DNA from: Clostridia bacterium
Lineage (GTDB): Bacteria > Bacillota > Clostridia > UMGS1840 > HGM11507
Reading direction: 5' to 3'
Assembly (NCBI GenBank): GCA_017414505.1
Contig: JAFQLQ010000032.1
Span: 1-64,000 of the forward strand
DNA length: 64,000 bases
Shown: positions 1 to 64,000 of the stretch, piece by piece
Numbering within the stretch: the stretch's first letter is position 1
Layout of the letters: each line of letters begins with the position of its first letter
The notes under the pieces: model-generated
What the model saw: the letters and a program-made list of their open reading frames with translations, nothing else
What the model was told of the DNA's origin: nothing
Database searches by the model: none
Made by a program: the position numbers and the translations under genes

Positions 1-2
1 AA

Positions 3-932
3 AGAAAAGAAAAGAAAAAAGATTATGGCGATATAGCTTCCGGCGCTGATACTGACAGAATGTTTGGCAGAAAACCTAAATCAAAAGGCAAAAAAATAGG
101 AATTGCACTTCTTATAATAGCAATTATTGCGGCTCTGGGAGTTGGCGGATACTATGCATATGAAAATTATATTGCTCCGCTTATGGTATATAAAAATGCT
201 GTTGAATTAATGTCAAATAAGGATTATGATGCAGCCGCAGATGCCTTTTTCAGTCTTGGAGATTTTAAAGACAGTAAAAATATGCATAAAAAAGCTCAGT
301 ATGAATACGCAGGTTCACTGGCATCTCAGGAAAAATATATTGAAGCAATGGAAATATATACAACATTAGAAGATTATGAGGATAGTTCAGCTAAATTTAC
401 TGCATCAAAATACAGTTATGCAAATTATCTTCTTGCAAACGGAGAATACGATGTTGCTATTGCTCAGTTTACCGAGCTTGGCGAATATGAGGACAGTGCA
501 GCTAAAATAACAGAATGTACATATAAAAAAGGCGAAGCTCTTCTTAATGCAGGATCATATGACGAAGCTATTACCGTACTTGATACTGTAAAGGATTACG
601 GAGAGGCAGCAAACCTTATAAAAGAATGTTTTTATCAGAAAGCAATTGCTTTTGCCGCTAATTCGGACTGGAACAGTGCTATAGCAGCTATGGAAAATGT
701 TGGTGATTATAAAGACGCTAATGTTTTGATGGAAACCTATAATTCCAATATTCTTGATGCAAAATATGCTGAAAAATATAATCAGGCACTAGAATTTGAA
801 AAAGCAAAAAAATGGGAAAGCGCTTATTATGCCTACGATTCCATTCCTTCAACATATAAGGATGTTGCCGCAAGAAAAGCAAGACTGATTAAGAAACCTG
901 AAAAGAAGGAAGAAGAATCTGATTCTGAATAG
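3..932 (+). CDS. TPR-like repeat membrane protein (5' end outside window)
   Basis: The frame is open to the left edge: a Lys/Asp-rich stretch of about 19 codons precedes the first ATG at 60, which has no Shine-Dalgarno site, so the real start is probably upstream and the gene is partial. From the ATG, residues about 13-32 form one membrane segment. About 230 residues of degenerate 35-40-residue alpha-helical repeats follow, each with an A-x-x-x-F/Y...L-G-D-Y/F-x-D/E-S pattern typical of TPR/Sel1-like scaffolds in Clostridia. The C-terminus is highly charged (KKPEKKEEESDSE). The likely topology is an N-terminal anchor with an extracellular solenoid. In related proteins a zinc ribbon often precedes the membrane segment; that part cannot be seen here. 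Function unknown, probably protein-protein contact at the envelope. Confidence 0.75.
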   Translation, partial: RKEKKKDYGDIASGADTDRMFGRKPKSKGKKIGIALLIIAIIAALGVGGYYAYENYIAPLMVYKNAVELMSNKDYDAAADAFFSLGDFKDSKNMHKKAQYEYAGSLASQEKYIEAMEIYTTLEDYEDSSAKFTASKYSYANYLLANGEYDVAIAQFTELGEYEDSAAKITECTYKKGEALLNAGSYDEAITVLDTVKDYGEAANLIKECFYQKAIAFAANSDWNSAIAAMENVGDYKDANVLMETYNSNILDAKYAEKYNQALEFEKAKKWESAYYAYDSIPSTYKDVAARKARLIKKPEKKEEESDSE

Positions 933-943
933 CAGGGATTTTT

Positions 944-1126
944 ATGGATATAAAAATTGATGATATACTTGTAATGAAAAAAACACATCCGTGCGGATGC
1001 AATGAATTTCTTGTGCGCAGAGTAGGAGCCGATATTGGTGTTAAATGTGTAAAATGTGAGCATTATATGCTTGTGCCGAGAAAAAAAATTGAAAAGAATA
1101 TAAAAAATATAAAGCCTGTGGAATGA
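944..1126 (+). CDS. DUF951 family protein
   Basis: A 60-residue protein with the DUF951 pattern: an N-terminal beta strand (DIKIDDILVMKK), the HPCG motif, NEFLVRRVGADIGVKC, a second Cys pair (CVKCEH) and a PRKKIEK tail. The Cys residues suggest a small metal- or nucleic-acid-binding fold. The family is widespread in Firmicutes and its function is unknown. It begins 11 bp after the preceding gene, so it is probably the last gene of that operon. Its stop codon lies inside the terminator stem that follows. Confidence 0.85.
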   Translation: MDIKIDDILVMKKTHPCGCNEFLVRRVGADIGVKCVKCEHYMLVPRKKIEKNIKNIKPVE

Positions 1127-1139
1127 ATCCACAGGCTTT
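1111..1139. terminator. intrinsic terminator hairpin
   Basis: A perfect 12-bp stem (AAAGCCTGTGGA / TCCACAGGCTTT) with a 5-nt loop contains the DUF951 stop codon. The A-rich left flank gives a T-rich tail when read on the minus strand, so it can also end the minus-strand operon that arrives from 1210. Confidence 0.7.
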
Positions 1140-1153
1140 AAAAATGTCTGGAA

Positions 1154-1180
1154 GGAGCCATTGAAGGGCTCCCTGTTTTT
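1154..1180 (+). terminator. second intrinsic terminator
   Basis: The stem GGAGCC / GGCTCC is followed after a few bases by TGTTTTT. It probably backs up the hairpin at 1111 for plus-strand transcription. Confidence 0.55.
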
Positions 1181-1209
1181 ATATGTTTTGTAAATGATGT
1201 TATTATTAT

Positions 1210-2538
1210 TTAATTTGCATTATGCCATCCGCAACTTAAATAATAATCTAATTCAGTGGATGCAATAACACTAGCATTTCCCAAAGAATCATAAACATAC
1301 ATTACAGGACAGGTATACCAACCAACCTGAGTGTATTTATGAACTTCTGAACTATTTATAACCACACTGCGCCCATCGGGGGCATAAATTGTTGTAACAG
1401 GGTAGTCATACCATCCGACATTTTGCCATGCTGCTATCTGATTAATGTGAGATATAATTATTCTGCCATCAGGAGCATATAGTCTTTTATAATCATATCC
1501 TACAATAACATTTGTTGTTCCAATTTGAACCTGCACATACGGATCGGAGAATATTGCATAAACACTTAGTGAATAAACTCCCGGTATGTCAAATGCAGGG
1601 AAACCACTAAATGAAGAGCCTTCATAAATGTTATAGGATTGTCCTCTTGTCCAGTCCCACAAAACATAATAATCTGCACCAATATCTCCCCAAAATACTG
1701 TTTGTGAATAGCCGTCACTTGCTACATACACAGAGGGGGCTATATGTATCATAGAACTTGAATTTTCGGAAAGAAGCACTACTTCCCTAATAAATTCGGT
1801 TTCGTGACCGTTTATTTTCAGCATGAATTTTCTGCAACCGGTTTCGTGAATACCAAATCTGCATTTCCATGTTCTTGTTCCGTCAGAATTATCAACATAA
1901 TATAATCCGTAATGTTCTTTCAGATATGAATAAGGAATTTCATGCCACTGTGTATCGTCTTTTTTATCACCACAAATGCTTATTTCTCTAACATTTTGGG
2001 ATGTTATAGCTGTAAATTCAAAAACATCACCTGTCCACTGTACTCTGCTAATATTTGCTTTTCCCTCTTTATGCCCCGTTCCCAAGGGAAGTGGATCTGT
2101 TATGTTATTAATATCAAAATAGTATACTTTTCCTGATTTTTGTGTGATTACTTGATTTTGAGGAACAGAATAATCAGATCCCACATAAATTTTAAAAATT
2201 GCAAAGTTGTTTTGTAATTCATAACTTCCTCCGACAAAAGCAATATAAGCATCCTCCGATTCAGGTAAAATCGGTAAATCAAACCAAGTATTGTTTGTTT
2301 TGTAACGTCCTATTTCACCGTAATTATTAATTAAAGTAATACACTGTACTTTTTCTCTGTATTTTGTTATTGCAGGATTTTCAGCATAAGCCTGGCCCCA
2401 TTCAATGTAAATGGGTTTTTCCGGTTCTGCATAAACTGTATGAAGATATTTATGCTCGATATATTCTTCTTTTGCGTATGCATTCTGAGGAATTACAAAA
2501 GTTATTAAAATAAGAGTAATTAAAATAAATTTTTTCAT
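1210..2538 (-). CDS. secreted protein with C-terminal YxPDGR/GWY repeats
   Basis: Signal peptide at residues 1-22 (MKKFILITLILITFVIPQNAYA). Residues about 157-258 form a module that is also found in the upstream gene (WTGDVFEF...ISICGDK...WHEIPYSYLKE...CRFGI.ETG.RKFMLK.NG.ET). The last 90 residues hold about 2.5 copies of a 38-residue repeat: YAPDGR, then a hydrophobic pair, then VGWYxxPVxxxY. No catalytic motif was recognised. Transcribed 13 bp after the larger paralogue in the same operon. RBS AAAGGA lies 8 bp before the ATG. Likely a wall or extracellular protein of unknown function. Confidence 0.75.
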   Translation of the reverse strand: MKKFILITLILITFVIPQNAYAKEEYIEHKYLHTVYAEPEKPIYIEWGQAYAENPAITKYREKVQCITLINNYGEIGRYKTNNTWFDLPILPESEDAYIAFVGGSYELQNNFAIFKIYVGSDYSVPQNQVITQKSGKVYYFDINNITDPLPLGTGHKEGKANISRVQWTGDVFEFTAITSQNVREISICGDKKDDTQWHEIPYSYLKEHYGLYYVDNSDGTRTWKCRFGIHETGCRKFMLKINGHETEFIREVVLLSENSSSMIHIAPSVYVASDGYSQTVFWGDIGADYYVLWDWTRGQSYNIYEGSSFSGFPAFDIPGVYSLSVYAIFSDPYVQVQIGTTNVIVGYDYKRLYAPDGRIIISHINQIAAWQNVGWYDYPVTTIYAPDGRSVVINSSEVHKYTQVGWYTCPVMYVYDSLGNASVIASTELDYYLSCGWHNAN

Positions 2539-2551
2539 TTCAGCAATCCTT

Positions 2552-4705
2552 TTAATTATAAATACTTACGGTTTGAGTGCTTTCGTTCCAGTCTACTGTA
2601 TAACCAAGTACTTCTGCTATTGCGCGGATAGGAACAAGCGTTCTTCCATCAATTGTTACCGCAGGAGAATCAAGCCATTCTGTGCCGGCATTTCCGCCGT
2701 TTAAAACAGCTCCTGCATCCTCCCAACGCATAGAATCGCTTCCAATCTGAATATAGCAGGTTCTTTCAACCATTTTCACCTTATTGTAGGAAGTAATAAC
2801 TGCAGTATTGGTTGATTCATCCCACCATACGTCACCACCTAACGCTTCTGTAACGGCTCTTATGGGAATCATTGTTCTGCCGTTGATAACCTGAGGTGGA
2901 ACATCGAAATTAACGTAGTTTCCGTTTACAGTAACGTCAATTGGCTTTGCATTATCAATTACAATATATTTACTCAGTGAATAAGCTGTATTGCCGGCAG
3001 TATCTTCTGCAATAACAAAAAACTCATTATTACCTGAATGCAGTGCAGATTTCTGAACTGTAGCTTCAACACTATTTCCGTATGAAGAAGTTATTTCAAT
3101 GCCCTCATAATACAAAGTTACTTTCTTTATTCCAACGTTATCATAAGCAAATCCCTGTATAACAATGTCATCATCACAATCATCTCCATTCAGAGTAACT
3201 GCATTTCTATCCAGAACGTTTTGCCACATAATTTTTACTTCATAAGGTGGTTCTTTATCATAAGATGCATTGTTTGTATTTTCATAAAGTGTAGCGTAAG
3301 TAAAAAAATCAGTTTCATATCCGTTTACTTTAAGCATAAATTTTCTGTAACCTGTTTCATTAATTCCAAATCTGCAAGTCCAGTATCTTCTGTCGCCGGA
3401 ATCTTCGTATGTAAGGCTGTAATTTTCTTTCAGATATGAATATGGTATTTCGTGCCATTTAGTATCATCCGGCTTATCACCGCAAATACTTATTTCAGTA
3501 ACATCCATAGATGTTACAGCCTCAAATTCAAAAACATCACCTGTCCATTGTTCCTTGTTGATATTTGCTTTTCCCTCATTTGGTGTCTGCGGACTTGTTA
3601 TATTACGCATATCAAAATCATAAACGGTATATTCATTGGGAGTTGCAGGTTGATTTGCAGTTAGCATTATACCACGAAGTGTTGGATTGCCATATTCGTT
3701 TCTTTGAATAAGTGCTTTTGTAGGTTTATTGTTTATAGCTTCAAAGTTCACGTCACCAATATTAACCGAAATTTCATTTCCTATATTATTATCTATTTGG
3801 TTTCCTTTGGAATTTGTAACATTATTAATTTTGTATTTATAGCTCCCATTTTCATTTGTTAAATAGCCCTCTGCTATAAACGCATTAAAATGCATAGTAA
3901 GAAGTGTTTCATATCTTCCGCTTTGTCCGTATCCGTTGCATATTTCTCCATCTTCATCAGAAGTATAAATCAATCTGTTCGCATCTCTCTGTCCGGATGA
4001 AATTTCATACTGAGACAAACAAAGAGGTACTGCTAAAGCATTGTTAGCTATGGTAAGAAATTGTATGGCTGTTGTATCAGTATCTGAACTGTATTCTACT
4101 CCGTCAGTTAATCCAATTTCCTCAGCTACTGAAATATATCCATTTGGAAAACTTCCGCGCTTTTCGGCAATTGTTCTGTAGCCTAAAAGAGTTACAAAAT
4201 CCTTTAAAGTATTTTGAACTTTATTAGAAGCATTGTAATTTTCCAATCCTTCCGGCATTCTAATTAAATTTAACTCTGTTGCTGACGAGATACGATAATC
4301 CCACCCTTCAGGCTCCATTTCTTGGTCAAGCCATCTATATGAAATACTATTTAATATATTTTCTTCTCGTTCATTTAAAAAGCTTTGAAACTGATTACCT
4401 ATAAATCCATACATTGCAGAACCCATTTCTTTTATTGTCATATAACTTTCGGGAAAGGAAATCATTTGAAATCCCAATAAATCAAACTTTTCATTTCTGT
4501 TAATCAAACTAAAAGTTGTAAATTTATCCAAAAAATTTTTCTCATTCCTTGAATACACTATAGTAAGATTTATTCCATTAACTTCCTTTTCAACCTCTTT
4601 AAAATAATAAATTTTTCTATCGTTATCCGCTGCACTAACGCTCATTGGTAATACTGAAATTAAAATTACAGCAATCATAATTAAGCTTAAAACTCTTTTT
4701 TTCAT
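2552..4705 (-). CDS. secreted protein with copper amine oxidase-like N-terminal domain at its C-terminus
   Basis: Signal peptide at residues 1-25 (ends VSAAD). The N-terminal 350 residues are unrecognised. Residues about 378-475 carry the WTGDVFEF-type module shared with the downstream gene. An Ig-like segment follows (DNVGIKKVTLYYEG...AEDTAGN). The last 130 residues are a copper amine oxidase N-terminal-like domain (PF07833 type), with the paired signatures NGRTMIPIRAVTEALG and DGRTLVPIRAIAEVLG, each followed by W-DEST or W-NEST. In Clostridia this domain is a non-catalytic surface module, probably involved in wall attachment. RBS AAAGGAG precedes the ATG. First gene of a two-gene minus-strand operon. 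Confidence 0.75.
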   Translation of the reverse strand: MKKRVLSLIMIAVILISVLPMSVSAADNDRKIYYFKEVEKEVNGINLTIVYSRNEKNFLDKFTTFSLINRNEKFDLLGFQMISFPESYMTIKEMGSAMYGFIGNQFQSFLNEREENILNSISYRWLDQEMEPEGWDYRISSATELNLIRMPEGLENYNASNKVQNTLKDFVTLLGYRTIAEKRGSFPNGYISVAEEIGLTDGVEYSSDTDTTAIQFLTIANNALAVPLCLSQYEISSGQRDANRLIYTSDEDGEICNGYGQSGRYETLLTMHFNAFIAEGYLTNENGSYKYKINNVTNSKGNQIDNNIGNEISVNIGDVNFEAINNKPTKALIQRNEYGNPTLRGIMLTANQPATPNEYTVYDFDMRNITSPQTPNEGKANINKEQWTGDVFEFEAVTSMDVTEISICGDKPDDTKWHEIPYSYLKENYSLTYEDSGDRRYWTCRFGINETGYRKFMLKVNGYETDFFTYATLYENTNNASYDKEPPYEVKIMWQNVLDRNAVTLNGDDCDDDIVIQGFAYDNVGIKKVTLYYEGIEITSSYGNSVEATVQKSALHSGNNEFFVIAEDTAGNTAYSLSKYIVIDNAKPIDVTVNGNYVNFDVPPQVINGRTMIPIRAVTEALGGDVWWDESTNTAVITSYNKVKMVERTCYIQIGSDSMRWEDAGAVLNGGNAGTEWLDSPAVTIDGRTLVPIRAIAEVLGYTVDWNESTQTVSIYN

Positions 4706-4805
4706 TTTCTTTTTTCTCCTTTACTATTGTGTTGTTTGTGTTGGTATTTTTTCATTTTTTATTGCGGATTTTACTCCCTCGATCAGTTATGATGTCTAGT
4801 CCTCC

Positions 4806-4878
4806 CCGTCATCCCGAGCGTAGTCGCGGGATCTCATTTTGCCTTTGCTCAGATTCTTCGGCAAGCTCAGAATGACGG
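4806..4878. repeat. palindromic intergenic repeat
   Basis: A 73-bp imperfect palindrome bounded by CCGTCAT and ATGACGG. The inner arms are CCCGAGC / GCTCAGA, and GGATCTC / AGATTCT lies nearer the centre. The wording (GTCATCC.GAGCG...AGATTCTTCGGC...TCAGAATGAC) resembles repeats scattered between genes in many gut bacteria. It is more GC-rich than its surroundings. Between this repeat and 4705 there is only AT-rich sequence plus the promoter region of the minus-strand operon. Confidence 0.6.
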
Positions 4879-4957
4879 ATTAATAAAATATCGTTTTTGC
4901 CGTAATCCAAAATAACTTCCGGGAGTCGCTTATCCTCCTTTTCAAAATATTTCTACA

Positions 4958-5129
4958 ATAAAAAATGCGCAGCTCTCGAAGCTACGCATAAAAAACGCAA
5001 AGCTCCGATTGCTGCTAAACAAATTTCCAATACCAACACAATAGTATGCGAAAATAGAGCCTGCATTTTTATCATAAGACGAAAATGCACACTATTGTGT
5101 AACAGTATTTAATTGGAATTTGTTTAGCA
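4958..5129 (-). ncRNA. structured small RNA, copy 1 (novel family)
   Basis: The minus-strand RNA would start at about 5129. Reading 5' to 3': P1 5' arm 5129-5112; P2 5' arm 5100-5091 (ACACAATAGT, a perfect 10-bp pair with 5045-5036); P3 5089-5082 with 5069-5062 (TGCATTTT/AAAATGCA); a GGCTC segment just 3' of P3; the P1 3' arm 5031-5013 (18 pairs with one bulge); GAGCT around 5004, which can pair with GGCTC as a pseudoknot; then a perfect-class terminator stem 4989-4965 (ATGCGTAGCT / AGCTGCGCAT with one C-A mismatch) followed by TTTTT. No open frame of note runs through it. Family not recognised. Confidence 0.7.
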
Positions 5130-5134
5130 TATTT

Positions 5135-5163
5135 ATTATACAGCAATACTTTGAATTTGTAAA
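5135..5163 (-). promoter_or_regulatory. sigma-A promoter of small RNA copy 1
   Basis: On the minus strand: -35 TTTACA (5163-5158), exactly 17 bp, then -10 TATAAT (5140-5135). The predicted start falls on the first base of the P1 arm. Confidence 0.7.
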
Positions 5164-5227
5164 TATAATATTTACCGTCAAAGAGGAAAAGTTTATTCTT
5201 AAATTCACTTCCTTTCCAATTTTTGCA

Positions 5228-5399
5228 ATAAAAAATGCGCAGCTCTCGAAGCTACGCATAAAAAATGCAAAGCTCCGATTGCTGCGACACAAGTTTTACA
5301 ATACCAACACGAATAGTATGCAAAAAAAGAGCCTGCATTTTTATCAAAATGATAAAAATTACACACTTTCGTGTTGTTTCAGTATTAACTTGTATCGCA
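5228..5399 (-). ncRNA. structured small RNA, copy 2 (novel family)
   Basis: Same architecture as copy 1 and in tandem with it. The core segments (AAAAATGCAGGCTCT, GCAGCAATCGGAGCTTTGC) and the terminator hairpin (5259-5235) are identical, but the arms differ and stay complementary. P1 is TGCGATACAAGTT with AACTTGTGTCGCA, one mismatch. P2 is AACACGAA with TTCGTGTT. P3 is ATTTTTATC with GATAAAAAT, 9 bp. Downstream of the T-run lies a relic translation start (AAAGGAAGTGAATTT) resembling the start of the ribbon-helix-helix gene next to copy 3, but no intact gene follows. Confidence 0.7.
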
Positions 5400-5405
5400 A
5401 AAAAT

Positions 5406-5434
5406 ATTATACTATATTTTTTCCAATTTGTAAA
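5406..5434 (-). promoter_or_regulatory. sigma-A promoter of small RNA copy 2
   Basis: On the minus strand: -35 TTTACA (5434-5429), 17 bp, -10 TATAAT (5411-5406). Same geometry as copy 1. Confidence 0.7.
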
Positions 5435-5442
5435 GCATAAAA

Positions 5443-5471
5443 AATCCCCGTTTGCAATGCAAACGGGGATT
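5443..5471 (-). terminator. terminator of the PEP carboxykinase gene
   Basis: A perfect 13-bp stem (ATCCCCGTTTGCA / TGCAAACGGGGAT). On the minus strand it is followed by TTTTT. Confidence 0.85.
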
Positions 5472-5485
5472 ACATATAATATTTA

Positions 5486-7231
5486 TTAACCTAAGCGAGC
5501 TTCAAGGTTGTTGTACTGTTCTTTAATGCCTTCGGGAAGCTTGCTTCCGAATTTATCAAAGAATTCTTTAATACCCTTAAGTTCTTCTTTCCAGATTTCT
5601 TTATCAACTGTAAGAATTTCTTTAAGTGTATCCATATCAATATCAAGAGCATCAATATTAATATCTTCGGGCTTGGGTAGATAACCAATTGCTGTTTCAA
5701 CAGCGTCAGCTTTACCTTCGCAACGGTCAACAATCCAGTTAAGAACTCTTAAATTGTCACCGAAACCGGGCCATAAGAATTTCTTGTTTTCATCCTGTCT
5801 GAACCAGTTAACATGGAAAATTTTGGGAGGATTGGGAATCTTTTTACCCATTTCCAGCCAGTGAGCAAAATAGTCGCCCATATTGTATCCGCAGAAGGGA
5901 AGCATAGCCATTGGGTCACGTCTTACAACGCCAACTGCACCTGCAGCTGCAGCAGTTGTTTCGGAAGCCATTGTAGCACCGATAAATACGCCGTGGTTCC
6001 AATCGTATGACTGATATACAAGCGGAGCTGTTTTAGCACGTCTTCCACCAAATACGATAGCAGATAGCGGAACACCGTTTTTATTTTCAAACTCGGAAGA
6101 AATACAGGGACACTGACGGGCAGGAGCTGTAAATCTGGAGTTGGGATGAGCACCTTTAATACCGGAATCGGGAGTCCATTCGTTACCCAACCAGTCGGTA
6201 CCGTGAGCAGGAGCTTCGGATAAGCCTTCCCACCAAACTGTTTTTTCGTCTGTTAAAAGAACGTTTGTGAAGATTGTATTTTTCTTTGTTGTAGCAAGAG
6301 CATTGTAGTTTGTTTTTTCGCTGGTACCGGGAGCAACACCAAAGAAACCGTTTTCGGGGTTCATAGCCCAAAGTCTTCCGTCTTCACCAATTCTTAACCA
6401 TGCGATATCGTCACCAACTGTCCAAACCTTATATCCTTCAAGAGCCTTGGGAGGAATAAGCATAGCCAGGTTGGTTTTACCGCAGGCACTTGGGAATGCA
6501 GCTGCAATGTAGTGAACTTCGCCCTGAGGATTTTCAAGTCCTAAGATAAGCATATGTTCAGCCATCCAGCCTTCCTGTTTACCAAGATAGCTTGCAATTC
6601 TAAGAGCAAGACATTTTTTACCAAGAAGAACGTTTCCGCCGTATGCAGAGTTGATAGACCAGATTGTGTTATCTTCGGGGAACTGAACAATATATCTTTC
6701 TTCGGGATCAACATCTTTTTTAGCGTGTAAGCATTTTGTAAAATCTCCATCTTCACCAAGCTCTTCGATAGCGTCTTTACCAACTCTTGTCATAATATCC
6801 ATATTAAGAACAACATAGATACTGTCTGTAAGCTCGATACCTACTTTGGAGAACGGAGAACCCTTAACACCCATGATAAAGGGAATAACATACATTGTTC
6901 TTCCTTTCATGGAACCGTCGTACAACTTGCTTAATTTAGCATAAGCATCTGCGGGAGCCATCCAGTTGTTTGTAGGACCTGCATCTTCTTCCTTGGAGGT
7001 ACAGATGAAAGTTCTGTTTTCAACTCTGGCAACGTCGTTCTCAGCTGTTCTGTGAAGATAGCAGCCGGGAAGCTTCTCCTGGTTTAATTCAATCATTTCG
7101 CCGGATTCAACGGATTCTTTTCTCAAAGCATCAAGCTGAGCCTGACTGCCGTCAATCCAAACAATGTTGTCGGGCTGGCATAGCTTTGTCATTTCGTCAA
7201 GCCATGTCAGAACTTTTTTGTTGTTTGTCAT
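5486..7231 (-). CDS. pckG: phosphoenolpyruvate carboxykinase (GTP)
   Basis: Catalyses the GTP-dependent conversion of oxaloacetate to PEP and CO2, or the reverse. In anaerobes it often runs in the carboxylating direction toward fermentation products. The GTP-type kinase-1 motif FPSACGKTN sits near residue 275, in contrast to the ATP-type G-x-G-K-T loop. Other family blocks seen are YVIPFIMG near residue 115, FFGVAPGTSEKTN, and FGGRRAKTAPLVYQS. Length 581 residues fits the family. A TTG nine bases upstream overlaps the Shine-Dalgarno, so the ATG at 7231 with GGAG nine bases before it is the start. Single gene with its own terminator. Confidence 0.95.
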   Translation of the reverse strand: MTNNKKVLTWLDEMTKLCQPDNIVWIDGSQAQLDALRKESVESGEMIELNQEKLPGCYLHRTAENDVARVENRTFICTSKEEDAGPTNNWMAPADAYAKLSKLYDGSMKGRTMYVIPFIMGVKGSPFSKVGIELTDSIYVVLNMDIMTRVGKDAIEELGEDGDFTKCLHAKKDVDPEERYIVQFPEDNTIWSINSAYGGNVLLGKKCLALRIASYLGKQEGWMAEHMLILGLENPQGEVHYIAAAFPSACGKTNLAMLIPPKALEGYKVWTVGDDIAWLRIGEDGRLWAMNPENGFFGVAPGTSEKTNYNALATTKKNTIFTNVLLTDEKTVWWEGLSEAPAHGTDWLGNEWTPDSGIKGAHPNSRFTAPARQCPCISSEFENKNGVPLSAIVFGGRRAKTAPLVYQSYDWNHGVFIGATMASETTAAAAGAVGVVRRDPMAMLPFCGYNMGDYFAHWLEMGKKIPNPPKIFHVNWFRQDENKKFLWPGFGDNLRVLNWIVDRCEGKADAVETAIGYLPKPEDINIDALDIDMDTLKEILTVDKEIWKEELKGIKEFFDKFGSKLPEGIKEQYNNLEARLG

Positions 7232-7409
7232 AATAGACAACTCCTTTCAAAATCTTCTGCTTTTATGAGCAGAAATTTATGTAAATATTTTATTTAAAAC
7301 TTTTACCGACTATATTATACAACAAAATTTTAAAAAATAAAAGTATTTTTTGAAAATTTTAATAATTTTTTTAAAAATTGTTACGCTTACCAATAAATTA
7401 AAAAAAATG

Positions 7410-7438
7410 TTGATATTATTGTCAGTTTTTGCTATAAT
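7410..7438 (+). promoter_or_regulatory. sigma-A promoter of the MurJ/polymer operon
   Basis: -35 TTGATA, 17-bp spacer, -10 TATAAT, 80 bp before the MurJ-like start codon. Confidence 0.75.
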
Positions 7439-7517
7439 GTATTCAGAATGGATTATTATAGGCTTTTATGCCCGGTTATTCATTAACAACCAAATATGAA
7501 AAAGAGGTCATTTTAAA

Positions 7518-9008
7518 ATGTTCACAACAACACTTATTGTTCTTATAATAAATGTGTTATCACGTGGAATGGCACTCGTTGCAAACAGCTTTATTACAGC
7601 TTCCTTTGGTGCTACGGCACAAACAAGTGCGTATTCCTTTGCTCTTACTTTAACAAATATTATTACAACTGTTATAGGAACAACCCTTACAACCTCAGTT
7701 GTGCCAATTTATACTGATTTAAGGGAAAAGCATTCAAAAAAGAGAACCTTTGATTTTCTAAACAACACAATTTCTCTTACGGTTATTGTAAGTATTGTAC
7801 TTGTTTTAATAGGCTCTCTTGCAGCACCTTTGTTTGCTAAAATGGCTAAAGACGGTGACTATGGATTTACAATTTATGCCATAAGAATTCTGCTTTATTC
7901 AATTATTTTTATAGCTCTTTATTATATTTTAAGCGGACTTCTTCAGGCTAATAACCGTTTTTACCTTGCGGCGGCAGTTAGTATTCCAAGCTCACTTGTA
8001 AGCATTATCTATCTTACAGCGTTTGCTCCGAAATTCGGAATGAAGGGTTTGTGTGTCGCTACACTTATCGGATTCTTTTTGCAGTTTTTTATTCTCGTGC
8101 CTGCCATAAGGAAAATTGATTACAGATTTTCGCTTTCCTTTAATTACAAAAACGAAGATATGTTTAAAATTTTCAAGGTAGTAGCGCCTGTTATTGTGGG
8201 AGTTTGTGCCCATCAGATAAATCTGCTTACCAACGGTTCAATAGCTTTCTCGCACGATGCAAACCGTTATGTTGTTTTAAATAATGCGCAAAATTTAGGC
8301 GTTCAGATTGTTATGACAATTGTTCTTGCAATCACCTCGGTGGTTTATCCTAAAATGTCCACCCTGCACGCAAAAGGTGATTTAAAAGGACTTAACGAAC
8401 AGTTTTTATCCACGTTAAGCGGTTCTGTTTTACTTCTTCTGCCTGTAAATTTTGCATTTTACATTTATTCATACGATATTATGGATTTGGTTTACGGCTA
8501 CGGAAAATTTACAGCATCTGATGTTGCACTTGGAGGAACTGTTTTTTCACTGTATTCATTCAGCGTTCTTGGAATTGCATTCAAGGAGATTACCGACAGA
8601 GCCTTTTATGCCCTTAAAAACACTAAAACACCCGCATACAACGGTGTGCTTATTATGGCAGTAAACATTATACTCAGTGCAGTTACGGTTAAATTCTGGG
8701 GACTTGCCGGAATAGCATTTGCTTATTCGGTTGCCGCTTTGTGCGGAGGAATAAATATTTTCCGTTTGTTTAAAAAGAAAAATGCAGGAATTTTAGTAAA
8801 ACCTGTGGCGACTGCATTTTTAAAGTCTGTTACAGGATGTGTTATAATGAGTATTGTAATAATACTTGTGAAAAACATCGGTTTTGGTGACGGAAAGCTT
8901 GCTCTTATTCTCAAAATGGGAATTTCCGGTATTTTGGGACTTATAGCTTACGGTGTCACTCTAATTTTATTAAAAACAAAAGAAATTAAATCTATTATAA
9001 AATTTTAA
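7518..9008 (+). CDS. murJ: MurJ/MviN-type lipid-linked oligosaccharide flippase
   Basis: A polytopic protein of the MOP superfamily with about 13-14 hydrophobic segments. The N-terminus carries RGMALVANSFITASFGAT, matching the MurJ first-helix pattern, and basic residues line the core loops. The family flips lipid II or related undecaprenyl-linked intermediates across the membrane. Since an O-antigen ligase-like gene and a pyruvyl transferase follow, it may instead serve a secondary wall polymer. RBS AGAGG lies 10 bases before the ATG. First gene of a five-gene operon. Confidence 0.85.
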   Translation: MFTTTLIVLIINVLSRGMALVANSFITASFGATAQTSAYSFALTLTNIITTVIGTTLTTSVVPIYTDLREKHSKKRTFDFLNNTISLTVIVSIVLVLIGSLAAPLFAKMAKDGDYGFTIYAIRILLYSIIFIALYYILSGLLQANNRFYLAAAVSIPSSLVSIIYLTAFAPKFGMKGLCVATLIGFFLQFFILVPAIRKIDYRFSLSFNYKNEDMFKIFKVVAPVIVGVCAHQINLLTNGSIAFSHDANRYVVLNNAQNLGVQIVMTIVLAITSVVYPKMSTLHAKGDLKGLNEQFLSTLSGSVLLLLPVNFAFYIYSYDIMDLVYGYGKFTASDVALGGTVFSLYSFSVLGIAFKEITDRAFYALKNTKTPAYNGVLIMAVNIILSAVTVKFWGLAGIAFAYSVAALCGGINIFRLFKKKNAGILVKPVATAFLKSVTGCVIMSIVIILVKNIGFGDGKLALILKMGISGILGLIAYGVTLILLKTKEIKSIIKF

Positions 9009-9020
9009 GGAGAGAAAACT

Positions 9021-9491
9021 ATGTCAAACTACAAAAAGGGGAAATTCAATATTATTGATTTTCTGATAATCATTCTGCTTGCTGTAATAGTGATATTTGC
9101 AGGCTACAAACTTATTTCAGGACGTGAAGCACCAAAAACAACACAGCTTCTTCAGGTTAAATATTATTACAATGATGTGCCTGAATTTGCGGCTAAAAAA
9201 ATAAAAGCCGGCGATAATGTTATGGACTTCCTTTCTGACAATCAGCTTGGCACTGTTACCAAGGTTGAGATTGATGATGCTGTTATTTACGGTGAGAATT
9301 CCAAAGGAGAAACAGTTACCTCTTCAAAGGAAGGTTATAAATCCGTAACTGTAACAACAGAAGTTGAAGCAAATTTATCAAATCACGGTTTTGAAGTAAA
9401 AAAAGCAATGTATCCTGTAGGACATTATCTGTCCATTTTGTGCGGAGATGTTAAGCTTTATGCTGAAATAACCGAAATTAAGCCATTATAA
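9021..9491 (+). CDS. DUF4330 membrane-anchored protein, copy 1
   Basis: 156 residues: a short cytoplasmic KGKFNIIDF start, one membrane segment (about 13-31), then a beta-rich extracellular domain (LLQVKYYYNDVPEFAAK...AGDNVMD...LGTVTKVEI...VTTEVEAN.....YPVGHYLSILCGD). This is the DUF4330 architecture. It starts 12 bp after the flippase gene and is followed by a paralogue. Function unknown; the location points to wall polymer export or assembly. RBS AAGGAGAG. Confidence 0.8.
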   Translation: MSNYKKGKFNIIDFLIIILLAVIVIFAGYKLISGREAPKTTQLLQVKYYYNDVPEFAAKKIKAGDNVMDFLSDNQLGTVTKVEIDDAVIYGENSKGETVTSSKEGYKSVTVTTEVEANLSNHGFEVKKAMYPVGHYLSILCGDVKLYAEITEIKPL

Positions 9492-9510
9492 GAAAGGAAG
9501 GTAGTTTGCT

Positions 9511-9990
9511 ATGGATAGTCAAGGAAGAATTAAAGGAAAAATCAATATTATAGACCTTATAATAATTATAGTTGCAGTTTGTGCGGTTGCTTTTATAGGA
9601 TACCGTTATCTTGCTCCCGATCCGGATATGGTTTTACCATCTAAAATTCAGGTTAAATATTATGCGGAAATGGTAGACGACAGTGTTGCGGCTTTGCCAA
9701 AGGTTGGAGATCCAATTTCGGATCCCTCATCCAAAAATCAGCTTGGTGTTATAACTGCGGTTGAAAGAGGCGATTCGGTGGTATATAATACCGATGCAGA
9801 CGGAAAAATTGTTAAAGCAACATATCCGGGTTATTCGTCGCTTATTATAACCTCCGAACTGGAAGCTGAAAAAGCCGCTAACGGAATAGAGCTGAACAAG
9901 GCTAAATACGCTATCGGACATACTTTTACTATGTATTGCGGAAACACAAGATTCACAACAAAAATTTATGATATTCAGGTACTTAATTAA
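9511..9990 (+). CDS. DUF4330 membrane-anchored protein, copy 2
   Basis: Tandem paralogue of the preceding gene with the same plan: GKINIIDLIIII membrane segment, VKYYAEMVDDSVAAL, KVGDPISD, LGVITAVERGD and a terminal AIGHTFTMYCG block. The two copies share the NQLG-V-T-x-V-E core. A heteromeric pair is possible. RBS AAAGGAAGG lies 10 bases before the ATG. Confidence 0.8.
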   Translation: MDSQGRIKGKINIIDLIIIIVAVCAVAFIGYRYLAPDPDMVLPSKIQVKYYAEMVDDSVAALPKVGDPISDPSSKNQLGVITAVERGDSVVYNTDADGKIVKATYPGYSSLIITSELEAEKAANGIELNKAKYAIGHTFTMYCGNTRFTTKIYDIQVLN

Positions 9991-10007
9991 AGAACGGAGT
10001 TTACACT

Positions 10008-11618
10008 ATGTTTTCTGAAAGCTTTACAGGCAGAGCTCTCTGCCAAATAAAAAACGCTGTACTCTCCTCTATGGCATTTCATTATATTACTGTTATTTTA
10101 AATTTTGTTGCACTTCTTTTCAAATGGGTTGAATACAGCGCCATATATCACTTTATATTTAAAATAGTTAAATATTTTGCTGATAAAACAAAAAGCAGTA
10201 TTACTTATCAGTTACTGCAAAATACTACAAAAATAGATATTTACGTCAAGCATTCAAAAATTCTGAAATTTTTTGATAAAATTTCTGTAAGCTGTTTAAG
10301 CGGACTCGAAAAAATCTATAAAAATATAAGAAAAATAAATCTTGGAAGTATTAATAATACAGTATTTGAATACTTCCACCGCTCAGGGTATTTTCGTTAT
10401 GAGCTTCTTGTTGGCTATGCTTTTCTTATAACCTTTGTTGTTCCTCATGATTTCTGGAACAATATTTACGGACTTGGAATTGCTGTGATTCTGTTTGCTC
10501 TTTATGTTGTTGTACTGCTTTCCGGCCGTAATTTCTCCTATCGTATAAGCGAGCTTAATATAGGACTTCTTATATTTATGTTTATGACTGCTGTTTCTGT
10601 TTTTATATCATATGCTCCAAGAGACAGCTTCAGAGTATTTTTGTTTTTTATAACGGCCTATATATTTATGTTCGTTATATCCGGAAGTATCAAAGAAGAA
10701 AATACTCTTCATAAATTTCTTGGGCTTGTATATCTTACAGTTCAGATAACAGCTGTAATTTGTATTATTCAGGGAATTATAGGTGTTGAAGCAGATGCTG
10801 TTTTAACAGATATGACAACTAACGAAGGTCTACCCGGAAGAGCATTTTCAACTCTTGAAAATCCAAATAACTATGCGGAATTTCTGGTAATGTTTTTCCC
10901 ATTCTGCTGGGCGTTTTCACTTAACATTGACAATAAAGGAAAAAGAAAAGCCGCATTGTGCGGTCTTGCACTTCCCGTTATTGCAATTGCGCTGACATAT
11001 TCACGTTCCGGTTGGGTTTCAATAGCACTTGGTGTTTTAACGCTGATTATTTTCTACGATATAAAATATCTGCCTTATCTCATAATGGCAGGAATTGCCG
11101 CAATTCCGTTTCTTCCGCAGTCCATTATGCAGCGATTGCTTACGCTTGGAAGTATGGAAGATACCTCTAATGCATACCGTGTTTATATATGGAACGGAAC
11201 TATTGATATGATGAAAGATTTCTGGCTTCGTGGTATCGGAATGGGAACAAAAACATTCCAGAAGCTTTATCCTCTTTACTCTGACTACTGGTCAAAGCTT
11301 GCTCCGCATTCACATATGCTGTTCCTTCAGGTGCTTGCTGAAACAGGTATTATAGGTGTAGTTGCGTTTTTATGGTTCTGGGTAGATTTTATTAAAAAAT
11401 CTGTTACCATATATATTAAAAATAAAGTTACTCCTAAAATGAAAAATGTTATTATTGCTGGTATTGCTTCGCTTATCGGACTTATATTTATAAGCGGTGT
11501 TGAATATATCTGGTTCTACCCGAGAAATTTAACCGCATTCTTCTGCGTTATTGGTATTATGAGTGCAAGCATAAGAATTTGCAAATATACTCCAGAAAAA
11601 AAGAAAGGTAAACTGTAA
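10008..11618 (+). CDS. O-antigen ligase/polymerase family membrane protein
   Basis: 536 residues with an unusual 120-residue N-terminal part, then about 10 hydrophobic segments from residue 130. The Wzy_C/WaaL region includes GRAFSTLENPNNYAEFLV near residue 282, the YSRSGW signature near 331, and the large outside loop with LRGIGMGTKTFQKLYP and a following APHSHMLFLQVLAETG (Wzy_C His/Glu pattern). It likely transfers or polymerises an undecaprenyl-linked glycan outside the membrane. Substrate unknown; its neighbours suggest a secondary wall polymer. Confidence 0.85.
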   Translation: MFSESFTGRALCQIKNAVLSSMAFHYITVILNFVALLFKWVEYSAIYHFIFKIVKYFADKTKSSITYQLLQNTTKIDIYVKHSKILKFFDKISVSCLSGLEKIYKNIRKINLGSINNTVFEYFHRSGYFRYELLVGYAFLITFVVPHDFWNNIYGLGIAVILFALYVVVLLSGRNFSYRISELNIGLLIFMFMTAVSVFISYAPRDSFRVFLFFITAYIFMFVISGSIKEENTLHKFLGLVYLTVQITAVICIIQGIIGVEADAVLTDMTTNEGLPGRAFSTLENPNNYAEFLVMFFPFCWAFSLNIDNKGKRKAALCGLALPVIAIALTYSRSGWVSIALGVLTLIIFYDIKYLPYLIMAGIAAIPFLPQSIMQRLLTLGSMEDTSNAYRVYIWNGTIDMMKDFWLRGIGMGTKTFQKLYPLYSDYWSKLAPHSHMLFLQVLAETGIIGVVAFLWFWVDFIKKSVTIYIKNKVTPKMKNVIIAGIASLIGLIFISGVEYIWFYPRNLTAFFCVIGIMSASIRICKYTPEKKKGKL

Positions 11619-11619
11619 A

Positions 11620-13845
11620 ATGAACGTTCTGCACATTATCAGCGGCGGCGACAGTGGCGGTGCAAAAACTCACGTTTTTGCCCTTCTGGATGCGTTGAAA
11701 AAATATGTTAATGTAAAAATTGTATGCTTTATTCCCGGAGTGTTCTATCAGGAAATTCAGCATAAGGATATTCAGTCGGTTTTATTTAACCAGAAAAACC
11801 GTATGGATTTATCCATAATAACTAAAATTGAAAATCTGATAAAAGATGAAAAATATGACATTGTGCACGTGCACGGTGCTCGTGCAAACTTTATAGCGGC
11901 GTTGCTTAAGCCACGTATAAATGTTCCTGTTATTACCACTGTTCACAGTGACTATAAGCTTGATTTTACCGAATCGTTATATAAGAAACTTGTATTTACC
12001 GCAACCAACACTCTGGCTTTGCGTCTTATGGATTATTATATTGGCGTTTCGGATAATTTTAAAAGAATGCTGGTAAGCCGAGGGTTTAATCCTAACAAAG
12101 TTTATACAGTTTATAACGGTATGGATTATGATAAGCCGGCAGATTTTTGTTCAAAAGAAGAATTTGCAAAAAAATACGGCATAGATTATTCTCCCGAGTA
12201 CACATATGTGGGCATAATAGGAAGATTTGATAAGGTTAAAGGGCACGAAGTATTTATAAAGGGTGCCGCAGAAGTTGCAGGAAAGAACCCGAATGTCAGA
12301 TTTCTGCTTGCGGGTGAGGGTGAGGAAAAAGAAGCTCTCATAAAGCTTGCAAAAGAACTTGGAGTTTACGATAAACTGCATTTTCTTGGATTTATAAAAG
12401 ATATCTACAGTTTTCTTAATTTTGTTGATATAAACACTCTTACTTCGTTAAGCGAAAGCTTCCCCTATGTTCTTTTAGAGGGAGCGAAAATGAAAAAAGC
12501 AACAGTAAGCTCTGCGGTAGGAGGTATTCCGGATCTTATTAAAAACGGAAAGACCGGTATGCTTTTTGAAAATATGAACCATTCGCAGTTTGCACAAAAA
12601 TTATGTACTCTTATCGAAAATCCCGAATTAAGAGAACGTCTTGGAGTGTCACTTCATCGCTTTGCAACTACCTGTTTTTCATCCGAAAGTCTTGCGCTTA
12701 AACATGTGGAAATCTATAAAGATGTGCTGGAAAGACACAAAGCAAAAAAAGAATACGATGTTATAATGTCCGGGTATTACGGATTCAAAAACAATGGCGA
12801 TGATGCACTTCTTACAACAATTATATCCAATCTTAAGGAACAGAAAAAAGATATAAAAATTGCAGTTCTATCAAAACGGCCCAAAGAAACAAAGGTTCAG
12901 TTTTTAGTAGATTCAATGAATAGGTTTAACCCGTTTTCTGCGATTTGCGCCATAAGAAAATCCAAACTGTTTCTTAATGGCGGAGGCACACTTATTCACG
13001 ATTCAACCAGTACACTTTCTCTTCTTTATTATCTTACTATGATGAAGCTTGCTAAAATTATGGGGCTTAAGGTTGTTATGTATGCAAACGGCATCGGACC
13101 TGTTAAGGAAAAGAACATAAAAGTTGCCGGAAAGGTGTGCAATACAGTAGATTTAATTACACTTCGTGATGAGCTTTCACTCGAAGAGCTGAAACGGTTA
13201 AATGTTTCAAAGCCTCCTATTCATATAACGGCTGATCCGGCTATTACCCTGGAAGCGGAAGATTCAGGTTCAATTAGCGAAATCTTAAAAAACCACGGAA
13301 TTAATGAAGAACATCAAAATAAATTTATAGGAATTTCGCTGAGAAGCTGGAATAAAAATGATCCTGATATGGAAGAAAAAATTGCGAAAATAATTGAAAG
13401 AGCATACAAGAAATACGGTTTGATTCCATTATTCCTTCCTATGAAACAGTCGGATGATTTACCTCTTTGCAGAAAAATAATGAATATGGTAAATATTCCA
13501 TCTTACGTAATTGATAAGGAATATCCGGCAAATGTTCTTATGGGAATTATCAAAAACTGCCGTTTAATTCTGGGAATGCGACTGCATTCGCTAATTTATG
13601 CTACTGCTGTAAGTGTGCCGGTAATTGGATTGGTTTATGATCCGAAAATTTCAGGATTTTTAAATTATGTAAATCAAAGCCGTACAACAAAGGTTTATAA
13701 TGTAGACGAAAATTTGATTAATGAATATATTGATGAAATTATTTCTACAGAAGATAAAATCAAGCAGGAGCTGAAAGAAAGTACAGAAAAACTTAAAAAA
13801 TTAGCACTTAAAAATGCTGAATTAACAGTAGAATTACTTAAATAA
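11620..13845 (+). CDS. GT4 glycosyltransferase fused to CsaB-type polysaccharide pyruvyl transferase
   Basis: Two enzymes in one 741-residue chain. Residues 1-380 are a GT-B glycosyltransferase of family 4, with a SGGDSGGAKTHV donor loop, HVHGARANF, YNGMDY, GIIGRFDKVKG, and ESFPYVLLEGAKMKKATVSS for the EX7E region. Residues about 385-741 are a CsaB-like pyruvyl transferase: SGYYGFKNNGDDAL, LNGGGTLIHD, YANGIGPV, ITADPA and GMRLHSLIYA. CsaB puts ketal pyruvate on secondary cell wall polymer, which SLH domains bind, and several SLH proteins are encoded in this window. It starts 1 bp after the ligase stop, so the two are translationally coupled. CsaB is usually a separate protein. Confidence 0.88.
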   Translation: MNVLHIISGGDSGGAKTHVFALLDALKKYVNVKIVCFIPGVFYQEIQHKDIQSVLFNQKNRMDLSIITKIENLIKDEKYDIVHVHGARANFIAALLKPRINVPVITTVHSDYKLDFTESLYKKLVFTATNTLALRLMDYYIGVSDNFKRMLVSRGFNPNKVYTVYNGMDYDKPADFCSKEEFAKKYGIDYSPEYTYVGIIGRFDKVKGHEVFIKGAAEVAGKNPNVRFLLAGEGEEKEALIKLAKELGVYDKLHFLGFIKDIYSFLNFVDINTLTSLSESFPYVLLEGAKMKKATVSSAVGGIPDLIKNGKTGMLFENMNHSQFAQKLCTLIENPELRERLGVSLHRFATTCFSSESLALKHVEIYKDVLERHKAKKEYDVIMSGYYGFKNNGDDALLTTIISNLKEQKKDIKIAVLSKRPKETKVQFLVDSMNRFNPFSAICAIRKSKLFLNGGGTLIHDSTSTLSLLYYLTMMKLAKIMGLKVVMYANGIGPVKEKNIKVAGKVCNTVDLITLRDELSLEELKRLNVSKPPIHITADPAITLEAEDSGSISEILKNHGINEEHQNKFIGISLRSWNKNDPDMEEKIAKIIERAYKKYGLIPLFLPMKQSDDLPLCRKIMNMVNIPSYVIDKEYPANVLMGIIKNCRLILGMRLHSLIYATAVSVPVIGLVYDPKISGFLNYVNQSRTTKVYNVDENLINEYIDEIISTEDKIKQELKESTEKLKKLALKNAELTVELLK

Positions 13846-13878
13846 GAAAGTCTGTGGGCATACCACAGACTTTCTTAT
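13842..13878. terminator. bidirectional terminator between convergent genes
   Basis: A perfect 16-bp stem (ATAAGAAAGTCTGTGG / CCACAGACTTTCTTAT) holds both the stop codon of the fusion gene and that of the HD-domain gene. Short T-runs lie on both sides. Confidence 0.8.
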
Positions 13879-14351
13879 TTTATATATTGTATGTTTTTTC
13901 TTTTCATTTTTTTAATAATTCCATAGGTTGCTTCGCATATGGCACAAAATTTATCCGCAACGGTTACAATATACGACTCTTTATATCTTGGAAATTTATA
14001 ATTGGCAAGCCACATATGTTTAAGAATTATATCTTTTTCTATTTTATTAAGTTCGCATATTTTGGAAGCATTTTTCAGCGCAATTTTCGGATGAAGCGCA
14101 GAATGCTTTATTATTCCAATTCCTTTTTCCTTATAATCATAAAAAAACAAATCGTGCAGTAAGGCGCCTCTTAATGCGGATTTGTAATCAAATTTTAGAA
14201 ATTTTGCAGTTTTATAGCTTATAAACGCCACATTCAGAGAATGTTGCAGCCTTGTTGTTCCAATATGATGAGAATAATATTCCAGTTTTTGTATATCGGG
14301 GTGCTTTAAAAGCTCATTTACAAGTAATAAAAATTCATTATTTTTGTTCAA
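13875..14351 (-). CDS. HD-domain phosphohydrolase
   Basis: 158 residues with HD-family metal ligands: QHSLNVAF (first His), GALLHDLFFYD (the HD pair), a downstream KHMWLANYKFPRY segment, and VTVADKF (final Asp). Such small stand-alone HD proteins hydrolyse phosphate esters or nucleotides; the substrate cannot be read from the sequence. The start is a TTG at 14351 with AGGAG eight bases before it; the nearby ATG is out of frame. Single gene, convergent with the polymer operon. Confidence 0.75.
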   Translation of the reverse strand: MNKNNEFLLLVNELLKHPDIQKLEYYSHHIGTTRLQHSLNVAFISYKTAKFLKFDYKSALRGALLHDLFFYDYKEKGIGIIKHSALHPKIALKNASKICELNKIEKDIILKHMWLANYKFPRYKESYIVTVADKFCAICEATYGIIKKMKRKNIQYIK

Positions 14352-14624
14352 TTCATCAACTCCTTTTTATACTTACAATATTATATCAGATTTTACATTT
14401 TATTCAACACACAAAAAATTCCAGAATGTTAAAATGTAAAAAAACAGGTATAGTTTTCCACATTCTCTGAGTTTTACAGTATAGCAAAACGTAAAAATCG
14501 TGCTATATCGTTTTTTTCTCATATTTATCTTTATAAATCTCTGAATTTCACTATAAAATGTGAAAAAAACAACGATAAAATTCTAATTTATGCGGAACGT
14601 GTAACATCAGGCAGAATCGCGGTT

Positions 14625-14631
14625 TTCGACA
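14625..14631 (-). promoter_or_regulatory. candidate 0A box (Spo0A binding site)
   Basis: TTCGACA is the exact reverse complement of the 0A box TGTCGAA. It lies 10 bp upstream of the -35 element of the proximal promoter, suggesting autoregulation as in Bacillus and Clostridium. Confidence 0.5.
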
Positions 14632-14641
14632 CTTTTCTCCG

Positions 14642-14670
14642 TTGATTTTACAAAAATTATGGTTTATACT
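14642..14670 (+). promoter_or_regulatory. sigma-A promoter of spo0A
   Basis: -35 TTGATT, 17 bp, -10 TATACT, 32 bp upstream of the start codon. RBS AAGGAAGTGG. Confidence 0.6.
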
Positions 14671-14702
14671 TTAAATAAAAAAACACAAAAGGAAGTGGAA
14701 CA

Positions 14703-15539
14703 ATGAATAATAAACAAATTACTGTTTTATTGGCAGATAACAGCCAGAAATTCAAAAGTGAGCTTGAGGGAAAATTAAATCAAACAGAAGGATTTTCTGT
14801 TATTGATTCGGTTTCTGACGGAACACAGGTAGTTGATAAGATTAAAACAATGAAGCCTGATGTTGTTATTATGGATATTTTGTTGCCTTTTACAGATGGA
14901 GTGGCAATTTTAGAAACATTAAAAAGAGAAAATCTGACAAAAACACCACAAATTATTGTAGTAAGTGCCGTTACTCTGGAATCTACGGTAAGACGTGCAA
15001 TAGAAAACGGTGCTCTGAGTTATATTGCAAAACCGTGTAAACCGGAAAGTGTTATAAGCACTATTAAAAATCTCATAGGCGATGCAAATGAGTTTGGTGA
15101 ACTGATGTCTGCGTCCGATACCAGTGAAAAAATTATTCCCTCCTGTAATGTTCAGGAGTTCTTTGAATCTAAAATTACCCATATTATACATAGAGTGGGA
15201 GTGCCCGCGCACATCAAAGGTTATCACTATTTAAGAAGTGCTATTTTAAAGGCAATTTTCAATTCCGATATCTTAAATTCTGTAACCAAGGAACTATATC
15301 CTCAGGTTGCGGAGGATTTCAATACAACTTCGCCAAGAGTAGAAAGGGCGATACGACACGCAATAGAAGTTGCCTGGAACAGAGGCGAGGAAGAAACTAT
15401 TGAAGAATTGTTTGGCTATACTATAGAAAGTCAGCGCGGAAAACCTACAAACAGTGAATTTATAGCAATGATTGCAGATAATCTCCGCCTTGAAAATCAC
15501 AGTATTCTGAAAACATATTCTTCATATAACGCGTCTTGA
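14703..15539 (+). CDS. spo0A: sporulation transcription factor Spo0A
   Basis: Master response regulator of sporulation. Receiver domain at residues 1-125 with acidic Asp12, the phosphoacceptor Asp58 in VVIMDILLP, and the switch Lys in YIAKPC. The C-terminal effector domain (about 160-278) carries the family signature: [13 protein letters not shown], then the recognition helix region [19 protein letters not shown]. The final block [18 protein letters not shown] also matches. Length 278 is normal. Transcribed alone. Its presence suggests a spore-forming lineage, although Spo0A is kept by some non-sporulating relatives. Confidence 0.97.
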
Positions 15540-15574
15540 AATGGTTTTAAATAAAATTCTTTATAAAATTTATA

Positions 15575-15603
15575 TTGACATTTTGAAAATTCGGTAGTAT
15601 AAT
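15575..15603 (+). promoter_or_regulatory. consensus sigma-A promoter for the riboswitch transcript
   Basis: Perfect TTGACA, 17-bp spacer, perfect TATAAT. The start would lie right at the 5' end of the riboswitch. Confidence 0.85.
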
Positions 15604-15610
15604 GTATTGA

Positions 15611-15710
15611 ACAAAGGGAGTAGCTGACATGATTTAATCATGTTTACACTGTCGTCAATACGATTTTCTGGAAGAAAATCCGGCTTTGTAAGAAACTGGC
15701 GAGACTTTAT
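15611..15710 (+). ncRNA. yybP-ykoY (Mn2+) riboswitch
   Basis: Carries the two conserved ends of the yybP-ykoY aptamer: AAAGGGAGTAGC at the 5' side (from 15613) and CTGGCGAGACTTT at the 3' side (about 15696-15708), joined by two helices between. P1 pairs AAAG with CTTT. The 3' strand of the aptamer (GAGAC) is also the 5' strand of the following terminator, so ligand-stabilised P1 would prevent termination. The family senses Mn2+ and generally turns on metal efflux genes. Confidence 0.85.
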
Positions 15711-15745
15711 TACATTTTTATTTGTAGTAATGTCTCGTTTTTTTA
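15701..15745 (+). terminator. riboswitch-controlled terminator
   Basis: The stem GAGAC...ATTAC / GTAAT...GTCTC with a small internal loop is followed by TTTTTTT (15738-15744). It overlaps the aptamer 3' end, forming the expression platform. Confidence 0.75.
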
Positions 15746-15787
15746 TTTGAAAAAACGGGATGATAACTACAGGAAAGGAAGTAAAAA

Positions 15788-16711
15788 ATGGAAATTATTT
15801 TACAGCTTTTATTGCTGGCGGTGGGCTTTGTATTTTTGGTAAAAGGTGCAGACTATTTTGTAGACGGAGCTGCAAGTGTAGCGGCAAAATTTAAAATTCC
15901 GCAGCTTATAATCGGATTAACTGTTGTTGCAATGGGAACAAGTGCTCCTGAAGCGGCGGTAAGTATATCTGCGGCAATGGCAGGAAGTGCGGAAATAACA
16001 ATTGGTAACATTGTTGGAAGTAATATACTTAATATTCTTATTATCCTTGGTGTTTCCTCGGTTATAACACCTCTTGCAATAGCAAAATCAACTATTAAAA
16101 TTGATATTCCGGTTGTTGTTTTTGCATCTGTTTTACTTATTTTAACAGGTCTTGACGGTAATATCGTATGGTGGGAAGGACTTATAATTCTTCTTGTATT
16201 TGCAGCCTATATCACATATCTTATTATCTCTGCAAAAAAGAATCCTTCCGAAGCAGAGGAAATTAAGGAAATGACTCTTGCAAAATCTTTGATTTTCACA
16301 GTTGCAGGTCTTGCTGTTGTTATTCTGGGAAGTAATGTTACAGTAAATTCTGCAACTACTCTTGCAAGAATGTTTGGAATGAGTGAACGTTTTATAGGTC
16401 TTACAATTGTTGCTCTGGGAACCTCTCTTCCCGAATTGTTTACATCAGTTATGGCGGCAAAAAAAGGCAATGCTGATATAGCAATCGGAAACATTGTTGG
16501 AAGCAATATTTTCAATATTCTTTTTGTTGTTGGGCTTTCAGCACTGGTTATTCCCGTTCCGTTTGATCCCGAATTTATGTTTGACGCTATAATTTCAATT
16601 GTAGCGGCTGTTGCTCTTCTGGTATTCAGCTTAAAGAAAATGAAGCTGGAACGCTGGGCAGGTATTGCTATGCTTCTTGGTTATGCAGCATATTTTGTTG
16701 TAATTATGTAA
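15788..16711 (+). CDS. CaCA-family cation antiporter (YrbG-like)
   Basis: 307-residue membrane protein with two inverted halves typical of the Ca2+/cation antiporter superfamily. The alpha-repeats are GTSAPEAAVSISAAMAGSAE followed by IGNIVGSNILNILI (first half), and GTSLPELFTSVMAAKKGNAD followed by IGNIVGSNIFNILF (second half). These Glu and Asn residues form the ion site in the family. YrbG-type members are annotated as Ca2+/Na+ exchangers. The Mn2+ riboswitch in front argues that this one exports Mn2+, or is induced by it. RBS AGGAAAGGAAG. Confidence 0.9.
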   Translation: MEIILQLLLLAVGFVFLVKGADYFVDGAASVAAKFKIPQLIIGLTVVAMGTSAPEAAVSISAAMAGSAEITIGNIVGSNILNILIILGVSSVITPLAIAKSTIKIDIPVVVFASVLLILTGLDGNIVWWEGLIILLVFAAYITYLIISAKKNPSEAEEIKEMTLAKSLIFTVAGLAVVILGSNVTVNSATTLARMFGMSERFIGLTIVALGTSLPELFTSVMAAKKGNADIAIGNIVGSNIFNILFVVGLSALVIPVPFDPEFMFDAIISIVAAVALLVFSLKKMKLERWAGIAMLLGYAAYFVVIM

Positions 16712-16717
16712 AAAATT

Positions 16718-16745
16718 GTCGCCTCGTACGAGGCGACTTTTTTAT
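16718..16745. terminator. bidirectional terminator
   Basis: A perfect 10-bp self-complementary stem, GTCGCCTCGT / ACGAGGCGAC, with AAAAATT before and TTTTTT after, between the convergent antiporter and aldolase genes. Confidence 0.9.
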
Positions 16746-17596
16746 GCTTTATTTACAGAACCGAATAGCTCCATCTTGGTTTTTACAACTTTTTTAATTT
16801 CTTCTACTTTCATATTTCTCATTTCAAGATATGAATTCATTCCGGTGTAAGGCTCACAATTATCAAGCTTATTTCTTGAAGCTTTTTCTCCTGCAATACA
16901 AAGGTCGGTGTAAATATTTATTTTTGCAATACCTCCTTTTACGCAGTTTCTGAAATCGTCATCGGAAAGTCCTGAACCACCGTGAAGAACAAGGGGAGTA
17001 TCAACTGCTTCTCTTATTTCAGCAAGTCTGTTTAAATCAAGCTGAGGCTTGGTTATGTACTTTCCGTGCGCAGTTCCTATTGAAATTGCAAGTGCATCAA
17101 CTCCCGTAGCTGCAATATAGGATTTTGCCTGTTCAACTGTGGTGTATAAATCCGCTTTATCGTTATCAGAGTCATTTGCCTGCCCAACGTGACCGATTTC
17201 ACCCTCAACGGTAGCACCCATACTGTGAGCAATTTTTACAATTTCCTTTGTCTGTGCAATATTTTCATCGTAAGGATTTGCAGATCCGTCAAACATAATG
17301 CTTGAATATCCAAGCTGAAGTGCTTCAATACATCTGTCAAAGGTCAAACCGTGGTCGTAATGAACAACAACGGGAACACTTGCTCTTTTTGCGGCTTCGA
17401 CAACCGATGGAGAAAGCAATTTAAGTTCTCCGTAGGGAAGAAGAACCTCAGCAGTACCGATAATTACGGGAGATTTTGTTTCTTCTGCAGCTTCAATAAC
17501 ACCCTGAAGCATTTCCATATCAGTTGTGTTAAAAAGTCCTACTGCATAACGATTTTTCTGTGCATCTTTTAAAACAGCATTTAAATTTACTAACAT
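16742..17596 (-). CDS. class II fructose-bisphosphate aldolase family protein
   Basis: Zn2+-dependent aldolase of the FbaA/GatY/KbaY family, 284 residues. Ligands and phosphate-binding blocks are visible: VVVHYDHG (catalytic Asp and Zn His), VEGEIGHVGQ, AISIGTAHG (Zn His), LVLHGGSGL (third Zn His) and KINIYTDL. It cleaves a ketose 1,6-bisphosphate or 1-phosphate to triose phosphates. It lies 21 bp downstream of the XRE-PfkB gene in the same operon, so the kinase product is probably its substrate. Which sugar (fructose, tagatose or another) cannot be decided from sequence. Confidence 0.9.
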   Translation of the reverse strand: MLVNLNAVLKDAQKNRYAVGLFNTTDMEMLQGVIEAAEETKSPVIIGTAEVLLPYGELKLLSPSVVEAAKRASVPVVVHYDHGLTFDRCIEALQLGYSSIMFDGSANPYDENIAQTKEIVKIAHSMGATVEGEIGHVGQANDSDNDKADLYTTVEQAKSYIAATGVDALAISIGTAHGKYITKPQLDLNRLAEIREAVDTPLVLHGGSGLSDDDFRNCVKGGIAKINIYTDLCIAGEKASRNKLDNCEPYTGMNSYLEMRNMKVEEIKKVVKTKMELFGSVNKA

Positions 17597-17617
17597 TTTT
17601 ATTTCATCCTTTTCTTA

Positions 17618-18832
17618 TTATATTTTTTGTCTTTCATACATTGTGTACATTTTTTCAAGTTCTTTTTTCGGCTTCATTCCGCTTATGGAATCGGCTTCCG
17701 ATAAGTTTGCCGCGGCGGCACAGGAAGCAAATTCAAGAATTTTTTCATCTTCATATCCGTTGTATAATCCATACAAGCATCCTGCGGCAAAGGAATCGCC
17801 TGCACCAACACTTCCTTTTATATATCCCTCGGGAAGCTTCAGCGACGGCACAACAGTAAATTTGCCATCGGCATTCATCATAAATCCGGCTTCTACACAG
17901 TGAACAATAACTTTTTCACGAACACCGTATTTTATAAAGGCTTCCATTGTTTTTCTGATGTTTTCAACGTTGACAGAACCGTCATCATTTCTGGGGTTGA
18001 GCCCTGTAACCATACCGCTTTCGGTCTCGTTTAAAATTGCGTAATCGCAATGTTTTAATACGGGAATTATTTTTGATGCGTAATCTCCGATGGTGGAGCT
18101 TACAACGTCAATAGATGTTTTTATTCCTTTTTTGCTTATATTGTGAAGCAGTCTTGCCATTTTTGTTCCGTATTCGGGATCATTACTGTCCAGCTCGTCA
18201 AGCAGCATTATGTAGCCAATGTGAAAAATTTTACATTCGAGATTATCAACATCAACATCATTAATACAAAATTCAGCATTTGCTCCTTTTGAATGGAAGA
18301 AGGTCCTTTCTCCTGTGTTAACCTCTGTCATAACATGGCCCACACTGGTGGATAATGTTTCGGATACCGAAATTCCGTTTGTATCTATTCCATATTTCTT
18401 CATCTGGGAAATAACGTATCTGCCGTATTCGTCGTTTCCTATTTTTCCGATTGCCGAAAGAAAAATATCCGGATCAATTTTAGCAAGATTGATAAGTGTA
18501 TTGGGTACACATCCTCCAACTGCCTGACTGCTTGAAAGTATATAGGCAAGCATATTTTTTTCAGGATATGTATCTATCATATTAACTACATCTGTCAGTA
18601 TATTTCCTGCGATTACTATTCCTTTCGGGTTTCCTTTTAAAAGATAATCCACAGAAACACCAAAAATTTCAGCTAAAACGGGCAGTTGAGTAATTTCGGG
18701 ATAGCCCATACCGTTTTCCCATTTGCTAACAGCTTTATCACTTACGTTTAGCTTCTGAGCAAGTTCAAGCTGAGTCATACCGAGTTTTTTTCTCAGTTTC
18801 AGAATCATATTTCCGAAATCAACAGTATTCAT
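17618..18832 (-). CDS. XRE-type HTH regulator fused to a PfkB-family sugar kinase
   Basis: Residues 1-66 are a complete XRE (HTH_3) domain: LRKKLGMTQLELAQKLNVSD followed by KAVSKWENGMGYP and LPVLAEIFGVSVDYLLKG. Residues about 70-404 are a PfkB (ribokinase-like) kinase with the first signature region VGGCVPNTLINLAK and the catalytic GSVGAGDSFAAGCLYG (general-base Asp in GAGD). The chain would be a DNA-binding kinase, able to sense or phosphorylate its own inducer sugar. It is divergent from the Mgl-type transporter, whose promoter region it probably controls. The frame is continuous; RBS AAAGGAGG. Confidence 0.9.
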   Translation of the reverse strand: MNTVDFGNMILKLRKKLGMTQLELAQKLNVSDKAVSKWENGMGYPEITQLPVLAEIFGVSVDYLLKGNPKGIVIAGNILTDVVNMIDTYPEKNMLAYILSSSQAVGGCVPNTLINLAKIDPDIFLSAIGKIGNDEYGRYVISQMKKYGIDTNGISVSETLSTSVGHVMTEVNTGERTFFHSKGANAEFCINDVDVDNLECKIFHIGYIMLLDELDSNDPEYGTKMARLLHNISKKGIKTSIDVVSSTIGDYASKIIPVLKHCDYAILNETESGMVTGLNPRNDDGSVNVENIRKTMEAFIKYGVREKVIVHCVEAGFMMNADGKFTVVPSLKLPEGYIKGSVGAGDSFAAGCLYGLYNGYEDEKILEFASCAAAANLSEADSISGMKPKKELEKMYTMYERQKI

Positions 18833-19033
18833 GTAGCTATTTCCTCCTTTGTTTTTCTTTATTTTTATTATAATATGTAAATTTAAAAAAGTAAACCTAC
18901 GAATTTTTGAGAATAAACGAATAGTTAATCAAAACATCTACGCCTGGTAGAGTTCTAAATAAATTTTTTTGTGTATAAATTCTGTAAATTAAATAAAACT
19001 ATAATCAAAAGCTAAATCATGGAGGAAAATCAT

Positions 19034-20116
19034 ATGAAAAAGAAAATTTTAATAATATCTATATTGACCGCAGTGGCTGTAAGCTTTACATCCTGCGGCA
19101 GAAACGAAAATGCCGGGCAGTCCGGCGGTGAAGCTAATGCTCATGTATTTTATTATACATTCAGCGATCCCTATATAACAAGTGTAAGAAGTGCTCTTGG
19201 CAGAGAGCTTAAGGATTCCGGCATAAGCTTTCAGGATTACGACGGAAACGGAAACCAGACAACGCAGACCGAACAGGTTCAGACCTCTGTAACAAAAGGT
19301 GCAAAGGTACTCGTTGTAAACATTGTAAATACCGGTTCGGATGATGCGGCAAACGGTATTATAACCCTTGCCAAGAATGCCTCAATACCGCTTATTTTCT
19401 TCAACAGAGAGGTTTCCAATGAAGCAATAAACAGCTATGATAACTGTGCCTTTGTAGGAACAGATGCGGCAGAGGCTGGACATTTGCAAGGCGAAATGAT
19501 AGGTAATTATGTTAAGGATAATTTCTCCGAAATTGATCTTAACGGAGATGGAGAAATTTCCTATATTCTGTTTAAAGGCGAAGAGGGTAATAATGAAGCA
19601 ATTTACAGAACGCAGTATGCTGTTGAGGACGCAAACAAAGTGCTTGCAGAAGCAAATATGATGCCTCTTAAGTTCTATGATGCAAATAACCCCAATAAAT
19701 ATTTAGTAGATAAAAACGGACAGTGGTCTGCGGCAGCGGCTAATGAATATATGACAACCGCACTTGCTTCCTATGGTGATTCAGGAAACAATATGATTGA
19801 AATGGTAATATGTAACAACGACAATATGGCAGAGGGCGCGATTTCGGCGTTGAATTCGGTAGGTTATAATACCGGCAGCGGTAAGAAAATTCCGGTTTTC
19901 GGAGTAGATGCAACCGATGCCGCAAAAGAGCTTATAAAAGACGGCAAAATGACCGGTACAATCAAGCAGGATGCCGAAGGTATGGCAAATGCGCTTGATC
20001 ATCTTGTGGAAAATGCTCTGGAGGGCAAACCGCTGTTGGACGATACCGACGACTACAATGTGGACAGTAACGTTTCAAAAATAAGAATACCCTATGCTGT
20101 ATATTTGGGAGAATAG
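19034..20116 (+). CDS. mglB: sugar ABC transporter substrate-binding lipoprotein (MglB-like)
   Basis: Periplasmic-binding-protein-type I family (galactose/glucose-type), 360 residues. Signal peptide with lipobox ending FTSC at residue 23 or so, giving a lipidated Cys. A calcium-loop-like stretch DLNGDGEISYILFKG follows in the hinge half, as in MglB. Family blocks: FFNREV, VGTDAAEAG, GEEGNNEA, CNNDNMAEGA, VFGVDATDAA and GTIKQDAEGMA. An ATG at 19019 overlaps the Shine-Dalgarno GGAGG; the ATG at 19034 with eight-base spacing is the start. First gene of an mglBAC-type operon. Confidence 0.88.
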   Translation: MKKKILIISILTAVAVSFTSCGRNENAGQSGGEANAHVFYYTFSDPYITSVRSALGRELKDSGISFQDYDGNGNQTTQTEQVQTSVTKGAKVLVVNIVNTGSDDAANGIITLAKNASIPLIFFNREVSNEAINSYDNCAFVGTDAAEAGHLQGEMIGNYVKDNFSEIDLNGDGEISYILFKGEEGNNEAIYRTQYAVEDANKVLAEANMMPLKFYDANNPNKYLVDKNGQWSAAAANEYMTTALASYGDSGNNMIEMVICNNDNMAEGAISALNSVGYNTGSGKKIPVFGVDATDAAKELIKDGKMTGTIKQDAEGMANALDHLVENALEGKPLLDDTDDYNVDSNVSKIRIPYAVYLGE

Positions 20117-20130
20117 AGGAATTTTAAAAA

Positions 20131-21630
20131 ATGTCTGACAATGTATTACTTCAAATGACTGATATCCGCAAGGAATTTCCCGGAGTAAAGGCGTTGAACG
20201 GAGTTTCGCTTACTGTAAGGAGAGGAACCGTTCACGCCCTTATGGGCGAAAACGGAGCAGGAAAATCAACCCTTATGAAATGTCTTTTCGGAATCTACAA
20301 AAAAGACGGAGGACATATTTACCTTGAGGGTAAGGAAATAGAATTTAAAAATTCAAAGGATGCGCTGGAGCAGGGTGTTGCAATGGTGCATCAGGAACTC
20401 AATCAGGCGCTTAAGAGGAATGTTATGGATAATCTGTGGCTTGGGCGATACCCTACCAAGCTTGGATTTGTAACCTCTGAGCGTATTATGTTTGAAAAAA
20501 CAAAAGCAATATTCAAGGATTTGGGTATAGATGTTAATCCTACTCAGATAATGAGTACTATGCCTGTTGCACAAAGGCAGATGGTGGAAATTGCAAAAGC
20601 AGTTTCCTATAATTCAAAAATTATAGTATTTGACGAACCGACCTCTTCATTGACCGAACAGGAGGTAGAACACCTGTTCCGCATCATAAATATGCTTCGT
20701 GACAGAGGTTGCGGAATTATATATATTTCTCATAAGATGGAAGAAATACTGCGTATTTCTGACGATGTAACAGTAATGCGTGATGGCACATGGGTAGCCA
20801 CCGAGCCTGCAAAAAATCTGACAATGGATAAAATTATTCATCTTATGGTAGGAAGAGAATTAACCAATCGTTTTCCGGAAAAAACCAATACTCCGGGTGA
20901 GGTGATTCTTGAAGTTGATGGTCTTTGCGGAATGTATAACAATGTAAAGGACGTTTCTTTCAGCTTAAGAAAAGGCGAAATTCTGGGGATTGCAGGTCTT
21001 GCCGGAGCAGGGAGAACCGAGGTTATAGAAAATATTTTCGGTATTTCCGCAAGAAAAAGCGGAAAGCTATACCTTCACGGTAAAAAAATTGAAAACAGAA
21101 CAGCATCGGAAGCTATCAGAAACGGTTTTGCTCTTTTAACTGAAGAACGCCGAAGTACAGGTATTTTCGGAATACTGAATATAAGGGAAAATACAGTAAT
21201 TTCCGGGCTTAAAAAATATAAAAAAGCCGGAATTTATTTAAGCAACAGGGATATGTCGAAGGATACCGAATGGTCTATACGTTCTATGAGGATAAAAACA
21301 CCTTCGCAAAAAACGCAGATACGCTCACTTTCCGGCGGTAATCAGCAAAAAGTAATTTTAGGGCGGTGGTTGCTTACCAATCCTGAAATTCTGATGCTTG
21401 ATGAACCCACAAGAGGTATTGATGTAGGCGCAAAATATGAAATTTATCAGCTTATTGGCGACCTTGCAAATAAAGGCAAGGGAGTAATAGTTGTTTCGGG
21501 AGAAATGCCTGAACTTCTCGGCATCTGCGACCGCATACTTGTTATGTCCGGCGGAAGGCTTGCCGGAGAGGTAGATGCAAAAACCACCACTCAGGAAGAA
21601 ATAATGGCTTTGGCTGCTAAATATGTGTAA
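20131..21630 (+). CDS. mglA: sugar ABC transporter ATPase, two nucleotide-binding domains (MglA-like)
   Basis: 499 residues with tandem ATPase domains. The first has Walker [25 protein letters not shown] in the signature position and Walker [10 protein letters not shown]. The second has a degenerate Walker A ([10 protein letters not shown]), the signature [15 protein letters not shown] and Walker [11 protein letters not shown]. This is the standard CUT2/MglA/RbsA layout. It energises uptake through the downstream permease. Confidence 0.95.
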
Positions 21631-21642
21631 AGGAGAATATTT

Positions 21643-22710
21643 ATGGAAAAACCGAATTTTAAAAATAAAATAGCGGAGTACAGAAACTTAAGCCCGGGAG
21701 AAAAGGGGAATTACCGAAAAGAGTTTCTTATAAATAATTCTCTTTACATTTTTCTTATTCTTGCAATTATAGTAATTCAGATTATGGAGCCTATGTTTTT
21801 ATCTTCACGTTCAATAGTCAACATAATCTCTCTTTCAGCGGCTAATTTGCCCATTGCACTTGGAATTGCAGGTACAATTATTTTAACGGGTACTGACCTT
21901 TCCGCAGGGCGTGTGGTTGGTCTTGTTGCCTGTGTTGCGGCATCATTACTGCAAACTACGGGATACGCCAACAAAATGTTTCCCGACCTTGCAACAATGC
22001 CCGTATTTTTAGTGCTTTTTATTGCTCTTGCAATAGGCGCGGCAGTTGGTGCTGTTAACGGTTTCTGTACAGCGAAATTTAAGCTTCACCCTTTTATTGT
22101 TACTCTTTCCACTCAGCTCATTGTTTACGGTTTGCTTCTTATGTATCTTATGATAGGCAACAATAACGGGCAATCGCTTTCAGGACTTGATAAAAGCTAT
22201 ACCGATTTTATCTCGGGAAGTATAATTTCCATAGGCAAAACGCCTGTTCCGAACTATGTATGGTATGCAATTCTGATAACTGCAGTTATGTGGTTTATAT
22301 GGAATAAAACCACATTCGGTAAGAATATGTTTGCCGTTGGTTCTAATGCAGAAGCGGCAAATGTCTCCGGTGTAAATGTAACAAAAACCATAATATCTGT
22401 TTTTGTACTTGCCGGAATAATGTACGGCTTTACAGGCTTTATCGAATCGGCTCGTATCGGTTCAAATACCGCGGCAACAGGTCTTAACTACGAACTTGAT
22501 GCCATTGCGGCGTGTGTAATCGGCGGTGTTTCCTTTGTAGGTGGTATAGGAAAAATCCGCGGAGTTATTATGGGAGTTGTCCTTCTTAGAATTATCTTTG
22601 TCGGGCTTACCTTCCTTGGAATAGATCAGAATATGCAGTATGTTATAAAAGGTCTTATAATTCTTATTGCCTGTGCTATTGATATGAGAAAATATCTTGT
22701 AAGAAAGTAA
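21643..22710 (+). CDS. mglC: sugar ABC transporter permease (MglC-like)
   Basis: 355-residue inner-membrane permease of the BPD_transp_2 family, with about 9-10 hydrophobic segments. Family blocks: LPIALGIAGTIILTGTDLSAG, HPFIVTLSTQLI, FGKNMFAVGSNAEAANVSGV, and ELDAIAACVIGG followed by FVGGIGKIRG. A hydrophilic N-terminal extension of about 35 residues precedes the first segment. Together with the two preceding genes it forms a complete importer. Last gene of the operon, followed by a terminator. Confidence 0.93.
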   Translation: MEKPNFKNKIAEYRNLSPGEKGNYRKEFLINNSLYIFLILAIIVIQIMEPMFLSSRSIVNIISLSAANLPIALGIAGTIILTGTDLSAGRVVGLVACVAASLLQTTGYANKMFPDLATMPVFLVLFIALAIGAAVGAVNGFCTAKFKLHPFIVTLSTQLIVYGLLLMYLMIGNNNGQSLSGLDKSYTDFISGSIISIGKTPVPNYVWYAILITAVMWFIWNKTTFGKNMFAVGSNAEAANVSGVNVTKTIISVFVLAGIMYGFTGFIESARIGSNTAATGLNYELDAIAACVIGGVSFVGGIGKIRGVIMGVVLLRIIFVGLTFLGIDQNMQYVIKGLIILIACAIDMRKYLVRK

Positions 22711-22711
22711 A

Positions 22712-22740
22712 AAAACCGGGGATTAATTCCCGGTTTTCTC
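22712..22740 (+). terminator. terminator of the sugar transporter operon
   Basis: Stem AAAACCGGG(G)A / T(T)CCCGGTTTT directly after the permease stop, followed by CTC. Confidence 0.75.
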
Positions 22741-22753
22741 TACGTTAAGTTGA

Positions 22754-22783
22754 TTGACATATAATTGCCAGTTGTGGTAAAAT
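22754..22783 (+). promoter_or_regulatory. promoter of the GH38 gene
   Basis: -35 TTGACA, 18-bp spacer, -10 TAAAAT, 30 bp before the start codon. Confidence 0.65.
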
Positions 22784-22812
22784 TATTGTAGAAAAAATAA
22801 GGAGTTAAAATC

Positions 22813-25494
22813 ATGGATAAAACACTGGATATTTTTTATTTTTCAAGTACACACTGGGACAGGGAATGGTATCAGGATTTTCAGGGCTTCAGATATCGTC
22901 TTGTGAAAATGACAGATAAGCTTATTGACCTTTTTGAAAGTGATCCCGATTATAAAACCTTTCATTTTGACGGACAGACAATAGTTCTTGAAGACTATGT
23001 GGAAATCTGTCCTGAAAAGAAAGCGAAACTGAAAAAATTAATCGAAGAACGTAAAATTCTTATAGGCCCCTGGTATGTAATGCCGGATGAGTTTCTTCTT
23101 TCGGGAGAAAGCTTAATCCGTAATCTTATGACAGGGCATAAAATTTCAAAAGAATGGGGCACAGAGGCGTGGAAATACGGTTACATATGTGATATTTTCG
23201 GACATATTGCGCAAATGCCTCAGATTTTTAAAGGATTTGATTTGAACTATTCTATTTTGGGAAGAGGTACTACCGAAACTGATCCTGCATATTTTAAATG
23301 GACTTCTCCCGATGGAAGCTATTGTAATACATTCAAGCTTCCGCTTAACGGCGGCTACGGCGAATTTAAGCAGGACTGCTATGCCGGGGTAGAGGATAAA
23401 TCTGTTGATAATCCTGTGCTGATTGAAAAAATAAAAGCGTATATTGATAAAGAAATCGAACGAAGCAATATTCCCGTAATTACAATTATGGACGGCCTTG
23501 ACCATTCGGATGCATCCGTTTATACAACTCAGTATATAAAGAAAATTGCTGAAATGTACCCCAATGCAAAAGTTCATCACGTTAATCTTTGCGAGCAGGG
23601 TAAAATGCTGGATATGTATGAAGATAAACTTCCGGTGGTAATGGGCGAGCTTAACAGAACTCCTCATAACCGATATGGATATCTTCATCTTATAACAAAC
23701 ACTTTGTCCAGTCATTATCCCGTAAAAAAAGCAAATGACGAATGCCAAAACCTTATGGAAAAACAGCTTGAACCTGCTATTTTCCTTTCCAAATTTGATA
23801 ATGTAAAGCTTAACAAAAGCTATTCCGATCTGGCATATAAATACCTTATTCAGAATCATCCTCACGACTCCATATGCGGCTGCTCAATCGATCAGGTTCA
23901 TAAGGATATGGAATACCGTTTTGATCAGGTAAAAGATATTGGAAAGGCAGTTTTAGACGACTATTTATATCAGATTAAGCGTGAAGAGCCTGAAAATCTT
24001 GAAAAAGATTTTGAAAGCATACTTACATTCTATAATCTTCTTCCTTTTGATATTGAAAAAACTGTTACTGCTGATATCAATTTCAAACAGCATTATCCGG
24101 AACAGTTTGCAGAAGGATTTGGTTACGAATTTATAAATTCCTTTAAAATTTATGATTATGAAGGCAATGAAATTCCGTATCAGATTACTGATATAAAAAA
24201 TGCTTACAGAGTGCGTATTTATGACCAGTTTTCGGAGGATAAGGATGTATATACAGTAAGTATGAAAGTGAAAATTCCCGCCTGCGGAAGAAGTGAATAC
24301 AAAATAGTGCCGTTTTATCCTGCAGTAAGATATCCTGAAAAGATGGCATCGGGTGCGGATTATGCGGAAAACGAATTTATAAAAGTTAAAATCTTAAATA
24401 ACGGCTCTTTAGAGCTAACCGACAAGAAAACCGGTAAAATTTACACTCAACTTTGTAACCTTGCAGATGACGGTGAAATTGGTGACGGCTGGTATCACGC
24501 AAATCCCGTAAATGACAGAACGGTTTATTCAAATGGCGGAAACTGTACAATTGAAAAGGTGGAAAGCGGAGTTTCCAGATGTGTGTTTAAGATAACAAAA
24601 TATCTTGAAGTTCCACGTGAAACAATTACATATAAGTATGGTATGAAACGCAGCGAGGAAACTGTTACATTAAAATTTGTTTCGTATATAGGACTTTCTG
24701 AAGAAAACAGATATGTTGATGTTAAAATGAGGTATTTCAACGAGGCAAAAGACCACAGACTTCGTCTTGTTCTTCCTACGGGAATTACCGAAAATAAGTA
24801 TTTTGCAGGTCAGGCATTCTACTGCTGCGAAAGAAATACAGGTATGAATTTTGATACCAAAGACTGGCGTGAGCCGGATCAGTTTGAAAAATCAACTAAC
24901 GGTATTGTTGGAAAACGTGATTCAGACGGAAACGGTATTGCATTTGTTGCGGCGGCAGGAATTCACGAATGTTCGGCGTATAACGATAAAGAGGGAACGT
25001 TAAACATCACTCTTTCAAGATCAGTTCGTAATACTCCTATGGCGCCAAATGACAGGGGAATAAAATGTCAGCTTAATACAGAGCTTGAGTATGATTTTAT
25101 AATTGCTCCTGTTGATAACGGCGTTTCGTATAGTGATCTTGTGAAAATTCAGGATATTATGGCTTGCCCGGTAAAAAGTAATTTTGTTAATGTTAACGGA
25201 AAGGCTGAAATATCAGCGCCTTTAAGTAATCTTAAGGTTGAGGGCGAAAACATTTTAACAAGTATAATAAAATGTTCTGAGGATGGAGCTGAAAATACAG
25301 TTGTTATAAGGGTTTTCAATGCTTCCAATGAAATGAGCAAAGGTAAAATTTTTATAAATGCAGAAATTGAAAAAGCAACCTGCGTAAACCTTAATGAAGA
25401 ATATATCTGCGATATTGAAAGTGAAAAAAACGTACTCTCATTTGATATTGAACCATGGAAAATCAGAACTTTTAAAATACAGGTTAATATTTAG
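22813..25494 (+). CDS. alpha-mannosidase, glycoside hydrolase family 38
   Basis: 893 residues without a signal peptide, so cytoplasmic. The N-terminal catalytic domain opens with SSTHWDREWY (Zn ligands His and Asp). The nucleophile Asp lies in YICDIFGHIAQMPQI, and the remaining Zn His in NHPHDSICGCSIDQVH (near residue 350). The mid domain and beta-sandwich C-terminal domain follow. Length fits GH38. It removes alpha-linked mannose from imported oligosaccharides, perhaps from N-glycans or yeast mannan. It is followed by a GH2 mannosidase gene and preceded by the sugar transporter. Confidence 0.93.
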   Translation: MDKTLDIFYFSSTHWDREWYQDFQGFRYRLVKMTDKLIDLFESDPDYKTFHFDGQTIVLEDYVEICPEKKAKLKKLIEERKILIGPWYVMPDEFLLSGESLIRNLMTGHKISKEWGTEAWKYGYICDIFGHIAQMPQIFKGFDLNYSILGRGTTETDPAYFKWTSPDGSYCNTFKLPLNGGYGEFKQDCYAGVEDKSVDNPVLIEKIKAYIDKEIERSNIPVITIMDGLDHSDASVYTTQYIKKIAEMYPNAKVHHVNLCEQGKMLDMYEDKLPVVMGELNRTPHNRYGYLHLITNTLSSHYPVKKANDECQNLMEKQLEPAIFLSKFDNVKLNKSYSDLAYKYLIQNHPHDSICGCSIDQVHKDMEYRFDQVKDIGKAVLDDYLYQIKREEPENLEKDFESILTFYNLLPFDIEKTVTADINFKQHYPEQFAEGFGYEFINSFKIYDYEGNEIPYQITDIKNAYRVRIYDQFSEDKDVYTVSMKVKIPACGRSEYKIVPFYPAVRYPEKMASGADYAENEFIKVKILNNGSLELTDKKTGKIYTQLCNLADDGEIGDGWYHANPVNDRTVYSNGGNCTIEKVESGVSRCVFKITKYLEVPRETITYKYGMKRSEETVTLKFVSYIGLSEENRYVDVKMRYFNEAKDHRLRLVLPTGITENKYFAGQAFYCCERNTGMNFDTKDWREPDQFEKSTNGIVGKRDSDGNGIAFVAAAGIHECSAYNDKEGTLNITLSRSVRNTPMAPNDRGIKCQLNTELEYDFIIAPVDNGVSYSDLVKIQDIMACPVKSNFVNVNGKAEISAPLSNLKVEGENILTSIIKCSEDGAENTVVIRVFNASNEMSKGKIFINAEIEKATCVNLNEEYICDIESEKNVLSFDIEPWKIRTFKIQVNI

Positions 25495-25505
25495 GATTTT
25501 GTCAC

Positions 25506-25535
25506 TTGACTTTGAATTGTATATGGTTATATAAT
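25506..25535 (+). promoter_or_regulatory. promoter of the GH2 gene
   Basis: -35 TTGACT, 18-bp spacer, -10 TATAAT. The predicted start falls inside the hairpin that follows. Confidence 0.6.
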
Positions 25536-25537
25536 TA

Positions 25538-25569
25538 GGGTAGAAGCAAAGCTTCTGCCCAATTTTTTT
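25538..25569 (+). terminator. terminator hairpin after the GH38 gene
   Basis: GGGTAGAAGC / GCTTCTGCCC with a 3-nt loop and one G-T pair, then AATTTTTTT. It ends transcription from the GH38 gene. For the promoter just upstream it would lie at the very 5' end of the mRNA, too close to terminate, and could instead protect the transcript. Confidence 0.7.
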
Positions 25570-25584
25570 AAAAGGAGAATTATT

Positions 25585-27720
25585 ATGGTATACGGACTAA
25601 AATGGGAGGGCTGCCGAGTTGCGGAAAACGAATGGTTTCCAGCATCGGTTCCCGGCAACATTCAGAAGGATTATGGAGAATATAAAAATTTTCCTGATAT
25701 ACATTACGGTAAAAATGTTGAGATGTACGAAGCTTATGAGGATGACGAATGGATGTACCGTACGTATTTTGATGTTAAACCATCCGGAGATGAGCGATTA
25801 TATTTTGTGAGCAACGGTATTGAATACGAATATAAAATAGCCATTAACGGCAAAACCATATTTGAGCACGAGGGAATGTTCACAAAAGCAGAAATAGATT
25901 TAACTGATTATCTTGAAGATGAAAATTGCCTTACCGTAAAAATTCTTCCTCATCCTTTAAGCGGAGAAAAAAGAGGAACCGGACGTGATGAAGCAAAATG
26001 CAGTGTAAAACCACCCGTTGGTTATGGCTGGGACTGGCACCCAAGATGTATCTCCTCGGGAATGTGGGAGGAAGCTTTTTTGGAAACCAGAAATGCAAAT
26101 AAAATTTGTGAGTGCCTGTGCACATACGAGCTTTCTGCTGATTTTTCAAAAGCGAAATTAACCTTTGAAATTGATTGTGATGTAACTCCTGAAATAACTT
26201 TATATGATCCACAGGGGAATATAGTGTATCAGGGAACCGAACCCACATTTGAAATTGAAAATATAAAGCTTTGGTGGTGTAACGGTCAGGGTGAGCCAAA
26301 TCGCTACAGTTATACAGTAAAAACTGCTGAAGATGAAGCTTCCGGAAATATCGGCTTCAAAACAGTTAAACTTGTAATGAACGAAGATGCATGGATTGAA
26401 CCGGCTTTATTCCCAAAATCAAGAAGCGCAGCACCTGCCACCGTTGAATTGAATGGCAGAAAAATATTTGCAAAAGGAAGCAACTGGGTAAGACCGGAAA
26501 TGTTCCCCGGCGTGTGTGACAGAAGCACTTACGAGCCTCTCGTAAAATATGCAAAGGATGCTAATATGAATATTTTCCGTTGTTGGGGCGGTTCTGAAAT
26601 ATTTAAAGAAAGCTTTTACGATTTGTGCGACGAAATGGGAATTATGGTGTGGCAGGAATTTCCTCTTGCTTGCAATCTTTATCCCGATGATAATCACTAT
26701 CTTGAAATTCTCAATCAGGAGGCAACTGCAATTATAAAAAGACTTCGTTCGCACGCCTGCATAACTCTTTGGTGTGGAGGAAATGAACTGTTTAACAGCT
26801 GGTCGGGCATGACAGACCAGTCGTTGCCGCTACGCTTACTTGGTAAGCTTTGTTATGAGCTTGACAGAGATAAACCATTTATTATGACTTCGCCTCTTAT
26901 GGGAATGGCTCACGGAGGATATACATTTGTTGATTTTGATACCAACAAGGATGTTTTCTACACTTTCAGCCATGCGGAGAATACTGCATATACGGAATTT
27001 GGTGTGTCGGGAATTTCCTCTCCTGAGTATATTAAAACATTTATTCCTGAAAATGAACTGTTCCCACCCAGGGAAGGTGGAGCGTGGGAGAAGCATCACG
27101 CCTTTAATGTATGGATAGGAGATTCTTGGTTGTGCCCGAGCACGCTGGAAAGATACTTTGGTGAAATTACTTCTCTTGAAAGTATGTGTGAAAATTCTCA
27201 GTGGTTACAGAGTGAGGGGTATAAAGCGGCATTTGAGGAAGCACGCCGTCAATGGCCGAAATGTTCTATGGCAATAAACTGGTGTTATAACGAACCCTGG
27301 AAGGTAGCGGCAGGAAACTCACTTCTCAACTATCCTGCAGAGCCAAAGCCTTGCTATGAGGCTGTAAAAGCCGCACTTCGTGATACAATGGCAAGTGCAA
27401 GAATTCCTAAATTTGACTGGAACGAGGGTGAATTATTCTCTGCTGAATTATGGCTTTTAAACGACAGCCCTGAGCCGGTTAAAACAGATATCACGGCATA
27501 TCTTATAATGGGTGAAGAAAAAGTTAAATTGCTGACTTGGGAAAAAGTTTCAGCTGAGCCAAATTTACACAAACAGGGACATACCGTTCAGTATATCTTA
27601 CCTCATTTTGATTGTGACAGTATTACCTTACTTCTTGAAAGTGAATTCGGTATTTCGGAATATAAGCTAAGATATTATCCCAAGGTTACAGAAATTAAGA
27701 AAAAAATTCTTAATCAGTAA
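25585..27720 (+). CDS. beta-mannosidase-like glycoside hydrolase family 2
   Basis: 711 residues, no signal peptide. N-terminal sugar-binding jelly roll (VPGNIQKDY...YGKN...WMYRTYF), Ig-like domain, then a TIM barrel with NIFRCWGGSEIFKESFYDLCD, GIMVWQEF and acid/base Glu in LWCGGNELFNSW. The nucleophile region lies around YTEFGVSG. The C-terminal domain is short. The closest pattern is the GH2 beta-mannosidase/mannosylglycoprotein endo-mannosidase group. With GH38 it would strip both alpha- and beta-mannosyl units. RBS AAAGGAG. Confidence 0.88.
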   Translation: MVYGLKWEGCRVAENEWFPASVPGNIQKDYGEYKNFPDIHYGKNVEMYEAYEDDEWMYRTYFDVKPSGDERLYFVSNGIEYEYKIAINGKTIFEHEGMFTKAEIDLTDYLEDENCLTVKILPHPLSGEKRGTGRDEAKCSVKPPVGYGWDWHPRCISSGMWEEAFLETRNANKICECLCTYELSADFSKAKLTFEIDCDVTPEITLYDPQGNIVYQGTEPTFEIENIKLWWCNGQGEPNRYSYTVKTAEDEASGNIGFKTVKLVMNEDAWIEPALFPKSRSAAPATVELNGRKIFAKGSNWVRPEMFPGVCDRSTYEPLVKYAKDANMNIFRCWGGSEIFKESFYDLCDEMGIMVWQEFPLACNLYPDDNHYLEILNQEATAIIKRLRSHACITLWCGGNELFNSWSGMTDQSLPLRLLGKLCYELDRDKPFIMTSPLMGMAHGGYTFVDFDTNKDVFYTFSHAENTAYTEFGVSGISSPEYIKTFIPENELFPPREGGAWEKHHAFNVWIGDSWLCPSTLERYFGEITSLESMCENSQWLQSEGYKAAFEEARRQWPKCSMAINWCYNEPWKVAAGNSLLNYPAEPKPCYEAVKAALRDTMASARIPKFDWNEGELFSAELWLLNDSPEPVKTDITAYLIMGEEKVKLLTWEKVSAEPNLHKQGHTVQYILPHFDCDSITLLLESEFGISEYKLRYYPKVTEIKKKILNQ

Positions 27721-27787
27721 ATTTATGGGAACAAAATATAAATCATGAGAGTCTTAGTAATATACCAATAAGAAAGGAGCATAAAAT

Positions 27788-29824
27788 ATGAAGAAAATTT
27801 TATGTATTGTTTTATCATTAGTTACGCTTACGGCAATGAGCTTCACTTCTTTTGCAGAGGACAGTACACTTGCCGGAATGATTTTGCAGGCTAAGGAAAA
27901 AATTTCTGTTCCCGAAGCATTAAGCAAATTCTCAAGCCATGTTTCGGAATCGGACGGACTTGTAAATTACAGTTTAACCTGGGAAACACCGGAAGATTAT
28001 GCAGGCAAATATCAGAATGTAGAAATAGTGATAAACAGTAAAGGCGACGTAACCCGTTATTACAGAAATTCAGAGTATAAAAATCAGCCTTCACTCCCCG
28101 GGCTTTCGGAGGAGGAGCTTGAAAAAATTGCAACCGACTGGCTTATAACTCTTAATCCAAGCTGGGCAGGGGAGCTGTATTTGTCAGAAATAGGTTCAGA
28201 TATTCACGATTCGGCAGCTTTTGTTAATTTTGAAAGAAAGGTTAACGGAATACCATTCTGCAATAATTCTGCAGCTGTAAGACTGGATAAGAAGAGTGGA
28301 GAAATCTGCGATTTTTATTCAAACTGGCAGTACGAAAGTAAAATTCCTGCTCCTGACGGTGTAATTTCAAAAGAAGAGGCACAAAAAAAATATTTTGAGC
28401 TTTCACCTTTACAGTTAGTTTACAGAAAATTTAAGGATACAGATGAAGCAAAACTTATTTATGTGCCGGAAAACGCCGGTATTATGATTGGTGCAGCCGA
28501 TGGCGGTGAAGTAAAAGATGAAGAAACCGGTTTCAGCACAGATATGGCAAACACCAAAGAAGCACTTGCTATGTCGGCTTCGGGCAGTAACTCTGCAAGA
28601 CAGTTAACACCGGAAGAATCCGCTGTTGTTGAAGAAATGGCAGGAACAATCAGCCGGGAAGAGGTTGTTTGTATTCTGAGTGAGATTGAGCACACCAATT
28701 TTAAGAATATGACACCTAAAAATATTTCCTACGGAAAATACGAAGACAAATATTATGTTGATGTTACCTACGATACATATAAAAATGAAAAATCAGTCTG
28801 GAACTATGCTTCAGCACGTCTTGATGCGGTTACCGGAGAAATTTTAAGATTGAACTGTTACAACGATGTTGACTCAAAGGCAGAGGAAGCTTATAAAGAT
28901 GAAGCACTTGCAATTGCAGACGAATTTGTAAAAAAATATGCTCCTCAGCAAAAGGATAAAATAAAGCTTGTTACCGAAGAGGGGAATAATGTTCGGTTTG
29001 TTCAGCTTGTAAACGGATACAAATATGAGGGAAATAATATTTCCGTTTCGGTTTGCCCCTATACGGGATTGATTAATTCCTACTATAAAAACTGGGATGA
29101 TGAAATTGTTTTTGAAAGTCCCGAGGGTATAATAACACCTGAACAGGCGCAGAAAATCATATGTGAAAAACCCGGTATTTCGCTTAAATATACAGTAGTT
29201 AACGAATATACCGATAAAAGAGAGCTGAAGCTTGTTTATTCGATAAACGATGGATACAATAACGTAAGAGCCAAAGATGGCGTAATCGTGAATTACAGTG
29301 CAGATATTCCAACCGAAGAAAAAACTGTTTATCCTACCGATATTTCAGGTCATTACGGTGAAATGCACATAAATACACTTATTAAAAACGGTGTGATAAA
29401 ATCAGAGAATGCGCTGTTCCGTCCGGAGGAATATATAACTCAGGCTGAGGCTCTTGAAATGGTTGCGGCACTCAAGGGATATTATCTTCCCAGACCGATT
29501 GTATTTGAAAATTTGTTTTCTTATGTGAACAGAAATGATATAGTTGATTTTGAAGAAAAGAATCCCGATTCGGTAATTAACCGACAAACTGCTGTAAAAT
29601 ACATTGTAAGAGCACTTGGATATAAAGAAGTTGCGGAAATAGGCGGTATTTACAAAACCGGATTTGCCGATGAATGGCAGATTTCAAATGACTTTATGGG
29701 CTATGTTGCAATTGCAAAAGGTCTTGGAATTGTAAACGGAAACGGTAACGGATATTTTAATCCTGCCGAAAGCGTAAAGCGTGCGGATTTTGCAATTATG
29801 ATTTATAATTATCTGAGTAAATAA
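27788..29824 (+). CDS. secreted YcdB/YcdC-domain protein with SLH domains
   Basis: Signal peptide at residues 1-23 (ends SFAED). Two PepSY-like YcdB/YcdC units follow: about 30-210 with NFERKVNGIPFCNNSAAVRLD and about 290-510 with FVQLVNGYKYEGNNISVSVCP, each ending in an EAQ-K/Q helix. Residues about 515-678 hold two to three SLH repeats (DISGHYGEMHINTLIKNG, NALFRPEEYITQAEAL and GYVAIAKGLGIVNGNGNGYF). The SLH part would bind pyruvylated wall polymer. YcdB/YcdC domains are thought to inhibit or sense peptidases; no enzyme motif is seen. RBS AAAGGAG. Confidence 0.85.
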   Translation: MKKILCIVLSLVTLTAMSFTSFAEDSTLAGMILQAKEKISVPEALSKFSSHVSESDGLVNYSLTWETPEDYAGKYQNVEIVINSKGDVTRYYRNSEYKNQPSLPGLSEEELEKIATDWLITLNPSWAGELYLSEIGSDIHDSAAFVNFERKVNGIPFCNNSAAVRLDKKSGEICDFYSNWQYESKIPAPDGVISKEEAQKKYFELSPLQLVYRKFKDTDEAKLIYVPENAGIMIGAADGGEVKDEETGFSTDMANTKEALAMSASGSNSARQLTPEESAVVEEMAGTISREEVVCILSEIEHTNFKNMTPKNISYGKYEDKYYVDVTYDTYKNEKSVWNYASARLDAVTGEILRLNCYNDVDSKAEEAYKDEALAIADEFVKKYAPQQKDKIKLVTEEGNNVRFVQLVNGYKYEGNNISVSVCPYTGLINSYYKNWDDEIVFESPEGIITPEQAQKIICEKPGISLKYTVVNEYTDKRELKLVYSINDGYNNVRAKDGVIVNYSADIPTEEKTVYPTDISGHYGEMHINTLIKNGVIKSENALFRPEEYITQAEALEMVAALKGYYLPRPIVFENLFSYVNRNDIVDFEEKNPDSVINRQTAVKYIVRALGYKEVAEIGGIYKTGFADEWQISNDFMGYVAIAKGLGIVNGNGNGYFNPAESVKRADFAIMIYNYLSK

Positions 29825-29837
29825 GCATACAAAAATA

Positions 29838-29866
29838 TGCCCTGCATCGTTTGATGCAGGGCAGTT
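29838..29866. terminator. terminator between convergent SLH and subtilase genes
   Basis: A perfect 10-bp stem GCCCTGCATC / GATGCAGGGC, with TTTTCTATTTT downstream and AAAATA on the left, so it can serve both strands. Confidence 0.8.
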
Positions 29867-29868
29867 TT

Positions 29869-31236
29869 CTATTTTAAGTATTCTCTGTATAATGCAAGCG
29901 GTGAGATTTTACTTGCATTGTTCCATATCATAAGTTTAAATTTATCCGTTGATGGAGTGAAAGTTAATTTCTGGGTTTGCTTTGCTCCGATAATGATATT
30001 ATTTGAACTACTGTTTTTCAGAAGAGTGCTTTCATATTCTCCGGTAATTGCTGATGCCTGCAGTAAATTTTCGGTGTTGTTGTAAACAGTTGAGGAAATT
30101 TCGCCATTGTTTTCGGAAAATGGAGAAATGAAAACCTCGGTATTTTCAAGAAGCTTGTCCACTAAAGCTTCAGCATTTACAAGACCATAGCCGTAATAAT
30201 TGTCTCTGCCCGTAGTTCCCAGGTCGGTACAGGTTGAAGTTAAGGCAACAGAAAATTTCTGCGGCGTTATATCTTTGTCAATACAAGCGGCTATTGCCGC
30301 AAGTGCCGAAACCTGAGGCGCGGAAAATGAAGTTCCGCTATCTTCCGAATAAGTGCCGATGCTTTCAATTCCTTCACCGGGAGCAACAACATCCACACTT
30401 GCGTTATAATGTGAAAAATACGAAACTACAGAGTTTGCATCAACTGCACCAACACCTACAACATTATCGTAGGCGGCAGGGAACATTAAAGTTTTTCTTA
30501 TACTTTCGATTTTTGAGTTTCCAACAGCGGCAACAACTATACAGTTTTTTGAAATTGCATAATTTACTGCATCTGCCAGGGTTTGATTTGCCCATGTAGA
30601 GCCACCGCCAAAACTCATATTTATAACTTTGCATCCGAAATCATCAACTGCAGACCTTATTGCGTTACCTACCAATGCTGCGGATGGACTTGGTTTTGTT
30701 GTATCAAAGCATTTGAGAGGTACAATTTTTGCATGGTTTGCAACTCCGTCAATATAGCTTCCGTTTGCTTTTGCGGCAATAATTCCGCTTACATAGGTTC
30801 CGTGACCGATATTGTCGGAAACATCTGTGTTATTACTTGCAAAGTTGTAACCGGGAAGAAGATTGTCTTTCAAATCATCATGAGCATTTACTCCCGAATC
30901 AATAACCGCAACCTTAACATCATTGCCAAAACATCCCAGATCCCACGCTTTTGATATTTTTATCATTTCGTTGTTCCAGGAAGGCGCACTTGTGCCGGTG
31001 CTTTCGTAGGTATCAAAGAGTTCGACTGTGTATTCCGGCTCATAAAATTCTACGACACCGGCTTCAAGGTATTCGGGAAGTTCATCTTCGGTTACTGTGA
31101 TGTATTTTATTGTAATATTGTCTGCACTTAAGGTGTTTACAGAATCATTTAATTTTATAATATACTTGTCCTCAGCTTTAACACCAAACACGGCAAGTAT
31201 AAGAATAAACGACGATAAAATTAACGTTTTTTTCAT
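29869..31236 (-). CDS. secreted subtilisin-like serine protease (S8)
   Basis: 455 residues: signal peptide at 1-21; short propeptide-like segment; catalytic domain at about 90-345. The triad is complete: Asp113 in VAVIDSGV, His145 in GHGTYVSGI, Ser303 in GTSFSAP, with oxyanion Asn240 in VGNS. The C-terminal 110 residues form a beta-rich domain. No SLH or sortase motif, so the enzyme is released or held by an unknown contact. Its start codon overlaps the end of the TIGR04086 gene by four bases (ATGA). Confidence 0.92.
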   Translation of the reverse strand: MKKTLILSSFILILAVFGVKAEDKYIIKLNDSVNTLSADNITIKYITVTEDELPEYLEAGVVEFYEPEYTVELFDTYESTGTSAPSWNNEMIKISKAWDLGCFGNDVKVAVIDSGVNAHDDLKDNLLPGYNFASNNTDVSDNIGHGTYVSGIIAAKANGSYIDGVANHAKIVPLKCFDTTKPSPSAALVGNAIRSAVDDFGCKVINMSFGGGSTWANQTLADAVNYAISKNCIVVAAVGNSKIESIRKTLMFPAAYDNVVGVGAVDANSVVSYFSHYNASVDVVAPGEGIESIGTYSEDSGTSFSAPQVSALAAIAACIDKDITPQKFSVALTSTCTDLGTTGRDNYYGYGLVNAEALVDKLLENTEVFISPFSENNGEISSTVYNNTENLLQASAITGEYESTLLKNSSSNNIIIGAKQTQKLTFTPSTDKFKLMIWNNASKISPLALYREYLK

Positions 31237-31652
31237 TGTACTCTTCTTCTTGCGGGCTTTTTTCTGTTGATACCAAAAATTCCGCCAATCATTGCAATTA
31301 CTACAACTGCAAGCATAAGCTGAAAGAAAAATGTAGTAAATTTAAAGCCTTTTGTAAAGAAAAGACCGATAACTGTCATTAAAATATAGTAGAAAAGACC
31401 GGTAACTCCGCCGTTTACAATGCCAAAGGAGGAACAGTTTCTTGAAGTGATATAACCGATTAACAGGCTTATAATGCTCATAATAATTATGTTAAAAACC
31501 TTAACTGCAACGGCATTTGTAACTCCTATGAAAACCACAAGAGCAATTACCGCATAAAGAATCATTGTTAAAATTGCGCCGAGAATTGAGCTTATAATTA
31601 CCCGTTTGTAGTTAATCGGAAGCTTTTTTAAAACATTTAAAATTTTACTCAT
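31233..31652 (-). CDS. TIGR04086 family membrane protein
   Basis: 139 residues with four hydrophobic segments (about 17-43, 48-66, 79-98, 105-128), a cytoplasmic start rich in Lys, and a KKPARRRVQ tail. The pattern GAILTMILYAVIALV and SIISLLIGYITSR...GIVNGGVTGLFYY matches TIGR04086/DUF3792, a Firmicutes family of unknown role. It overlaps the radical SAM gene upstream and the protease gene downstream, so the three are translationally coupled. Confidence 0.8.
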   Translation of the reverse strand: MSKILNVLKKLPINYKRVIISSILGAILTMILYAVIALVVFIGVTNAVAVKVFNIIIMSIISLLIGYITSRNCSSFGIVNGGVTGLFYYILMTVIGLFFTKGFKFTTFFFQLMLAVVVIAMIGGIFGINRKKPARRRVQ

Positions 31653-32562
31653 AATCTATCCATCCTTTTCCCTGATAAGAATTTCTTTTTTCCATTTCGC
31701 AAAGAATTTCATCGTGAACCTTTCGCCAGCTGTTTCCCCAGTTTTCAAAAAGAGTAAGTTCTTCGGGAGCTCTGCCTAAAAGCCTTTGAACAGCAATGTC
31801 TTTTTTAAGATTTTCCAGAAAAACAATAACTTCATTTATATATTCATCTTTGCTTTTGGGCTTAATTTCACCTTTTTCATACATTTCACCAAGAACTGTA
31901 TTTTTTAGTATGTAAAGTGAATGAATTTTAACGTTGTCAACATTTAGTACAGAAAGGATTTTTGCAGTTTCCTTAACGTCTCTTAAATCGTCACCTATAA
32001 GTCCTAAAATAACGTGGACACCTACATAAAATCCGTATTTTTTTATTCTTAGAACCGCATCAATAAACTCCGAAAGTCCGTGACCTCTGTTTAAAAATTC
32101 CAAAGTTTTGTAGTTAGCAGTCTGAAGTCCGAGTTCAAAGGTTATATCTACGTTGTATTTTTCTTTTATTTCGGAGGCTTTTTTCAAATGCTCGTCGCCA
32201 ACACAGTCCGGTCTTGTGGAAACCGTTATTCCCACAATATTTTCACTTTCTGCCGCTTCGGCAAGGTTGTCATAAAAAATGTCTGCCGCTAAATATGTAT
32301 TCGTAAAATTCTGAAAATATGCAATGAATTTCTCCGCTTTGTACTTCTTTCCTATATATTCTCTGTTGGTTTCAAGCTGTTTTGAAATTGAAAGAGTATT
32401 TTCAAGCATTTCAAAGCCTGCTCCTTCTGAGGAACAGAAAATACATCCGCCTGTGCCTTTTTTACCGTCTCGGTTGGGACAGGTTACATTTATGTTTACG
32501 GGAAGCTTGTAAACTTTGCCGCCGTATTTTTTTGAAAGATAATCGGAATATTTATAATACAT
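31645..32562 (-). CDS. TIGR01212 family radical SAM protein (YhcC-like)
   Basis: Starts MYYKYSDYLSKKYGGKVYKL. The [4Fe-4S]-binding cysteines lie in CPNRDGKKGTGGCIFCSSEG (C-x9-C-x2-C form of this family). Later blocks GITVSTRPDCV, FELGLQTANYKTLEFLNRGH, HVILGLIGD and KIHSLYILKNT are typical of TIGR01212. The reaction is unknown. A TTG at 32574 is possible, but GGGTG five bases upstream of the ATG at 32562 and the conserved N-terminus favour that ATG. Confidence 0.9.
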   Translation of the reverse strand: MYYKYSDYLSKKYGGKVYKLPVNINVTCPNRDGKKGTGGCIFCSSEGAGFEMLENTLSISKQLETNREYIGKKYKAEKFIAYFQNFTNTYLAADIFYDNLAEAAESENIVGITVSTRPDCVGDEHLKKASEIKEKYNVDITFELGLQTANYKTLEFLNRGHGLSEFIDAVLRIKKYGFYVGVHVILGLIGDDLRDVKETAKILSVLNVDNVKIHSLYILKNTVLGEMYEKGEIKPKSKDEYINEVIVFLENLKKDIAVQRLLGRAPEELTLFENWGNSWRKVHDEILCEMEKRNSYQGKGWIDYE

Positions 32563-32634
32563 ATTTTCACCCAATTCATTTTACTTTAATTAAAGATTTA
32601 TGTCAAGTATAAACGCAAAAATAATGGGAGGAGG

Positions 32635-32874
32635 TTAATCTTCCAATAACCATTTTATATCTACTTTTAAAATTTTTGCAAGCTCTCTTAATTCATAATC
32701 TGCAACAAATCTTGTTCCGATTTCAATTCGGGATATACTGTCTCTTTCTATAGTTATTCCGGCAACTTGCAATTTCGCCGCCAAATCACTTTGAGTTAAT
32801 TTAAGTTTGCAGCGTGCTTCATGCACGCGATTTCCACAAATATTTTTTTTACCATCATAATCGTAAATTTTCAC
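32635..32874 (-). CDS. XRE-family repressor of the divergent JAMM operon
   Basis: 79 residues, essentially one helix-turn-helix domain: VHEARCKLKLTQSDLAAKLQ, SISRIEIGTRFVADYELREL, then LAKILKVDIKWLLED. Starts at GTG (32874) with AAGGAG nine bases before it. It is transcribed away from a four-gene operon, with three matching operator-like sites in the shared 117-bp gap. The small size and divergent layout suggest a local repressor that also controls itself. Confidence 0.85.
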   Translation of the reverse strand: MKIYDYDGKKNICGNRVHEARCKLKLTQSDLAAKLQVAGITIERDSISRIEIGTRFVADYELRELAKILKVDIKWLLED

Positions 32875-32891
32875 AATTTTATTCTCCTTTT

Positions 32892-32960
32892 TGTGTTAAA
32901 GATAAGATTTTTTTCTTGACTTTAACACATTTTTGGTTTATAATTGTGTTAAAGATAAGA
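32892..32960. promoter_or_regulatory. operator cluster and promoter of the JAMM operon
   Basis: Plus-strand promoter: -35 TTGACT (32916-32921), 17 bp, -10 TATAAT (32939-32944). CTTTAACACA (32920-32929) and TGTGTTAAAG (32945-32954) form a perfect 10-bp dyad that brackets the spacer and the -10. A third copy, in direct orientation, lies at 32892-32901. The two direct copies are extended to 16 identical bases (TGTGTTAAAGATAAGA). This layout would let one XRE repressor shut both directions. Confidence 0.75.
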
Positions 32961-32991
32961 AATTAAACTTTTATGTAAAAAGGAGTTATTA

Positions 32992-33954
32992 ATGAATACA
33001 TCAAAATTATTGGAATATTTGTCTATATGCATAGATTTGGAAAAAAATAAACTCACTATCCAAAATATTATGGAGCATATTGATAAAAATATTGAAATTT
33101 GTAACAACGAAATAAAAGCAAATAATTTAAAAATTACAAACTCTATATATCAATTGGAGCAAAAAGAAGATGCTTTAAAAAATTACAAACCTAAAAATAA
33201 CAGAGAGTACGGATGTACATCGTTGTTTTTATTTTATATTGGAATAAGTTTGATTATTGCATCCATATCACTGGGAAAAGAAATGCAAAATATTTATGTA
33301 ACCATTACGGGAGGTTTGTTTGTAATTATTTTATGTTATGTTTTTCCTATAATGCGTGCTCATATAGGAGCAATAAAAAATAAAAAAAATGTGGAATCAG
33401 ATCTTCAAATATATACCATTCGTACTCAAGAAGAAGTACAAAAAAGATCTAAAAGGAATCAAACTGTTCAAAATAATGTTATAGCTAAATATCAGTCAGA
33501 GAAAAATGAGTTTAAAAAAACATATCAATTAACGTGTCAGACACTTCAAAAATATTATGATGCAAATGTTATCCCGTCAAAATACCGAAGTTTAGTACCT
33601 ATTTGTATGTTTTATGATTATATCATAACAGGAAGAACCTATTCATTAAAAAAGGATCTTAGTACATTTGATGAAGGTGCAATAAATATATATGAAGATG
33701 AACTATTTAAGAAAGAGATTTTATGTAAGCTTGATGTCATTATAGACCGATTGGATAATATAAATGAAAATCAAAAAATTTTATATGATACAATTAAACA
33801 AAGTCAGGCACAAACTCATAAATTATTGACTTCTATTGATATGAATATTTCCAAAACAAACAACCATCTTCAAACCATAGAATATCAAAATGCTCAACGA
33901 AATAAATGTCTTGAATATATTTCATACGTTGTATATCAAAAATATCATTATTAA
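32992..33954 (+). CDS. coiled-coil membrane protein of a JAMM-linked operon
   Basis: 320 residues: N-terminal coiled coil (about 15-65), two hydrophobic segments (about 76-92 and 100-117), then a long coiled coil and a conserved-looking block PSKYRSLVPICMFYDYI followed by TGRTYSL and AINIYEDEL, ending with KLDVIIDRLDNINENQKIL. Blocks of this kind recur, as far as I recall, in uncharacterised Firmicutes proteins. No enzyme motif. First gene after the XRE-controlled promoter; the next gene starts 16 bp on. Higher A content than its neighbours suggests recent acquisition. RBS AAAAGGAG. Confidence 0.7.
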   Translation: MNTSKLLEYLSICIDLEKNKLTIQNIMEHIDKNIEICNNEIKANNLKITNSIYQLEQKEDALKNYKPKNNREYGCTSLFLFYIGISLIIASISLGKEMQNIYVTITGGLFVIILCYVFPIMRAHIGAIKNKKNVESDLQIYTIRTQEEVQKRSKRNQTVQNNVIAKYQSEKNEFKKTYQLTCQTLQKYYDANVIPSKYRSLVPICMFYDYIITGRTYSLKKDLSTFDEGAINIYEDELFKKEILCKLDVIIDRLDNINENQKILYDTIKQSQAQTHKLLTSIDMNISKTNNHLQTIEYQNAQRNKCLEYISYVVYQKYHY

Positions 33955-33970
33955 CAGGAAAATATATGTT

Positions 33971-34408
33971 ATGATAATTACAAAATTTGCTTATAATAAA
34001 TTGAAAATTCTCATTCCAAAAACACCTCCTGAACATGGTGGTATATTGGGTAGTAAAAACGATGAAGTTATCACGGAAATTGTGATGGATAAAAGAGTTT
34101 ATTCATCAAATTACAACTGTAAATACAGCCCCAATATAGATTTTTTAAATTTATGTATTGAAAAATGGTGTGAAAACAATATTTCATTTAAAGGAATTTT
34201 TCATACACATTTTGCAGGAGTTAAAACTTTATCGTTGACGGATATACAATACATTTCTGATATTATGAACAGCATGCCCGAAGAAATTGAATATTTGTAT
34301 TTTCCAATTTTTGTTATGCCGGATTGTGAATTAGTGTGTTATAAAGCAGAAAGGATAAATGAGAAAATAGAAATTGAGTTAGATAGTGTTGATATAATTA
34401 GTTTATAA
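33971..34408 (+). CDS. JAMM (JAB/MPN+) metalloprotease
   Basis: 145 residues with a full JAMM signature: Glu21 in PPEHGGILG, then His78-Thr-His80 followed by seven residues and Ser88-Leu-Thr-Asp91 (FHTHFAGVKTLSLTD). In known JAB enzymes these bind Zn2+ and cut isopeptide or peptide bonds after ubiquitin-like tails or in prokaryotic substrates. No E1, E2 or ubiquitin-like gene lies nearby. The ATG at 33971 is chosen because AGGA precedes it and the longer frame would overlap the previous gene. Substrate unknown. Confidence 0.8.
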   Translation: MIITKFAYNKLKILIPKTPPEHGGILGSKNDEVITEIVMDKRVYSSNYNCKYSPNIDFLNLCIEKWCENNISFKGIFHTHFAGVKTLSLTDIQYISDIMNSMPEEIEYLYFPIFVMPDCELVCYKAERINEKIEIELDSVDIISL

Positions 34409-34446
34409 TAACTATAAATTTAAAATAAAATATGGAGGTTTAAATT

Positions 34447-34623
34447 ATGGAAAACAAAAAAGTAATTAAAATACCAAAGGGGTGTTTTGAAGGAAATTGC
34501 TCAGATTGTATTTATGCAAATTGGCATGATAAGGATAGCCAAGGTCGTGTAAAATGTCAAGGGCCTTATGGCGGGTATAACAATCCTGATAACAGAAATG
34601 GTTGTATTCATTATAAAAAATAA
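34447..34623 (+). CDS. small Cys-rich protein
   Basis: 58 residues, starting MENKKVIKIPKGCFEGNC and ending GCIHYKK. Five cysteines in the order C13, C18, C21, C37, C53 with a CxxxxCxxC cluster, QGRVKCQGPYGGYNNP and NGC, suggesting a small metal-binding knuckle. RBS GGAGG (34433-34437) nine bases before the ATG is strong, which supports translation. Third gene of the XRE-controlled operon. No function known. Confidence 0.7.
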   Translation: MENKKVIKIPKGCFEGNCSDCIYANWHDKDSQGRVKCQGPYGGYNNPDNRNGCIHYKK

Positions 34624-34642
34624 CAAGAAAGAGGAAAATATT

Positions 34643-34792
34643 ATGAAAAAATATAAAATAAAAGAATTATTTTTTTTTAAAAAAGCTAAAAATCTGAAGA
34701 AGATATTGACATCAGAAAAAGTTAAAAAATTTGTTAAAGAATTGAGTAAAAGCTACAAGAATTTAATGGACACTTTTGATGTGACTAAATAA
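34643..34792 (+). CDS. small Lys-rich protein, last gene of the JAMM operon
   Basis: 49 residues, MKKYKIKELFFFKKAKNLKK at the start, 16 lysines, predicted mostly helical with one amphipathic face. RBS AAGAGGAAA seven bases before the ATG at 34643; an in-frame ATG at 34568 lies inside the Cys-rich gene and lacks a site. A terminator follows at once. It may be a real small protein or a recent relic; nothing in it points to a function. Confidence 0.5.
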   Translation: MKKYKIKELFFFKKAKNLKKILTSEKVKKFVKELSKSYKNLMDTFDVTK

Positions 34793-34801
34793 CCTTTTTT
34801 T

Positions 34802-34833
34802 AAATGTACCGTCGGTTTAGCGATGGTACATTT
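34802..34833 (+). terminator. terminator of the JAMM operon
   Basis: Stem AAATGTACC / GGTACATTT with a 14-nt loop, followed by TATAAG. The T-run is weak. Confidence 0.5.
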
Positions 34834-34954
34834 TATAAGACAAGACAATATTAATTTCATAAATCTGATGATAAATCAAAAAATCTGATTATTTACTATG
34901 TTTAAATGTATTGATATAATAAACACAAAACATACATTTAAAGGAGTTTTGAAA

Positions 34955-36379
34955 ATGACAGATAAATTCAACCCGAACTATTATTCAAATTTAGAAGACG
35001 ACAGCGCAATGATTCAGGCGGCGGTAGATGCCGCGGCAGAATACGGAGAAGCTGTTACAATTCCCCGTTTTAACGAAAGAACGGGAGAACCCATATGGAT
35101 AATTGAAAGAGCAATAAGGCTTCACAGCGGAAGCATAATATATCTTAACAACTGCCATTTAAGACAGGCAGATAATGTTATTGAAAACATTTTTAAAAAT
35201 TCCAATAACGGCACTCCTGAAGGATTCACGAGAGAGGGGCGTCAGAGCAATATTATAATTCAGGGATTTGGAAACTGTCTGCTTGACGGCGGAAATCACA
35301 ACGGAATGACCGAAGTAAACTGCGAGGAATACGGTCATCCCAGTGCTTATGAAAACTGTATGTTCAATTTCCTTAATGTTGAACAGGTTAAAGTAAGAAA
35401 TATAAGAATTACACATCAGCGTTACTGGTCTTTTGTTTTCCATTATTCATCCCACGTTCAGATTTCGGAAATTAATTATTACGCCCCTTATCACTGGCGT
35501 AACCAGGATGGCGTGGATATCAGAAGCGGATGTTCACACTTCCTTATTGAAAACATCACAGGTGTTCTCGGCGATGATGTTGTTGCTCTTACAAATCTGA
35601 AAAATCAGTTTGAGGACCCGATGAAGGATTGTCATTATGATGATTCTATTCACAATGTTGTAATCCGCAATTTGCGTTGTACCACAAAATATTCTTTTGT
35701 GCGTATTCTGAACCACGGCGGGCGTAAAATTTACAATGTTCTTGCACAGGATTTAATGTTTGATTGCGAAAGCGATCCGAAGGATCCGCGTCCCGGAAAA
35801 TATGTTGAAGCAGGAAAATACGAACCCATTCATCCTGAAATTTATCAGTTTACGCAGGACTACGGAATTCGTATCGGTACCTATAATTACAATCTCGGTG
35901 AATCTTTTGCCCAGTATGGCGATACATATAATATCACTATCCGCAATCTTACCTGCAGAGGTAAAGTGGGTGTTTGTATGTCCTGCACAGCAAAGGATGT
36001 TTTGATTGATAATGTGCGGATGTACGGTCACGGAGCAACGGGAATTTATGTGGCTCAGGGCCCCATGAGAAATATCCAGGTTCGTGATGTTTACTGCTCA
36101 GGTCATCCCGATGATGATTTTGATGACCGCTTATATGAATGCGAAAAAGACGGCCGTGAGCTTGACTTTGCAACTCTTCCCGACCGTCAGGTTTGCGCGG
36201 TTTATTTCAAAAACAGCGATGTAAGGGATATGTATATCCGTGATTTACACGTTGGAGATGCCTACACTTCTGTATTCGGCGGATTCGGTGATGTTGAGGT
36301 TGATGTAACGGGACTCCGGAAAGAACTTGACGAAACACCTTTAAATACAGGCGTAGGAATAAAAGTAAATGAGAAATAA
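34955..36379 (+). CDS. glycoside hydrolase family 28-like (polygalacturonase fold)
   Basis: 474 residues of right-handed beta-helix with the GH28 residues: NQDGVDI (NTD motif, with Gln for Thr), GDDVVAL (Asp-Asp pair), LNHGGRKI (G/H-G-G and the basic RIK-like triad). No signal peptide, so intracellular, probably acting on imported oligogalacturonide or a related uronic acid chain. The ATG at 34955 with AAGGAG eight bases before it is chosen over an upstream ATG. First gene of a uronate/glycan group that includes PL8 and KduI. Confidence 0.8.
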   Translation: MTDKFNPNYYSNLEDDSAMIQAAVDAAAEYGEAVTIPRFNERTGEPIWIIERAIRLHSGSIIYLNNCHLRQADNVIENIFKNSNNGTPEGFTREGRQSNIIIQGFGNCLLDGGNHNGMTEVNCEEYGHPSAYENCMFNFLNVEQVKVRNIRITHQRYWSFVFHYSSHVQISEINYYAPYHWRNQDGVDIRSGCSHFLIENITGVLGDDVVALTNLKNQFEDPMKDCHYDDSIHNVVIRNLRCTTKYSFVRILNHGGRKIYNVLAQDLMFDCESDPKDPRPGKYVEAGKYEPIHPEIYQFTQDYGIRIGTYNYNLGESFAQYGDTYNITIRNLTCRGKVGVCMSCTAKDVLIDNVRMYGHGATGIYVAQGPMRNIQVRDVYCSGHPDDDFDDRLYECEKDGRELDFATLPDRQVCAVYFKNSDVRDMYIRDLHVGDAYTSVFGGFGDVEVDVTGLRKELDETPLNTGVGIKVNEK

Positions 36380-36388
36380 ATTATAAAA

Positions 36389-36616
36389 ATGTTAAGGGGA
36401 TTAGGAGTATTTCGGATAACTACTGTCAGACTATGCTCAACAGCTCCCCCGAGAAGGGGCGCCTTGCGCACGGCTATGTCGCTGGGTACAGCATCTTCAA
36501 CAATGCTTATCTGTTCCTGCGGATTTTTAATTCCCATATTTTTCGGAGCAATTGCTTATAATGAAGAAATCTCGGTTATTCAGATAATTGCAATTTTGTT
36601 CATTGGATTGTTTTAA
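36389..36616 (+). pseudogene. remnant of a DMT/EamA-type transporter with inserted GC-rich repeat
   Basis: The last 35 codons read GFLIPIFFGAIAYNEEIS and VIQIIAILFIGLF, which look like the C-terminal helices of a drug/metabolite transporter. The preceding 40 codons cover a GC-rich stretch (about 36430-36495, with CTCCCCCGAGAAGGGGCGCC) unlike any protein and like an intergenic repeat. There is no RBS at the ATG. I read it as a decayed gene end joined to a repeat. Nothing else of note lies between the GH28 gene and the promoter at 36650. Confidence 0.4.
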
Positions 36617-36649
36617 GCGACAACTTTTATAAAATGTGGCATATTGTTA

Positions 36650-36678
36650 TTGCTTTTTTAAAGATAATCGTATATAAT
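36650..36678 (+). promoter_or_regulatory. promoter of the sialidase-fold gene
   Basis: -35 TTGCTT, 17 bp, -10 TATAAT, 34 bp before the start. Confidence 0.55.
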
Positions 36679-36711
36679 GTTACTAAAATATTGCAAAGAG
36701 GAGTGCATTAT

Positions 36712-37878
36712 ATGAACACATTCGGGAAAATTATTATGAATCCTTCGGAAGAATATTCTGAAAAAAAAAGAAAGTGGCAGGGGGTACCCTCCATAGAAAA
36801 AACCGGGAAAAGATTATGGGCAACATGGTTCTCAGGCGGAAAAATGGAGCCTTCAATGAAAAACTATGCAATAGTTGCATATAGTGATGATGACGGAAAA
36901 ACTTGGACAGAGCCTGCATTTGTTATAGATGGAAAAAAAGAATATAAATACAGAATTATGGATCCCGAACTTTGTCTTGATAATAGGGGAAGATTGTGGC
37001 TTTACTGGTGCAAGGATATATATTCAGAAGAAGCAAAGGAAACTGATTACACATCAGAAGGGCGTGACATTACAGAGTTTTATTTCGTTCACCTTGAACA
37101 ATGGGGAATGTATTGCGAAAATCCCGAAGCAGATGAACCGGTATGGTCTGAACCGCAGTTTATGTGTAAAGGATTTGCAAAAAATAAAATGGAAATTCTT
37201 GATAACGGCAGATGGTTATTTTCTTTGTATGATTCCAAAGGAGACGATACTTTCTGTATTAATTTTGCTGTTTCTGATGATGAAGGAAAAACTTTTTCAG
37301 AAACAGAAAAAATCGTAAAAGCAGAGAAAGGTTTTTGCGAGCCCATGACAGTTAAGCTAAATGACGGAACATTATGGTGCTTGATAAGAACATATACAGG
37401 ATATCTTTATGAATCTTTTTCAAAAGACAACGGCAAAAGTTGGACAACTCCTGAAAAATCGGATATTCCCAATCCATCCACAAGATTTTACATCGGCAGA
37501 TTAAAAAGCGGTGAGCTTATGCTTATAAATACTCCGTCTGATAAATTCTTCGACCGTAACAAACTGGTTGTTTCGCTTTCTGAAGATGAGGGCAAAACCT
37601 GGAAATACGATTTTCTTATAGATGACAGACAGCTTGTTTCCTATCCTGATGCTGCGCTTGATGATGACGGAAATGTTTATATTATTTATGACTGTCAGCG
37701 AGATAACCGTTATATGATTGATGAAAATGATCCTATGAAATCAAATTCTGCAAAGGAAATTCTGTATGCAAAAATAACTGTTGAGGATATAAAAGCAGGT
37801 AAGCTTGTCAGTCCTGACAGCAGATTAAAACAGATTATAAGCAAAGTTAACTATTCAAGCAGAGAACTGGATAAATAA
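36712..37878 (+). CDS. sialidase-fold (BNR/Asp-box) glycosidase-like protein
   Basis: 388 residues forming a six-bladed propeller. Four Asp boxes are visible: SDDDGKTW, SDDEGKTF, SKDNGKSW and SEDEGKTW. Other blocks typical of the exo-sialidase-like superfamily are CEPMTVKLNDGTLWCLIRT and SYPDAALDDDGNVYIIYD. No signal peptide, so cytoplasmic. True sialidases carry an Arg triad that I cannot confirm here; several non-sialidase families share this fold. Start at 36712 (RBS AAGAGGAG). Confidence 0.75.
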   Translation: MNTFGKIIMNPSEEYSEKKRKWQGVPSIEKTGKRLWATWFSGGKMEPSMKNYAIVAYSDDDGKTWTEPAFVIDGKKEYKYRIMDPELCLDNRGRLWLYWCKDIYSEEAKETDYTSEGRDITEFYFVHLEQWGMYCENPEADEPVWSEPQFMCKGFAKNKMEILDNGRWLFSLYDSKGDDTFCINFAVSDDEGKTFSETEKIVKAEKGFCEPMTVKLNDGTLWCLIRTYTGYLYESFSKDNGKSWTTPEKSDIPNPSTRFYIGRLKSGELMLINTPSDKFFDRNKLVVSLSEDEGKTWKYDFLIDDRQLVSYPDAALDDDGNVYIIYDCQRDNRYMIDENDPMKSNSAKEILYAKITVEDIKAGKLVSPDSRLKQIISKVNYSSRELDK

Positions 37879-37883
37879 AAAAT

Positions 37884-37906
37884 TCGCCCGAAGAGGGCGA
37901 TTTTTT
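37884..37906. terminator. bidirectional terminator
   Basis: TCGCCC / GGGCGA hairpin with A-run on the left and TTTTTT on the right, between the convergent sialidase-fold and PL8 genes. Confidence 0.85.
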
Positions 37907-40010
37907 ATAGCTTAATTTCTACCGAACTGCCTTTCATAATCATTTTTTCGGGAATTTTTGCGGTATAAGATTTTCCGTTTAATTCTACCGAAATTGAATC
38001 TATACTGCGGTCAGGAGTGGAAATATGCATTATTTTTGAATTGCAGTTTACAATCATAAAGCAGGGTTTATCAACGGTAATATTGCATTTTTCGCTCACA
38101 AGGGAAGTGCTGTCATAAAATACTGCCATAACTTTATCTTTATAGTAAATTGCCTGACATTTTTCGTTGTTGGAAAGAATTTCGGCTTTAATATTTATAA
38201 AAGCTGATTCTGCTTTATCCGCTTCAATTCCGGGAAGAACTGCGTAGGCGTAGGAACTGTGATTTTTATTTTGCGGGCGGATAAGTGTGAAAGTGCGGTT
38301 ATATACAGGCTCCTGCGGAGCTGTGGGCGTGATGAAAATACGGTTATAATTACCTTTTACATCACCGGCCTTTAATTTTAGGGGTGCTTCGTCAATATTT
38401 ACGTAAACCTTGTTATCGTGCCATATATATTTTGCATTTATATCCTGCCAGTTTCCGGTATCAGCGATTTTTTTACCGTCAGCATATATTTCGCTTCTTA
38501 AAATGGACTGCTCAAAGGTTGTATTAAAATCATCCTCCGCATCGGTGTATAAATCACAGCCCAAATGGAAAATGCCTTCATCCATAAAGAAGTAAGCTTT
38601 TTTTCCTCCAAAGAAAGCCGAGGAAGGCTTTTCGGGGATTGCATCTTCAGGAACGGGAAGAACTCTGCCGTCGGCATCGGGCATGGGAATACCTGTATGA
38701 ACATAGCTTTTTTTCATATCTGCCGCGCACAGACCATACATTCCGTCGGAAACATTTCCTGCAAATTCTGTATCGTGAAGTGCTCCTTCTTCAAGGGTAA
38801 GTTCAATATGAGGTGTGGTTGTTCCGGGAATTAAGCCCCAGTCCCATACGGGAAAGATTTTTTCGTATTCTTTGCCGTCGCACATATATACACAACTGCC
38901 GTAAGCACCAAAACCGCCAAGATTATCCTGACCGATTACAAGTTTTTTACGGCATAAGTCGCCGCCGTGAACCTCTTTGTCGGCAAGTCTTGCGGAAGCA
39001 TAAAAGTTATTTCTGTGGTGAGTCATAAATTTTATCTGCCAATACTGTGCGTTGCACTCTTCGTAAGGGGTATTTCTTTTTCCGAGAATAAAGTCCTTTG
39101 CGGATTCAAGCTTTTCAATTGTGTTTTTATCAGTATGTATTTTTTTAAGAAGCTCAATGGAATCCAGATATATTCCCATATTCTGATAATATTTACCCTG
39201 CTGTGAGGAATCGGTAAAACACATTACTCTCGCTCTGCCCAGAGGATTGTAATCCATTGCATCAAATCTGCCCATTTTCACTGTGCCTTTTAAAAATAAA
39301 TCGGTCAGAATCTGAAGCTTTTCATCCTGAAAAGCAAAGTCTGTTTTTCCAAGAATATACAGCCATGAAACAGCAGCGTTGAAAAACATACAGCCATAAC
39401 TGTGATTATAAAGCAAAACATCGTGCTGTGCAAAGCTTCCGTCAAAATATATTCCTTCTTCGCCCACATCGGAAATAAATATGGTGTTTTCCATATAATT
39501 TCTGCCTTTTATAATTATATCGCTGTTGTTGGCAAGTATTCCGTGCATAGCAGCATTTCTTCCGAATAGAAGCAGATTCATTCCTGTCCACAATTTGTCG
39601 CTTTTCATTGCATCGTTAAGGTCAGTAAGCAGACGCGAAATCATTTTTTCTTTAATATCTTTTGGAAGTATATCCTCGCACGTCAATGCAATAAGCCCCA
39701 TTCTCCAGGGAATTTCAAGGTCTTCGTAAAACCAGTTGGGGTTGTGGAAATCGTGTTTGAACCAGAATTCCATTCCTTTTACAATAAGCTCGTCGAGCTC
39801 TTTTCTTTCCTTTCTTGCAAATGCAAAAGCGGAAAGTCTGCCAAGATGAAAGCTTGCAGGCCAGTTGGCACGATAGTTTACTGTATAATCAAGGTCAGAA
39901 AAGCATCCGTCCTCGGTGTAGGTTTCTAAAAAAGTGTCAATTTCATTGTCTTTACAGGTGCAAAACAGTTCAATAATTCGCTTTTTTAATATCTGAATGT
40001 CTGTATGCAT
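37905..40010 (-). CDS. polysaccharide lyase family 8
   Basis: 701 residues: alpha-toroid N-terminal domain with NWFYEDLEIPWRMGLIALT, TGMNLLLFGRNAAMHG, and DGSFAQHDVLLYNHSYG (catalytic His and Tyr); then the beta-sandwich super-domain. This is the PL8 layout (hyaluronate, chondroitin AC, xanthan lyase). Arg in the active-site block MDYNPLGRARV also fits. Unlike most PL8 enzymes there is no signal peptide, so it would act inside the cell on imported oligomers. ATG at 40010 preceded by GGGGGA; upstream in-frame start codons lack a site. Divergent from kduI. Confidence 0.85.
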   Translation of the reverse strand: MHTDIQILKKRIIELFCTCKDNEIDTFLETYTEDGCFSDLDYTVNYRANWPASFHLGRLSAFAFARKERKELDELIVKGMEFWFKHDFHNPNWFYEDLEIPWRMGLIALTCEDILPKDIKEKMISRLLTDLNDAMKSDKLWTGMNLLLFGRNAAMHGILANNSDIIIKGRNYMENTIFISDVGEEGIYFDGSFAQHDVLLYNHSYGCMFFNAAVSWLYILGKTDFAFQDEKLQILTDLFLKGTVKMGRFDAMDYNPLGRARVMCFTDSSQQGKYYQNMGIYLDSIELLKKIHTDKNTIEKLESAKDFILGKRNTPYEECNAQYWQIKFMTHHRNNFYASARLADKEVHGGDLCRKKLVIGQDNLGGFGAYGSCVYMCDGKEYEKIFPVWDWGLIPGTTTPHIELTLEEGALHDTEFAGNVSDGMYGLCAADMKKSYVHTGIPMPDADGRVLPVPEDAIPEKPSSAFFGGKKAYFFMDEGIFHLGCDLYTDAEDDFNTTFEQSILRSEIYADGKKIADTGNWQDINAKYIWHDNKVYVNIDEAPLKLKAGDVKGNYNRIFITPTAPQEPVYNRTFTLIRPQNKNHSSYAYAVLPGIEADKAESAFINIKAEILSNNEKCQAIYYKDKVMAVFYDSTSLVSEKCNITVDKPCFMIVNCNSKIMHISTPDRSIDSISVELNGKSYTAKIPEKMIMKGSSVEIKL

Positions 40011-40164
40011 TTTAAAATCCCCCAGTTTATTTTTAAATTCTATATTAAGTTTAGCACCGGCCGTTTTTTTAGTCAATTAACAAAAATAAACTTTTGTGGA
40101 CAAAATTTAACTGTTTTGTACCTATCGTTCAAAAATTATTAATAAAATTTATCCATTGTAACGC

Positions 40165-40193
40165 TTGATTATATTTTTTATTTGTGTTACAAT
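40165..40193 (+). promoter_or_regulatory. promoter of the kduI operon
   Basis: -35 TTGATT, 17-bp spacer, -10 TACAAT, 44 bp before kduI. Confidence 0.65.
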
Positions 40194-40236
40194 TATGATG
40201 TTTAACTATATATTTTTAAAAAGGAGATTGAAAATT

Positions 40237-41073
40237 ATGGAAATGGATATAAGATATGCAAGCCATCAGGACGATGCGAAGCATTATACTACCGAGGAGT
40301 TAAGAGAAAAATTCCTTATCGAAAAAGTTTTTGTTCCCGATGAAATTGCTTTAACCTACAGCCATTACGACAGAATTATTGCAGGCGGTGTTATGCCTGT
40401 TAACAAAGAGCTTAAACTGGAGGGTGCAAAAGAACTTGCTTCCGATTATTTCTTACAGAGACGTGAGCTTGGTGTAATCAATATCGGTGGTGACGGTGTT
40501 ATCAGCGTTGACGGCAAGGATTATAACCTTGTTTCAAGAGACGGCCTTTACGTGGGTATGGGTGCAAAGGATGTTGTTTTCAAAGCAGTTGATCCAAAAA
40601 ATCCTCCCAAATTCTACATTAATTCCGCTCCTGCACATACAACTTATCCTACTGTTCATATTGAAATTAAGAACGCAAGAAAAGTTCCCTGCGGTACTTT
40701 GGAGGAAGCTAACAAGAGAGTTATCAATCAGTACATACATCCCGAAGTTTTACAGAGCTGTCAGCTTTGCATGGGATTAACAGAGCTTGAACCCGGCAGT
40801 GTCTGGAATACAATGCCCTGCCATACTCACGCAAGAAGAATGGAAGTTTATCTGTATTTCAATGTTCAGGACGATGCTCTTGTTTGGCACTTAATGGGTG
40901 AACCCAACGAAACAAGACATATTGTTATGAGAAATGAGCAGGCTGTTATCAGTCCTTCCTGGTCAATTCACAGCGGTGCAGGAACCAAAAATTATACCTT
41001 TATCTGGGGTATGGTTGGCGAAAATCAGGAATTTACCGATATGGACCACTGCGCAATGTCAGATTTATATTAA
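40237..41073 (+). CDS. kduI: 5-dehydro-4-deoxy-D-glucuronate isomerase
   Basis: Converts 5-keto-4-deoxyuronate, the product of unsaturated uronide breakdown, to 2,5-diketo-3-deoxygluconate. 278 residues of KduI type with Zn ligands in [15 protein letters not shown] (two His and Glu) and WSIHSGAGT (third His). Other blocks: [17 protein letters not shown] and [14 protein letters not shown]. It fits with the PL8 lyase on the other strand. The next enzymes (KduD, kinase, KDPG aldolase) are not in the window. ATG at 40237, RBS AAAGGAG. Confidence 0.95.
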
Positions 41074-41091
41074 TTTTAAGGTGGTTAAGTT

Positions 41092-41952
41092 ATGGGACTT
41101 TTTAACGGTTATTTAAAACCGGGGCCGGGTATCAGAAAAGATGCTCCCCCGAAACCACCGTTGGTTGCTTTTTTTGAAACGGTGGGAAGAAAATATTCGG
41201 AACTTTTCCGTCTTAATTTAATGAATGCAGTTTTAAGCATACCGCTTATATTTATACTGTTTTCCATTTATGTTCAGAATTTTATGAATCCGGAAGCAAG
41301 TGCAGAGGCAAGAGTTATTACATACAGTTTCTATATGGTTTTTGCAATCGTAATATTTGTTATAGTAGGCTTTGCACCTGTTCAAACCGGTACTTCCTAT
41401 CTTTTAACACAGTATTCTATTGAAAACCCCACATTCTTTTTATACGACTTCTTTCAGAGTATTAAAAAGAATATAAAACAGGCTCTTGTAATTATGGTTG
41501 TGGATTTGGTTTTCGGCTATCTTATGCTGGTTAACTATAATTTTTATACTGCGGATCTTATGCCTGTTCCGGCGCTTAAATATCCTGTTGTTATTTTTGG
41601 AGTTATTTATGTTATGATGCATATGTATATGTATCCTTTGATGTTCACTTACGAAATAAAAACTGTTGATATTTTTAAAAAGAGCTTTTTACTGGCAATA
41701 CTTAATCTGCCTCAGAATTTAGGAATTTTACTGCTTGTGGCAATTATTCCATTTGCAGCTTTAATGTATCCGTCAATTATATCTTATTTAATTCTGTTCC
41801 TTGCAGCTGTTCCTTTTATGCAGCTTATGGTAAACTTTTATGTTAACAGAGTTATTAAAAAGTATATAAGACCTGAAGAAAGCGACGAACAAAAAGAAGA
41901 GGAAGAAGCGGTTGCTGTTATGAGCGACGAAATTCCGGAGAATAATTTATAA
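41092..41952 (+). CDS. DUF624 (YesL-like) membrane protein
   Basis: 286 residues with five to six hydrophobic segments. FNGYLKPGPGIRKDAPPK at the start and the core ...RKYSELFRLNLMNAVLSIP match the DUF624/YesL family, whose genes commonly sit with polysaccharide-use and ABC sugar transport genes in Firmicutes. It has an unusual acidic cytoplasmic tail (about 30 residues, EESDEQKEEEEAVAV). Role unknown, perhaps in transporter assembly. It follows kduI by 18 bp. Confidence 0.85.
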   Translation: MGLFNGYLKPGPGIRKDAPPKPPLVAFFETVGRKYSELFRLNLMNAVLSIPLIFILFSIYVQNFMNPEASAEARVITYSFYMVFAIVIFVIVGFAPVQTGTSYLLTQYSIENPTFFLYDFFQSIKKNIKQALVIMVVDLVFGYLMLVNYNFYTADLMPVPALKYPVVIFGVIYVMMHMYMYPLMFTYEIKTVDIFKKSFLLAILNLPQNLGILLLVAIIPFAALMYPSIISYLILFLAAVPFMQLMVNFYVNRVIKKYIRPEESDEQKEEEEAVAVMSDEIPENNL

Positions 41953-41955
41953 TTT

Positions 41956-41992
41956 AAAAAGTCAGGAGAATTTCAAATCTCCTGACTTTTTT
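41956..41992. terminator. terminator of the kduI operon
   Basis: A perfect 14-bp stem AAAAAGTCAGGAGA / TCTCCTGACTTTTT. A near-copy lies at 45613-45648 on the other side of the large surface protein gene. Confidence 0.85.
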
Positions 41993-42013
41993 GTTGTGTT
42001 AAATTAATAAATA

Positions 42014-45000
42014 TCATTTATTAATATTAATAGTTATTGTATTATCACTTGTAGACGGTTTTCCTGCTAAGCCGGTTGCTCCGGAAAGCAATTTCAGGCT
42101 GACTGAATCGGTGGTTGTGTCACCAAGAGTTATTTTAATGGAGGATTGGTTGTCGAGCAAAGTAATATTATTAATATTAACTTCCTGGTCGTCAATTCTG
42201 AGATAATTTTGGATTACTTCAGGTAAAACAGGTTCTGTAAAGTTAACAATAATATTACCGTCGCTGTCAGCTGATGCTGTTGAAATTGCGATTTTTGCAT
42301 TTGACGGCAATGAATATACGCTTATATCATCAAACAGTCCTGAAACTGTTCCTTCCGCAAGTGCCCATGTTCCAAAATAAATAGTGTCGCATTTTGCATT
42401 TGGAGCATTGTTTTCCGGGTAAACGCCTTCGTACTCAGTTCCATCAACATAATATGTCCAAGATACAGCATTGCCGTTTTCAATGTTTATAATTCCTGTA
42501 AATTTGTGCCATTTATCAGGTGCCATTTTATCAGCCGTTATGTCGTTGTCGTTAGTATCTGTTGTGTTTTTGTTAAAACGACCTGTTATTATATCTTTAT
42601 TCTCTGTATCTTTAACATGTGCCAAGCTGAACAATGCAAATCTGTCTGTTGCGGTATTTTGCTCTCCTTTAACTGAAAGTCCAACCTCACACGGATATGA
42701 CCAGCAATCTGTTCCCTTTGATGCTAAACGTGCACTGATAACCAATTTACTGTTACCGTTATGCATAGTTCCTAAGCTTGATGTGGAATACTGAGCAATT
42801 CTGTCGAATGCTGGTACTGAGGCATTGGGATTGGCCTCTGAAGGTTCTGCGGCTGTAGTAGTGATTTGTAATGCAGGATTGTTGCTATCATTATTAATAC
42901 TGTAACATCCTTGAGATTCTGTTATTGGAGAATTATATCTGTACCATTTTGTATTGGCAAAATTGAAATTTGCAAAATCATCATAAGCAATAATGTTTAT
43001 AGCCGGCGTTATTACTGAGATATTAATTGTTGTAGGCTTACAGTAGAAATAATCAGTAATTGTAACTGTTGCTTCACCGGAACCTGTGAATTCAATAGTA
43101 CCCTGTGTCCAGTCCGTTTCATTTGCTGTATAAACAGCACCTGCATAGCTGTCGTCAGAAGCAGGGGAAACAAATACTTGAACATTATCAGTATCTATTG
43201 CAACTTTTTCGTCAAGATTTTCAACAGCTTTGAATAAATCACCTACTTTTATGGGTGTTTCTGTGCTATGTGTATATTGAGCATCGGCAACTACTTCAAA
43301 TTTTGTTACAGAGTCTGCAATAGTTCGGTCAAGAATTGTAACACCGGTAAATTCTCCGAGAGGAATGTGCTTAACACCCCAGCCGTAACCTGTAAATAAC
43401 TGATTGAACGGCAGATGATAATGCTGTTTATCTTCTTTAAGAACCTCCTCGCCATCAACTGTTTCTGTTCCGGCGTCTTCGTGGTTCCAGACTTCGCCGT
43501 CTTTGAAATGATAACAGGTTGCATTTTCGGTTGAAGCATCACCTGTTACAACAACATAATTAGCTCTGCCGGATGCAGGAACTGCAGTTGTTACTCCGTC
43601 GACGGTAATAGTCTTATTTACAACATCCACACTGTCAACTTTTTCCAGTCTGCTGAACTGATGGTCGTGTGTGTAAGATGCAAGAGAGTTGTCAACCAAT
43701 TCACAGTACCAGTAGTCGTTCCATTCTCCAAAGTGAACGGTACAATTTGTTGCAAGGTATTTACTTGTTTCGGGAACTGTGTAACCATTTTCATCTTCTG
43801 TCATTGTTTTGTTTGTTCCGATTAACATTCCGGCATAACGATACCAGTAATACTGATAATTTCCGCAAACATCATTAAATACGTCAATCTGTGCCGCAAC
43901 GTGGCAGTTTGTCATATGAGCAGAACCTGCTCCGCGGAACATACCAACAAGTCCTCCGCAGGCAACATCCCAGCTGCCCCAAAGAGCTGTAATTTTGTTT
44001 GTATTATCAATTGTTATATTTTCAAATGTAAGCTTATAATCCTCGGGATCTCCGTCGTTACCGCCAATACCTACAATACCGCCGTTTCCTGTGTTATAAA
44101 CACGTGGATTACAATTTGTTATAGCAATATTTTCAAAGGTTGAATTTGATGAATAAGCTGTAACACAACCGGTAGGAGTAAATTCACCGTCTGAGGAGAA
44201 ATTATCAATTGTAAGGTTTTTAACTGTACCGTTAAGTACATATCCGAAAAGTCCCATACCGTCTTTATAGTAGCCGTCGCCATAATCACCTTCAATAGCC
44301 CATGTGTTCTGATAGAAGTTAGCTATGGTATGACCTGCACCGTCAAATATTCCTTCAAAAGAATATACAGTACTATATGGATCATTTTGGTTTCCATTGT
44401 AGTAGTAACCGATGGGATAGAAGTTGATATAATTTTCGGTACCGTCATAACCCAGGTTAATGTCAGCATTCAGCTTTACGGTTTTATCTTTAAATTCATC
44501 CTGATCTATATATTCTGCCATTCCTCCTACTATTTTACCAAATCCTGCCAGCTGGTCGGCATTTGCAATTGTAAAACTGTTTAAGCTGCTGTCATACCAT
44601 TCATAGTTAACATCGCCGTTCCATGCATTTTCTGTATCGGAAAGCACAGCGATTTCGCTGAATGTTGCCATTGCTAAAACAACAGTTCCGTCGAGAGGAT
44701 TGTATGTAAACTGATTGTGTTTTGTCAATTCTTCAACTGTTGCTACTTCCTCCATTTTCACTGTTTCGCCGTTTTCAACGTGGTACAATGAAATGTTACC
44801 TTTGTTAAGACCTTTTTCTGCAACTTCAGGTAATGTGATGATAATGGGTGTTGTGTTGTTTTCAGAAACACCGTCTATGTGAACATCAAGAGAAATAAGC
44901 GCTTCGTTTTCGCCTGCTTCAACATCACTTCCTGAGCTTTCAAGATCTGTAATAGTCAGCTTGAGCTCGGATACTTCGCAGTCAAGCAAAACACCGTTTG

Positions 45001-45448
45001 GAACTTTTGCTGTGACAGAACCCGATTTCAATACTGTTAATGTATTGTCTGTTTCCGTCTTTTTGATTGTGCCGGGAACGTCTAGTAAAGGCATAACACC
45101 ATTCCAGACAAAAACTTTTACCAAAGCTGCCCCGTCAACAGAGAATGCAGAGGTTTTAACATTTGCTTGTTCTCCCGCAGATACACTAAGGGAGTTTAAA
45201 ATTTTTGCTTCGATAAGTATGTCATTTTCGTTATACTGTGCTGCAATTACGTTTGCGCTGCCTGATTTTTCGGCAACAAAACTTACATCGGCATAAACGT
45301 TTTTAACGTTATCCAATTCAGTTGCAAGTGAATTATCCGCTGCGTTATAAAACACAACTGATTCTGTGGCTGCTGCCGCAACTCCAAATGATGGAATCAA
45401 GCCGGATATCATAGCAAGAACCACTAAAATACCTAAGATTTTTTTCAC
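42014..45448 (-). CDS. large secreted protein with GLUG-type and concanavalin-like domains
   Basis: 1144 residues. Signal peptide with start VKKILGILVVLAMISG and cleavage near AAAATES; the start is a GTG at 45448 with AAGAAGGAAA before it. Residues about 280-560 hold GLUG-like beta-strand repeats (GIFDGAGHTIANFY, LFGYVLNGTVKNLTIDN, ENIAITNCN, GGLVGMFRGAG). A laminin-G/concanavalin-like domain follows near 840-1045 (DKWHKFTGIINIENG). The C-terminus is a SbsA Ig-like fold. No SLH, LPXTG or enzyme motif. Likely a surface adhesin or glycan-binding protein. It stands alone between two similar terminators. Confidence 0.75.
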   Translation of the reverse strand: MKKILGILVVLAMISGLIPSFGVAAAATESVVFYNAADNSLATELDNVKNVYADVSFVAEKSGSANVIAAQYNENDILIEAKILNSLSVSAGEQANVKTSAFSVDGAALVKVFVWNGVMPLLDVPGTIKKTETDNTLTVLKSGSVTAKVPNGVLLDCEVSELKLTITDLESSGSDVEAGENEALISLDVHIDGVSENNTTPIIITLPEVAEKGLNKGNISLYHVENGETVKMEEVATVEELTKHNQFTYNPLDGTVVLAMATFSEIAVLSDTENAWNGDVNYEWYDSSLNSFTIANADQLAGFGKIVGGMAEYIDQDEFKDKTVKLNADINLGYDGTENYINFYPIGYYYNGNQNDPYSTVYSFEGIFDGAGHTIANFYQNTWAIEGDYGDGYYKDGMGLFGYVLNGTVKNLTIDNFSSDGEFTPTGCVTAYSSNSTFENIAITNCNPRVYNTGNGGIVGIGGNDGDPEDYKLTFENITIDNTNKITALWGSWDVACGGLVGMFRGAGSAHMTNCHVAAQIDVFNDVCGNYQYYWYRYAGMLIGTNKTMTEDENGYTVPETSKYLATNCTVHFGEWNDYWYCELVDNSLASYTHDHQFSRLEKVDSVDVVNKTITVDGVTTAVPASGRANYVVVTGDASTENATCYHFKDGEVWNHEDAGTETVDGEEVLKEDKQHYHLPFNQLFTGYGWGVKHIPLGEFTGVTILDRTIADSVTKFEVVADAQYTHSTETPIKVGDLFKAVENLDEKVAIDTDNVQVFVSPASDDSYAGAVYTANETDWTQGTIEFTGSGEATVTITDYFYCKPTTINISVITPAINIIAYDDFANFNFANTKWYRYNSPITESQGCYSINNDSNNPALQITTTAAEPSEANPNASVPAFDRIAQYSTSSLGTMHNGNSKLVISARLASKGTDCWSYPCEVGLSVKGEQNTATDRFALFSLAHVKDTENKDIITGRFNKNTTDTNDNDITADKMAPDKWHKFTGIINIENGNAVSWTYYVDGTEYEGVYPENNAPNAKCDTIYFGTWALAEGTVSGLFDDISVYSLPSNAKIAISTASADSDGNIIVNFTEPVLPEVIQNYLRIDDQEVNINNITLLDNQSSIKITLGDTTTDSVSLKLLSGATGLAGKPSTSDNTITININK

Positions 45449-45612
45449 TTCATTTCCTTCTTTCTTTATTATTTTTATATATAATACCTCATCTCCATTA
45501 TAACTGTGTTGGATTTTATTGTACATTAAGTTTACTGCATTAAAAGTTAAGAAAACTTGCATATAATTTTTAAAAATAGTTAAATTTTATAGTGTGTTAT
45601 ATATGGCAAATA

Positions 45613-45648
45613 AAAAAGTCAGGAGAAAATAAAATCTTCTGACTTTTT
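45613..45648. terminator. terminator of the ribbon-helix-helix gene
   Basis: Stem AAAAAGTCAGGAGA / TCTTCTGACTTTTT, near-identical to the hairpin at 41956. On the minus strand it follows the RHH gene. Confidence 0.75.
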
Positions 45649-45680
45649 GTTATGTAATATTTAAAAATGTTGAACTACCT

Positions 45681-45896
45681 CTAATACAAATCAATATTCT
45701 TCTTCTGAGTAGTTTCATCAGAGGTTATATAACAATGTTTTAAAGAATGTTCAACAAGTGTATTTATAAGCTCATCTCTTGTGAAATCAATTAGTTCTGC
45801 AAGTCTTTCAATTTCTTCCACCAGATGCTTGCTGAACCTTACAGGGACATAAACGTTTGTGCCTTTTTTCAGATATAATGGATGACCGTATTCCAT
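45681..45896 (-). CDS. ribbon-helix-helix (CopG/Arc-like) DNA-binding protein
   Basis: 71 residues. A beta strand (TNVYVPVRFSKHLVEEIE) followed by two helices (LAELIDFTRDELINTLVEHSLKH) matches the ribbon-helix-helix fold, as in type II antitoxins and plasmid repressors. The ATG at 45896 has AAGGAG eight bases before it; an in-frame GTG overlaps that site. Right upstream, separated only by the T-run, is structured small RNA copy 3, whose terminator ends seven bases before the RBS. No toxin gene is adjacent. Confidence 0.75.
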   Translation of the reverse strand: MEYGHPLYLKKGTNVYVPVRFSKHLVEEIERLAELIDFTRDELINTLVEHSLKHCYITSDETTQKKNIDLY

Positions 45897-45914
45897 AAAA
45901 TTCACTCCTTATAA

Positions 45915-46061
45915 TAAAAAATGCGTAGCCGGAGCTACGCAGAAAAACACATAGCTCTTGCTGCTAAACAATTCATGCATATAAGCGTGCGTGAAAATAG
46001 AGCTTGCATTTTTACCATAAGATAAAAATACACGCCAATATGCGTAATAAATTGTTTAGCA
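45915..46061 (-). ncRNA. structured small RNA, copy 3 (novel family), leader of the RHH gene
   Basis: 147-nt version with the same order of parts. P1 is TGCTAAACAATT / AATTGTTTAGCA, perfect. P2 pairs at 46032-46043 with 45974-45990 (GCGTG/CACGC plus a second run). P3 is ATTTTTATC / GGTAAAAAT, 9 bp with one U-G. The AGCTC segment after P3 pairs fully with GAGCT after P1; copies 1 and 2 have GGCTC there, so A-U changes to G-U and pairing is kept. The terminator stem TGCGTAGC / GCTACGCA is perfect, then TTTTTT. It ends directly before the RHH ribosome site. Confidence 0.7.
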
Positions 46062-46066
46062 CGTTT

Positions 46067-46095
46067 ATTGTATCACATTTTTTAAATAATTACAA
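46067..46095 (-). promoter_or_regulatory. sigma-A promoter of small RNA copy 3
   Basis: On the minus strand: -35 TTGTAA (46095-46090), 17 bp, -10 TACAAT (46072-46067). Confidence 0.6.
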
Positions 46096-46217
46096 GTATA
46101 AATTTATTTTCAGGAATAAATCGGTTATTATTATCCATATTACACAGATTTTAAAGCAAATTTTTTCAAAAAAATAAATTTTTTTGTTATTTTTGTACAT
46201 AAATTATAAATATTTAC

Positions 46218-46246
46218 TTGACATAACGCAAAAAAAATATTAAAAT
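46218..46246 (+). promoter_or_regulatory. sigma-A promoter of rny
   Basis: -35 TTGACA, 17-bp spacer, -10 TAAAAT. Confidence 0.7.
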
Positions 46247-46316
46247 AGACTATGTAGGTAAAAATATTCTCTTATTTACAGTTGTTATACATTTCTAAAA
46301 AAATAAAAATACGGAG

Positions 46317-47882
46317 GTGATAATTATCGAAAAGTTAGCGATAATTATTGGAATTGCTGTCGCAGCTGTTGTAGTTGCCGCTATTGTGGCTTTTCAGCTG
46401 GGCATTTCATACAGAAAAAAATTTGCAGAACGCACTATTAAAAGTGCCGAAGAAGAAGCAAAGAAAATTATTAACGATTCTTACAAAACCTGTGAGAACA
46501 TGAAAAAAGAAAAAATGCTTGAAATCAAGGACGAAATTCACAAAAGCAGAAGTGACCTTGATAAGGAAATAAAGGAAAGAAGATCCGAAGTTTCCAAGCA
46601 GGAAAAACGTTTAGTTCAAAAAGAAGAAAACTTAGACAAGAAATTTGACAATTTAGAGAAAAGAGAAGAAGTATTAAAGGATAAGCTTAAAAAACTTGAA
46701 GAAAAAGAAGAATATGTTAATCAGATTCAGGCTCGTCAGCTTGAAGTTTTAGAGAAAATTTCCGGGCTTACTGTTGAAGAAGCCAAAGAATACCTACTTA
46801 AGAATATTGAAGACAAGGTTAGAGTTGCCGCTGCAATCAAAATTAAGGAAATTGAAGAAGAAACCAAAGAGGTTGCAGACGAAAAAGCAAGAAATCTTAT
46901 TGCTTCCGCAATTCAGAGATGTGCGGCAGACCATGTTGCAGAGGTTACTGTTTCTTCCGTTACTCTTCCCAACGATGAAATGAAAGGAAGAATTATCGGA
47001 AGAGAGGGCAGAAATATCAGAGCTCTTGAACAGCTTACAGGTATTGACGTTATTATTGACGATACTCCCGAAGCAGTTGTTTTATCCTCTTTCGATCCTG
47101 TGAGACGTGAAATTGCAAGACTTGCTCTTGAAAAACTTATTTCCGACGGTCGTATTCATCCCACAAGAATTGAAGAGACTGTTGAAAAATCCAGAAAAGA
47201 AGTTGAGCACGCAATTAAGAAAGCCGGCGAAAATGCAGCTTTTGAAACAGGTGTTCACAATTTACATCCTGAGCTTGTTAAAATGCTTGGAAGACTTAAA
47301 TACAGAACAAGCTACGGTCAGAATGTACTTAAACACTCCATTGAGGTTGCTCATATTGCAGGCATTATGGCGTCCGAGCTGGGTATTGATCCCGTTATGG
47401 CAAAGAGAGCCGGTCTGCTTCATGATATAGGTAAGGCTGTAAGACACGAGGTTGAAGGTTCTCATGTTAACCTTGGTGCTGACCTTGCTAAAAAATACAA
47501 CGAGGATGCTCTTATCATCAACGCTATTATGGCACATCACGGTGATGTTGAGCCCGAATCCACTATTGCATGTCTTATTCAGGCGGCTGATGCTGTTTCT
47601 GCGGCTCGTCCCGGTGCAAGACGTGAAAATATCGAAAATTACATTAAGCGTCTTGAAAAGCTTGAAGAAATTTCTTCATCCTTCAAGGGCGTTGAAAAAT
47701 CCTTTGCAATTCAGGCGGGCAGAGAGGTTCGTATTATGGTTAAACCGGAGGATGTTACCGATGAAACCATGATTGTTATTGCTAAGGAAATTGTTGAAAA
47801 AATTGAAGCTGAGCTTGAGTATCCCGGACAGATTAAAGTTAATGTGGTTAGAGAAACTCGCGCAGTTGAATACGCAAAATAA
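46317..47882 (+). CDS. rny: ribonuclease Y
   Basis: Membrane-anchored endoribonuclease that starts mRNA decay in Firmicutes. N-terminal membrane helix (about 5-27), long charged coiled coil (about 30-150), KH domain near residues 205-270 with [20 protein letters not shown], and HD domain with [11 protein letters not shown] and GLLHDIGKA, then the C-terminal RNase Y domain ending [14 protein letters not shown]. Length about 520 is normal. The start is odd: the GTG at 46317 overlaps the last base of the perfect GGAGG (46313-46317); correct spacing would point to ATT 46323 or ATC 46326. Confidence 0.96.
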
Positions 47883-47889
47883 TAAATGA

Positions 47890-47906
47890 GGCGGGGTATC
47901 CCCGCC
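47890..47906 (+). terminator. hairpin between rny and ymdB
   Basis: GGCGGGG / CCCCGCC with a 3-nt loop, followed by TTGTATTTT. It probably attenuates or processes the rny-ymdB mRNA rather than fully ending it. Confidence 0.6.
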
Positions 47907-47930
47907 TTGTATTTTAATATTGGAGAAATT

Positions 47931-48722
47931 ATGATAAATGTACTTGCAATCGGGGATGTTGTTGGAAAACTCGGCAGAGAAACAGTATTTTCAAAACTTC
48001 CAGGTCTTATAGAAGAATACAACGCTTTTTTTACTGTTGTTAACGGTGAAAATGCCACTACCGGCAACGGTATAAATGAAAAATATGCTTATAAAATGCT
48101 TGAGTGCGGTGCCGATGTTATTACGCTTGGAAATCACGCTTACAGCAAGCCCGAAATAAACAATATGCTTGAATGTTCTGACAGAATCATCCGTCCTCTT
48201 AATTATCCTGCCGATATGGCAGGCGACGGTGTTACTGTAATAGAGAAGGATAATATAAAGCTTGGTGTTATCAATATTATGGGTAAAACCTATATGGACG
48301 GTAAGCTTTCCTGCCCTTTTAAAACCCTTGATAAAGCGGTGGAGAATTTAAAAAGACGTTACGATGATTTAAAATGCATAATTGTAGATTTTCACGCAGA
48401 AGCTACAAGTGAAAAAAAGGCACTTGGATTTTATATGGATGGAAAAATTTCCGCAATTTACGGAACGCATACCCATGTTCAGACCAACGACAAAAGGGTG
48501 CTTGACGGCGGAACGGGATATGTTACCGATATAGGAATGACCGGTTCCTACGATTCTGTTATAGGCCTTAAAAAGGAAATTGCAATTCCAAGATTTCTTG
48601 GCGAGGCGCAGAACCGTTTCAGATGGGCAGAGGAACGCCCTATGATTAACGCAGCGGTATTCAAAATTGATGAAAATACGGGAAAAACCCTTGAAATAAC
48701 TCTTATCAACAAGGATGTGTGA
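47931..48722 (+). CDS. ymdB: YmdB/TIGR00282 metallophosphoesterase
   Basis: 263 residues with the metal-binding pattern of the family: LAIGDVVGKLGRE, VVNGENATTGNGI, ITLGNHAY, VDFHAEATSEKKALGFY, and YGTHTHVQTNDKRV. YmdB hydrolyses cyclic nucleotides and affects mRNA level and sporulation or biofilm choice in Bacillus. The rny-ymdB order is conserved in Firmicutes. ATG at 47931 with GGAG five bases before it; an earlier in-frame ATG lies within the hairpin and has no site. Confidence 0.93.
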   Translation: MINVLAIGDVVGKLGRETVFSKLPGLIEEYNAFFTVVNGENATTGNGINEKYAYKMLECGADVITLGNHAYSKPEINNMLECSDRIIRPLNYPADMAGDGVTVIEKDNIKLGVINIMGKTYMDGKLSCPFKTLDKAVENLKRRYDDLKCIIVDFHAEATSEKKALGFYMDGKISAIYGTHTHVQTNDKRVLDGGTGYVTDIGMTGSYDSVIGLKKEIAIPRFLGEAQNRFRWAEERPMINAAVFKIDENTGKTLEITLINKDV

Positions 48723-48726
48723 TATT

Positions 48727-49455
48727 ATGAAAACAGTTGAAATTTTAGGTGTGAGAATTAACAACGTAACTATGGCAGAGGCTGTTGAAACTGTTAAAGG
48801 TCTTCTTGAAAAGAATGCTCCTTCTGCTGTTTACACCCCTAATTCTGAAATTATTTACAGAGCTAAAAACGACGAAGAATTTAAAAATGTACTTAATTCA
48901 TCCGACTTAAATGTTGCTGACGGAATCGGTGTTGTTTACGGTGCAAAAATTTTAGGAACACCCATTCCCGAAAGAGTTGCCGGATACGATCTTGCCTGCA
49001 ATCTGCTTCCCGTAATGAATGAAAAAAAGGCAAAGCTGTTTCTTTTTGGCGGAAAAGAGGGAGTAGGGCAGAGAGCAAAGGAAAATATTCTAAAAAAATA
49101 TCCCGATATTAATATTGTTGGAATTAAAAACGGTTATTTTACCGACAGCGCACCCATTATTGAAGCTATAAATGAAACCGAGCCCGATTTTGTTTTTGTT
49201 TGTCTTGGTGCACCCAAGCAGGAAAAATGGATTCACGAAAACAAAGAAAAATTAAAATGCAGGGTAATGATGGGTATTGGCGGAAGCCTTGATGTTTTTG
49301 CAGGTGAGGCAGAACGTGCGCCGGATATTTTCATTAAAATGAATCTGGAATGGTTTTACAGACTTATGAAGAACCCCTCCAGAATAGGCAGAATGATGGA
49401 CCTTCCCAAGTTTGGAATTGCGGTGGCACTTTCGCGCGTTACAAAAAAATCATAA
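48727..49455 (+). CDS. tagA: WecG/TagA/CpsF glycosyltransferase
   Basis: 242-residue GT26 enzyme. Blocks: TPNSEIIYRAKNDEEFKN, LNVADGIGVVYGAK, RVAGYDLACNLL, LFLFGGKEGVG, and FVCLGAPKQEKWIHEN. TagA adds N-acetylmannosamine to the lipid-linked GlcNAc in wall teichoic acid or secondary wall polymer linkage units, which fits with the CsaB/SLH system in the window. The start overlaps the ymdB stop region; ATG at 48727 is chosen, the ATG at 48715 lacks a site. No other tag genes are adjacent. Confidence 0.9.
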   Translation: MKTVEILGVRINNVTMAEAVETVKGLLEKNAPSAVYTPNSEIIYRAKNDEEFKNVLNSSDLNVADGIGVVYGAKILGTPIPERVAGYDLACNLLPVMNEKKAKLFLFGGKEGVGQRAKENILKKYPDINIVGIKNGYFTDSAPIIEAINETEPDFVFVCLGAPKQEKWIHENKEKLKCRVMMGIGGSLDVFAGEAERAPDIFIKMNLEWFYRLMKNPSRIGRMMDLPKFGIAVALSRVTKKS

Positions 49456-49462
49456 AAAAGTA

Positions 49463-49491
49463 TTGACAAATTAATTTTATTGGTCTATAAT
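49463..49491 (+). promoter_or_regulatory. promoter of the aromatic operon
   Basis: Perfect -35 TTGACA, 17-bp spacer, perfect -10 TATAAT. Confidence 0.85.
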
Positions 49492-49523
49492 AGATAAAAA
49501 ATTACAGAAAGGAATCCCGAATA

Positions 49524-49634
49524 ATGGCTGCTATTCTTTTAGGCAAACGATTTAATAGCTTCTTTTTTACCGCTTATTATTTTTTTTATGCGGTTGCTTT
49601 CGCTTGCAAAAAAAGAATATGTACCTGTGAATAA
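49524..49634 (+). CDS. Phe/Tyr-rich leader peptide of the aromatic operon
   Basis: 36 codons, ATG at 49524 with AAAGGAA nine bases before it. The centre reads FNSFFFTAYYFFYAVAF: seven Phe and three Tyr among 36 residues, with an unbroken run of codons for both acids. It ends at TAA 49632-49634, right where the antiterminator strand begins. This matches a ribosome-stalling leader for genes making Phe and Tyr. The peptide itself is unlikely to have another function. Confidence 0.8.
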   Translation: MAAILLGKRFNSFFFTAYYFFYAVAFACKKRICTCE

Positions 49635-49721
49635 TCCGGGATATTTCCCATCCGTAATTTATCAAATATCAATTTATAAAATTTATGCGGTTCACAGATA
49701 CATGTGAGCCGCTGTTTTTTT
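49621..49721 (+). promoter_or_regulatory. transcription attenuator of the aromatic operon
   Basis: Terminator: GCGGTTCAC (49687-49695) with GTGAGCCGC (49704-49712), one G-T pair, then TTTTTTTT. Antiterminator: GTACCTGTGAA (49621-49631) can pair with TTCACAGATAC (49691-49701), 10 of 11, consuming the 5' terminator strand. A ribosome stalled on the Phe/Tyr codons leaves 49621-49631 free and transcription goes on. One that reaches the stop covers this strand and termination occurs. No T-box sequence is present. Confidence 0.75.
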
Positions 49722-49735
49722 AGGAGGTTTTTAGA

Positions 49736-50758
49736 ATGGTAGTAGTAACAAGAAAAGATGTAACAGAAGAGGTCATACAGGAGCTTATAAGAATCCTTAA
49801 TGAGGAATATAATCTTAAAGTTCAGGTAAATGATGGTGAAAATCAGAATGTTTTCGGTTTGATTGGTGATGTAACTGTACTTGATCAGGATATTCTTACT
49901 TCAAGATTTCCTTTTATTGAAAATATAATTAAGGTTTCCGAGCCTTACAAAAAAGCAAACCGCCGTTTCCATCCCGAAGATACAATTGTTAAAGTTGGTA
50001 ATTTTGAAATTGGTGCAAAAAATAAGCTTGCTATTATTGCAGGACCCTGTTCTGTTGAATCCGAAGACCAGATTAAAGAGGTTGCAAAAGGTGTGTCCGG
50101 TCTTGGTGCAACAATGCTAAGAGGCGGTGCTTACAAACCCAGAACTTCTCCCTATGCTTTCCAGGGTATGCAGTTTGAAGGACTTAAACTTCTTAAAAAA
50201 GCAAAGGAAGCAACAGGCCTTCCCATAATTTCAGAAATTATGAGTCAGGATCACATAGATATGTTCGTTGAATACGTTGATGTTCTTCAGGTTGGTGCAA
50301 GAAACATGCAGAACTTTGAGCTTTTAAAGGCTCTTGGAAAAATCAATAAGCCTATCCTTTTAAAGAGAGGTCTTGCAAACACAATGGAAGAGCTTCTTAT
50401 GAGTGCCGAATACATTATGAGCGGCGGAAATCAGCAGGTTATTCTTTGCGAAAGAGGTATAAGAACCTTTGAGCCATACACAAGAAACACTCTTGATATA
50501 AGTGCTATTCCCGTTCTTAAGAGCAAAACTCATTTGCCGGTTGTTGTTGATCCCTCTCATTCCGCAGGTATGAGCTGGCTTGTTCAGCCTCTTGCAAAAG
50601 CTGCTGTTGCAGCAGGTGCGGACGGTATCATGGTTGAAGTTCATAACAATCCTTCAAAAGCTCTTTGCGACGGTAATCAGTCCATTACCATTCCGCAGTT
50701 TGGTCAGTTAATTGAACAGTTAAAACCAATTGCAGCAGTTGAGGGCCGCGAAATATAA
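49736..50758 (+). CDS. aroF: 3-deoxy-7-phosphoheptulonate synthase
   Basis: First committed step of the shikimate pathway (PEP + erythrose 4-phosphate). 340 residues with an N-terminal ferredoxin-like domain (about 1-70, VVVTRKDVTEEVIQELIRI) as in the Bacillus/Thermotoga type, then the TIM barrel with IIAGPCSVESEDQ, RGGAYKPRTSPYAFQG, QVGARNMQNFELLK, VILCERGIRTFEPYTRNTLD and VDPSHSAGM. RBS TAGGAGG. First structural gene behind the Phe/Tyr attenuator, so regulated by aromatic supply. Confidence 0.95.
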   Translation: MVVVTRKDVTEEVIQELIRILNEEYNLKVQVNDGENQNVFGLIGDVTVLDQDILTSRFPFIENIIKVSEPYKKANRRFHPEDTIVKVGNFEIGAKNKLAIIAGPCSVESEDQIKEVAKGVSGLGATMLRGGAYKPRTSPYAFQGMQFEGLKLLKKAKEATGLPIISEIMSQDHIDMFVEYVDVLQVGARNMQNFELLKALGKINKPILLKRGLANTMEELLMSAEYIMSGGNQQVILCERGIRTFEPYTRNTLDISAIPVLKSKTHLPVVVDPSHSAGMSWLVQPLAKAAVAAGADGIMVEVHNNPSKALCDGNQSITIPQFGQLIEQLKPIAAVEGREI

Positions 50759-50772
50759 GGAGAAAATTTTTA

Positions 50773-51627
50773 ATGTTTAGTACGGTAGGTATTGTAGGTT
50801 TTGGATTAATAGGCGGCTCTATGGGAGCCGCCCTTAAGAAAAACAGCGATATAAAAATTATTGCAATAGACAAAGATGAAAGCGTTGTGGATTATGCAGT
50901 AAAAAACGGCATGGCAGATGAGGGAAGTGTCAACCCTTCTGAGGCTCTGCCCAAATGCGATGTAGTTTTTATTGCTCTTTATCCCGAGCTTACAAAAACT
51001 TTTATTAAAGAAAACAAAGATGTTTTTAAAAAAGGTTCTGTTGTTTCCGACCTTTGCGGAATAAAAAGCGAAATTGTTTCCTTTGTAAACAGTCTTGGAG
51101 ATGTGAATTTCCGTTTTGTTGGGGCACATCCTATGGCCGGTAAAGAAATTAACGGTGTAACTGCGGCAGATGATGTTTTGTATCAGGGAGCTTCGCTTCT
51201 TATAACTCCTGATGAAAAAACAGACCGCAACGCCGTGGAAATTATAAGAAGACTTGGTGAGATTGCCGGATTCGGCAGAATTGTGGAAGCTTCACCAAAA
51301 AGACACGATGAAATTATAACCTACACCTCACAGCTTCCCCACGTAATGTCGGTTGCATATGTTCTTCAGAACACTTTTGACAAATGTGACGGATTCTACG
51401 CAGGAAGCTTTGAAGATATGGCACGTGTGGCAAAAATAAATGAAAATCTGTGGTCGGAGCTTTTTGCTCTTAACAGGGATACTTTAAACAAACAGATAGA
51501 CGAGTACGTTTCTGCACTTTTAACCCTTAAAGAACAAATCGGCAGGGGAGATTACGAAATTCTTAAAGAAACACTTAAAAAATCCAGAGAACTTAAGGAG
51601 TGGAAAGATGAAAACTATAAACGTTAA
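50773..51627 (+). CDS. tyrA: prephenate dehydrogenase
   Basis: Oxidative decarboxylation of prephenate to 4-hydroxyphenylpyruvate, the tyrosine branch. 284 residues: NAD-binding start VGIVGFGLIGGSMGAALKK, then FVGAHPMAGKEINGV, ASPKRHDEIITYTSQLPHVMS. The C-terminal helical domain is of usual size and no ACT domain is present. It overlaps aroB by 20 bp. Confidence 0.93.
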   Translation: MFSTVGIVGFGLIGGSMGAALKKNSDIKIIAIDKDESVVDYAVKNGMADEGSVNPSEALPKCDVVFIALYPELTKTFIKENKDVFKKGSVVSDLCGIKSEIVSFVNSLGDVNFRFVGAHPMAGKEINGVTAADDVLYQGASLLITPDEKTDRNAVEIIRRLGEIAGFGRIVEASPKRHDEIITYTSQLPHVMSVAYVLQNTFDKCDGFYAGSFEDMARVAKINENLWSELFALNRDTLNKQIDEYVSALLTLKEQIGRGDYEILKETLKKSRELKEWKDENYKR

Positions 51628-52615
51628 CACTTCTTCCAAAAATTATAATATATATATAGGAAAGAATTTACTCGAAAAAGCCGGCGAATTTATTGAAGGC
51701 TACGGCAAAATTGCCGTTGTATGTGATACAAATGTGGAAAAGCTGTACCTTGATACAGTTTTAAAGGCGTTGCCCAATGCGAAACCCATTGTAATTCCTG
51801 CAGGCGAAGAATATAAAACTCTGGATACGGTTACAAAAATTTATTCATCACTTGCAGAAATGAAATTTACAAGAAAAGATTTGCTTGTTGCTTTGGGCGG
51901 CGGTGTAACCGGCGATATTACGGGATTCTGTGCTGCAACCTATTTAAGGGGCTGTGCGTATATTCAGATGCCTACCACCTTGCTTTCTCAGGTGGATTCT
52001 TCAATAGGCGGAAAAACCGGCGTTGATTTGCCTTTCGGAAAAAATCTTGTGGGTGCTTTCAAGCAGCCGGAAATGGTTATTGCCGATACAGAAACCCTGA
52101 AAACTCTTCCGCCGGAGCAGGTTGCAAGCGGTATGGCGGAAATTATAAAATCTGCTCTTATAGCAGATGAAAAGCTTGTGGAAAAGCTTGAAAATTCCGA
52201 CGATTTTGAAGCGGATAAAGAAGATTTCATAATTGGTGCAATTAATGTAAAAAAGCACGTTGTGGAAATAGATGAATTTGAAAAATATGAAAGAATGTGG
52301 CTTAACTACGGTCATACTTTCGGACATTCCATTGAAAAATATATGGGATTTACGGGAATTACCCATGGTCAGGCAGTTGCTGTAGGAATGTATATGATAA
52401 CAACCGAGCCTGAGCTTAAAAATAAGGTTAAGGCGCTTCTTGTAAAATATAATCTTGGTTATGAAACGGATATTCCGGCAGCTGAAATTGTAAAAGGTTC
52501 ACTTAACGATAAAAAAGCCGTTGCTGACGGTGTAAATGTGGTTCTTCTTGAAAAAGCCGGAAAAGCATACATTAAAAAATATACCTGTGAGGAGCTGAAT
52601 GAAATTTATGGATAA
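51608..52615 (+). CDS. aroB: 3-dehydroquinate synthase
   Basis: 335 residues. Family blocks: VIPAGEEYKTLDTV, LVALGGGVTGDITGFCAATY, RGCAYIQMPTTLLSQVDSSI followed by GGKTGVDLP, NLVGAFKQP, and metal-site YGHTFGHSIE. Closes DAHP to 3-dehydroquinate using NAD and Zn2+. Its reading frame starts within tyrA and ends within aroA, so the three are tightly coupled. Confidence 0.95.
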   Translation: MKTINVNTSSKNYNIYIGKNLLEKAGEFIEGYGKIAVVCDTNVEKLYLDTVLKALPNAKPIVIPAGEEYKTLDTVTKIYSSLAEMKFTRKDLLVALGGGVTGDITGFCAATYLRGCAYIQMPTTLLSQVDSSIGGKTGVDLPFGKNLVGAFKQPEMVIADTETLKTLPPEQVASGMAEIIKSALIADEKLVEKLENSDDFEADKEDFIIGAINVKKHVVEIDEFEKYERMWLNYGHTFGHSIEKYMGFTGITHGQAVAVGMYMITTEPELKNKVKALLVKYNLGYETDIPAAEIVKGSLNDKKAVADGVNVVLLEKAGKAYIKKYTCEELNEIYG

Positions 52616-53849
52616 AAGGGTAATTTCACCCGGCACCTTAACGGGCAGAACAACTGTACCCTCCTCGAAAAGTGTTGCTCACAGAGCAATAATCTTAGGA
52701 GGGCTTTTGTGCGATAATATACTTATTAAGGATATAGATTTTTCCGAGGATATTTATGCAACTCTGGATGCACTTAAAACTCTTGGTGTTATGTGCGAAA
52801 CAGAGGAACATTCGGTTAAGCTTTCAAAAGAAAAGCTTATAACAAACGGAGAAATTGAAATAAACGCAAGAGAATCGGGTTCAACGTTGAGATTTCTTAT
52901 TCCCGTTGCGGCGGCACTTAACAATAAAACCGTATTCAGCGGTGGCGGCAGACTTCCCGAAAGACCTCTTGATGCATATTTTGAACTGTTTGATAAGCAG
53001 GGAATAAAATATTCCTGTCCGGATGGAAAATATCTTCCGCTTACCATTGAGGGCGGATTCACTTCGGATGTTTTTGAAATAAGAGGCGATACAAGCTCGC
53101 AGTTTATAACAGGTCTGATGCTTGCCTCGGCAACAAGCGGTGAACACGAAATAAAAATAACAACCGACCTTCAGTCTAAGCCCTACGCAGAAATTACAGC
53201 GGATTTAATGAGAAAATTCGGTTGTGATGTTTCGGGCGAATACAAAGTTACGGCATCCAAAGGATGTAATTTGACCGAATATTCCGTTGAAAAGGACTGG
53301 TCGCAGGCGGCTTTTTTCCTTGCAGGAGGAATTATAAACGGCAATGTAACCCTTACGGATATGAATATGGATTCCAAACAGGGCGACAAGGAAATTGTTG
53401 ACATAATTAAGCGTTTCGGCGGCGATATAACAGTAAACGGAACAGAAATAACAGCAAAAAAATCCAAAATCAAAGGTATAGATATAGATGCGTCAGATAT
53501 TCCGGATCTTGTTCCCATAATGTCGGCTCTGGCTTGCTTTGCTGAGGGAACAACGAGGATTTACAATGCTGAAAGACTGAGAATCAAGGAAAGCGACAGA
53601 CTTTCCGCTATGTATGAAGAGCTGACGAAAATCGGTGCAGATATAAAAATGACAAATGACGGACTTATAATAAATGGTGGTAAAAAGCTTCGCGGCGCAT
53701 CTGTTTACGGGCACAATGACCACCGTATTGTAATGTCTATGGCAATTGCGGCAATTGGTACAGAGGGCGATGTGGAAATTTCTGACTGCAATGCAGTAAA
53801 GAAATCCTGGCCCGGTTTTTTCAGCGATTACCAGGAGTTAAGGGGGTAA
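52599..53849 (+). CDS. aroA: 3-phosphoshikimate 1-carboxyvinyltransferase (EPSP synthase)
   Basis: 416 residues. Blocks: VPSSKSVAHRAIILGGLL, NARESGSTLRFLIPVAAA, GGGRLPERPLDAYFELF, GDTSSQFITGLMLAS, RLRIKESDRLSAMYEEL and HNDHRIVMSMAIAAIG. The phosphate-binding S-S-K-S and the R-I-K-E-S-D-R pattern are complete. Two starts are possible: ATG 52599 with GAGGAG four bases before it, or ATG 52608; the first three codons (MKF) are not typical. Part of the aroF-pheA operon. Confidence 0.94.
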   Translation: MKFMDKRVISPGTLTGRTTVPSSKSVAHRAIILGGLLCDNILIKDIDFSEDIYATLDALKTLGVMCETEEHSVKLSKEKLITNGEIEINARESGSTLRFLIPVAAALNNKTVFSGGGRLPERPLDAYFELFDKQGIKYSCPDGKYLPLTIEGGFTSDVFEIRGDTSSQFITGLMLASATSGEHEIKITTDLQSKPYAEITADLMRKFGCDVSGEYKVTASKGCNLTEYSVEKDWSQAAFFLAGGIINGNVTLTDMNMDSKQGDKEIVDIIKRFGGDITVNGTEITAKKSKIKGIDIDASDIPDLVPIMSALACFAEGTTRIYNAERLRIKESDRLSAMYEELTKIGADIKMTNDGLIINGGKKLRGASVYGHNDHRIVMSMAIAAIGTEGDVEISDCNAVKKSWPGFFSDYQELRG

Positions 53850-53853
53850 AATA

Positions 53854-54891
53854 ATGAATATAGAAATATTTGGTGAATCACACGGCCCCTGCATTGGCGG
53901 AGTTATAACAAATTTGCCTGCAGGAATTAAACTGGATTACGAAAAAATACAGATGGATATGGATAAAAGACGTCCGGGCAGAGATAATATTTCAACCTCA
54001 CGAAATGAGGCAGATAAATTTGAAATTATTTCCGGAGTTCTTAATGAAACTACCACCGGTGCACCCCTTACGGTTATTATAAAAAATTCCGATACTCATT
54101 CATCGGATTATTCCAACGTTAAATTTGTTCCTCGCCCTAATCATTCGGATTATGCGGCTTATATTAAATACGGCGGAAACAACGATATACGTGGCGGTGG
54201 ACATTTTTCAGGCCGTCTTACTGCGCCTCTTGTTTGCATAGGCGCTGTTTGCAAGCAGATACTTGAGAAAAAAAATATAACAGTAAAAGCGCATATATAT
54301 AATGTAGGAAATGTTTACGATACACCTATGGGAATGGAAATTCCGGAAGTTAAGGAAGATTTTCCTGTTATAAATCCCGAAAAAGAAGCGGAAATAAAGG
54401 AAGTTATTTTAGATGCTAAAAACAATCTTGATTCTGTTGGCGGTTCGGTAGAATGCGGAGTTTTCGGACTTGAAGCCGGATACGGCGGTCCATTCTTAGA
54501 CGGACTTGAGGGTGAAATAGCAAGAATGCTTTTTGGCATTTCGGGCGTAAAAGGTGTTGATTTTGGTTTGGGATTTGATTTTGCAAAATCCAGAGGAAGC
54601 GAAGTTAACGACGGTTTTACCGTTAAGAACGGCAAAGTGGAAACGCTTACAAATAACTGCGGCGGAATACTGGGCGGAATTTCAAGCGGAATGCCAATAG
54701 TTGCAAAGGCAGCATTTAAACCAACACCGTCAATTGCCATAAAACAGAACTCCGTTGATCTTACAACAATGACCGATGCAGAGCTTGAAATTCACGGCAG
54801 ACACGATCCCTGCATTGCAGTTCGTGCTGTGCCCGTAGTAGAAGCTGTTATGGCAATTGCAGTTACAAAAATTATTTATAGCGGGAGATAA
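53854..54891 (+). CDS. aroC: chorismate synthase
   Basis: 345 residues. GESHGPCIGGVI, RRPGRDNISTSRNEADKFEI, PNHSDYAAYIKYGGNNDIRG, GRLTAPLV and GRHDPCIAVRAVPVVEAVMA give a clear match. Makes chorismate from EPSP with reduced FMN. Begins 4 bp after aroA. The operon lacks aroD, aroE and aroK, which must lie elsewhere. Confidence 0.95.
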   Translation: MNIEIFGESHGPCIGGVITNLPAGIKLDYEKIQMDMDKRRPGRDNISTSRNEADKFEIISGVLNETTTGAPLTVIIKNSDTHSSDYSNVKFVPRPNHSDYAAYIKYGGNNDIRGGGHFSGRLTAPLVCIGAVCKQILEKKNITVKAHIYNVGNVYDTPMGMEIPEVKEDFPVINPEKEAEIKEVILDAKNNLDSVGGSVECGVFGLEAGYGGPFLDGLEGEIARMLFGISGVKGVDFGLGFDFAKSRGSEVNDGFTVKNGKVETLTNNCGGILGGISSGMPIVAKAAFKPTPSIAIKQNSVDLTTMTDAELEIHGRHDPCIAVRAVPVVEAVMAIAVTKIIYSGR

Positions 54892-54893
54892 TT

Positions 54894-56015
54894 ATGAGAG
54901 CTTTATCTGAAATTCGTGTTGATATAGATGCAACAGACAGTGCTTTAAAAGAGTTGTTTTTAAAACGAATGGAGCTTGTTGATCAGGTTGCAGAATATAA
55001 AAGAGAAAATATGTCACCTGTGCGTCATAAGGAAAGAGAAGCGCAGATAATAAAAAAACGCACCGAGGGCGAAGAAAAATTTGTTCCTCAGATTGCAGAG
55101 TTTTTTGAGCAGATGATTGAAATAAGCTGCGATTATCAGGAAGGTGTTCTCGGCATAAAAGGCGAAGCGTTCAAATATACTCCTATGACAGAAAAAGAAT
55201 TTCAAAACGGAGTAAAAAAAGTTTGTCATCAGGGGATTAAGGGCTCATATTCTTATGAACAGTCAGTTAAATATTTTAAGGATGCTGAAATTATGAGTGT
55301 TCACGCCTTTGAAGATGTTTTCAAGGCCGTTTCCGAGGGGGAAGCCGATTGCGGTGTTGTTCCCATTGAAAATATTACAGAAGGCAGTGTTACTCAGGTT
55401 TTTGATTTGCTTAATAAATATGAGGTTTATATTGCTCACAGCGAGTGCTTGGAGATTGTTCACTGCCTGCTTGGAAGCGGAACTTTAGAGGACATCGGAG
55501 CTGTTTCAAGCCATCCGCAGGGACTTAGTCAGTGCAGTGATTTCATTTATAAAAACAAATATAAAACGGTTCAGAGCCTCAATACCGCAGTTGCCGCAAG
55601 AGATGTTGCAAAAATGGGTATGAAGGGTGTTGGCGCAATCTGTTCTGAAATAAACGCAGAGCTTTACGGTCTTAACGTGCTTGCAAGAAATATTGCCAAC
55701 AGAAACGACAACAAAACAAGATTTATTTTTATAACAAAAAATCCGGTTATTCTGGAAAATGCAAATAACATAAGTTTATCCTTCAAGCTTAAAAACACCT
55801 CGGGAACACTCAGCAAGGTGCTTAACAATTTTTCAAAGCACGGCTACAATTTAACCAAAATTGAATCCCGCCCGATTATGGGAAAAGAATGGGAATATTT
55901 ATTTTATATTGACATTGACGCAAATTTAGGAGATAATAGAACCGCTGAGTATTTTTCATCAATAGGTTATCTCTTTGATGAATACCGTATTTTAGGCAAT
56001 TATAAAAAGGATTGA
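54894..56015 (+). CDS. pheA: bifunctional chorismate mutase/prephenate dehydratase (P-protein)
   Basis: 373 residues. Chorismate mutase AroQ fold at 1-85 (LSEIRVDIDATDSALKELFLK...PVRHKEREAQIIKK); prephenate dehydratase at about 108-285 (HQGIKGSYSYEQSVKYF, GVVPIENITEGSVTQVFDLL, NKTRFIFITKNP); ACT domain at about 290-370 with LKNTSGTLSKVL and the ESRP Phe-binding motif. So the enzyme itself should be inhibited by Phe, in addition to attenuation of the operon. Confidence 0.95.
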   Translation: MRALSEIRVDIDATDSALKELFLKRMELVDQVAEYKRENMSPVRHKEREAQIIKKRTEGEEKFVPQIAEFFEQMIEISCDYQEGVLGIKGEAFKYTPMTEKEFQNGVKKVCHQGIKGSYSYEQSVKYFKDAEIMSVHAFEDVFKAVSEGEADCGVVPIENITEGSVTQVFDLLNKYEVYIAHSECLEIVHCLLGSGTLEDIGAVSSHPQGLSQCSDFIYKNKYKTVQSLNTAVAARDVAKMGMKGVGAICSEINAELYGLNVLARNIANRNDNKTRFIFITKNPVILENANNISLSFKLKNTSGTLSKVLNNFSKHGYNLTKIESRPIMGKEWEYLFYIDIDANLGDNRTAEYFSSIGYLFDEYRILGNYKKD

Positions 56016-56020
56016 TATTT

Positions 56021-57454
56021 ATGGAAAGAAAAAGCGGAGTTTTAATGCACGTTTCATCACTTTTTGGCGACTATTCGTCAGGAAGCTTTGGTGAAGAAGC
56101 GAAATATTTTATTGATAAGATTAAAGAAATGGGCTTTTCCTACTGGCAGGTTTTGCCCTTTTGTCTTGTTGACGAATGCAATTCACCTTACAAATCATAT
56201 TCTTCATTTGGAGGGAATCCATATTTTGTGGATTTGAAAACACTTCACAAAAAAGGACTTTTAACCACCGAAGAGCTTGATGCACAAAAACAGCAAACAC
56301 CGTACAGTACGGAGTTTGTGCGTCTTTATCACACCCGTCTTGATGTTCTTATGAACGCATCAAAAAGGGTTACTGATAAATCCGGAATTGAAAATTTTAT
56401 AAAAAACAACAGTTATCTTGAAAATTTCTGCCGTTTTATGGCTCTTAAAAAATCCAATGGCGAAAAGCCTTGGTTTGAATGGGAAACTGACAATGTTGAC
56501 GAAAATTATCTTTTTATGTGGAAATTCATTCAGTATGAATTTTTCAATGAGTGGGCAGAAATCAAGAAATACGCCAATGAAAAGGGTGTAAAAATAATAG
56601 GGGATATTCCTATTTATGTTTCTCTGGACAGTGCTGATGTATGGAGCAACAAGGAACTGTTTTTGCTTGATGAAAAGAATGTTCCTCTTGCTGTTGCAGG
56701 TGTTCCGCCCGATTATTTCTGTGAGGACGGTCAGCTTTGGGGCAATCCTCTTTATGACTGGGAAAAGATGGAAAGCGACGGCTTTAAATGGTGGTGCGAC
56801 CGTCTTTCTCATATGCTTACTATGTTTGACGGTGTGCGTATTGACCATTTCAGAGGAATAGAATCCTACTGGAGCGTACCGCAGGGTGCAAAAACTGCAA
56901 AAGAAGGTAAATGGAACAAAGGTCCCGGTATGAAGCTTATTTCAAAATTAAAGGAAACCGCAGGGGATAAGCTTATTATTGCAGAGGATCTTGGAGACAT
57001 AACTTACGAGGTTGAAAAGCTTGTGGAGGACAGCGGATTCCCGGGAATGAAGGTATTTCAGTTCGGATTTCTTGATTACGGTGATAATCCGCATATGCCG
57101 CACAACTATAAAAACAATTGTGTTGCCTACACCGGCACTCACGATAACAATACATTGCTTGGCTATTTGTGGGAGCTTGATTCCGGGTTGAAAAAGGAAA
57201 TGCTTCGTTACTGCGGATTTTACGATGAAAACTGGGAAGCAGGTATGTATTCAATTATAAGAACAATTTTCCAAAGCCATGCAGGGCTTGTTATTATGCC
57301 TGTCCAGGATTTGCTTGGATACGGCTCGGATACCCGTCTTAACATTCCGGGAAAAGCCGATGGAAACTGGCAATACCGCGTAACAAGAGAACAGCTTGAC
57401 AATATAGATAAAAATAAATTTTATGAACTTAATAAACTTTACAAAAGATTATAG
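56021..57454 (+). CDS. malQ: 4-alpha-glucanotransferase (amylomaltase, GH77)
   Basis: 477 residues. GH77 blocks: GVLMHVSSLFGDYSSGSFG, FWQVLP-like SYWQVLPFCLVDE, IIGDIPIYVSLDSADVW, GVPPDYFCEDGQLWGNPLY, RIDHFRGIESYW (nucleophile Asp), IIAEDLGDIT (acid/base Glu) and AYTGTHDNNT. Transfers maltooligosaccharide units in glycogen or maltodextrin use. It begins next to the pheA stop, yet its function is unrelated, so it may just share the transcript. ATG 56021 with AAGGA nine bases upstream; a TTG nine bases before overlaps that site. Confidence 0.94.
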   Translation: MERKSGVLMHVSSLFGDYSSGSFGEEAKYFIDKIKEMGFSYWQVLPFCLVDECNSPYKSYSSFGGNPYFVDLKTLHKKGLLTTEELDAQKQQTPYSTEFVRLYHTRLDVLMNASKRVTDKSGIENFIKNNSYLENFCRFMALKKSNGEKPWFEWETDNVDENYLFMWKFIQYEFFNEWAEIKKYANEKGVKIIGDIPIYVSLDSADVWSNKELFLLDEKNVPLAVAGVPPDYFCEDGQLWGNPLYDWEKMESDGFKWWCDRLSHMLTMFDGVRIDHFRGIESYWSVPQGAKTAKEGKWNKGPGMKLISKLKETAGDKLIIAEDLGDITYEVEKLVEDSGFPGMKVFQFGFLDYGDNPHMPHNYKNNCVAYTGTHDNNTLLGYLWELDSGLKKEMLRYCGFYDENWEAGMYSIIRTIFQSHAGLVIMPVQDLLGYGSDTRLNIPGKADGNWQYRVTREQLDNIDKNKFYELNKLYKRL

Positions 57455-57466
57455 GAGATAAGAAAA

Positions 57467-58696
57467 ATGAAGAAAAAACTGATTTGCCTGATGTTGATTT
57501 TAATTTTAGTATTTCAGACATCTGTTATGGCGGCGCCATATGATGTTCAGCGCCACTGGACGGGTTCTGCCGTTAATACACTTATTTATCACGGCGTTAT
57601 AAACGGTTATCCCGACGGAAGATTCAAACCGGACAGAACAATAACAAGAGAAGAGGTTGCTGTAATTCTGTTTAAGCTGATGACAAAGGTGCATTATCCC
57701 GCTGAGGATGCAGGACAGTACGCAAATCAGCAGATTTTCTGGGATGTATCGCCGGACAGATGGTCTGCTATGGCAATAAATTATTTTGGTGCTAATATGG
57801 TGCTGAACGGTTATGAAGACGGAAGCTTCAGACCGCGCAATGTTGTAACCCGTGAAGAACTGGCATCAATGATTTATCAGTACACAAAACGTTTTCACCC
57901 TGTTTCTTCGGATATGTGGGCGAATTTTTCTGATATAAACGAAAGCTTTGCCTACGAGGCAATAAGATTCTTATGCAGTGCAAATATCTGTTACGGTTAT
58001 CCGGATGGAACCTTCCGCCCGGAAGCTCAGACATTAAGAGGGGAAGCCGCTGTTATATTTACTGCGCTTTCCGGCTATGCGCAAATCCCGGTTGTTAATT
58101 ATCTGCCTTCATACAATGTTATAGATGTTCCTTATATAAGTCAGCTTTCTCCGGTTTATGCGGTTGTTGGCTGTGAGCCCACATCTCTTCTTATGGGACT
58201 AAAAGGAAAGGGCTATGCCCAGGGAACAACATTGAGAGAATTTCTTGATAATATGCCGAAAACCACCTCAAATCCTGCCAAAGGCTTTGTAGGTTCGCCG
58301 TATGTTGCGGATACAACCAAGAAAACAAGAACCACAATTTATCCTCCAATTCTTGCGGAATATGCTTCCAATTACGGAAGAGTTTCTGATTTTTCAGGAA
58401 GCTCCACCCATGAACTGCAATCTGAAATTTTAAATGGAAATCCCGTTGTTATTTATGCAACTATGCGTTGGGAAACACCATTTTACAGACAATATAATAT
58501 AGAAGGGCAGACACAGACTCTGCTTAGCAACAACCATGCGGTTCTTGTTTGCGGATATGATGAAAGCACAAATTCCTATTATATTGCCGATCCATATAAT
58601 GATAAGGATACAAGTAAAGAATACCGTTACTGGATTTCCGGCGATGTTTTAGAGCCTATTTATGAGGAAAGAAAACACGCAATTACAGTTGAATAA
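57467..58696 (+). CDS. SLH-anchored C39-like cysteine peptidase
   Basis: 409 residues: signal peptide at 1-22, three SLH domains (about 28-205; YPDGRFKPDRTITREE, YEDGSFRPRNVVTREE, YPDGTFRPEAQTLRGE), then a Peptidase_C39_2-type domain (about 220-400) with YISQLSPVYAVVGCEPTSLL (Gln and catalytic Cys), NNHAVLVCGYD (His) and YYIADPYNDK (Asp). The likely role is a wall-bound peptidase or amidase at the S-layer. The SLH domains lie at the N-terminus, so the enzyme faces outward. RBS GGAGATAAG. Confidence 0.9.
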   Translation: MKKKLICLMLILILVFQTSVMAAPYDVQRHWTGSAVNTLIYHGVINGYPDGRFKPDRTITREEVAVILFKLMTKVHYPAEDAGQYANQQIFWDVSPDRWSAMAINYFGANMVLNGYEDGSFRPRNVVTREELASMIYQYTKRFHPVSSDMWANFSDINESFAYEAIRFLCSANICYGYPDGTFRPEAQTLRGEAAVIFTALSGYAQIPVVNYLPSYNVIDVPYISQLSPVYAVVGCEPTSLLMGLKGKGYAQGTTLREFLDNMPKTTSNPAKGFVGSPYVADTTKKTRTTIYPPILAEYASNYGRVSDFSGSSTHELQSEILNGNPVVIYATMRWETPFYRQYNIEGQTQTLLSNNHAVLVCGYDESTNSYYIADPYNDKDTSKEYRYWISGDVLEPIYEERKHAITVE

Positions 58697-58700
58697 TTTA

Positions 58701-58728
58701 AAAAGTGGCTTATAAAGTCACTTTTTTT
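58701..58728 (+). terminator. terminator of the SLH-C39 gene
   Basis: AAAAGTGGCTT / AAGTCACTTTT with a 3-nt loop and one G-T pair, then a T-run. Confidence 0.8.
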
Positions 58729-58793
58729 ATTTATTTGTGTAAAAATCATAAGAAATATTGTTTATTTTTTTCTGAATATACTTTAAAATTTAC

Positions 58794-58821
58794 TTGCAAT
58801 TTATCTAAAATATGTTATAAT
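58794..58821 (+). promoter_or_regulatory. promoter of the capsule kinase module
   Basis: -35 TTGCAA, 16 bp, -10 TATAAT, 58 bp before the start. Confidence 0.6.
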
Positions 58822-58879
58822 AAAATATATGTAATTATTTTATGATAGGATATTTATACATTAAGAGGAGGAAATTCCA

Positions 58880-59620
58880 TTGAACGTCAATGCACAACAG
58901 CAACAACTTTTGCAGGAACAGCAAAAACAGGTAAACCTTTCTCAGCTTATTGATATTATAATAAGAAGATGGTGGATTGTTATAGTGGCTATTGTTGCCG
59001 CTGCTGCTCTTACATACGGTGTAAGCGAATTTTTTATTGAACCTACATATATTTCAAAAGGTTCTCTTTACGTTAATACATCGAGCGAAACAAATCAGAC
59101 TCTCGGTATGATAAACAACAGCGAAATTATGACCGCTACACGTCTTGTTACAACTTATATCGAAATTCTTAAAAGTGATACTTTCCTTAAAAAGGTTGCC
59201 GCAGAATCCGGTCTGGATTACGATGCCAGCGCATTAGGAAAGCTGATTGAATTCACATCTGCAAACGAAACCGAAATTCTTGTGGTTGAGGTAAGCTGTC
59301 ACTCCAAGAGAGAAGCTACAATTATTGCTCAGACTATTCTTAACAACGCTGAAGCTGAGCTTGTTAGAATTGTAAAAGCCGGAAGTGTTGAAATTATAGA
59401 TAATGCAAGTTCTCCGTCAACTCCGTCTTCTCCCAATGTTAAGCTTAATACTTTAATAGGTATTCTTGCAGGTATGGCTCTTGGTGTTCTTATTATCTTT
59501 ATGCTTGAGCTTATGGATGTAAGAGTAAGAAGCGAAGAAGAGCTTGGTTATAAATATAATCTTCCCGTACTGGGAGTTATTCCTAATCTTAAGGAGGGTG
59601 CTATAGCAGATGAAAGATAA
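58880..59620 (+). CDS. Wzz/YveK-type polysaccharide co-polymerase
   Basis: 246 residues starting at TTG (AGGAGG eight bases upstream). Gln-rich start, then VNLSQLIDIIIRRWWIVIVA as first membrane segment (about 30-52), an extracellular domain with the family pattern YISKGSLYVNT, and a second segment (about 194-215) after NASSPSTPSSPNVKLN. The cytoplasmic tail (EELGYKYNLPVLGVIPNLKEG) is the usual contact for the BY-kinase encoded next. Controls chain length or export of capsule or exopolysaccharide. Confidence 0.9.
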   Translation: MNVNAQQQQLLQEQQKQVNLSQLIDIIIRRWWIVIVAIVAAAALTYGVSEFFIEPTYISKGSLYVNTSSETNQTLGMINNSEIMTATRLVTTYIEILKSDTFLKKVAAESGLDYDASALGKLIEFTSANETEILVVEVSCHSKREATIIAQTILNNAEAELVRIVKAGSVEIIDNASSPSTPSSPNVKLNTLIGILAGMALGVLIIFMLELMDVRVRSEEELGYKYNLPVLGVIPNLKEGAIADER

Positions 59621-60731
59621 CAACGAAAAAAATACACCCAATAAAAATGCAGTTGAAACAAAAAACACCAATACTCCCAAGGAAAATGCAAAAAATGATA
59701 AAAAGCCGCCTGTAGCCGAAAATAAAGAAAAAAAGGTTGAGGCAAAAGAAAATACAGAAAATACTCCGGATACCGAAACAACGAATACACAGACTGCTGC
59801 TGAAGCAAAGCAGTCAAGACGCCGTGAAAGAGAAAAACCCATTATCGTAAGTAAGGGTGCAGGCTGGAGTGTTCGAGAAGCATATAAAACCGCGAGAACA
59901 AATATAATGTTTGCTCTTGCAGGTGAAGAAGGCTGTAAAAAAATTATTATTACAAGTCCTACTCCCGGTGAAGGTAAAACCACAACCGTTCTTAACGTTG
60001 CAATTACCTTTGCACAGACAGGTGCAAGAGTACTTGTTATGGACAGTGACTTGAGAAAACCCAAGGTTCACAAGTATCTTAATATAGAAAATGAAAAAGG
60101 TCTTACCAATGTTCTTGGTGGATTTGAAAAACTTGAGGATTGTCTTCAGAAAACAGAATACGGAATTGACTGCTTAACTTCCGGTCAGATTCCGCCCAAC
60201 CCTGCGGAGCTTCTTGCTTCCAAAAAGATGCAGAGTACTCTAAACGAGCTTGGTGAGCTTTACGACTATATTTTTATGGATTCACCTCCTATAAATGTCG
60301 TTTCCGAGGCATCTTTGGTTGCTAAGTATATGACAGGTGTTGTTCTGGTTGCAAGATACAAATATTCACTTCATAATATGATAGAAAAAGCGCTTAACAC
60401 TCTGGAATTTGCCGATGCAAAGGTTCTTGGATTTATATTTAACGATGTTGAGCCTACAAGATATTCCTACACCACAGGATATAAATACAATTACCGTGGA
60501 AGCCCCTCATATGGATACAGCTATGGATATGGCTACGGTTACGGTTATGGTTATGGCTACGGCTATGAATACCGCACAAGAGCTGAAGAAGCAAGAGACA
60601 AGCAAGCTGCCGGAAAAGATGAAACAACAGATAACCAGAATTCTGAGGATATTAAAATCATCGGAATTGATGATGCAGAAAAGAAAATAGAAAAGAAAAA
60701 ATTATTTAAGAGTCTGTTTGGACGTAAATAA
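59610..60731 (+). CDS. bacterial tyrosine kinase (CpsD/YwqD type) with Gly-Tyr tail
   Basis: 373 residues. A low-complexity charged N-terminal extension (about 1-70) precedes the kinase. Walker A TSPTPGEGKTTTVLN, Walker A' VLVMDSDLRKPK, and Walker B YDYIFMDSPPINVVS. The tail holds the autophosphorylated Tyr cluster, here an extreme one: about 16 Tyr in 36 residues including a run of seven Gly-Tyr pairs. Overlaps the co-polymerase gene by 11 bp. Works with it and with the PHP phosphatase that follows. Confidence 0.92.
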   Translation: MKDNNEKNTPNKNAVETKNTNTPKENAKNDKKPPVAENKEKKVEAKENTENTPDTETTNTQTAAEAKQSRRREREKPIIVSKGAGWSVREAYKTARTNIMFALAGEEGCKKIIITSPTPGEGKTTTVLNVAITFAQTGARVLVMDSDLRKPKVHKYLNIENEKGLTNVLGGFEKLEDCLQKTEYGIDCLTSGQIPPNPAELLASKKMQSTLNELGELYDYIFMDSPPINVVSEASLVAKYMTGVVLVARYKYSLHNMIEKALNTLEFADAKVLGFIFNDVEPTRYSYTTGYKYNYRGSPSYGYSYGYGYGYGYGYGYGYEYRTRAEEARDKQAAGKDETTDNQNSEDIKIIGIDDAEKKIEKKKLFKSLFGRK

Positions 60732-60746
60732 TTACAGGTGAAATAG

Positions 60747-61463
60747 ATGATTGATATTCATTCTCATGTTCTGTATGGCATTGATGATGGTGCAGGAAGT
60801 ATTGAAGAATCTATAGAAATTCTTAAAAAATCTTACGAAATAGGCGTAAAAACTATGGTTGCAACACCTCATTTCTACGGAGAAAATACTTCTGTTACCA
60901 GATTTCTCGAAAAAAGAAAAAGAAGCTACGAATCCATAATGGAAAAAGCTCTTAAAGAAAATATCAAAATTCCTAAAATTGTTCTCGGTGCTGAGGTTAA
61001 TATAAATAACCACACCGCACATATTCGTAATGTTGAAAGGCTTTGCATAGGCGATACAAGATATATTCTTCTTGAAATGCCATATGTAATGGGCGGTCAG
61101 TGGGTGTTTGACCATATATTTAAAATAAGGTCAAAATATCATTTAAGACCGATAATTGCCCATGTGGAAAGATATATGCCGGTAACATTTTCCGGTTTTG
61201 GAAAAATAAGTCCGCTTATGGATATGGATGTTGCGTTTCAGATAAATGCGGATTCGTTGCTTAAATACGGAACTTCTAAGTGTATTAAAAAGCTTGTAAA
61301 AAAAGGCTGCACAATGTGTTTAGGTTCTGATGCGCATAATACGGATTCCCGTCCTACAAGGATTGCCGAAGCGAAAAAAATTATATGCAACAAATTCGGT
61401 GAAAATTTATTTTACGAAATGCAGGAAAATGCAGAACTGATATTGCATGATGATTATTTATAA
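60747..61463 (+). CDS. PHP-family tyrosine-protein phosphatase (CpsB/YwqE type)
   Basis: 238 residues. PHP metal motifs MIDIHSHVLYGIDDG, MVATPHFY, VLGAEVNI, IAHVERY and LGSDAHNTDSRP are complete. Removes phosphate from the BY-kinase Tyr cluster. The order co-polymerase, kinase, phosphatase matches the start of capsule operons, but the glycosyltransferases are not here. Confidence 0.93.
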   Translation: MIDIHSHVLYGIDDGAGSIEESIEILKKSYEIGVKTMVATPHFYGENTSVTRFLEKRKRSYESIMEKALKENIKIPKIVLGAEVNINNHTAHIRNVERLCIGDTRYILLEMPYVMGGQWVFDHIFKIRSKYHLRPIIAHVERYMPVTFSGFGKISPLMDMDVAFQINADSLLKYGTSKCIKKLVKKGCTMCLGSDAHNTDSRPTRIAEAKKIICNKFGENLFYEMQENAELILHDDYL

Positions 61464-61476
61464 ACCCGGAGGTAAT

Positions 61477-62547
61477 ATGAAAAAAGTCATAGCTTTGATT
61501 TTGCTGATTACTTTCGTTCTTTCGTCGGTAAATGTTTTTGCGGCAAGCGAAGAGCAGGTTGCAAGAATTTTAATCAAGGTTTCCGAAGAAAGTACTATGC
61601 TTACTGATTTGTATAAAGCCGGTGAAAAATACCGCATTTCAAATAATGTAACAAATCAGTATATTGATAATCAGCTGAATATTTATATAAACCGCTGTCT
61701 TACTGAATTAATCAAACTAAATTCAGACGGAACCCTTAACGAAAGTAATTTCGAAAGTACGGTACAGAATGTACTGTTTTCGCAGGCACAACGTCTGGAA
61801 CCGGTTTTTTTACTGGTTGTTCAGGAAGCATACTCAAATCTGATTGTAGATTTACTTTCTAATAAAATTCCTGCACAGTTTGAACCTTTGTATAAGGCAC
61901 TTGTTGCCGAAACAAAAGACATTCTCGGATGGAATATAAAATTTGAAATGCCGGTTCTTACTCCTTTTGAGGAAGTTGTTACAAACAGTTCGTTTACAGA
62001 TATGGGCAGATACAAATGGGCAAACGAAGCAGTTGAATCACTTCTTTCTAAAGGTATAATAAACGGTATCGGAAATAATCTTTTTGATCCTTCTGCCGAT
62101 GTAAAAAGAGAAGAATTTACAAAAATGCTGTCTGTGGCATTTAACATAGTTTCAGATACTGCAGTATGTAATTTTAATGATGTAAATAAAAACGAATGGT
62201 ATTATAAATACATTGCATCCATGGCTGAAATGCGTATGGTTAACGGAATTTCGGAAACGGAATTCGGCGTTGGCGACAGCATTATAAGACAGGATATGGC
62301 GGTAATGATTTACCGCATTGGAAACAAAGCAGGCATATTCGGCGGTGTTGAAAAAACCGAGGATTTTGCTGATAGCTTCAGTATTTCCGACTATGCTACC
62401 GAAGCAGTAAGCTGCCTGAAAAGTGCAGGTATACTAAACGGTTCGGATGAGGGATATTTCTTCCCCCATAAAACTTCCAACCGTGCGGAAGCAGCTCAAA
62501 TTCTTTATAATTTTTATAATTATATATTAAACACTCAAAATAATTAA
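61477..62547 (+). CDS. secreted protein with C-terminal SLH domains
   Basis: 356 residues. Signal peptide at 1-23 (VNVFAAS), helical N-terminal region of about 150 residues with no recognised family, then three SLH domains (about 175-350; RYKWANEAVESLLSKGIING, WYYKYIASMAEMRMVNG, YATEAVSCLKSAGILNGSDE). ATG at 61477 with GGAGG four bases before it; the frame extends into the phosphatase gene but without a better start. Confidence 0.85.
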   Translation: MKKVIALILLITFVLSSVNVFAASEEQVARILIKVSEESTMLTDLYKAGEKYRISNNVTNQYIDNQLNIYINRCLTELIKLNSDGTLNESNFESTVQNVLFSQAQRLEPVFLLVVQEAYSNLIVDLLSNKIPAQFEPLYKALVAETKDILGWNIKFEMPVLTPFEEVVTNSSFTDMGRYKWANEAVESLLSKGIINGIGNNLFDPSADVKREEFTKMLSVAFNIVSDTAVCNFNDVNKNEWYYKYIASMAEMRMVNGISETEFGVGDSIIRQDMAVMIYRIGNKAGIFGGVEKTEDFADSFSISDYATEAVSCLKSAGILNGSDEGYFFPHKTSNRAEAAQILYNFYNYILNTQNN

Positions 62548-62573
62548 AAAACAAAAAAGAGAGGCGAAATTTT

Positions 62574-64000
62574 ATGAAAAAAATTGTTTCATTACTAATT
62601 GTTGCTTCAATGATGCTTACTATATGTGTAAGCGGTTTTGCGGCAATGACAGCAAACGAAATGTATGAGGCACTTACAGGTGTTCATGCATCCAATCCCT
62701 ACGGAGCAGAAAGTGGCTTGATTGATGCATACAAAAATGTATCTCCGGCTCAGATGGCTGCTATGAAAGTTCTTGTTGACAAATTAGCTGCAACTGATTA
62801 CACAGATGCTTCAAACGCTATATGGACAGGTGTTCTTTCGGAAACAGAAGATGCTTTAAAAGCTCAGGAAATCGGATTTATTCTTGACATTACAAAATTA
62901 ATTGCTTATGCTCAGGATCCACTTGATGTAAATTCTTACTTTAAAGGCAATCCTGCAAATGCAAGTTCAACAGAGCTTAAAACTCTGCTTGTTAACAAAT
63001 TAACTGCTGAATCTGCAGCGTTCCAGAACGGAGCATATCAGACTCTTAATACTTATGCAAATGATAAGCTTACAAAAGATGCTTTTGGCGGTCTTATCAT
63101 TGATCTTAAAGACAAATTTGTTAAAGTTATTAAAACCAACAAAGATACTTTAACAACTGCTTTTACTTCAAATGACCAGAACGCATATACCACTCTTATT
63201 GAAAACTATTTCATTCAGGCACTATGCGAAGTTATAGGTTCTCCTGCTTATCCTGAATTTGCAGTTAATGCAATTCCTGCAATGGCAGCAAAAGGATTTG
63301 TGGATACTACAACTCCTGAAAATTCTAAATTTGTTAAATGGGTTCAGGATGCTTTTAAATTCTTAAAAGCTGTTGACAGTGATGCAGTTTGCGTTATCGC
63401 CAATACTGTAATTGCTGCTATTTCTGATATTGATATCGTATTAGAAAACGGTTCCAGAATCAATCCAAACAAGGTTGTAAGCCTTGCTTCAAACAGTTCT
63501 GCTACATTCACTATTAAAACAGCAGAAGAAGTGTTTACCGGAACAGATAAAGCTTACGGTCTTGATTTAGACCTTACAAACTGGTTTGATTTAAAATTAA
63601 TCAACTATGACGGTACTGCATTTGCAGCTGCAAATATTACTTATGACGAAGTTGCAGGTAAATTTACAATAACAGGAGCTAATACAGACAGAACTACCAA
63701 ATACGGTGTTCTTCAGTTATACAGAAACGCAACAACAGACCAGGGTAATGACGACGCAACACATCAGTTGTTTGCTGAATTCCAGGTTATGGTTGGCAGA
63801 GTATCCTCCGGTAATAGCGGCGGTGGTGGCGGAAGTGCTGCATCTAAATTTGAAGTTACATTTATGGTTGACGGAAAAGTTCACGACCACGTTAATGTTA
63901 TTAACGGTAAATTAGCAGAAACTCCAAAAGCTCCTGAAAAAGACGGTTATAACTTCATCGGTTGGTCTACAGATGGTGAAACTACTGTTGATCCTGCAAC
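62574..64000 (+). CDS. secreted protein with InlB-type B-repeat, cut by right edge
   Basis: ATG at 62574 preceded by GAGAGGCG. The frame is open to the window end (475 codons). Signal peptide at 1-24 (VSGFAAM). Residues about 25-270 are helix-rich and Ala/Thr-rich and unrecognised. A beta-sandwich of cohesin-like look (VVSLASNSSATFTIKTAEE...FQVMVGRVSSG) follows, then a Gly-rich linker (SGNSGGGGGS). A Flg_new/InlB B-repeat begins at about residue 425 (FEVTFMVDG...APEKDGYNFIGWSTDG). SLH domains may follow outside. Belongs with the SLH gene just upstream, from which it is separated by 26 bp. Confidence 0.8.
   Translation, partial: MKKIVSLLIVASMMLTICVSGFAAMTANEMYEALTGVHASNPYGAESGLIDAYKNVSPAQMAAMKVLVDKLAATDYTDASNAIWTGVLSETEDALKAQEIGFILDITKLIAYAQDPLDVNSYFKGNPANASSTELKTLLVNKLTAESAAFQNGAYQTLNTYANDKLTKDAFGGLIIDLKDKFVKVIKTNKDTLTTAFTSNDQNAYTTLIENYFIQALCEVIGSPAYPEFAVNAIPAMAAKGFVDTTTPENSKFVKWVQDAFKFLKAVDSDAVCVIANTVIAAISDIDIVLENGSRINPNKVVSLASNSSATFTIKTAEEVFTGTDKAYGLDLDLTNWFDLKLINYDGTAFAAANITYDEVAGKFTITGANTDRTTKYGVLQLYRNATTDQGNDDATHQLFAEFQVMVGRVSSGNSGGGGGSAASKFEVTFMVDGKVHDHVNVINGKLAETPKAPEKDGYNFIGWSTDGETTVDPA

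Follow-up and report, generated by a model that had tools for sequence, protein, structure and literature searches.

The window, that is, the whole stretch of 64,000 nucleotides analysed here, carries three copies of a leader RNA on its minus strand: copy 1 at 5129-4958 (172 nt), copy 2 at 5399-5226 (174 nt) and copy 3 at 46061-45914 (148 nt). Copies 1 and 2 form a tandem with a spacing of about 270 nt. An earlier note on this DNA had described three minus-strand units, and all three are present; its size of 172 nt for both tandem members holds for copy 1 but not for copy 2, and the third unit, placed at 45915-46095, was found there on the expected strand but with the boundaries and length given above. 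The tandem does not lie in a gap before pckG, as had been stated: pckG (5486-7240, minus strand) ends before the copies, which sit downstream of its 3' end and of its own terminator (5471-5443) and are flanked on the other side by a gene for a secreted protein (2552-4705). The promoter spacing of exactly 17 bp was recovered in all three copies (TTTACA/TATAAT twice, TTGTAA/TACAAT once), and so were the intrinsic terminators: those of copies 1 and 2 by a terminator scan (4989-4965 and 5259-5235; three terminators found in the scanned stretch, 0.5 expected), and that of copy 3, at about 45941-45921, by direct reading of the sequence.

The features are listed below, with bit scores from covariance model R1, which was built from 18 copies found by BLASTN. 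P1, P2 and P3 are the local helices; P4 is a long-range helix in which the 3' strand of P3 together with the adjacent CUC (AAAAAUGCANNCUC) pairs with the switch strand S3 (GAGNN.UGCAUUUUU), located 3' of P1.

5406-5434, minus strand: promoter of copy 2 (TTTACA, 17 bp, TATAAT)
5226-5399, minus strand: leader RNA copy 2, the upstream tandem member (121.4 bits over 5399-5261; terminator 5259-5235)
5329-5343, minus strand: 5' strand of P4, copy 2
5261-5276, minus strand: switch strand S3, copy 2
5135-5163, minus strand: promoter of copy 1 (TTTACA, 17 bp, TATAAT; the -10 element ends 5 nt ahead of P1)
4958-5129, minus strand: leader RNA copy 1, from P1 at +1 to the terminator U-run (116.9 bits over 5129-4991)
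5117-5129, minus strand: 5' strand of P1, copy 1, pairing with 5025-5013
5077-5089, minus strand: 5' strand of P3, copy 1, the strand that S3 mimics
5057-5071, minus strand: 3' strand of P3 plus CUC, copy 1, the 5' strand of the approximately 15-bp helix P4 (TAAAAATGCAGGCTC)
5013-5025, minus strand: 3' strand of P1, copy 1, pairing with 5129-5117
4991-5006, minus strand: switch strand S3, copy 1 (GGAGCTTTGCGTTTTT), able to pair with the P3 3' strand and CUC (P4) or with the terminator 5' arm (antiterminator)
4965-4989, minus strand: intrinsic terminator hairpin, copy 1, followed by a U-run to about 4958
2552-4705, minus strand: probable target of copies 1 and 2, a secreted protein of 717 aa with a Cu_amine_oxidN1 domain (Pfam E-value 2.8e-29), starting 254 nt past the copy 1 terminator
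45914-46061, minus strand: leader RNA copy 3 (94.9 bits over 46061-45943)
46000-46014, minus strand: 5' strand of P4, copy 3 (TAAAAATGCAAGCTC)
45943-45957, minus strand: switch strand S3, copy 3 (GAGCTATGTGTTTTT)
45684-45896, minus strand: target of copy 3, an orphan protein of 71 aa, with its start codon 19 nt past the terminator U-run

The Pfam scan of the 71-aa protein gave no match; its gene stands between the leader and a gene for a protein of 1182 aa. Between copy 1 and its probable target, positions 4800-4880 hold a probable interspersed repeat (CATCCCGAGCGTAGTCGCGGGATCTC...TTCTTCGGCAAGCTCAGAATGACGG), and an AAGGAGG motif resembling a ribosome-binding site (RBS) occurs 3' of the copy 1 terminator with no ORF behind it.

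The three copies are part of a larger set. BLASTN detected six convincing places in the source genome, and 17 of the 60 relatives searched gave matches as well; the covariance-model search of genomes, which the earlier note had proposed, found further homologues with covarying base pairs, raising the number in the source genome from the three claimed to about ten (ten places by R1). All nine genomes of the order were positive, with 1-12 copies each, as were 84 of the 391 sampled genomes of the class, with at most eight candidates scored per genome. Among 398 sampled genomes of the phylum only the source genome was positive, and none outside the class. The exact core pattern was matched in 92 stretches of genome contigs; the 80 matches listed were all from metagenome-assembled genomes of gut Clostridia (Oscillospiraceae, Monoglobus, 'Ruminococcus sp.'), most of them recovered from the gut of ruminants, deer or rabbits, and two human-faeces records also match. 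The same pattern gave no match in the viral contigs scanned, nor did the plasmids searched yield one. A viral origin was rejected. Two records deposited as 'Bacteriophage sp.' do match, but MT835845.1 carries bacterial chromosomal genes (the C-terminus of a Clp ATPase, hydrogenase-type proteins and a YicC-like protein), and MT837627.1 carries an integrase and other mobile-element-like genes, its leader preceding a gene for a zinc-ribbon protein.

The structure was analysed with 109 model hits representing 103 distinct sequences, and covariation was measured by pair counts with shuffled and slid controls. A first pass with MAFFT and RNAalifold recovered P1 and the terminator hairpin only. In the alignment fitted to the P1-P3 model, 95.2% of the cells of these helices are paired and 22 of 28 pairs change on both sides; the covariation score is 0.357 against 0.135 ± 0.005 for shuffled alignments (reached in 0 of 500) and 0.037-0.087 for slid ones, and while such fitting favours the model, the difference from the controls is still very large. 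The claim that the arms of P1, P2 and P3 change with pairing kept is thus borne out, and the strong covariation over the homologues supports a selected structured RNA on the minus strand. The pseudoknot of 5 bp described earlier was right in its CUC:GAG pairing, but this is one end of P4. For P4, 93.8% of the cells are paired and 7 of 14 pairs change on both sides; P3 and P4 share one strand, and the invariant A-U pairs count for neither. By folding energies that leave out the pseudoknot, P4 (median 15 bp) has -15.5 kcal/mol, compared with -4.3 with shuffled S3, and it is more stable than P3 (-7.3) in 99 of 99 copies. Altogether, covariation among the aligned homologues shows P1, P2 and P4, a portion of P3, and the pairing of the antiterminator described below, and the 5' portion of the leader is a conserved, structured and covarying domain of the aptamer-like kind. 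One may speculate that the near-invariant U-A pairs of P3 and the conserved adjacent strand UAUUUUCG would suit a U-A-U triple helix.

Variants of the leader were also seen. In a second subtype, found near type 1 copies (L046 at about 1012, L055 813-930, L057 1669-1791, L183 4953-5070), P3 reads GCAUAC...GUAUGC and the toehold pairing is, as read from the sequences, wholly exchanged to CUUUGGU:ACCGAAG; the C23 copy of the source genome and L061 look like a further variant. Tandem copies occur at several loci of the homologue set. Three copies, two of them in the source genome (L032 on C4, L212 on C50, and L054), have no near ORF. Just past the leader terminator of each, and immediately behind the terminator of a convergent gene, lies a 3' piece of another copy in inverted orientation, made up of the P1 3' strand and S3-like sequence. 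A second, convergent copy may once have stood there and left these pieces.

The promoter -10 element ends 5 nt before P1 in 82 of 102 homologues, and an RBS with a start codon follows within 40 nt in 61 of 99 (62%), against 7% for randomly placed positions and 2% when the opposite direction is read; most often the start codon stands 18-21 nt past the U-run. The remaining 38% lack a close start codon, some being first in a tandem, some having a farther gene and some none. At copies 1 and 2, the leader and the gene look as if they had been separated by an insertion. Judged by this gene context, in which the RNA with its promoter and terminator is followed at an almost constant distance by RBS and start codon, the predicted unit is mostly a 5' leader lying just before the RBS and start codon, and the term stand-alone RNA gene used in the earlier note should be given up. 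In 65% of the targets, against 19% of other ORFs of the same loci (p = 7e-12), the N-terminus is hydrophobic and has a basic residue close by; the predicted targets are enriched for putative signal-peptide proteins. Among 67 targets, Pfam identified LRR_5 in 13, Cu_amine_oxidN1 in five and dockerin in four, along with SLH, CHAP, peptidase M23 and others, and of the 59 near targets, 18 do not exceed 90 aa. Small Cys-rich proteins of one family (MIIDGPTGIELIPGNGGKDCPGNGENGNECCCDECNYLCCC...) recur as targets (L045, L046, L055, L057, L183, L193, L195); a Pfam scan of two members gave no match. The target genes are diverse and point to no ligand.

The 3' part of the leader, included in the RNA gene by the earlier note, has the features of a conditional expression platform. 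An intrinsic terminator follows the RNA in 100 of 103 copies. The 5' arm of the terminator offers S3 an alternative partner (median 10 bp, -11.6 kcal/mol); this pairing occupies at least five paired bases of the arm in 99 of 99 copies, and the 3' part folds as the antiterminator in 75 of 99 by minimum free energy. The cognate antiterminator pairing exceeded that with re-dealt partners (0 of 2000 permutations); for 48 non-redundant copies (<70% identity), the counts were 0 of 5000 for the antiterminator, 0 of 5000 for P4 and 1 of 5000 for the short pseudoknot. Such re-dealing controls take away the effect of relatedness only in part. An intrinsic terminator is thus combined with a conserved, mutually exclusive antiterminator. 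Since S3 pairs with either the P3 3' strand and CUC or the terminator 5' arm, it has two exclusive partners, as does the P3 3' strand, and P3, P4, the antiterminator and the terminator would compete.

From these pairings, a switching mechanism may be proposed. Transcription would begin at P1, and P1, P2 and hairpin P3 would form before S3 emerges. S3, a mimic of the P3 5' strand, would use the CUC beside P3 as its toehold and drive that strand out, yielding P4, with P1 as the other stem of the pseudoknot; this order of events is inferred from the positions of the strands. With S3 locked in P4, the terminator would form and transcription would stop (OFF), whereas with P3 intact a free S3 would pair with the terminator 5' arm and the gene would be read (ON). 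P4 with the terminator is the most stable end state by energy, and hence we lean slightly towards a default OFF state, with a signal stabilising the P2/P3 domain, over the opposite sign. We give about even odds that the RNA senses this signal directly, by binding a small molecule or ion.

Hence, on the strength of sequence comparison, we consider it likely that the RNA is a cis-acting, riboswitch-like transcription attenuator forming the mRNA 5' end for secreted and small accessory proteins of gut Clostridia. Other readings were weighed against it. In one of them the attenuator is retained, but what switches it is an RNA-binding protein (antiterminator or terminator) or a second RNA rather than a small molecule that the leader binds. 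Firmicutes do have attenuators under protein control (LicT/SacY-RAT, LoaP), the extended conserved strands rich in A-U might serve for protein binding, and nothing in the analysis points to a ligand pocket; yet the element is larger and more structured than the RAT or LoaP hairpins, a covarying multi-helix domain precedes the platform, and no regulator gene recurs among the targets seen, so that we regard such control as rather unlikely. A leader-peptide attenuator was rejected: there is no conserved short ORF, and about half of the leaders lack an SD-preceded ORF of at least 8 aa.

The reading of the earlier note, a trans-acting small RNA gene of approximately 150-175 nt with incidental neighbours, would account for an RNA bracketed by its own promoter and terminator and for copies without a near ORF. 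It appears improbable given the closeness of RBS and start codon in 61 of 99 copies against 7% at random, with the mode at 18-21 nt past the U-run, the strong secretory bias of the targets, and an antiterminator that covaries with the terminator of its own copy, which a constitutive terminator would not need. More improbable still is a mobile promoter or stabilising 5' cassette that does not switch, even though promoter, RNA, terminator and RBS move as one block many times per genome, inverted 3' fragments adjoin some copies and P1 at +1 could shield the 5' end: a conserved terminator between promoter and gene, together with a covarying competitor helix, would be pointless for constitutive expression.

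The attenuator reading was set beside known systems. Clostridial genomes carry the c-di-GMP-I riboswitch (RF01051) several times, ahead of diverse genes, and in this it resembles the leader RNA, but its fold is different and RF01051 has no match in the window; separate RF01051 riboswitches are present in 11 of 27 carrier genomes. Six carriers (G006, G007, G025, G253, G274, G288; 92-97% estimated completeness) gave no GGDEF hit, and therefore c-di-GMP made by GGDEF enzymes is an unlikely ligand. A T-box was rejected as well, the Rfam scans giving no T-box hit. Like transcription-termination riboswitches, e.g. ZTP/pfl, a transcriptional ON switch (PMC7337938), the leader places a structured pseudoknot domain before a mutually exclusive terminator and competitor helix at the mRNA 5' end, and its tandem arrangement is that of tandem riboswitches (PMC9481103). 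However, it matches no Rfam riboswitch in sequence or structure, and its targets do not make up a single metabolic pathway but belong to the secretome or are small orphan genes. Gut-1 RNA (RF01706, PMC2864571) likewise comes from uncultured gut bacteria, and one homologue locus, L141, has both, with two Gut-1 RNAs (4262-4191 and 5971-5904, minus strand) upstream of the leader at 3945-3815; Gut-1 is, however, a separate family of 77 nt, matching 4262-4191 and not the leader.

The earlier note had not recognised the family, and Rfam agrees: Rfam 15 at gathering score gave no match to the leader RNA in the window, nor over the element in 18 homologue loci, and nothing credible appeared at a permissive threshold (E ≤ 5). 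The literature search, which covered the main text of papers, found none on the leader RNA; it may stand unnamed in supplementary lists, e.g. among the 3161 candidates of PMC8040213. The leader is probably a new RNA family and, by its sequence features, probably a transcription-attenuating orphan riboswitch. Rather more tentatively, it could represent a novel riboswitch class that is plentiful among uncultured Clostridia of the gut, in which a signal and toehold strand displacement switch on secreted, surface and small orphan proteins genome-wide, possibly as a control of the secretome that is of the second-messenger type but does not depend on c-di-GMP.

The leader RNA is found in about one fifth of the sampled genomes of its class, in up to twelve copies each, yet it is absent from Rfam, and its exclusive pairings offer a switching mechanism that is clear and can be tested. 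Should the RNA prove to be a riboswitch, its ligand would be the signal by which gut Clostridia control their surface and secreted proteins, and the discovery of that ligand would give access to a regulatory system of bacteria from the guts of herbivores and humans.

Follow-up and report, generated by a model that had tools for sequence, protein, structure and literature searches.

A predicted ribosome-mediated attenuator with phenylalanine and tyrosine codons upstream of the aroF operon in a Clostridia bacterium

Results

Organization of the aroF operon and its leader region

The window analyzed here is a whole stretch of 64,000 nucleotides from the 2.38 Mb draft genome of a Clostridia bacterium. 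Its family comprises four genomes in our sample, and the best named relative is Acetivibrio sp. MSJd-27. Six genes follow one another on the forward strand: aroF, encoding DAHP synthase (49736-50758; NCBIfam TIGR01361 / PRK08673); tyrA, prephenate dehydrogenase (50773-51627; Pfam PF02153, PF20463); aroB, 3-dehydroquinate synthase (51608-52615; TIGR01357, above cut-off); aroA, EPSP synthase (52599-53849; TIGR01356, above cut-off); aroC, chorismate synthase (53854-54891; TIGR00033, above cut-off); and pheA, a fused chorismate mutase/prephenate dehydratase with an ACT domain (54894-56015; PF01817, PF00800, PF01842). The gene order given in an earlier reading of this DNA (the original prediction) is borne out by these NCBIfam and Pfam matches.

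A gene for a WecB/TagA/CpsF glycosyltransferase (48715-49455) stops just before the aroF promoter. This promoter, which had been described as strong, is of the sigma-A type (TTGACA-17-TATAAT, 49463-49491, forward strand) and matches the consensus at 12 of 12 positions. It is followed by a leader open reading frame (ORF) of 36 codons (49524-49634, forward strand), which is preceded by the Shine-Dalgarno sequence AGAAAGGA and translates as MAAILLGKRFNSFFFTAYYFFYAVAFACKKRICTCE, ending at the stop codon UAA (49632-49634). The translation agrees with the seven Phe and three Tyr codons that had been claimed for it. The control codons would extend from Phe10 to Phe26 (49551-49601) and include FFF, YY, and FFY runs. 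When the leader region was shuffled 3000 times with dinucleotides preserved, no shuffle contained an ORF with ATG, Shine-Dalgarno sequence, and 8 Phe/Tyr in 12 codons. The T-richness of the region makes chance TTT codons likelier, but these shuffles preserve it. The promoter, leader ORF, antiterminator strand, terminator, and aroF stand in the right order and at the right spacing.

The leader has Phe and Tyr codons and zero Trp codons, and trpE (anthranilate synthase component I, PF04715) was not detected in the genomes of the family, of which the one carrying the window is 88% complete and the others are 93-98% complete. The codons presumed to be sensed therefore match the products of the operon, in line with the proposal that Phe and Tyr codons suit an operon making both amino acids.

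Alternative structures of the leader RNA

An intrinsic terminator (GCGGTTCACAGATACATGTGAGCCGC followed by TGTTTTTTT; 49687-49721, forward strand, -16.8 kcal/mol) lies immediately 5' of the aroF ribosome binding site. It consists of a hairpin formed by segments 3 and 4 (49687-49712) and a U-run. Segment 3 (49687-49702) is common to the terminator and a predicted antiterminator, the 5' strand of which, segment 2 (49619-49639), spans the leader stop codon; the 2:3 duplex has an energy of -14.9 kcal/mol. Both the terminator before the operon and the antiterminator strand at the leader stop had been anticipated. Segment 2 can also pair with a protector strand, segment 1 (49515-49551), in a duplex of -22.0 kcal/mol. 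In addition, the 5' end of the leader with its Shine-Dalgarno sequence (49498-49520) is complementary to the post-stop spacer (49636-49661). This duplex of -19.2 kcal/mol may restrict repeated translation of the leader.

The 244-base leader (49492-49735) folds better than 200 of 200 shuffles (z = -3.09). We folded it in alternative states by removing the ribosome footprint, for which we assumed a reach of about 12 bases beyond the first A-site base. With no ribosome, the 1:2 helix and the terminator form in the free RNA, and the terminator has a probability of 1.0. With a ribosome at UAA, segment 2 is covered and the terminator is the sole hairpin. In the nascent RNA with a ribosome stalled at Tyr22 or Phe26, the antiterminator has a probability of 1.0. 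When segment 4 is present, the Tyr22 stall brings the antiterminator (0.49) and the terminator (0.51) near parity, and the Phe26 stall favors the terminator (0.92). The switch must therefore be kinetic, because the terminator equals or beats the antiterminator once segment 4 exists. A kinetic choice between hairpins is also made in classical attenuators. The predicted fold thus switches with ribosome position as in textbook attenuators, as expected from the original prediction.

Conservation of the leader and its helices

The leader and terminator are kept in two of the three family relatives (L031, from Acetivibrio sp. MSJd-27, and L004), the leaders of which are MAKLHSFSNRFYSFFTAYYYFMFAAIFGCLKKECICEPIG and MNKLFANNFYFSYFAAYFFGFVAFFGCMQRKYICEIV; both have terminators, and Rfam detected no T-box in either. 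The third relative, G002 (locus L003), has a genome of 1.3 Mb with aroF present and no leader. Phe/Tyr leaders with alternative pairings, the lack of which in relatives had been named as counter-evidence, are thus present in L031, L004, and many other Clostridia loci, but not in G002. At L003, a tyrA-looking gene starts divergently, on the opposite strand, at the aroF start codon. When the family was searched with the leader DNA, only G001 matched well (E 2.8e-12); therefore, the leader DNA diverges fast.

In a three-way alignment, two-sided changes occur at three pairs of the terminator and at two pairs of the 2:3 antiterminator, and the paired cells amount to 100% and 96%, respectively. Slid controls gave 22-50% of cells paired. 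Of 500 letter shuffles, 94 reached the values of the antiterminator, the alignment holding three sequences and few counts. Taken by itself, this alignment supports the antiterminator only weakly; the weight is carried by the swap tests described below.

In the swap test, the pairing of each leader with its own partner strand is compared with its pairing with the partners of other genomes. In set 1 (41 leaders), the 2:3 helix had an energy of -13.7 kcal/mol with its own partner versus -9.6 kcal/mol with swapped partners (p = 1e-9); the 1:2 helix gave p = 3e-6, and the pairing of the Shine-Dalgarno region with the post-stop spacer gave p = 0.002, with two controls at p = 0.56 and 0.65. Set 2 (51 leaders) was drawn separately and its segments do not overlap; a few leaders, such as L099/L162, are in both sets. 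It gave p = 4e-10 for 2:3, p = 1e-6 for 1:2, and p = 0.003 for the Shine-Dalgarno to spacer pairing, with three controls at p = 0.59-0.97; all of these p values are somewhat optimistic, as related leaders within the sets are not fully independent. The signal of the Shine-Dalgarno to spacer pairing is weaker than those of 2:3 and 1:2 in both sets.

Distribution among Clostridia

A Phe/Tyr leader plus terminator was found at 49 of 107 AroF loci, about half of a set that is biased by having been picked by similarity. An ORF with ATG, Shine-Dalgarno sequence, and six or more Phe/Tyr within 12 codons is present in 39 of the 107 upstream regions, versus a shuffle mean of 0.46; other amino-acid pairs, by the same test, reached none above 18 of 107. 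A class-wide draw restricted to better AroF matches gave 99 usable upstream regions: 64 with leader plus terminator, 8 with a T-box motif (scored with up to 2 mismatches), 26 with neither, and 1 inside an operon. The values of 64/99 and 8/99 are not prevalences, since T-boxes occur among weaker AroF matches, of which too few were sampled, and some of the 64 leaders that pass only the loosest threshold (5 Phe/Tyr in 12 codons) may be ORFs arising by chance. Judging from these sequences, Phe/Tyr leader attenuators look common among the aroF genes of Clostridia.

In an AroF tree of 95 rows, a well supported branch separates 50 leader-bearing rows from three T-box rows; the tree is unrooted, and with only these three T-box rows it does not give the direction of change. 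The T-box clade also contains many aroF genes inside operons. An Acholeplasmataceae locus (L103) has a Phe/Tyr leader and is placed among the leader-bearing AroF. In many loci, the leader stop lies within the antiterminator strand or directly next to it; in one Oscillospiraceae group, the strand begins just after the stop.

We also observed a motif, TTT RGC NNN GGY TAT TTT, that is conserved across families inside the Phe/Tyr codon run. It is absent from the leader in the window and is carried by L006, L010, L062, L067, L091, L103, L130, L141, L153, L185, and about 20 others. For Ser, the motif uses AGC without exception and never a TCN codon, and both leaders with AAC instead have GGT. This restriction places the constraint at the RNA level, where it fits a 4-bp hairpin, UAGC-NNNG-GYUA. 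A second layout is seen at L016, L054, L068, L106, L108, and L110, which have short leaders of about 17-22 codons and an antiterminator strand just past the stop codon (+1 to +21).

Discussion

A ribosome-mediated attenuator is characterized by a Shine-Dalgarno-preceded ORF rich in codons for the product amino acids, a terminator between this leader and the first gene, an exclusive antiterminator with a 5' strand that is covered by a ribosome at the stop codon, and a protector helix that forms when the leader is untranslated. The first two are present upstream of aroF, the third is found as sequence and predicted pairing, and the 1:2 helix as predicted pairing. The reading first proposed for this locus agrees with the state folding, the swap tests, and the compensatory changes, and we consider it very probable, on the basis of sequence and modeled folding, that the aroF leader is a ribosome-mediated transcription attenuator sensing the charging of tRNA-Phe and tRNA-Tyr. 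Leader translation, ribosome stalling, and starvation-dependent readthrough are what we infer from anatomy, conservation, and pairing.

Transcription would start near 49498, and ribosomes would translate the leader ORF while it emerges from RNA polymerase. With ample Phe-tRNA and Tyr-tRNA, the ribosome would reach UAA at 49632 and cover segment 2 (49619-49639), so that the terminator (49687-49712) could form and transcription would end before aroF. If either charged tRNA were scarce, the ribosome would stall within codons 10-26, opening the 1:2 helix and leaving segment 2 free; segment 2 would then pair with segment 3 ahead of the synthesis of segment 4, and transcription would continue into the operon. 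If the leader were untranslated, 1:2 would form and termination would be the default.

Alternative pairings by themselves are no proof of translation, and the leader RNA could instead be a metabolite- or protein-sensing attenuator in which the Phe/Tyr codons stem from T-rich RNA structure. The RNA-level motif inside the codon run of about 30 distant leaders would suit such a device. However, the leaders almost always have ATG and a Shine-Dalgarno sequence and show an enrichment for Phe/Tyr that other residue pairs lack. Both Phe codons (TTT/TTC) and both Tyr codons (TAT/TAC) occur, Phe and Tyr interchange, and most loci place the antiterminator strand at the stop codon or close to it. We therefore regard this explanation as improbable.

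Control of the operon by a T-box or another described riboswitch, with the ORF being incidental, deserves consideration because T-boxes are frequent in Clostridia, being present in 59 of 60 genomes, and lie directly 5' of aroF in some of them (by coordinates in G029, G033, G043, and G044; also L015, L052, and L066). However, in the Rfam scan of the whole window no family reached the threshold, T-box (RF00230) and leader families included. A T-box in this region, which the original prediction had named as counter-evidence, is thus absent by Rfam, and described riboswitch and T-box families are refuted as candidates at the window's aroF. Rfam gave zero matches on 14 other leader-bearing loci; its run on L031, L004, and 58 loci without a detected leader plus terminator yielded the T-boxes of L015, L052, and L066. 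The eight T-boxes of the window's genome all sit elsewhere, near trpB, thrS, aspS, leuA, and transporters, which indicates that one genome uses both devices. This explanation is accordingly very unlikely. As for TRAP, reading 49498-49735 revealed no series of (G/U)AG repeats close to the transcript 5' end. Lastly, the hydrophobic 36-residue peptide, although served by a promoter and a ribosome binding site of its own, is hardly credible as a functional small protein (a membrane peptide or toxin), because it has no Pfam match, its non-Phe/Tyr residues diverge between relatives, leader lengths range from about 17 to more than 60, and the end of its gene doubles as an RNA pairing strand.

The attenuator proposed here resembles known systems. 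The enterobacterial pheA and pheST leaders are four-segment ribosome-mediated attenuators that carry Phe codons and a terminator upstream of genes related to Phe. The leader of aroF shares the four segments, Phe codons, and terminator, but it combines Phe with Tyr codons, whereas the enterobacterial leaders have Phe only, and it precedes a six-gene operon; the RNA sequences are unlike, and no Rfam leader family matches the window. A T-box likewise takes tRNA charging as input, gives antitermination as output, and occurs before aroF in some Clostridia; however, it binds the tRNA directly. The uORFC-13-1 motif was predicted in Acholeplasma as a uORF that lies upstream of aroF and contains Phe codon(s); it is known from 24 sequences of Acholeplasma and environmental DNA only, and Phe alone is mentioned for it (PMC8632094). 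Both it and the present leader have an aroF uORF with Phe codons, a promoter, a ribosome binding site, and a terminator; by its description, it differs from the leaders reported here, which have Phe and Tyr codons and occur in many Clostridia families. In Firmicutes, a leucine-rich attenuator peptide of the S. aureus ilv-leu operon is experimentally supported (PMC5794164), and His leaders stand in place of T-boxes at Bacillus hisS*/hisZ (PMC2965389). These are also cases of Firmicute leader-peptide attenuation where relatives use a T-box, but they concern other amino acids and other operons.

The original prediction had contrasted Firmicutes, said usually to use T-box or TRAP, with enteric bacteria as the home of peptide attenuators. 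The lack of a T-box here agrees with it, but the contrast was overstated, since Firmicute leader attenuators are known (PMC2965389, PMC5794164, PMC8632094) and aroF leaders look common in Clostridia. The mechanism is already known in Firmicutes; the notable part is its breadth in Clostridia, and we found no direct report of Phe/Tyr leader peptides in Clostridia in the open-access literature. Regulation in Clostridia is usually annotated by T-box or riboswitch search, and leader peptides so short tend to go uncalled. If our reading is true, much of the class Clostridia controls a central biosynthetic operon in a way that has been overlooked, and leader-peptide attenuation is no enterobacterial speciality. 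One gene, aroF, under T-box or leader peptide control within one class, also offers a natural set.

A wider proposal seems to us plausible but not quite probable: that Phe/Tyr leader attenuation is a main, old control of aroF across Clostridia (reaching Acholeplasma), with T-boxes restricted to another AroF clade, and that the mini-hairpin (UAGC-NNNG-GYUA) of one large branch has its own role, for example in timing polymerase and ribosome.

The genome of the window also carries trpB with a T-box. The presence of trpB with no detected trpE in this genome suggests indole salvage. Between the divergent genes leuA-like and trpB, two T-boxes follow directly on each other (L115/L119, G000:C43:3988-4561).
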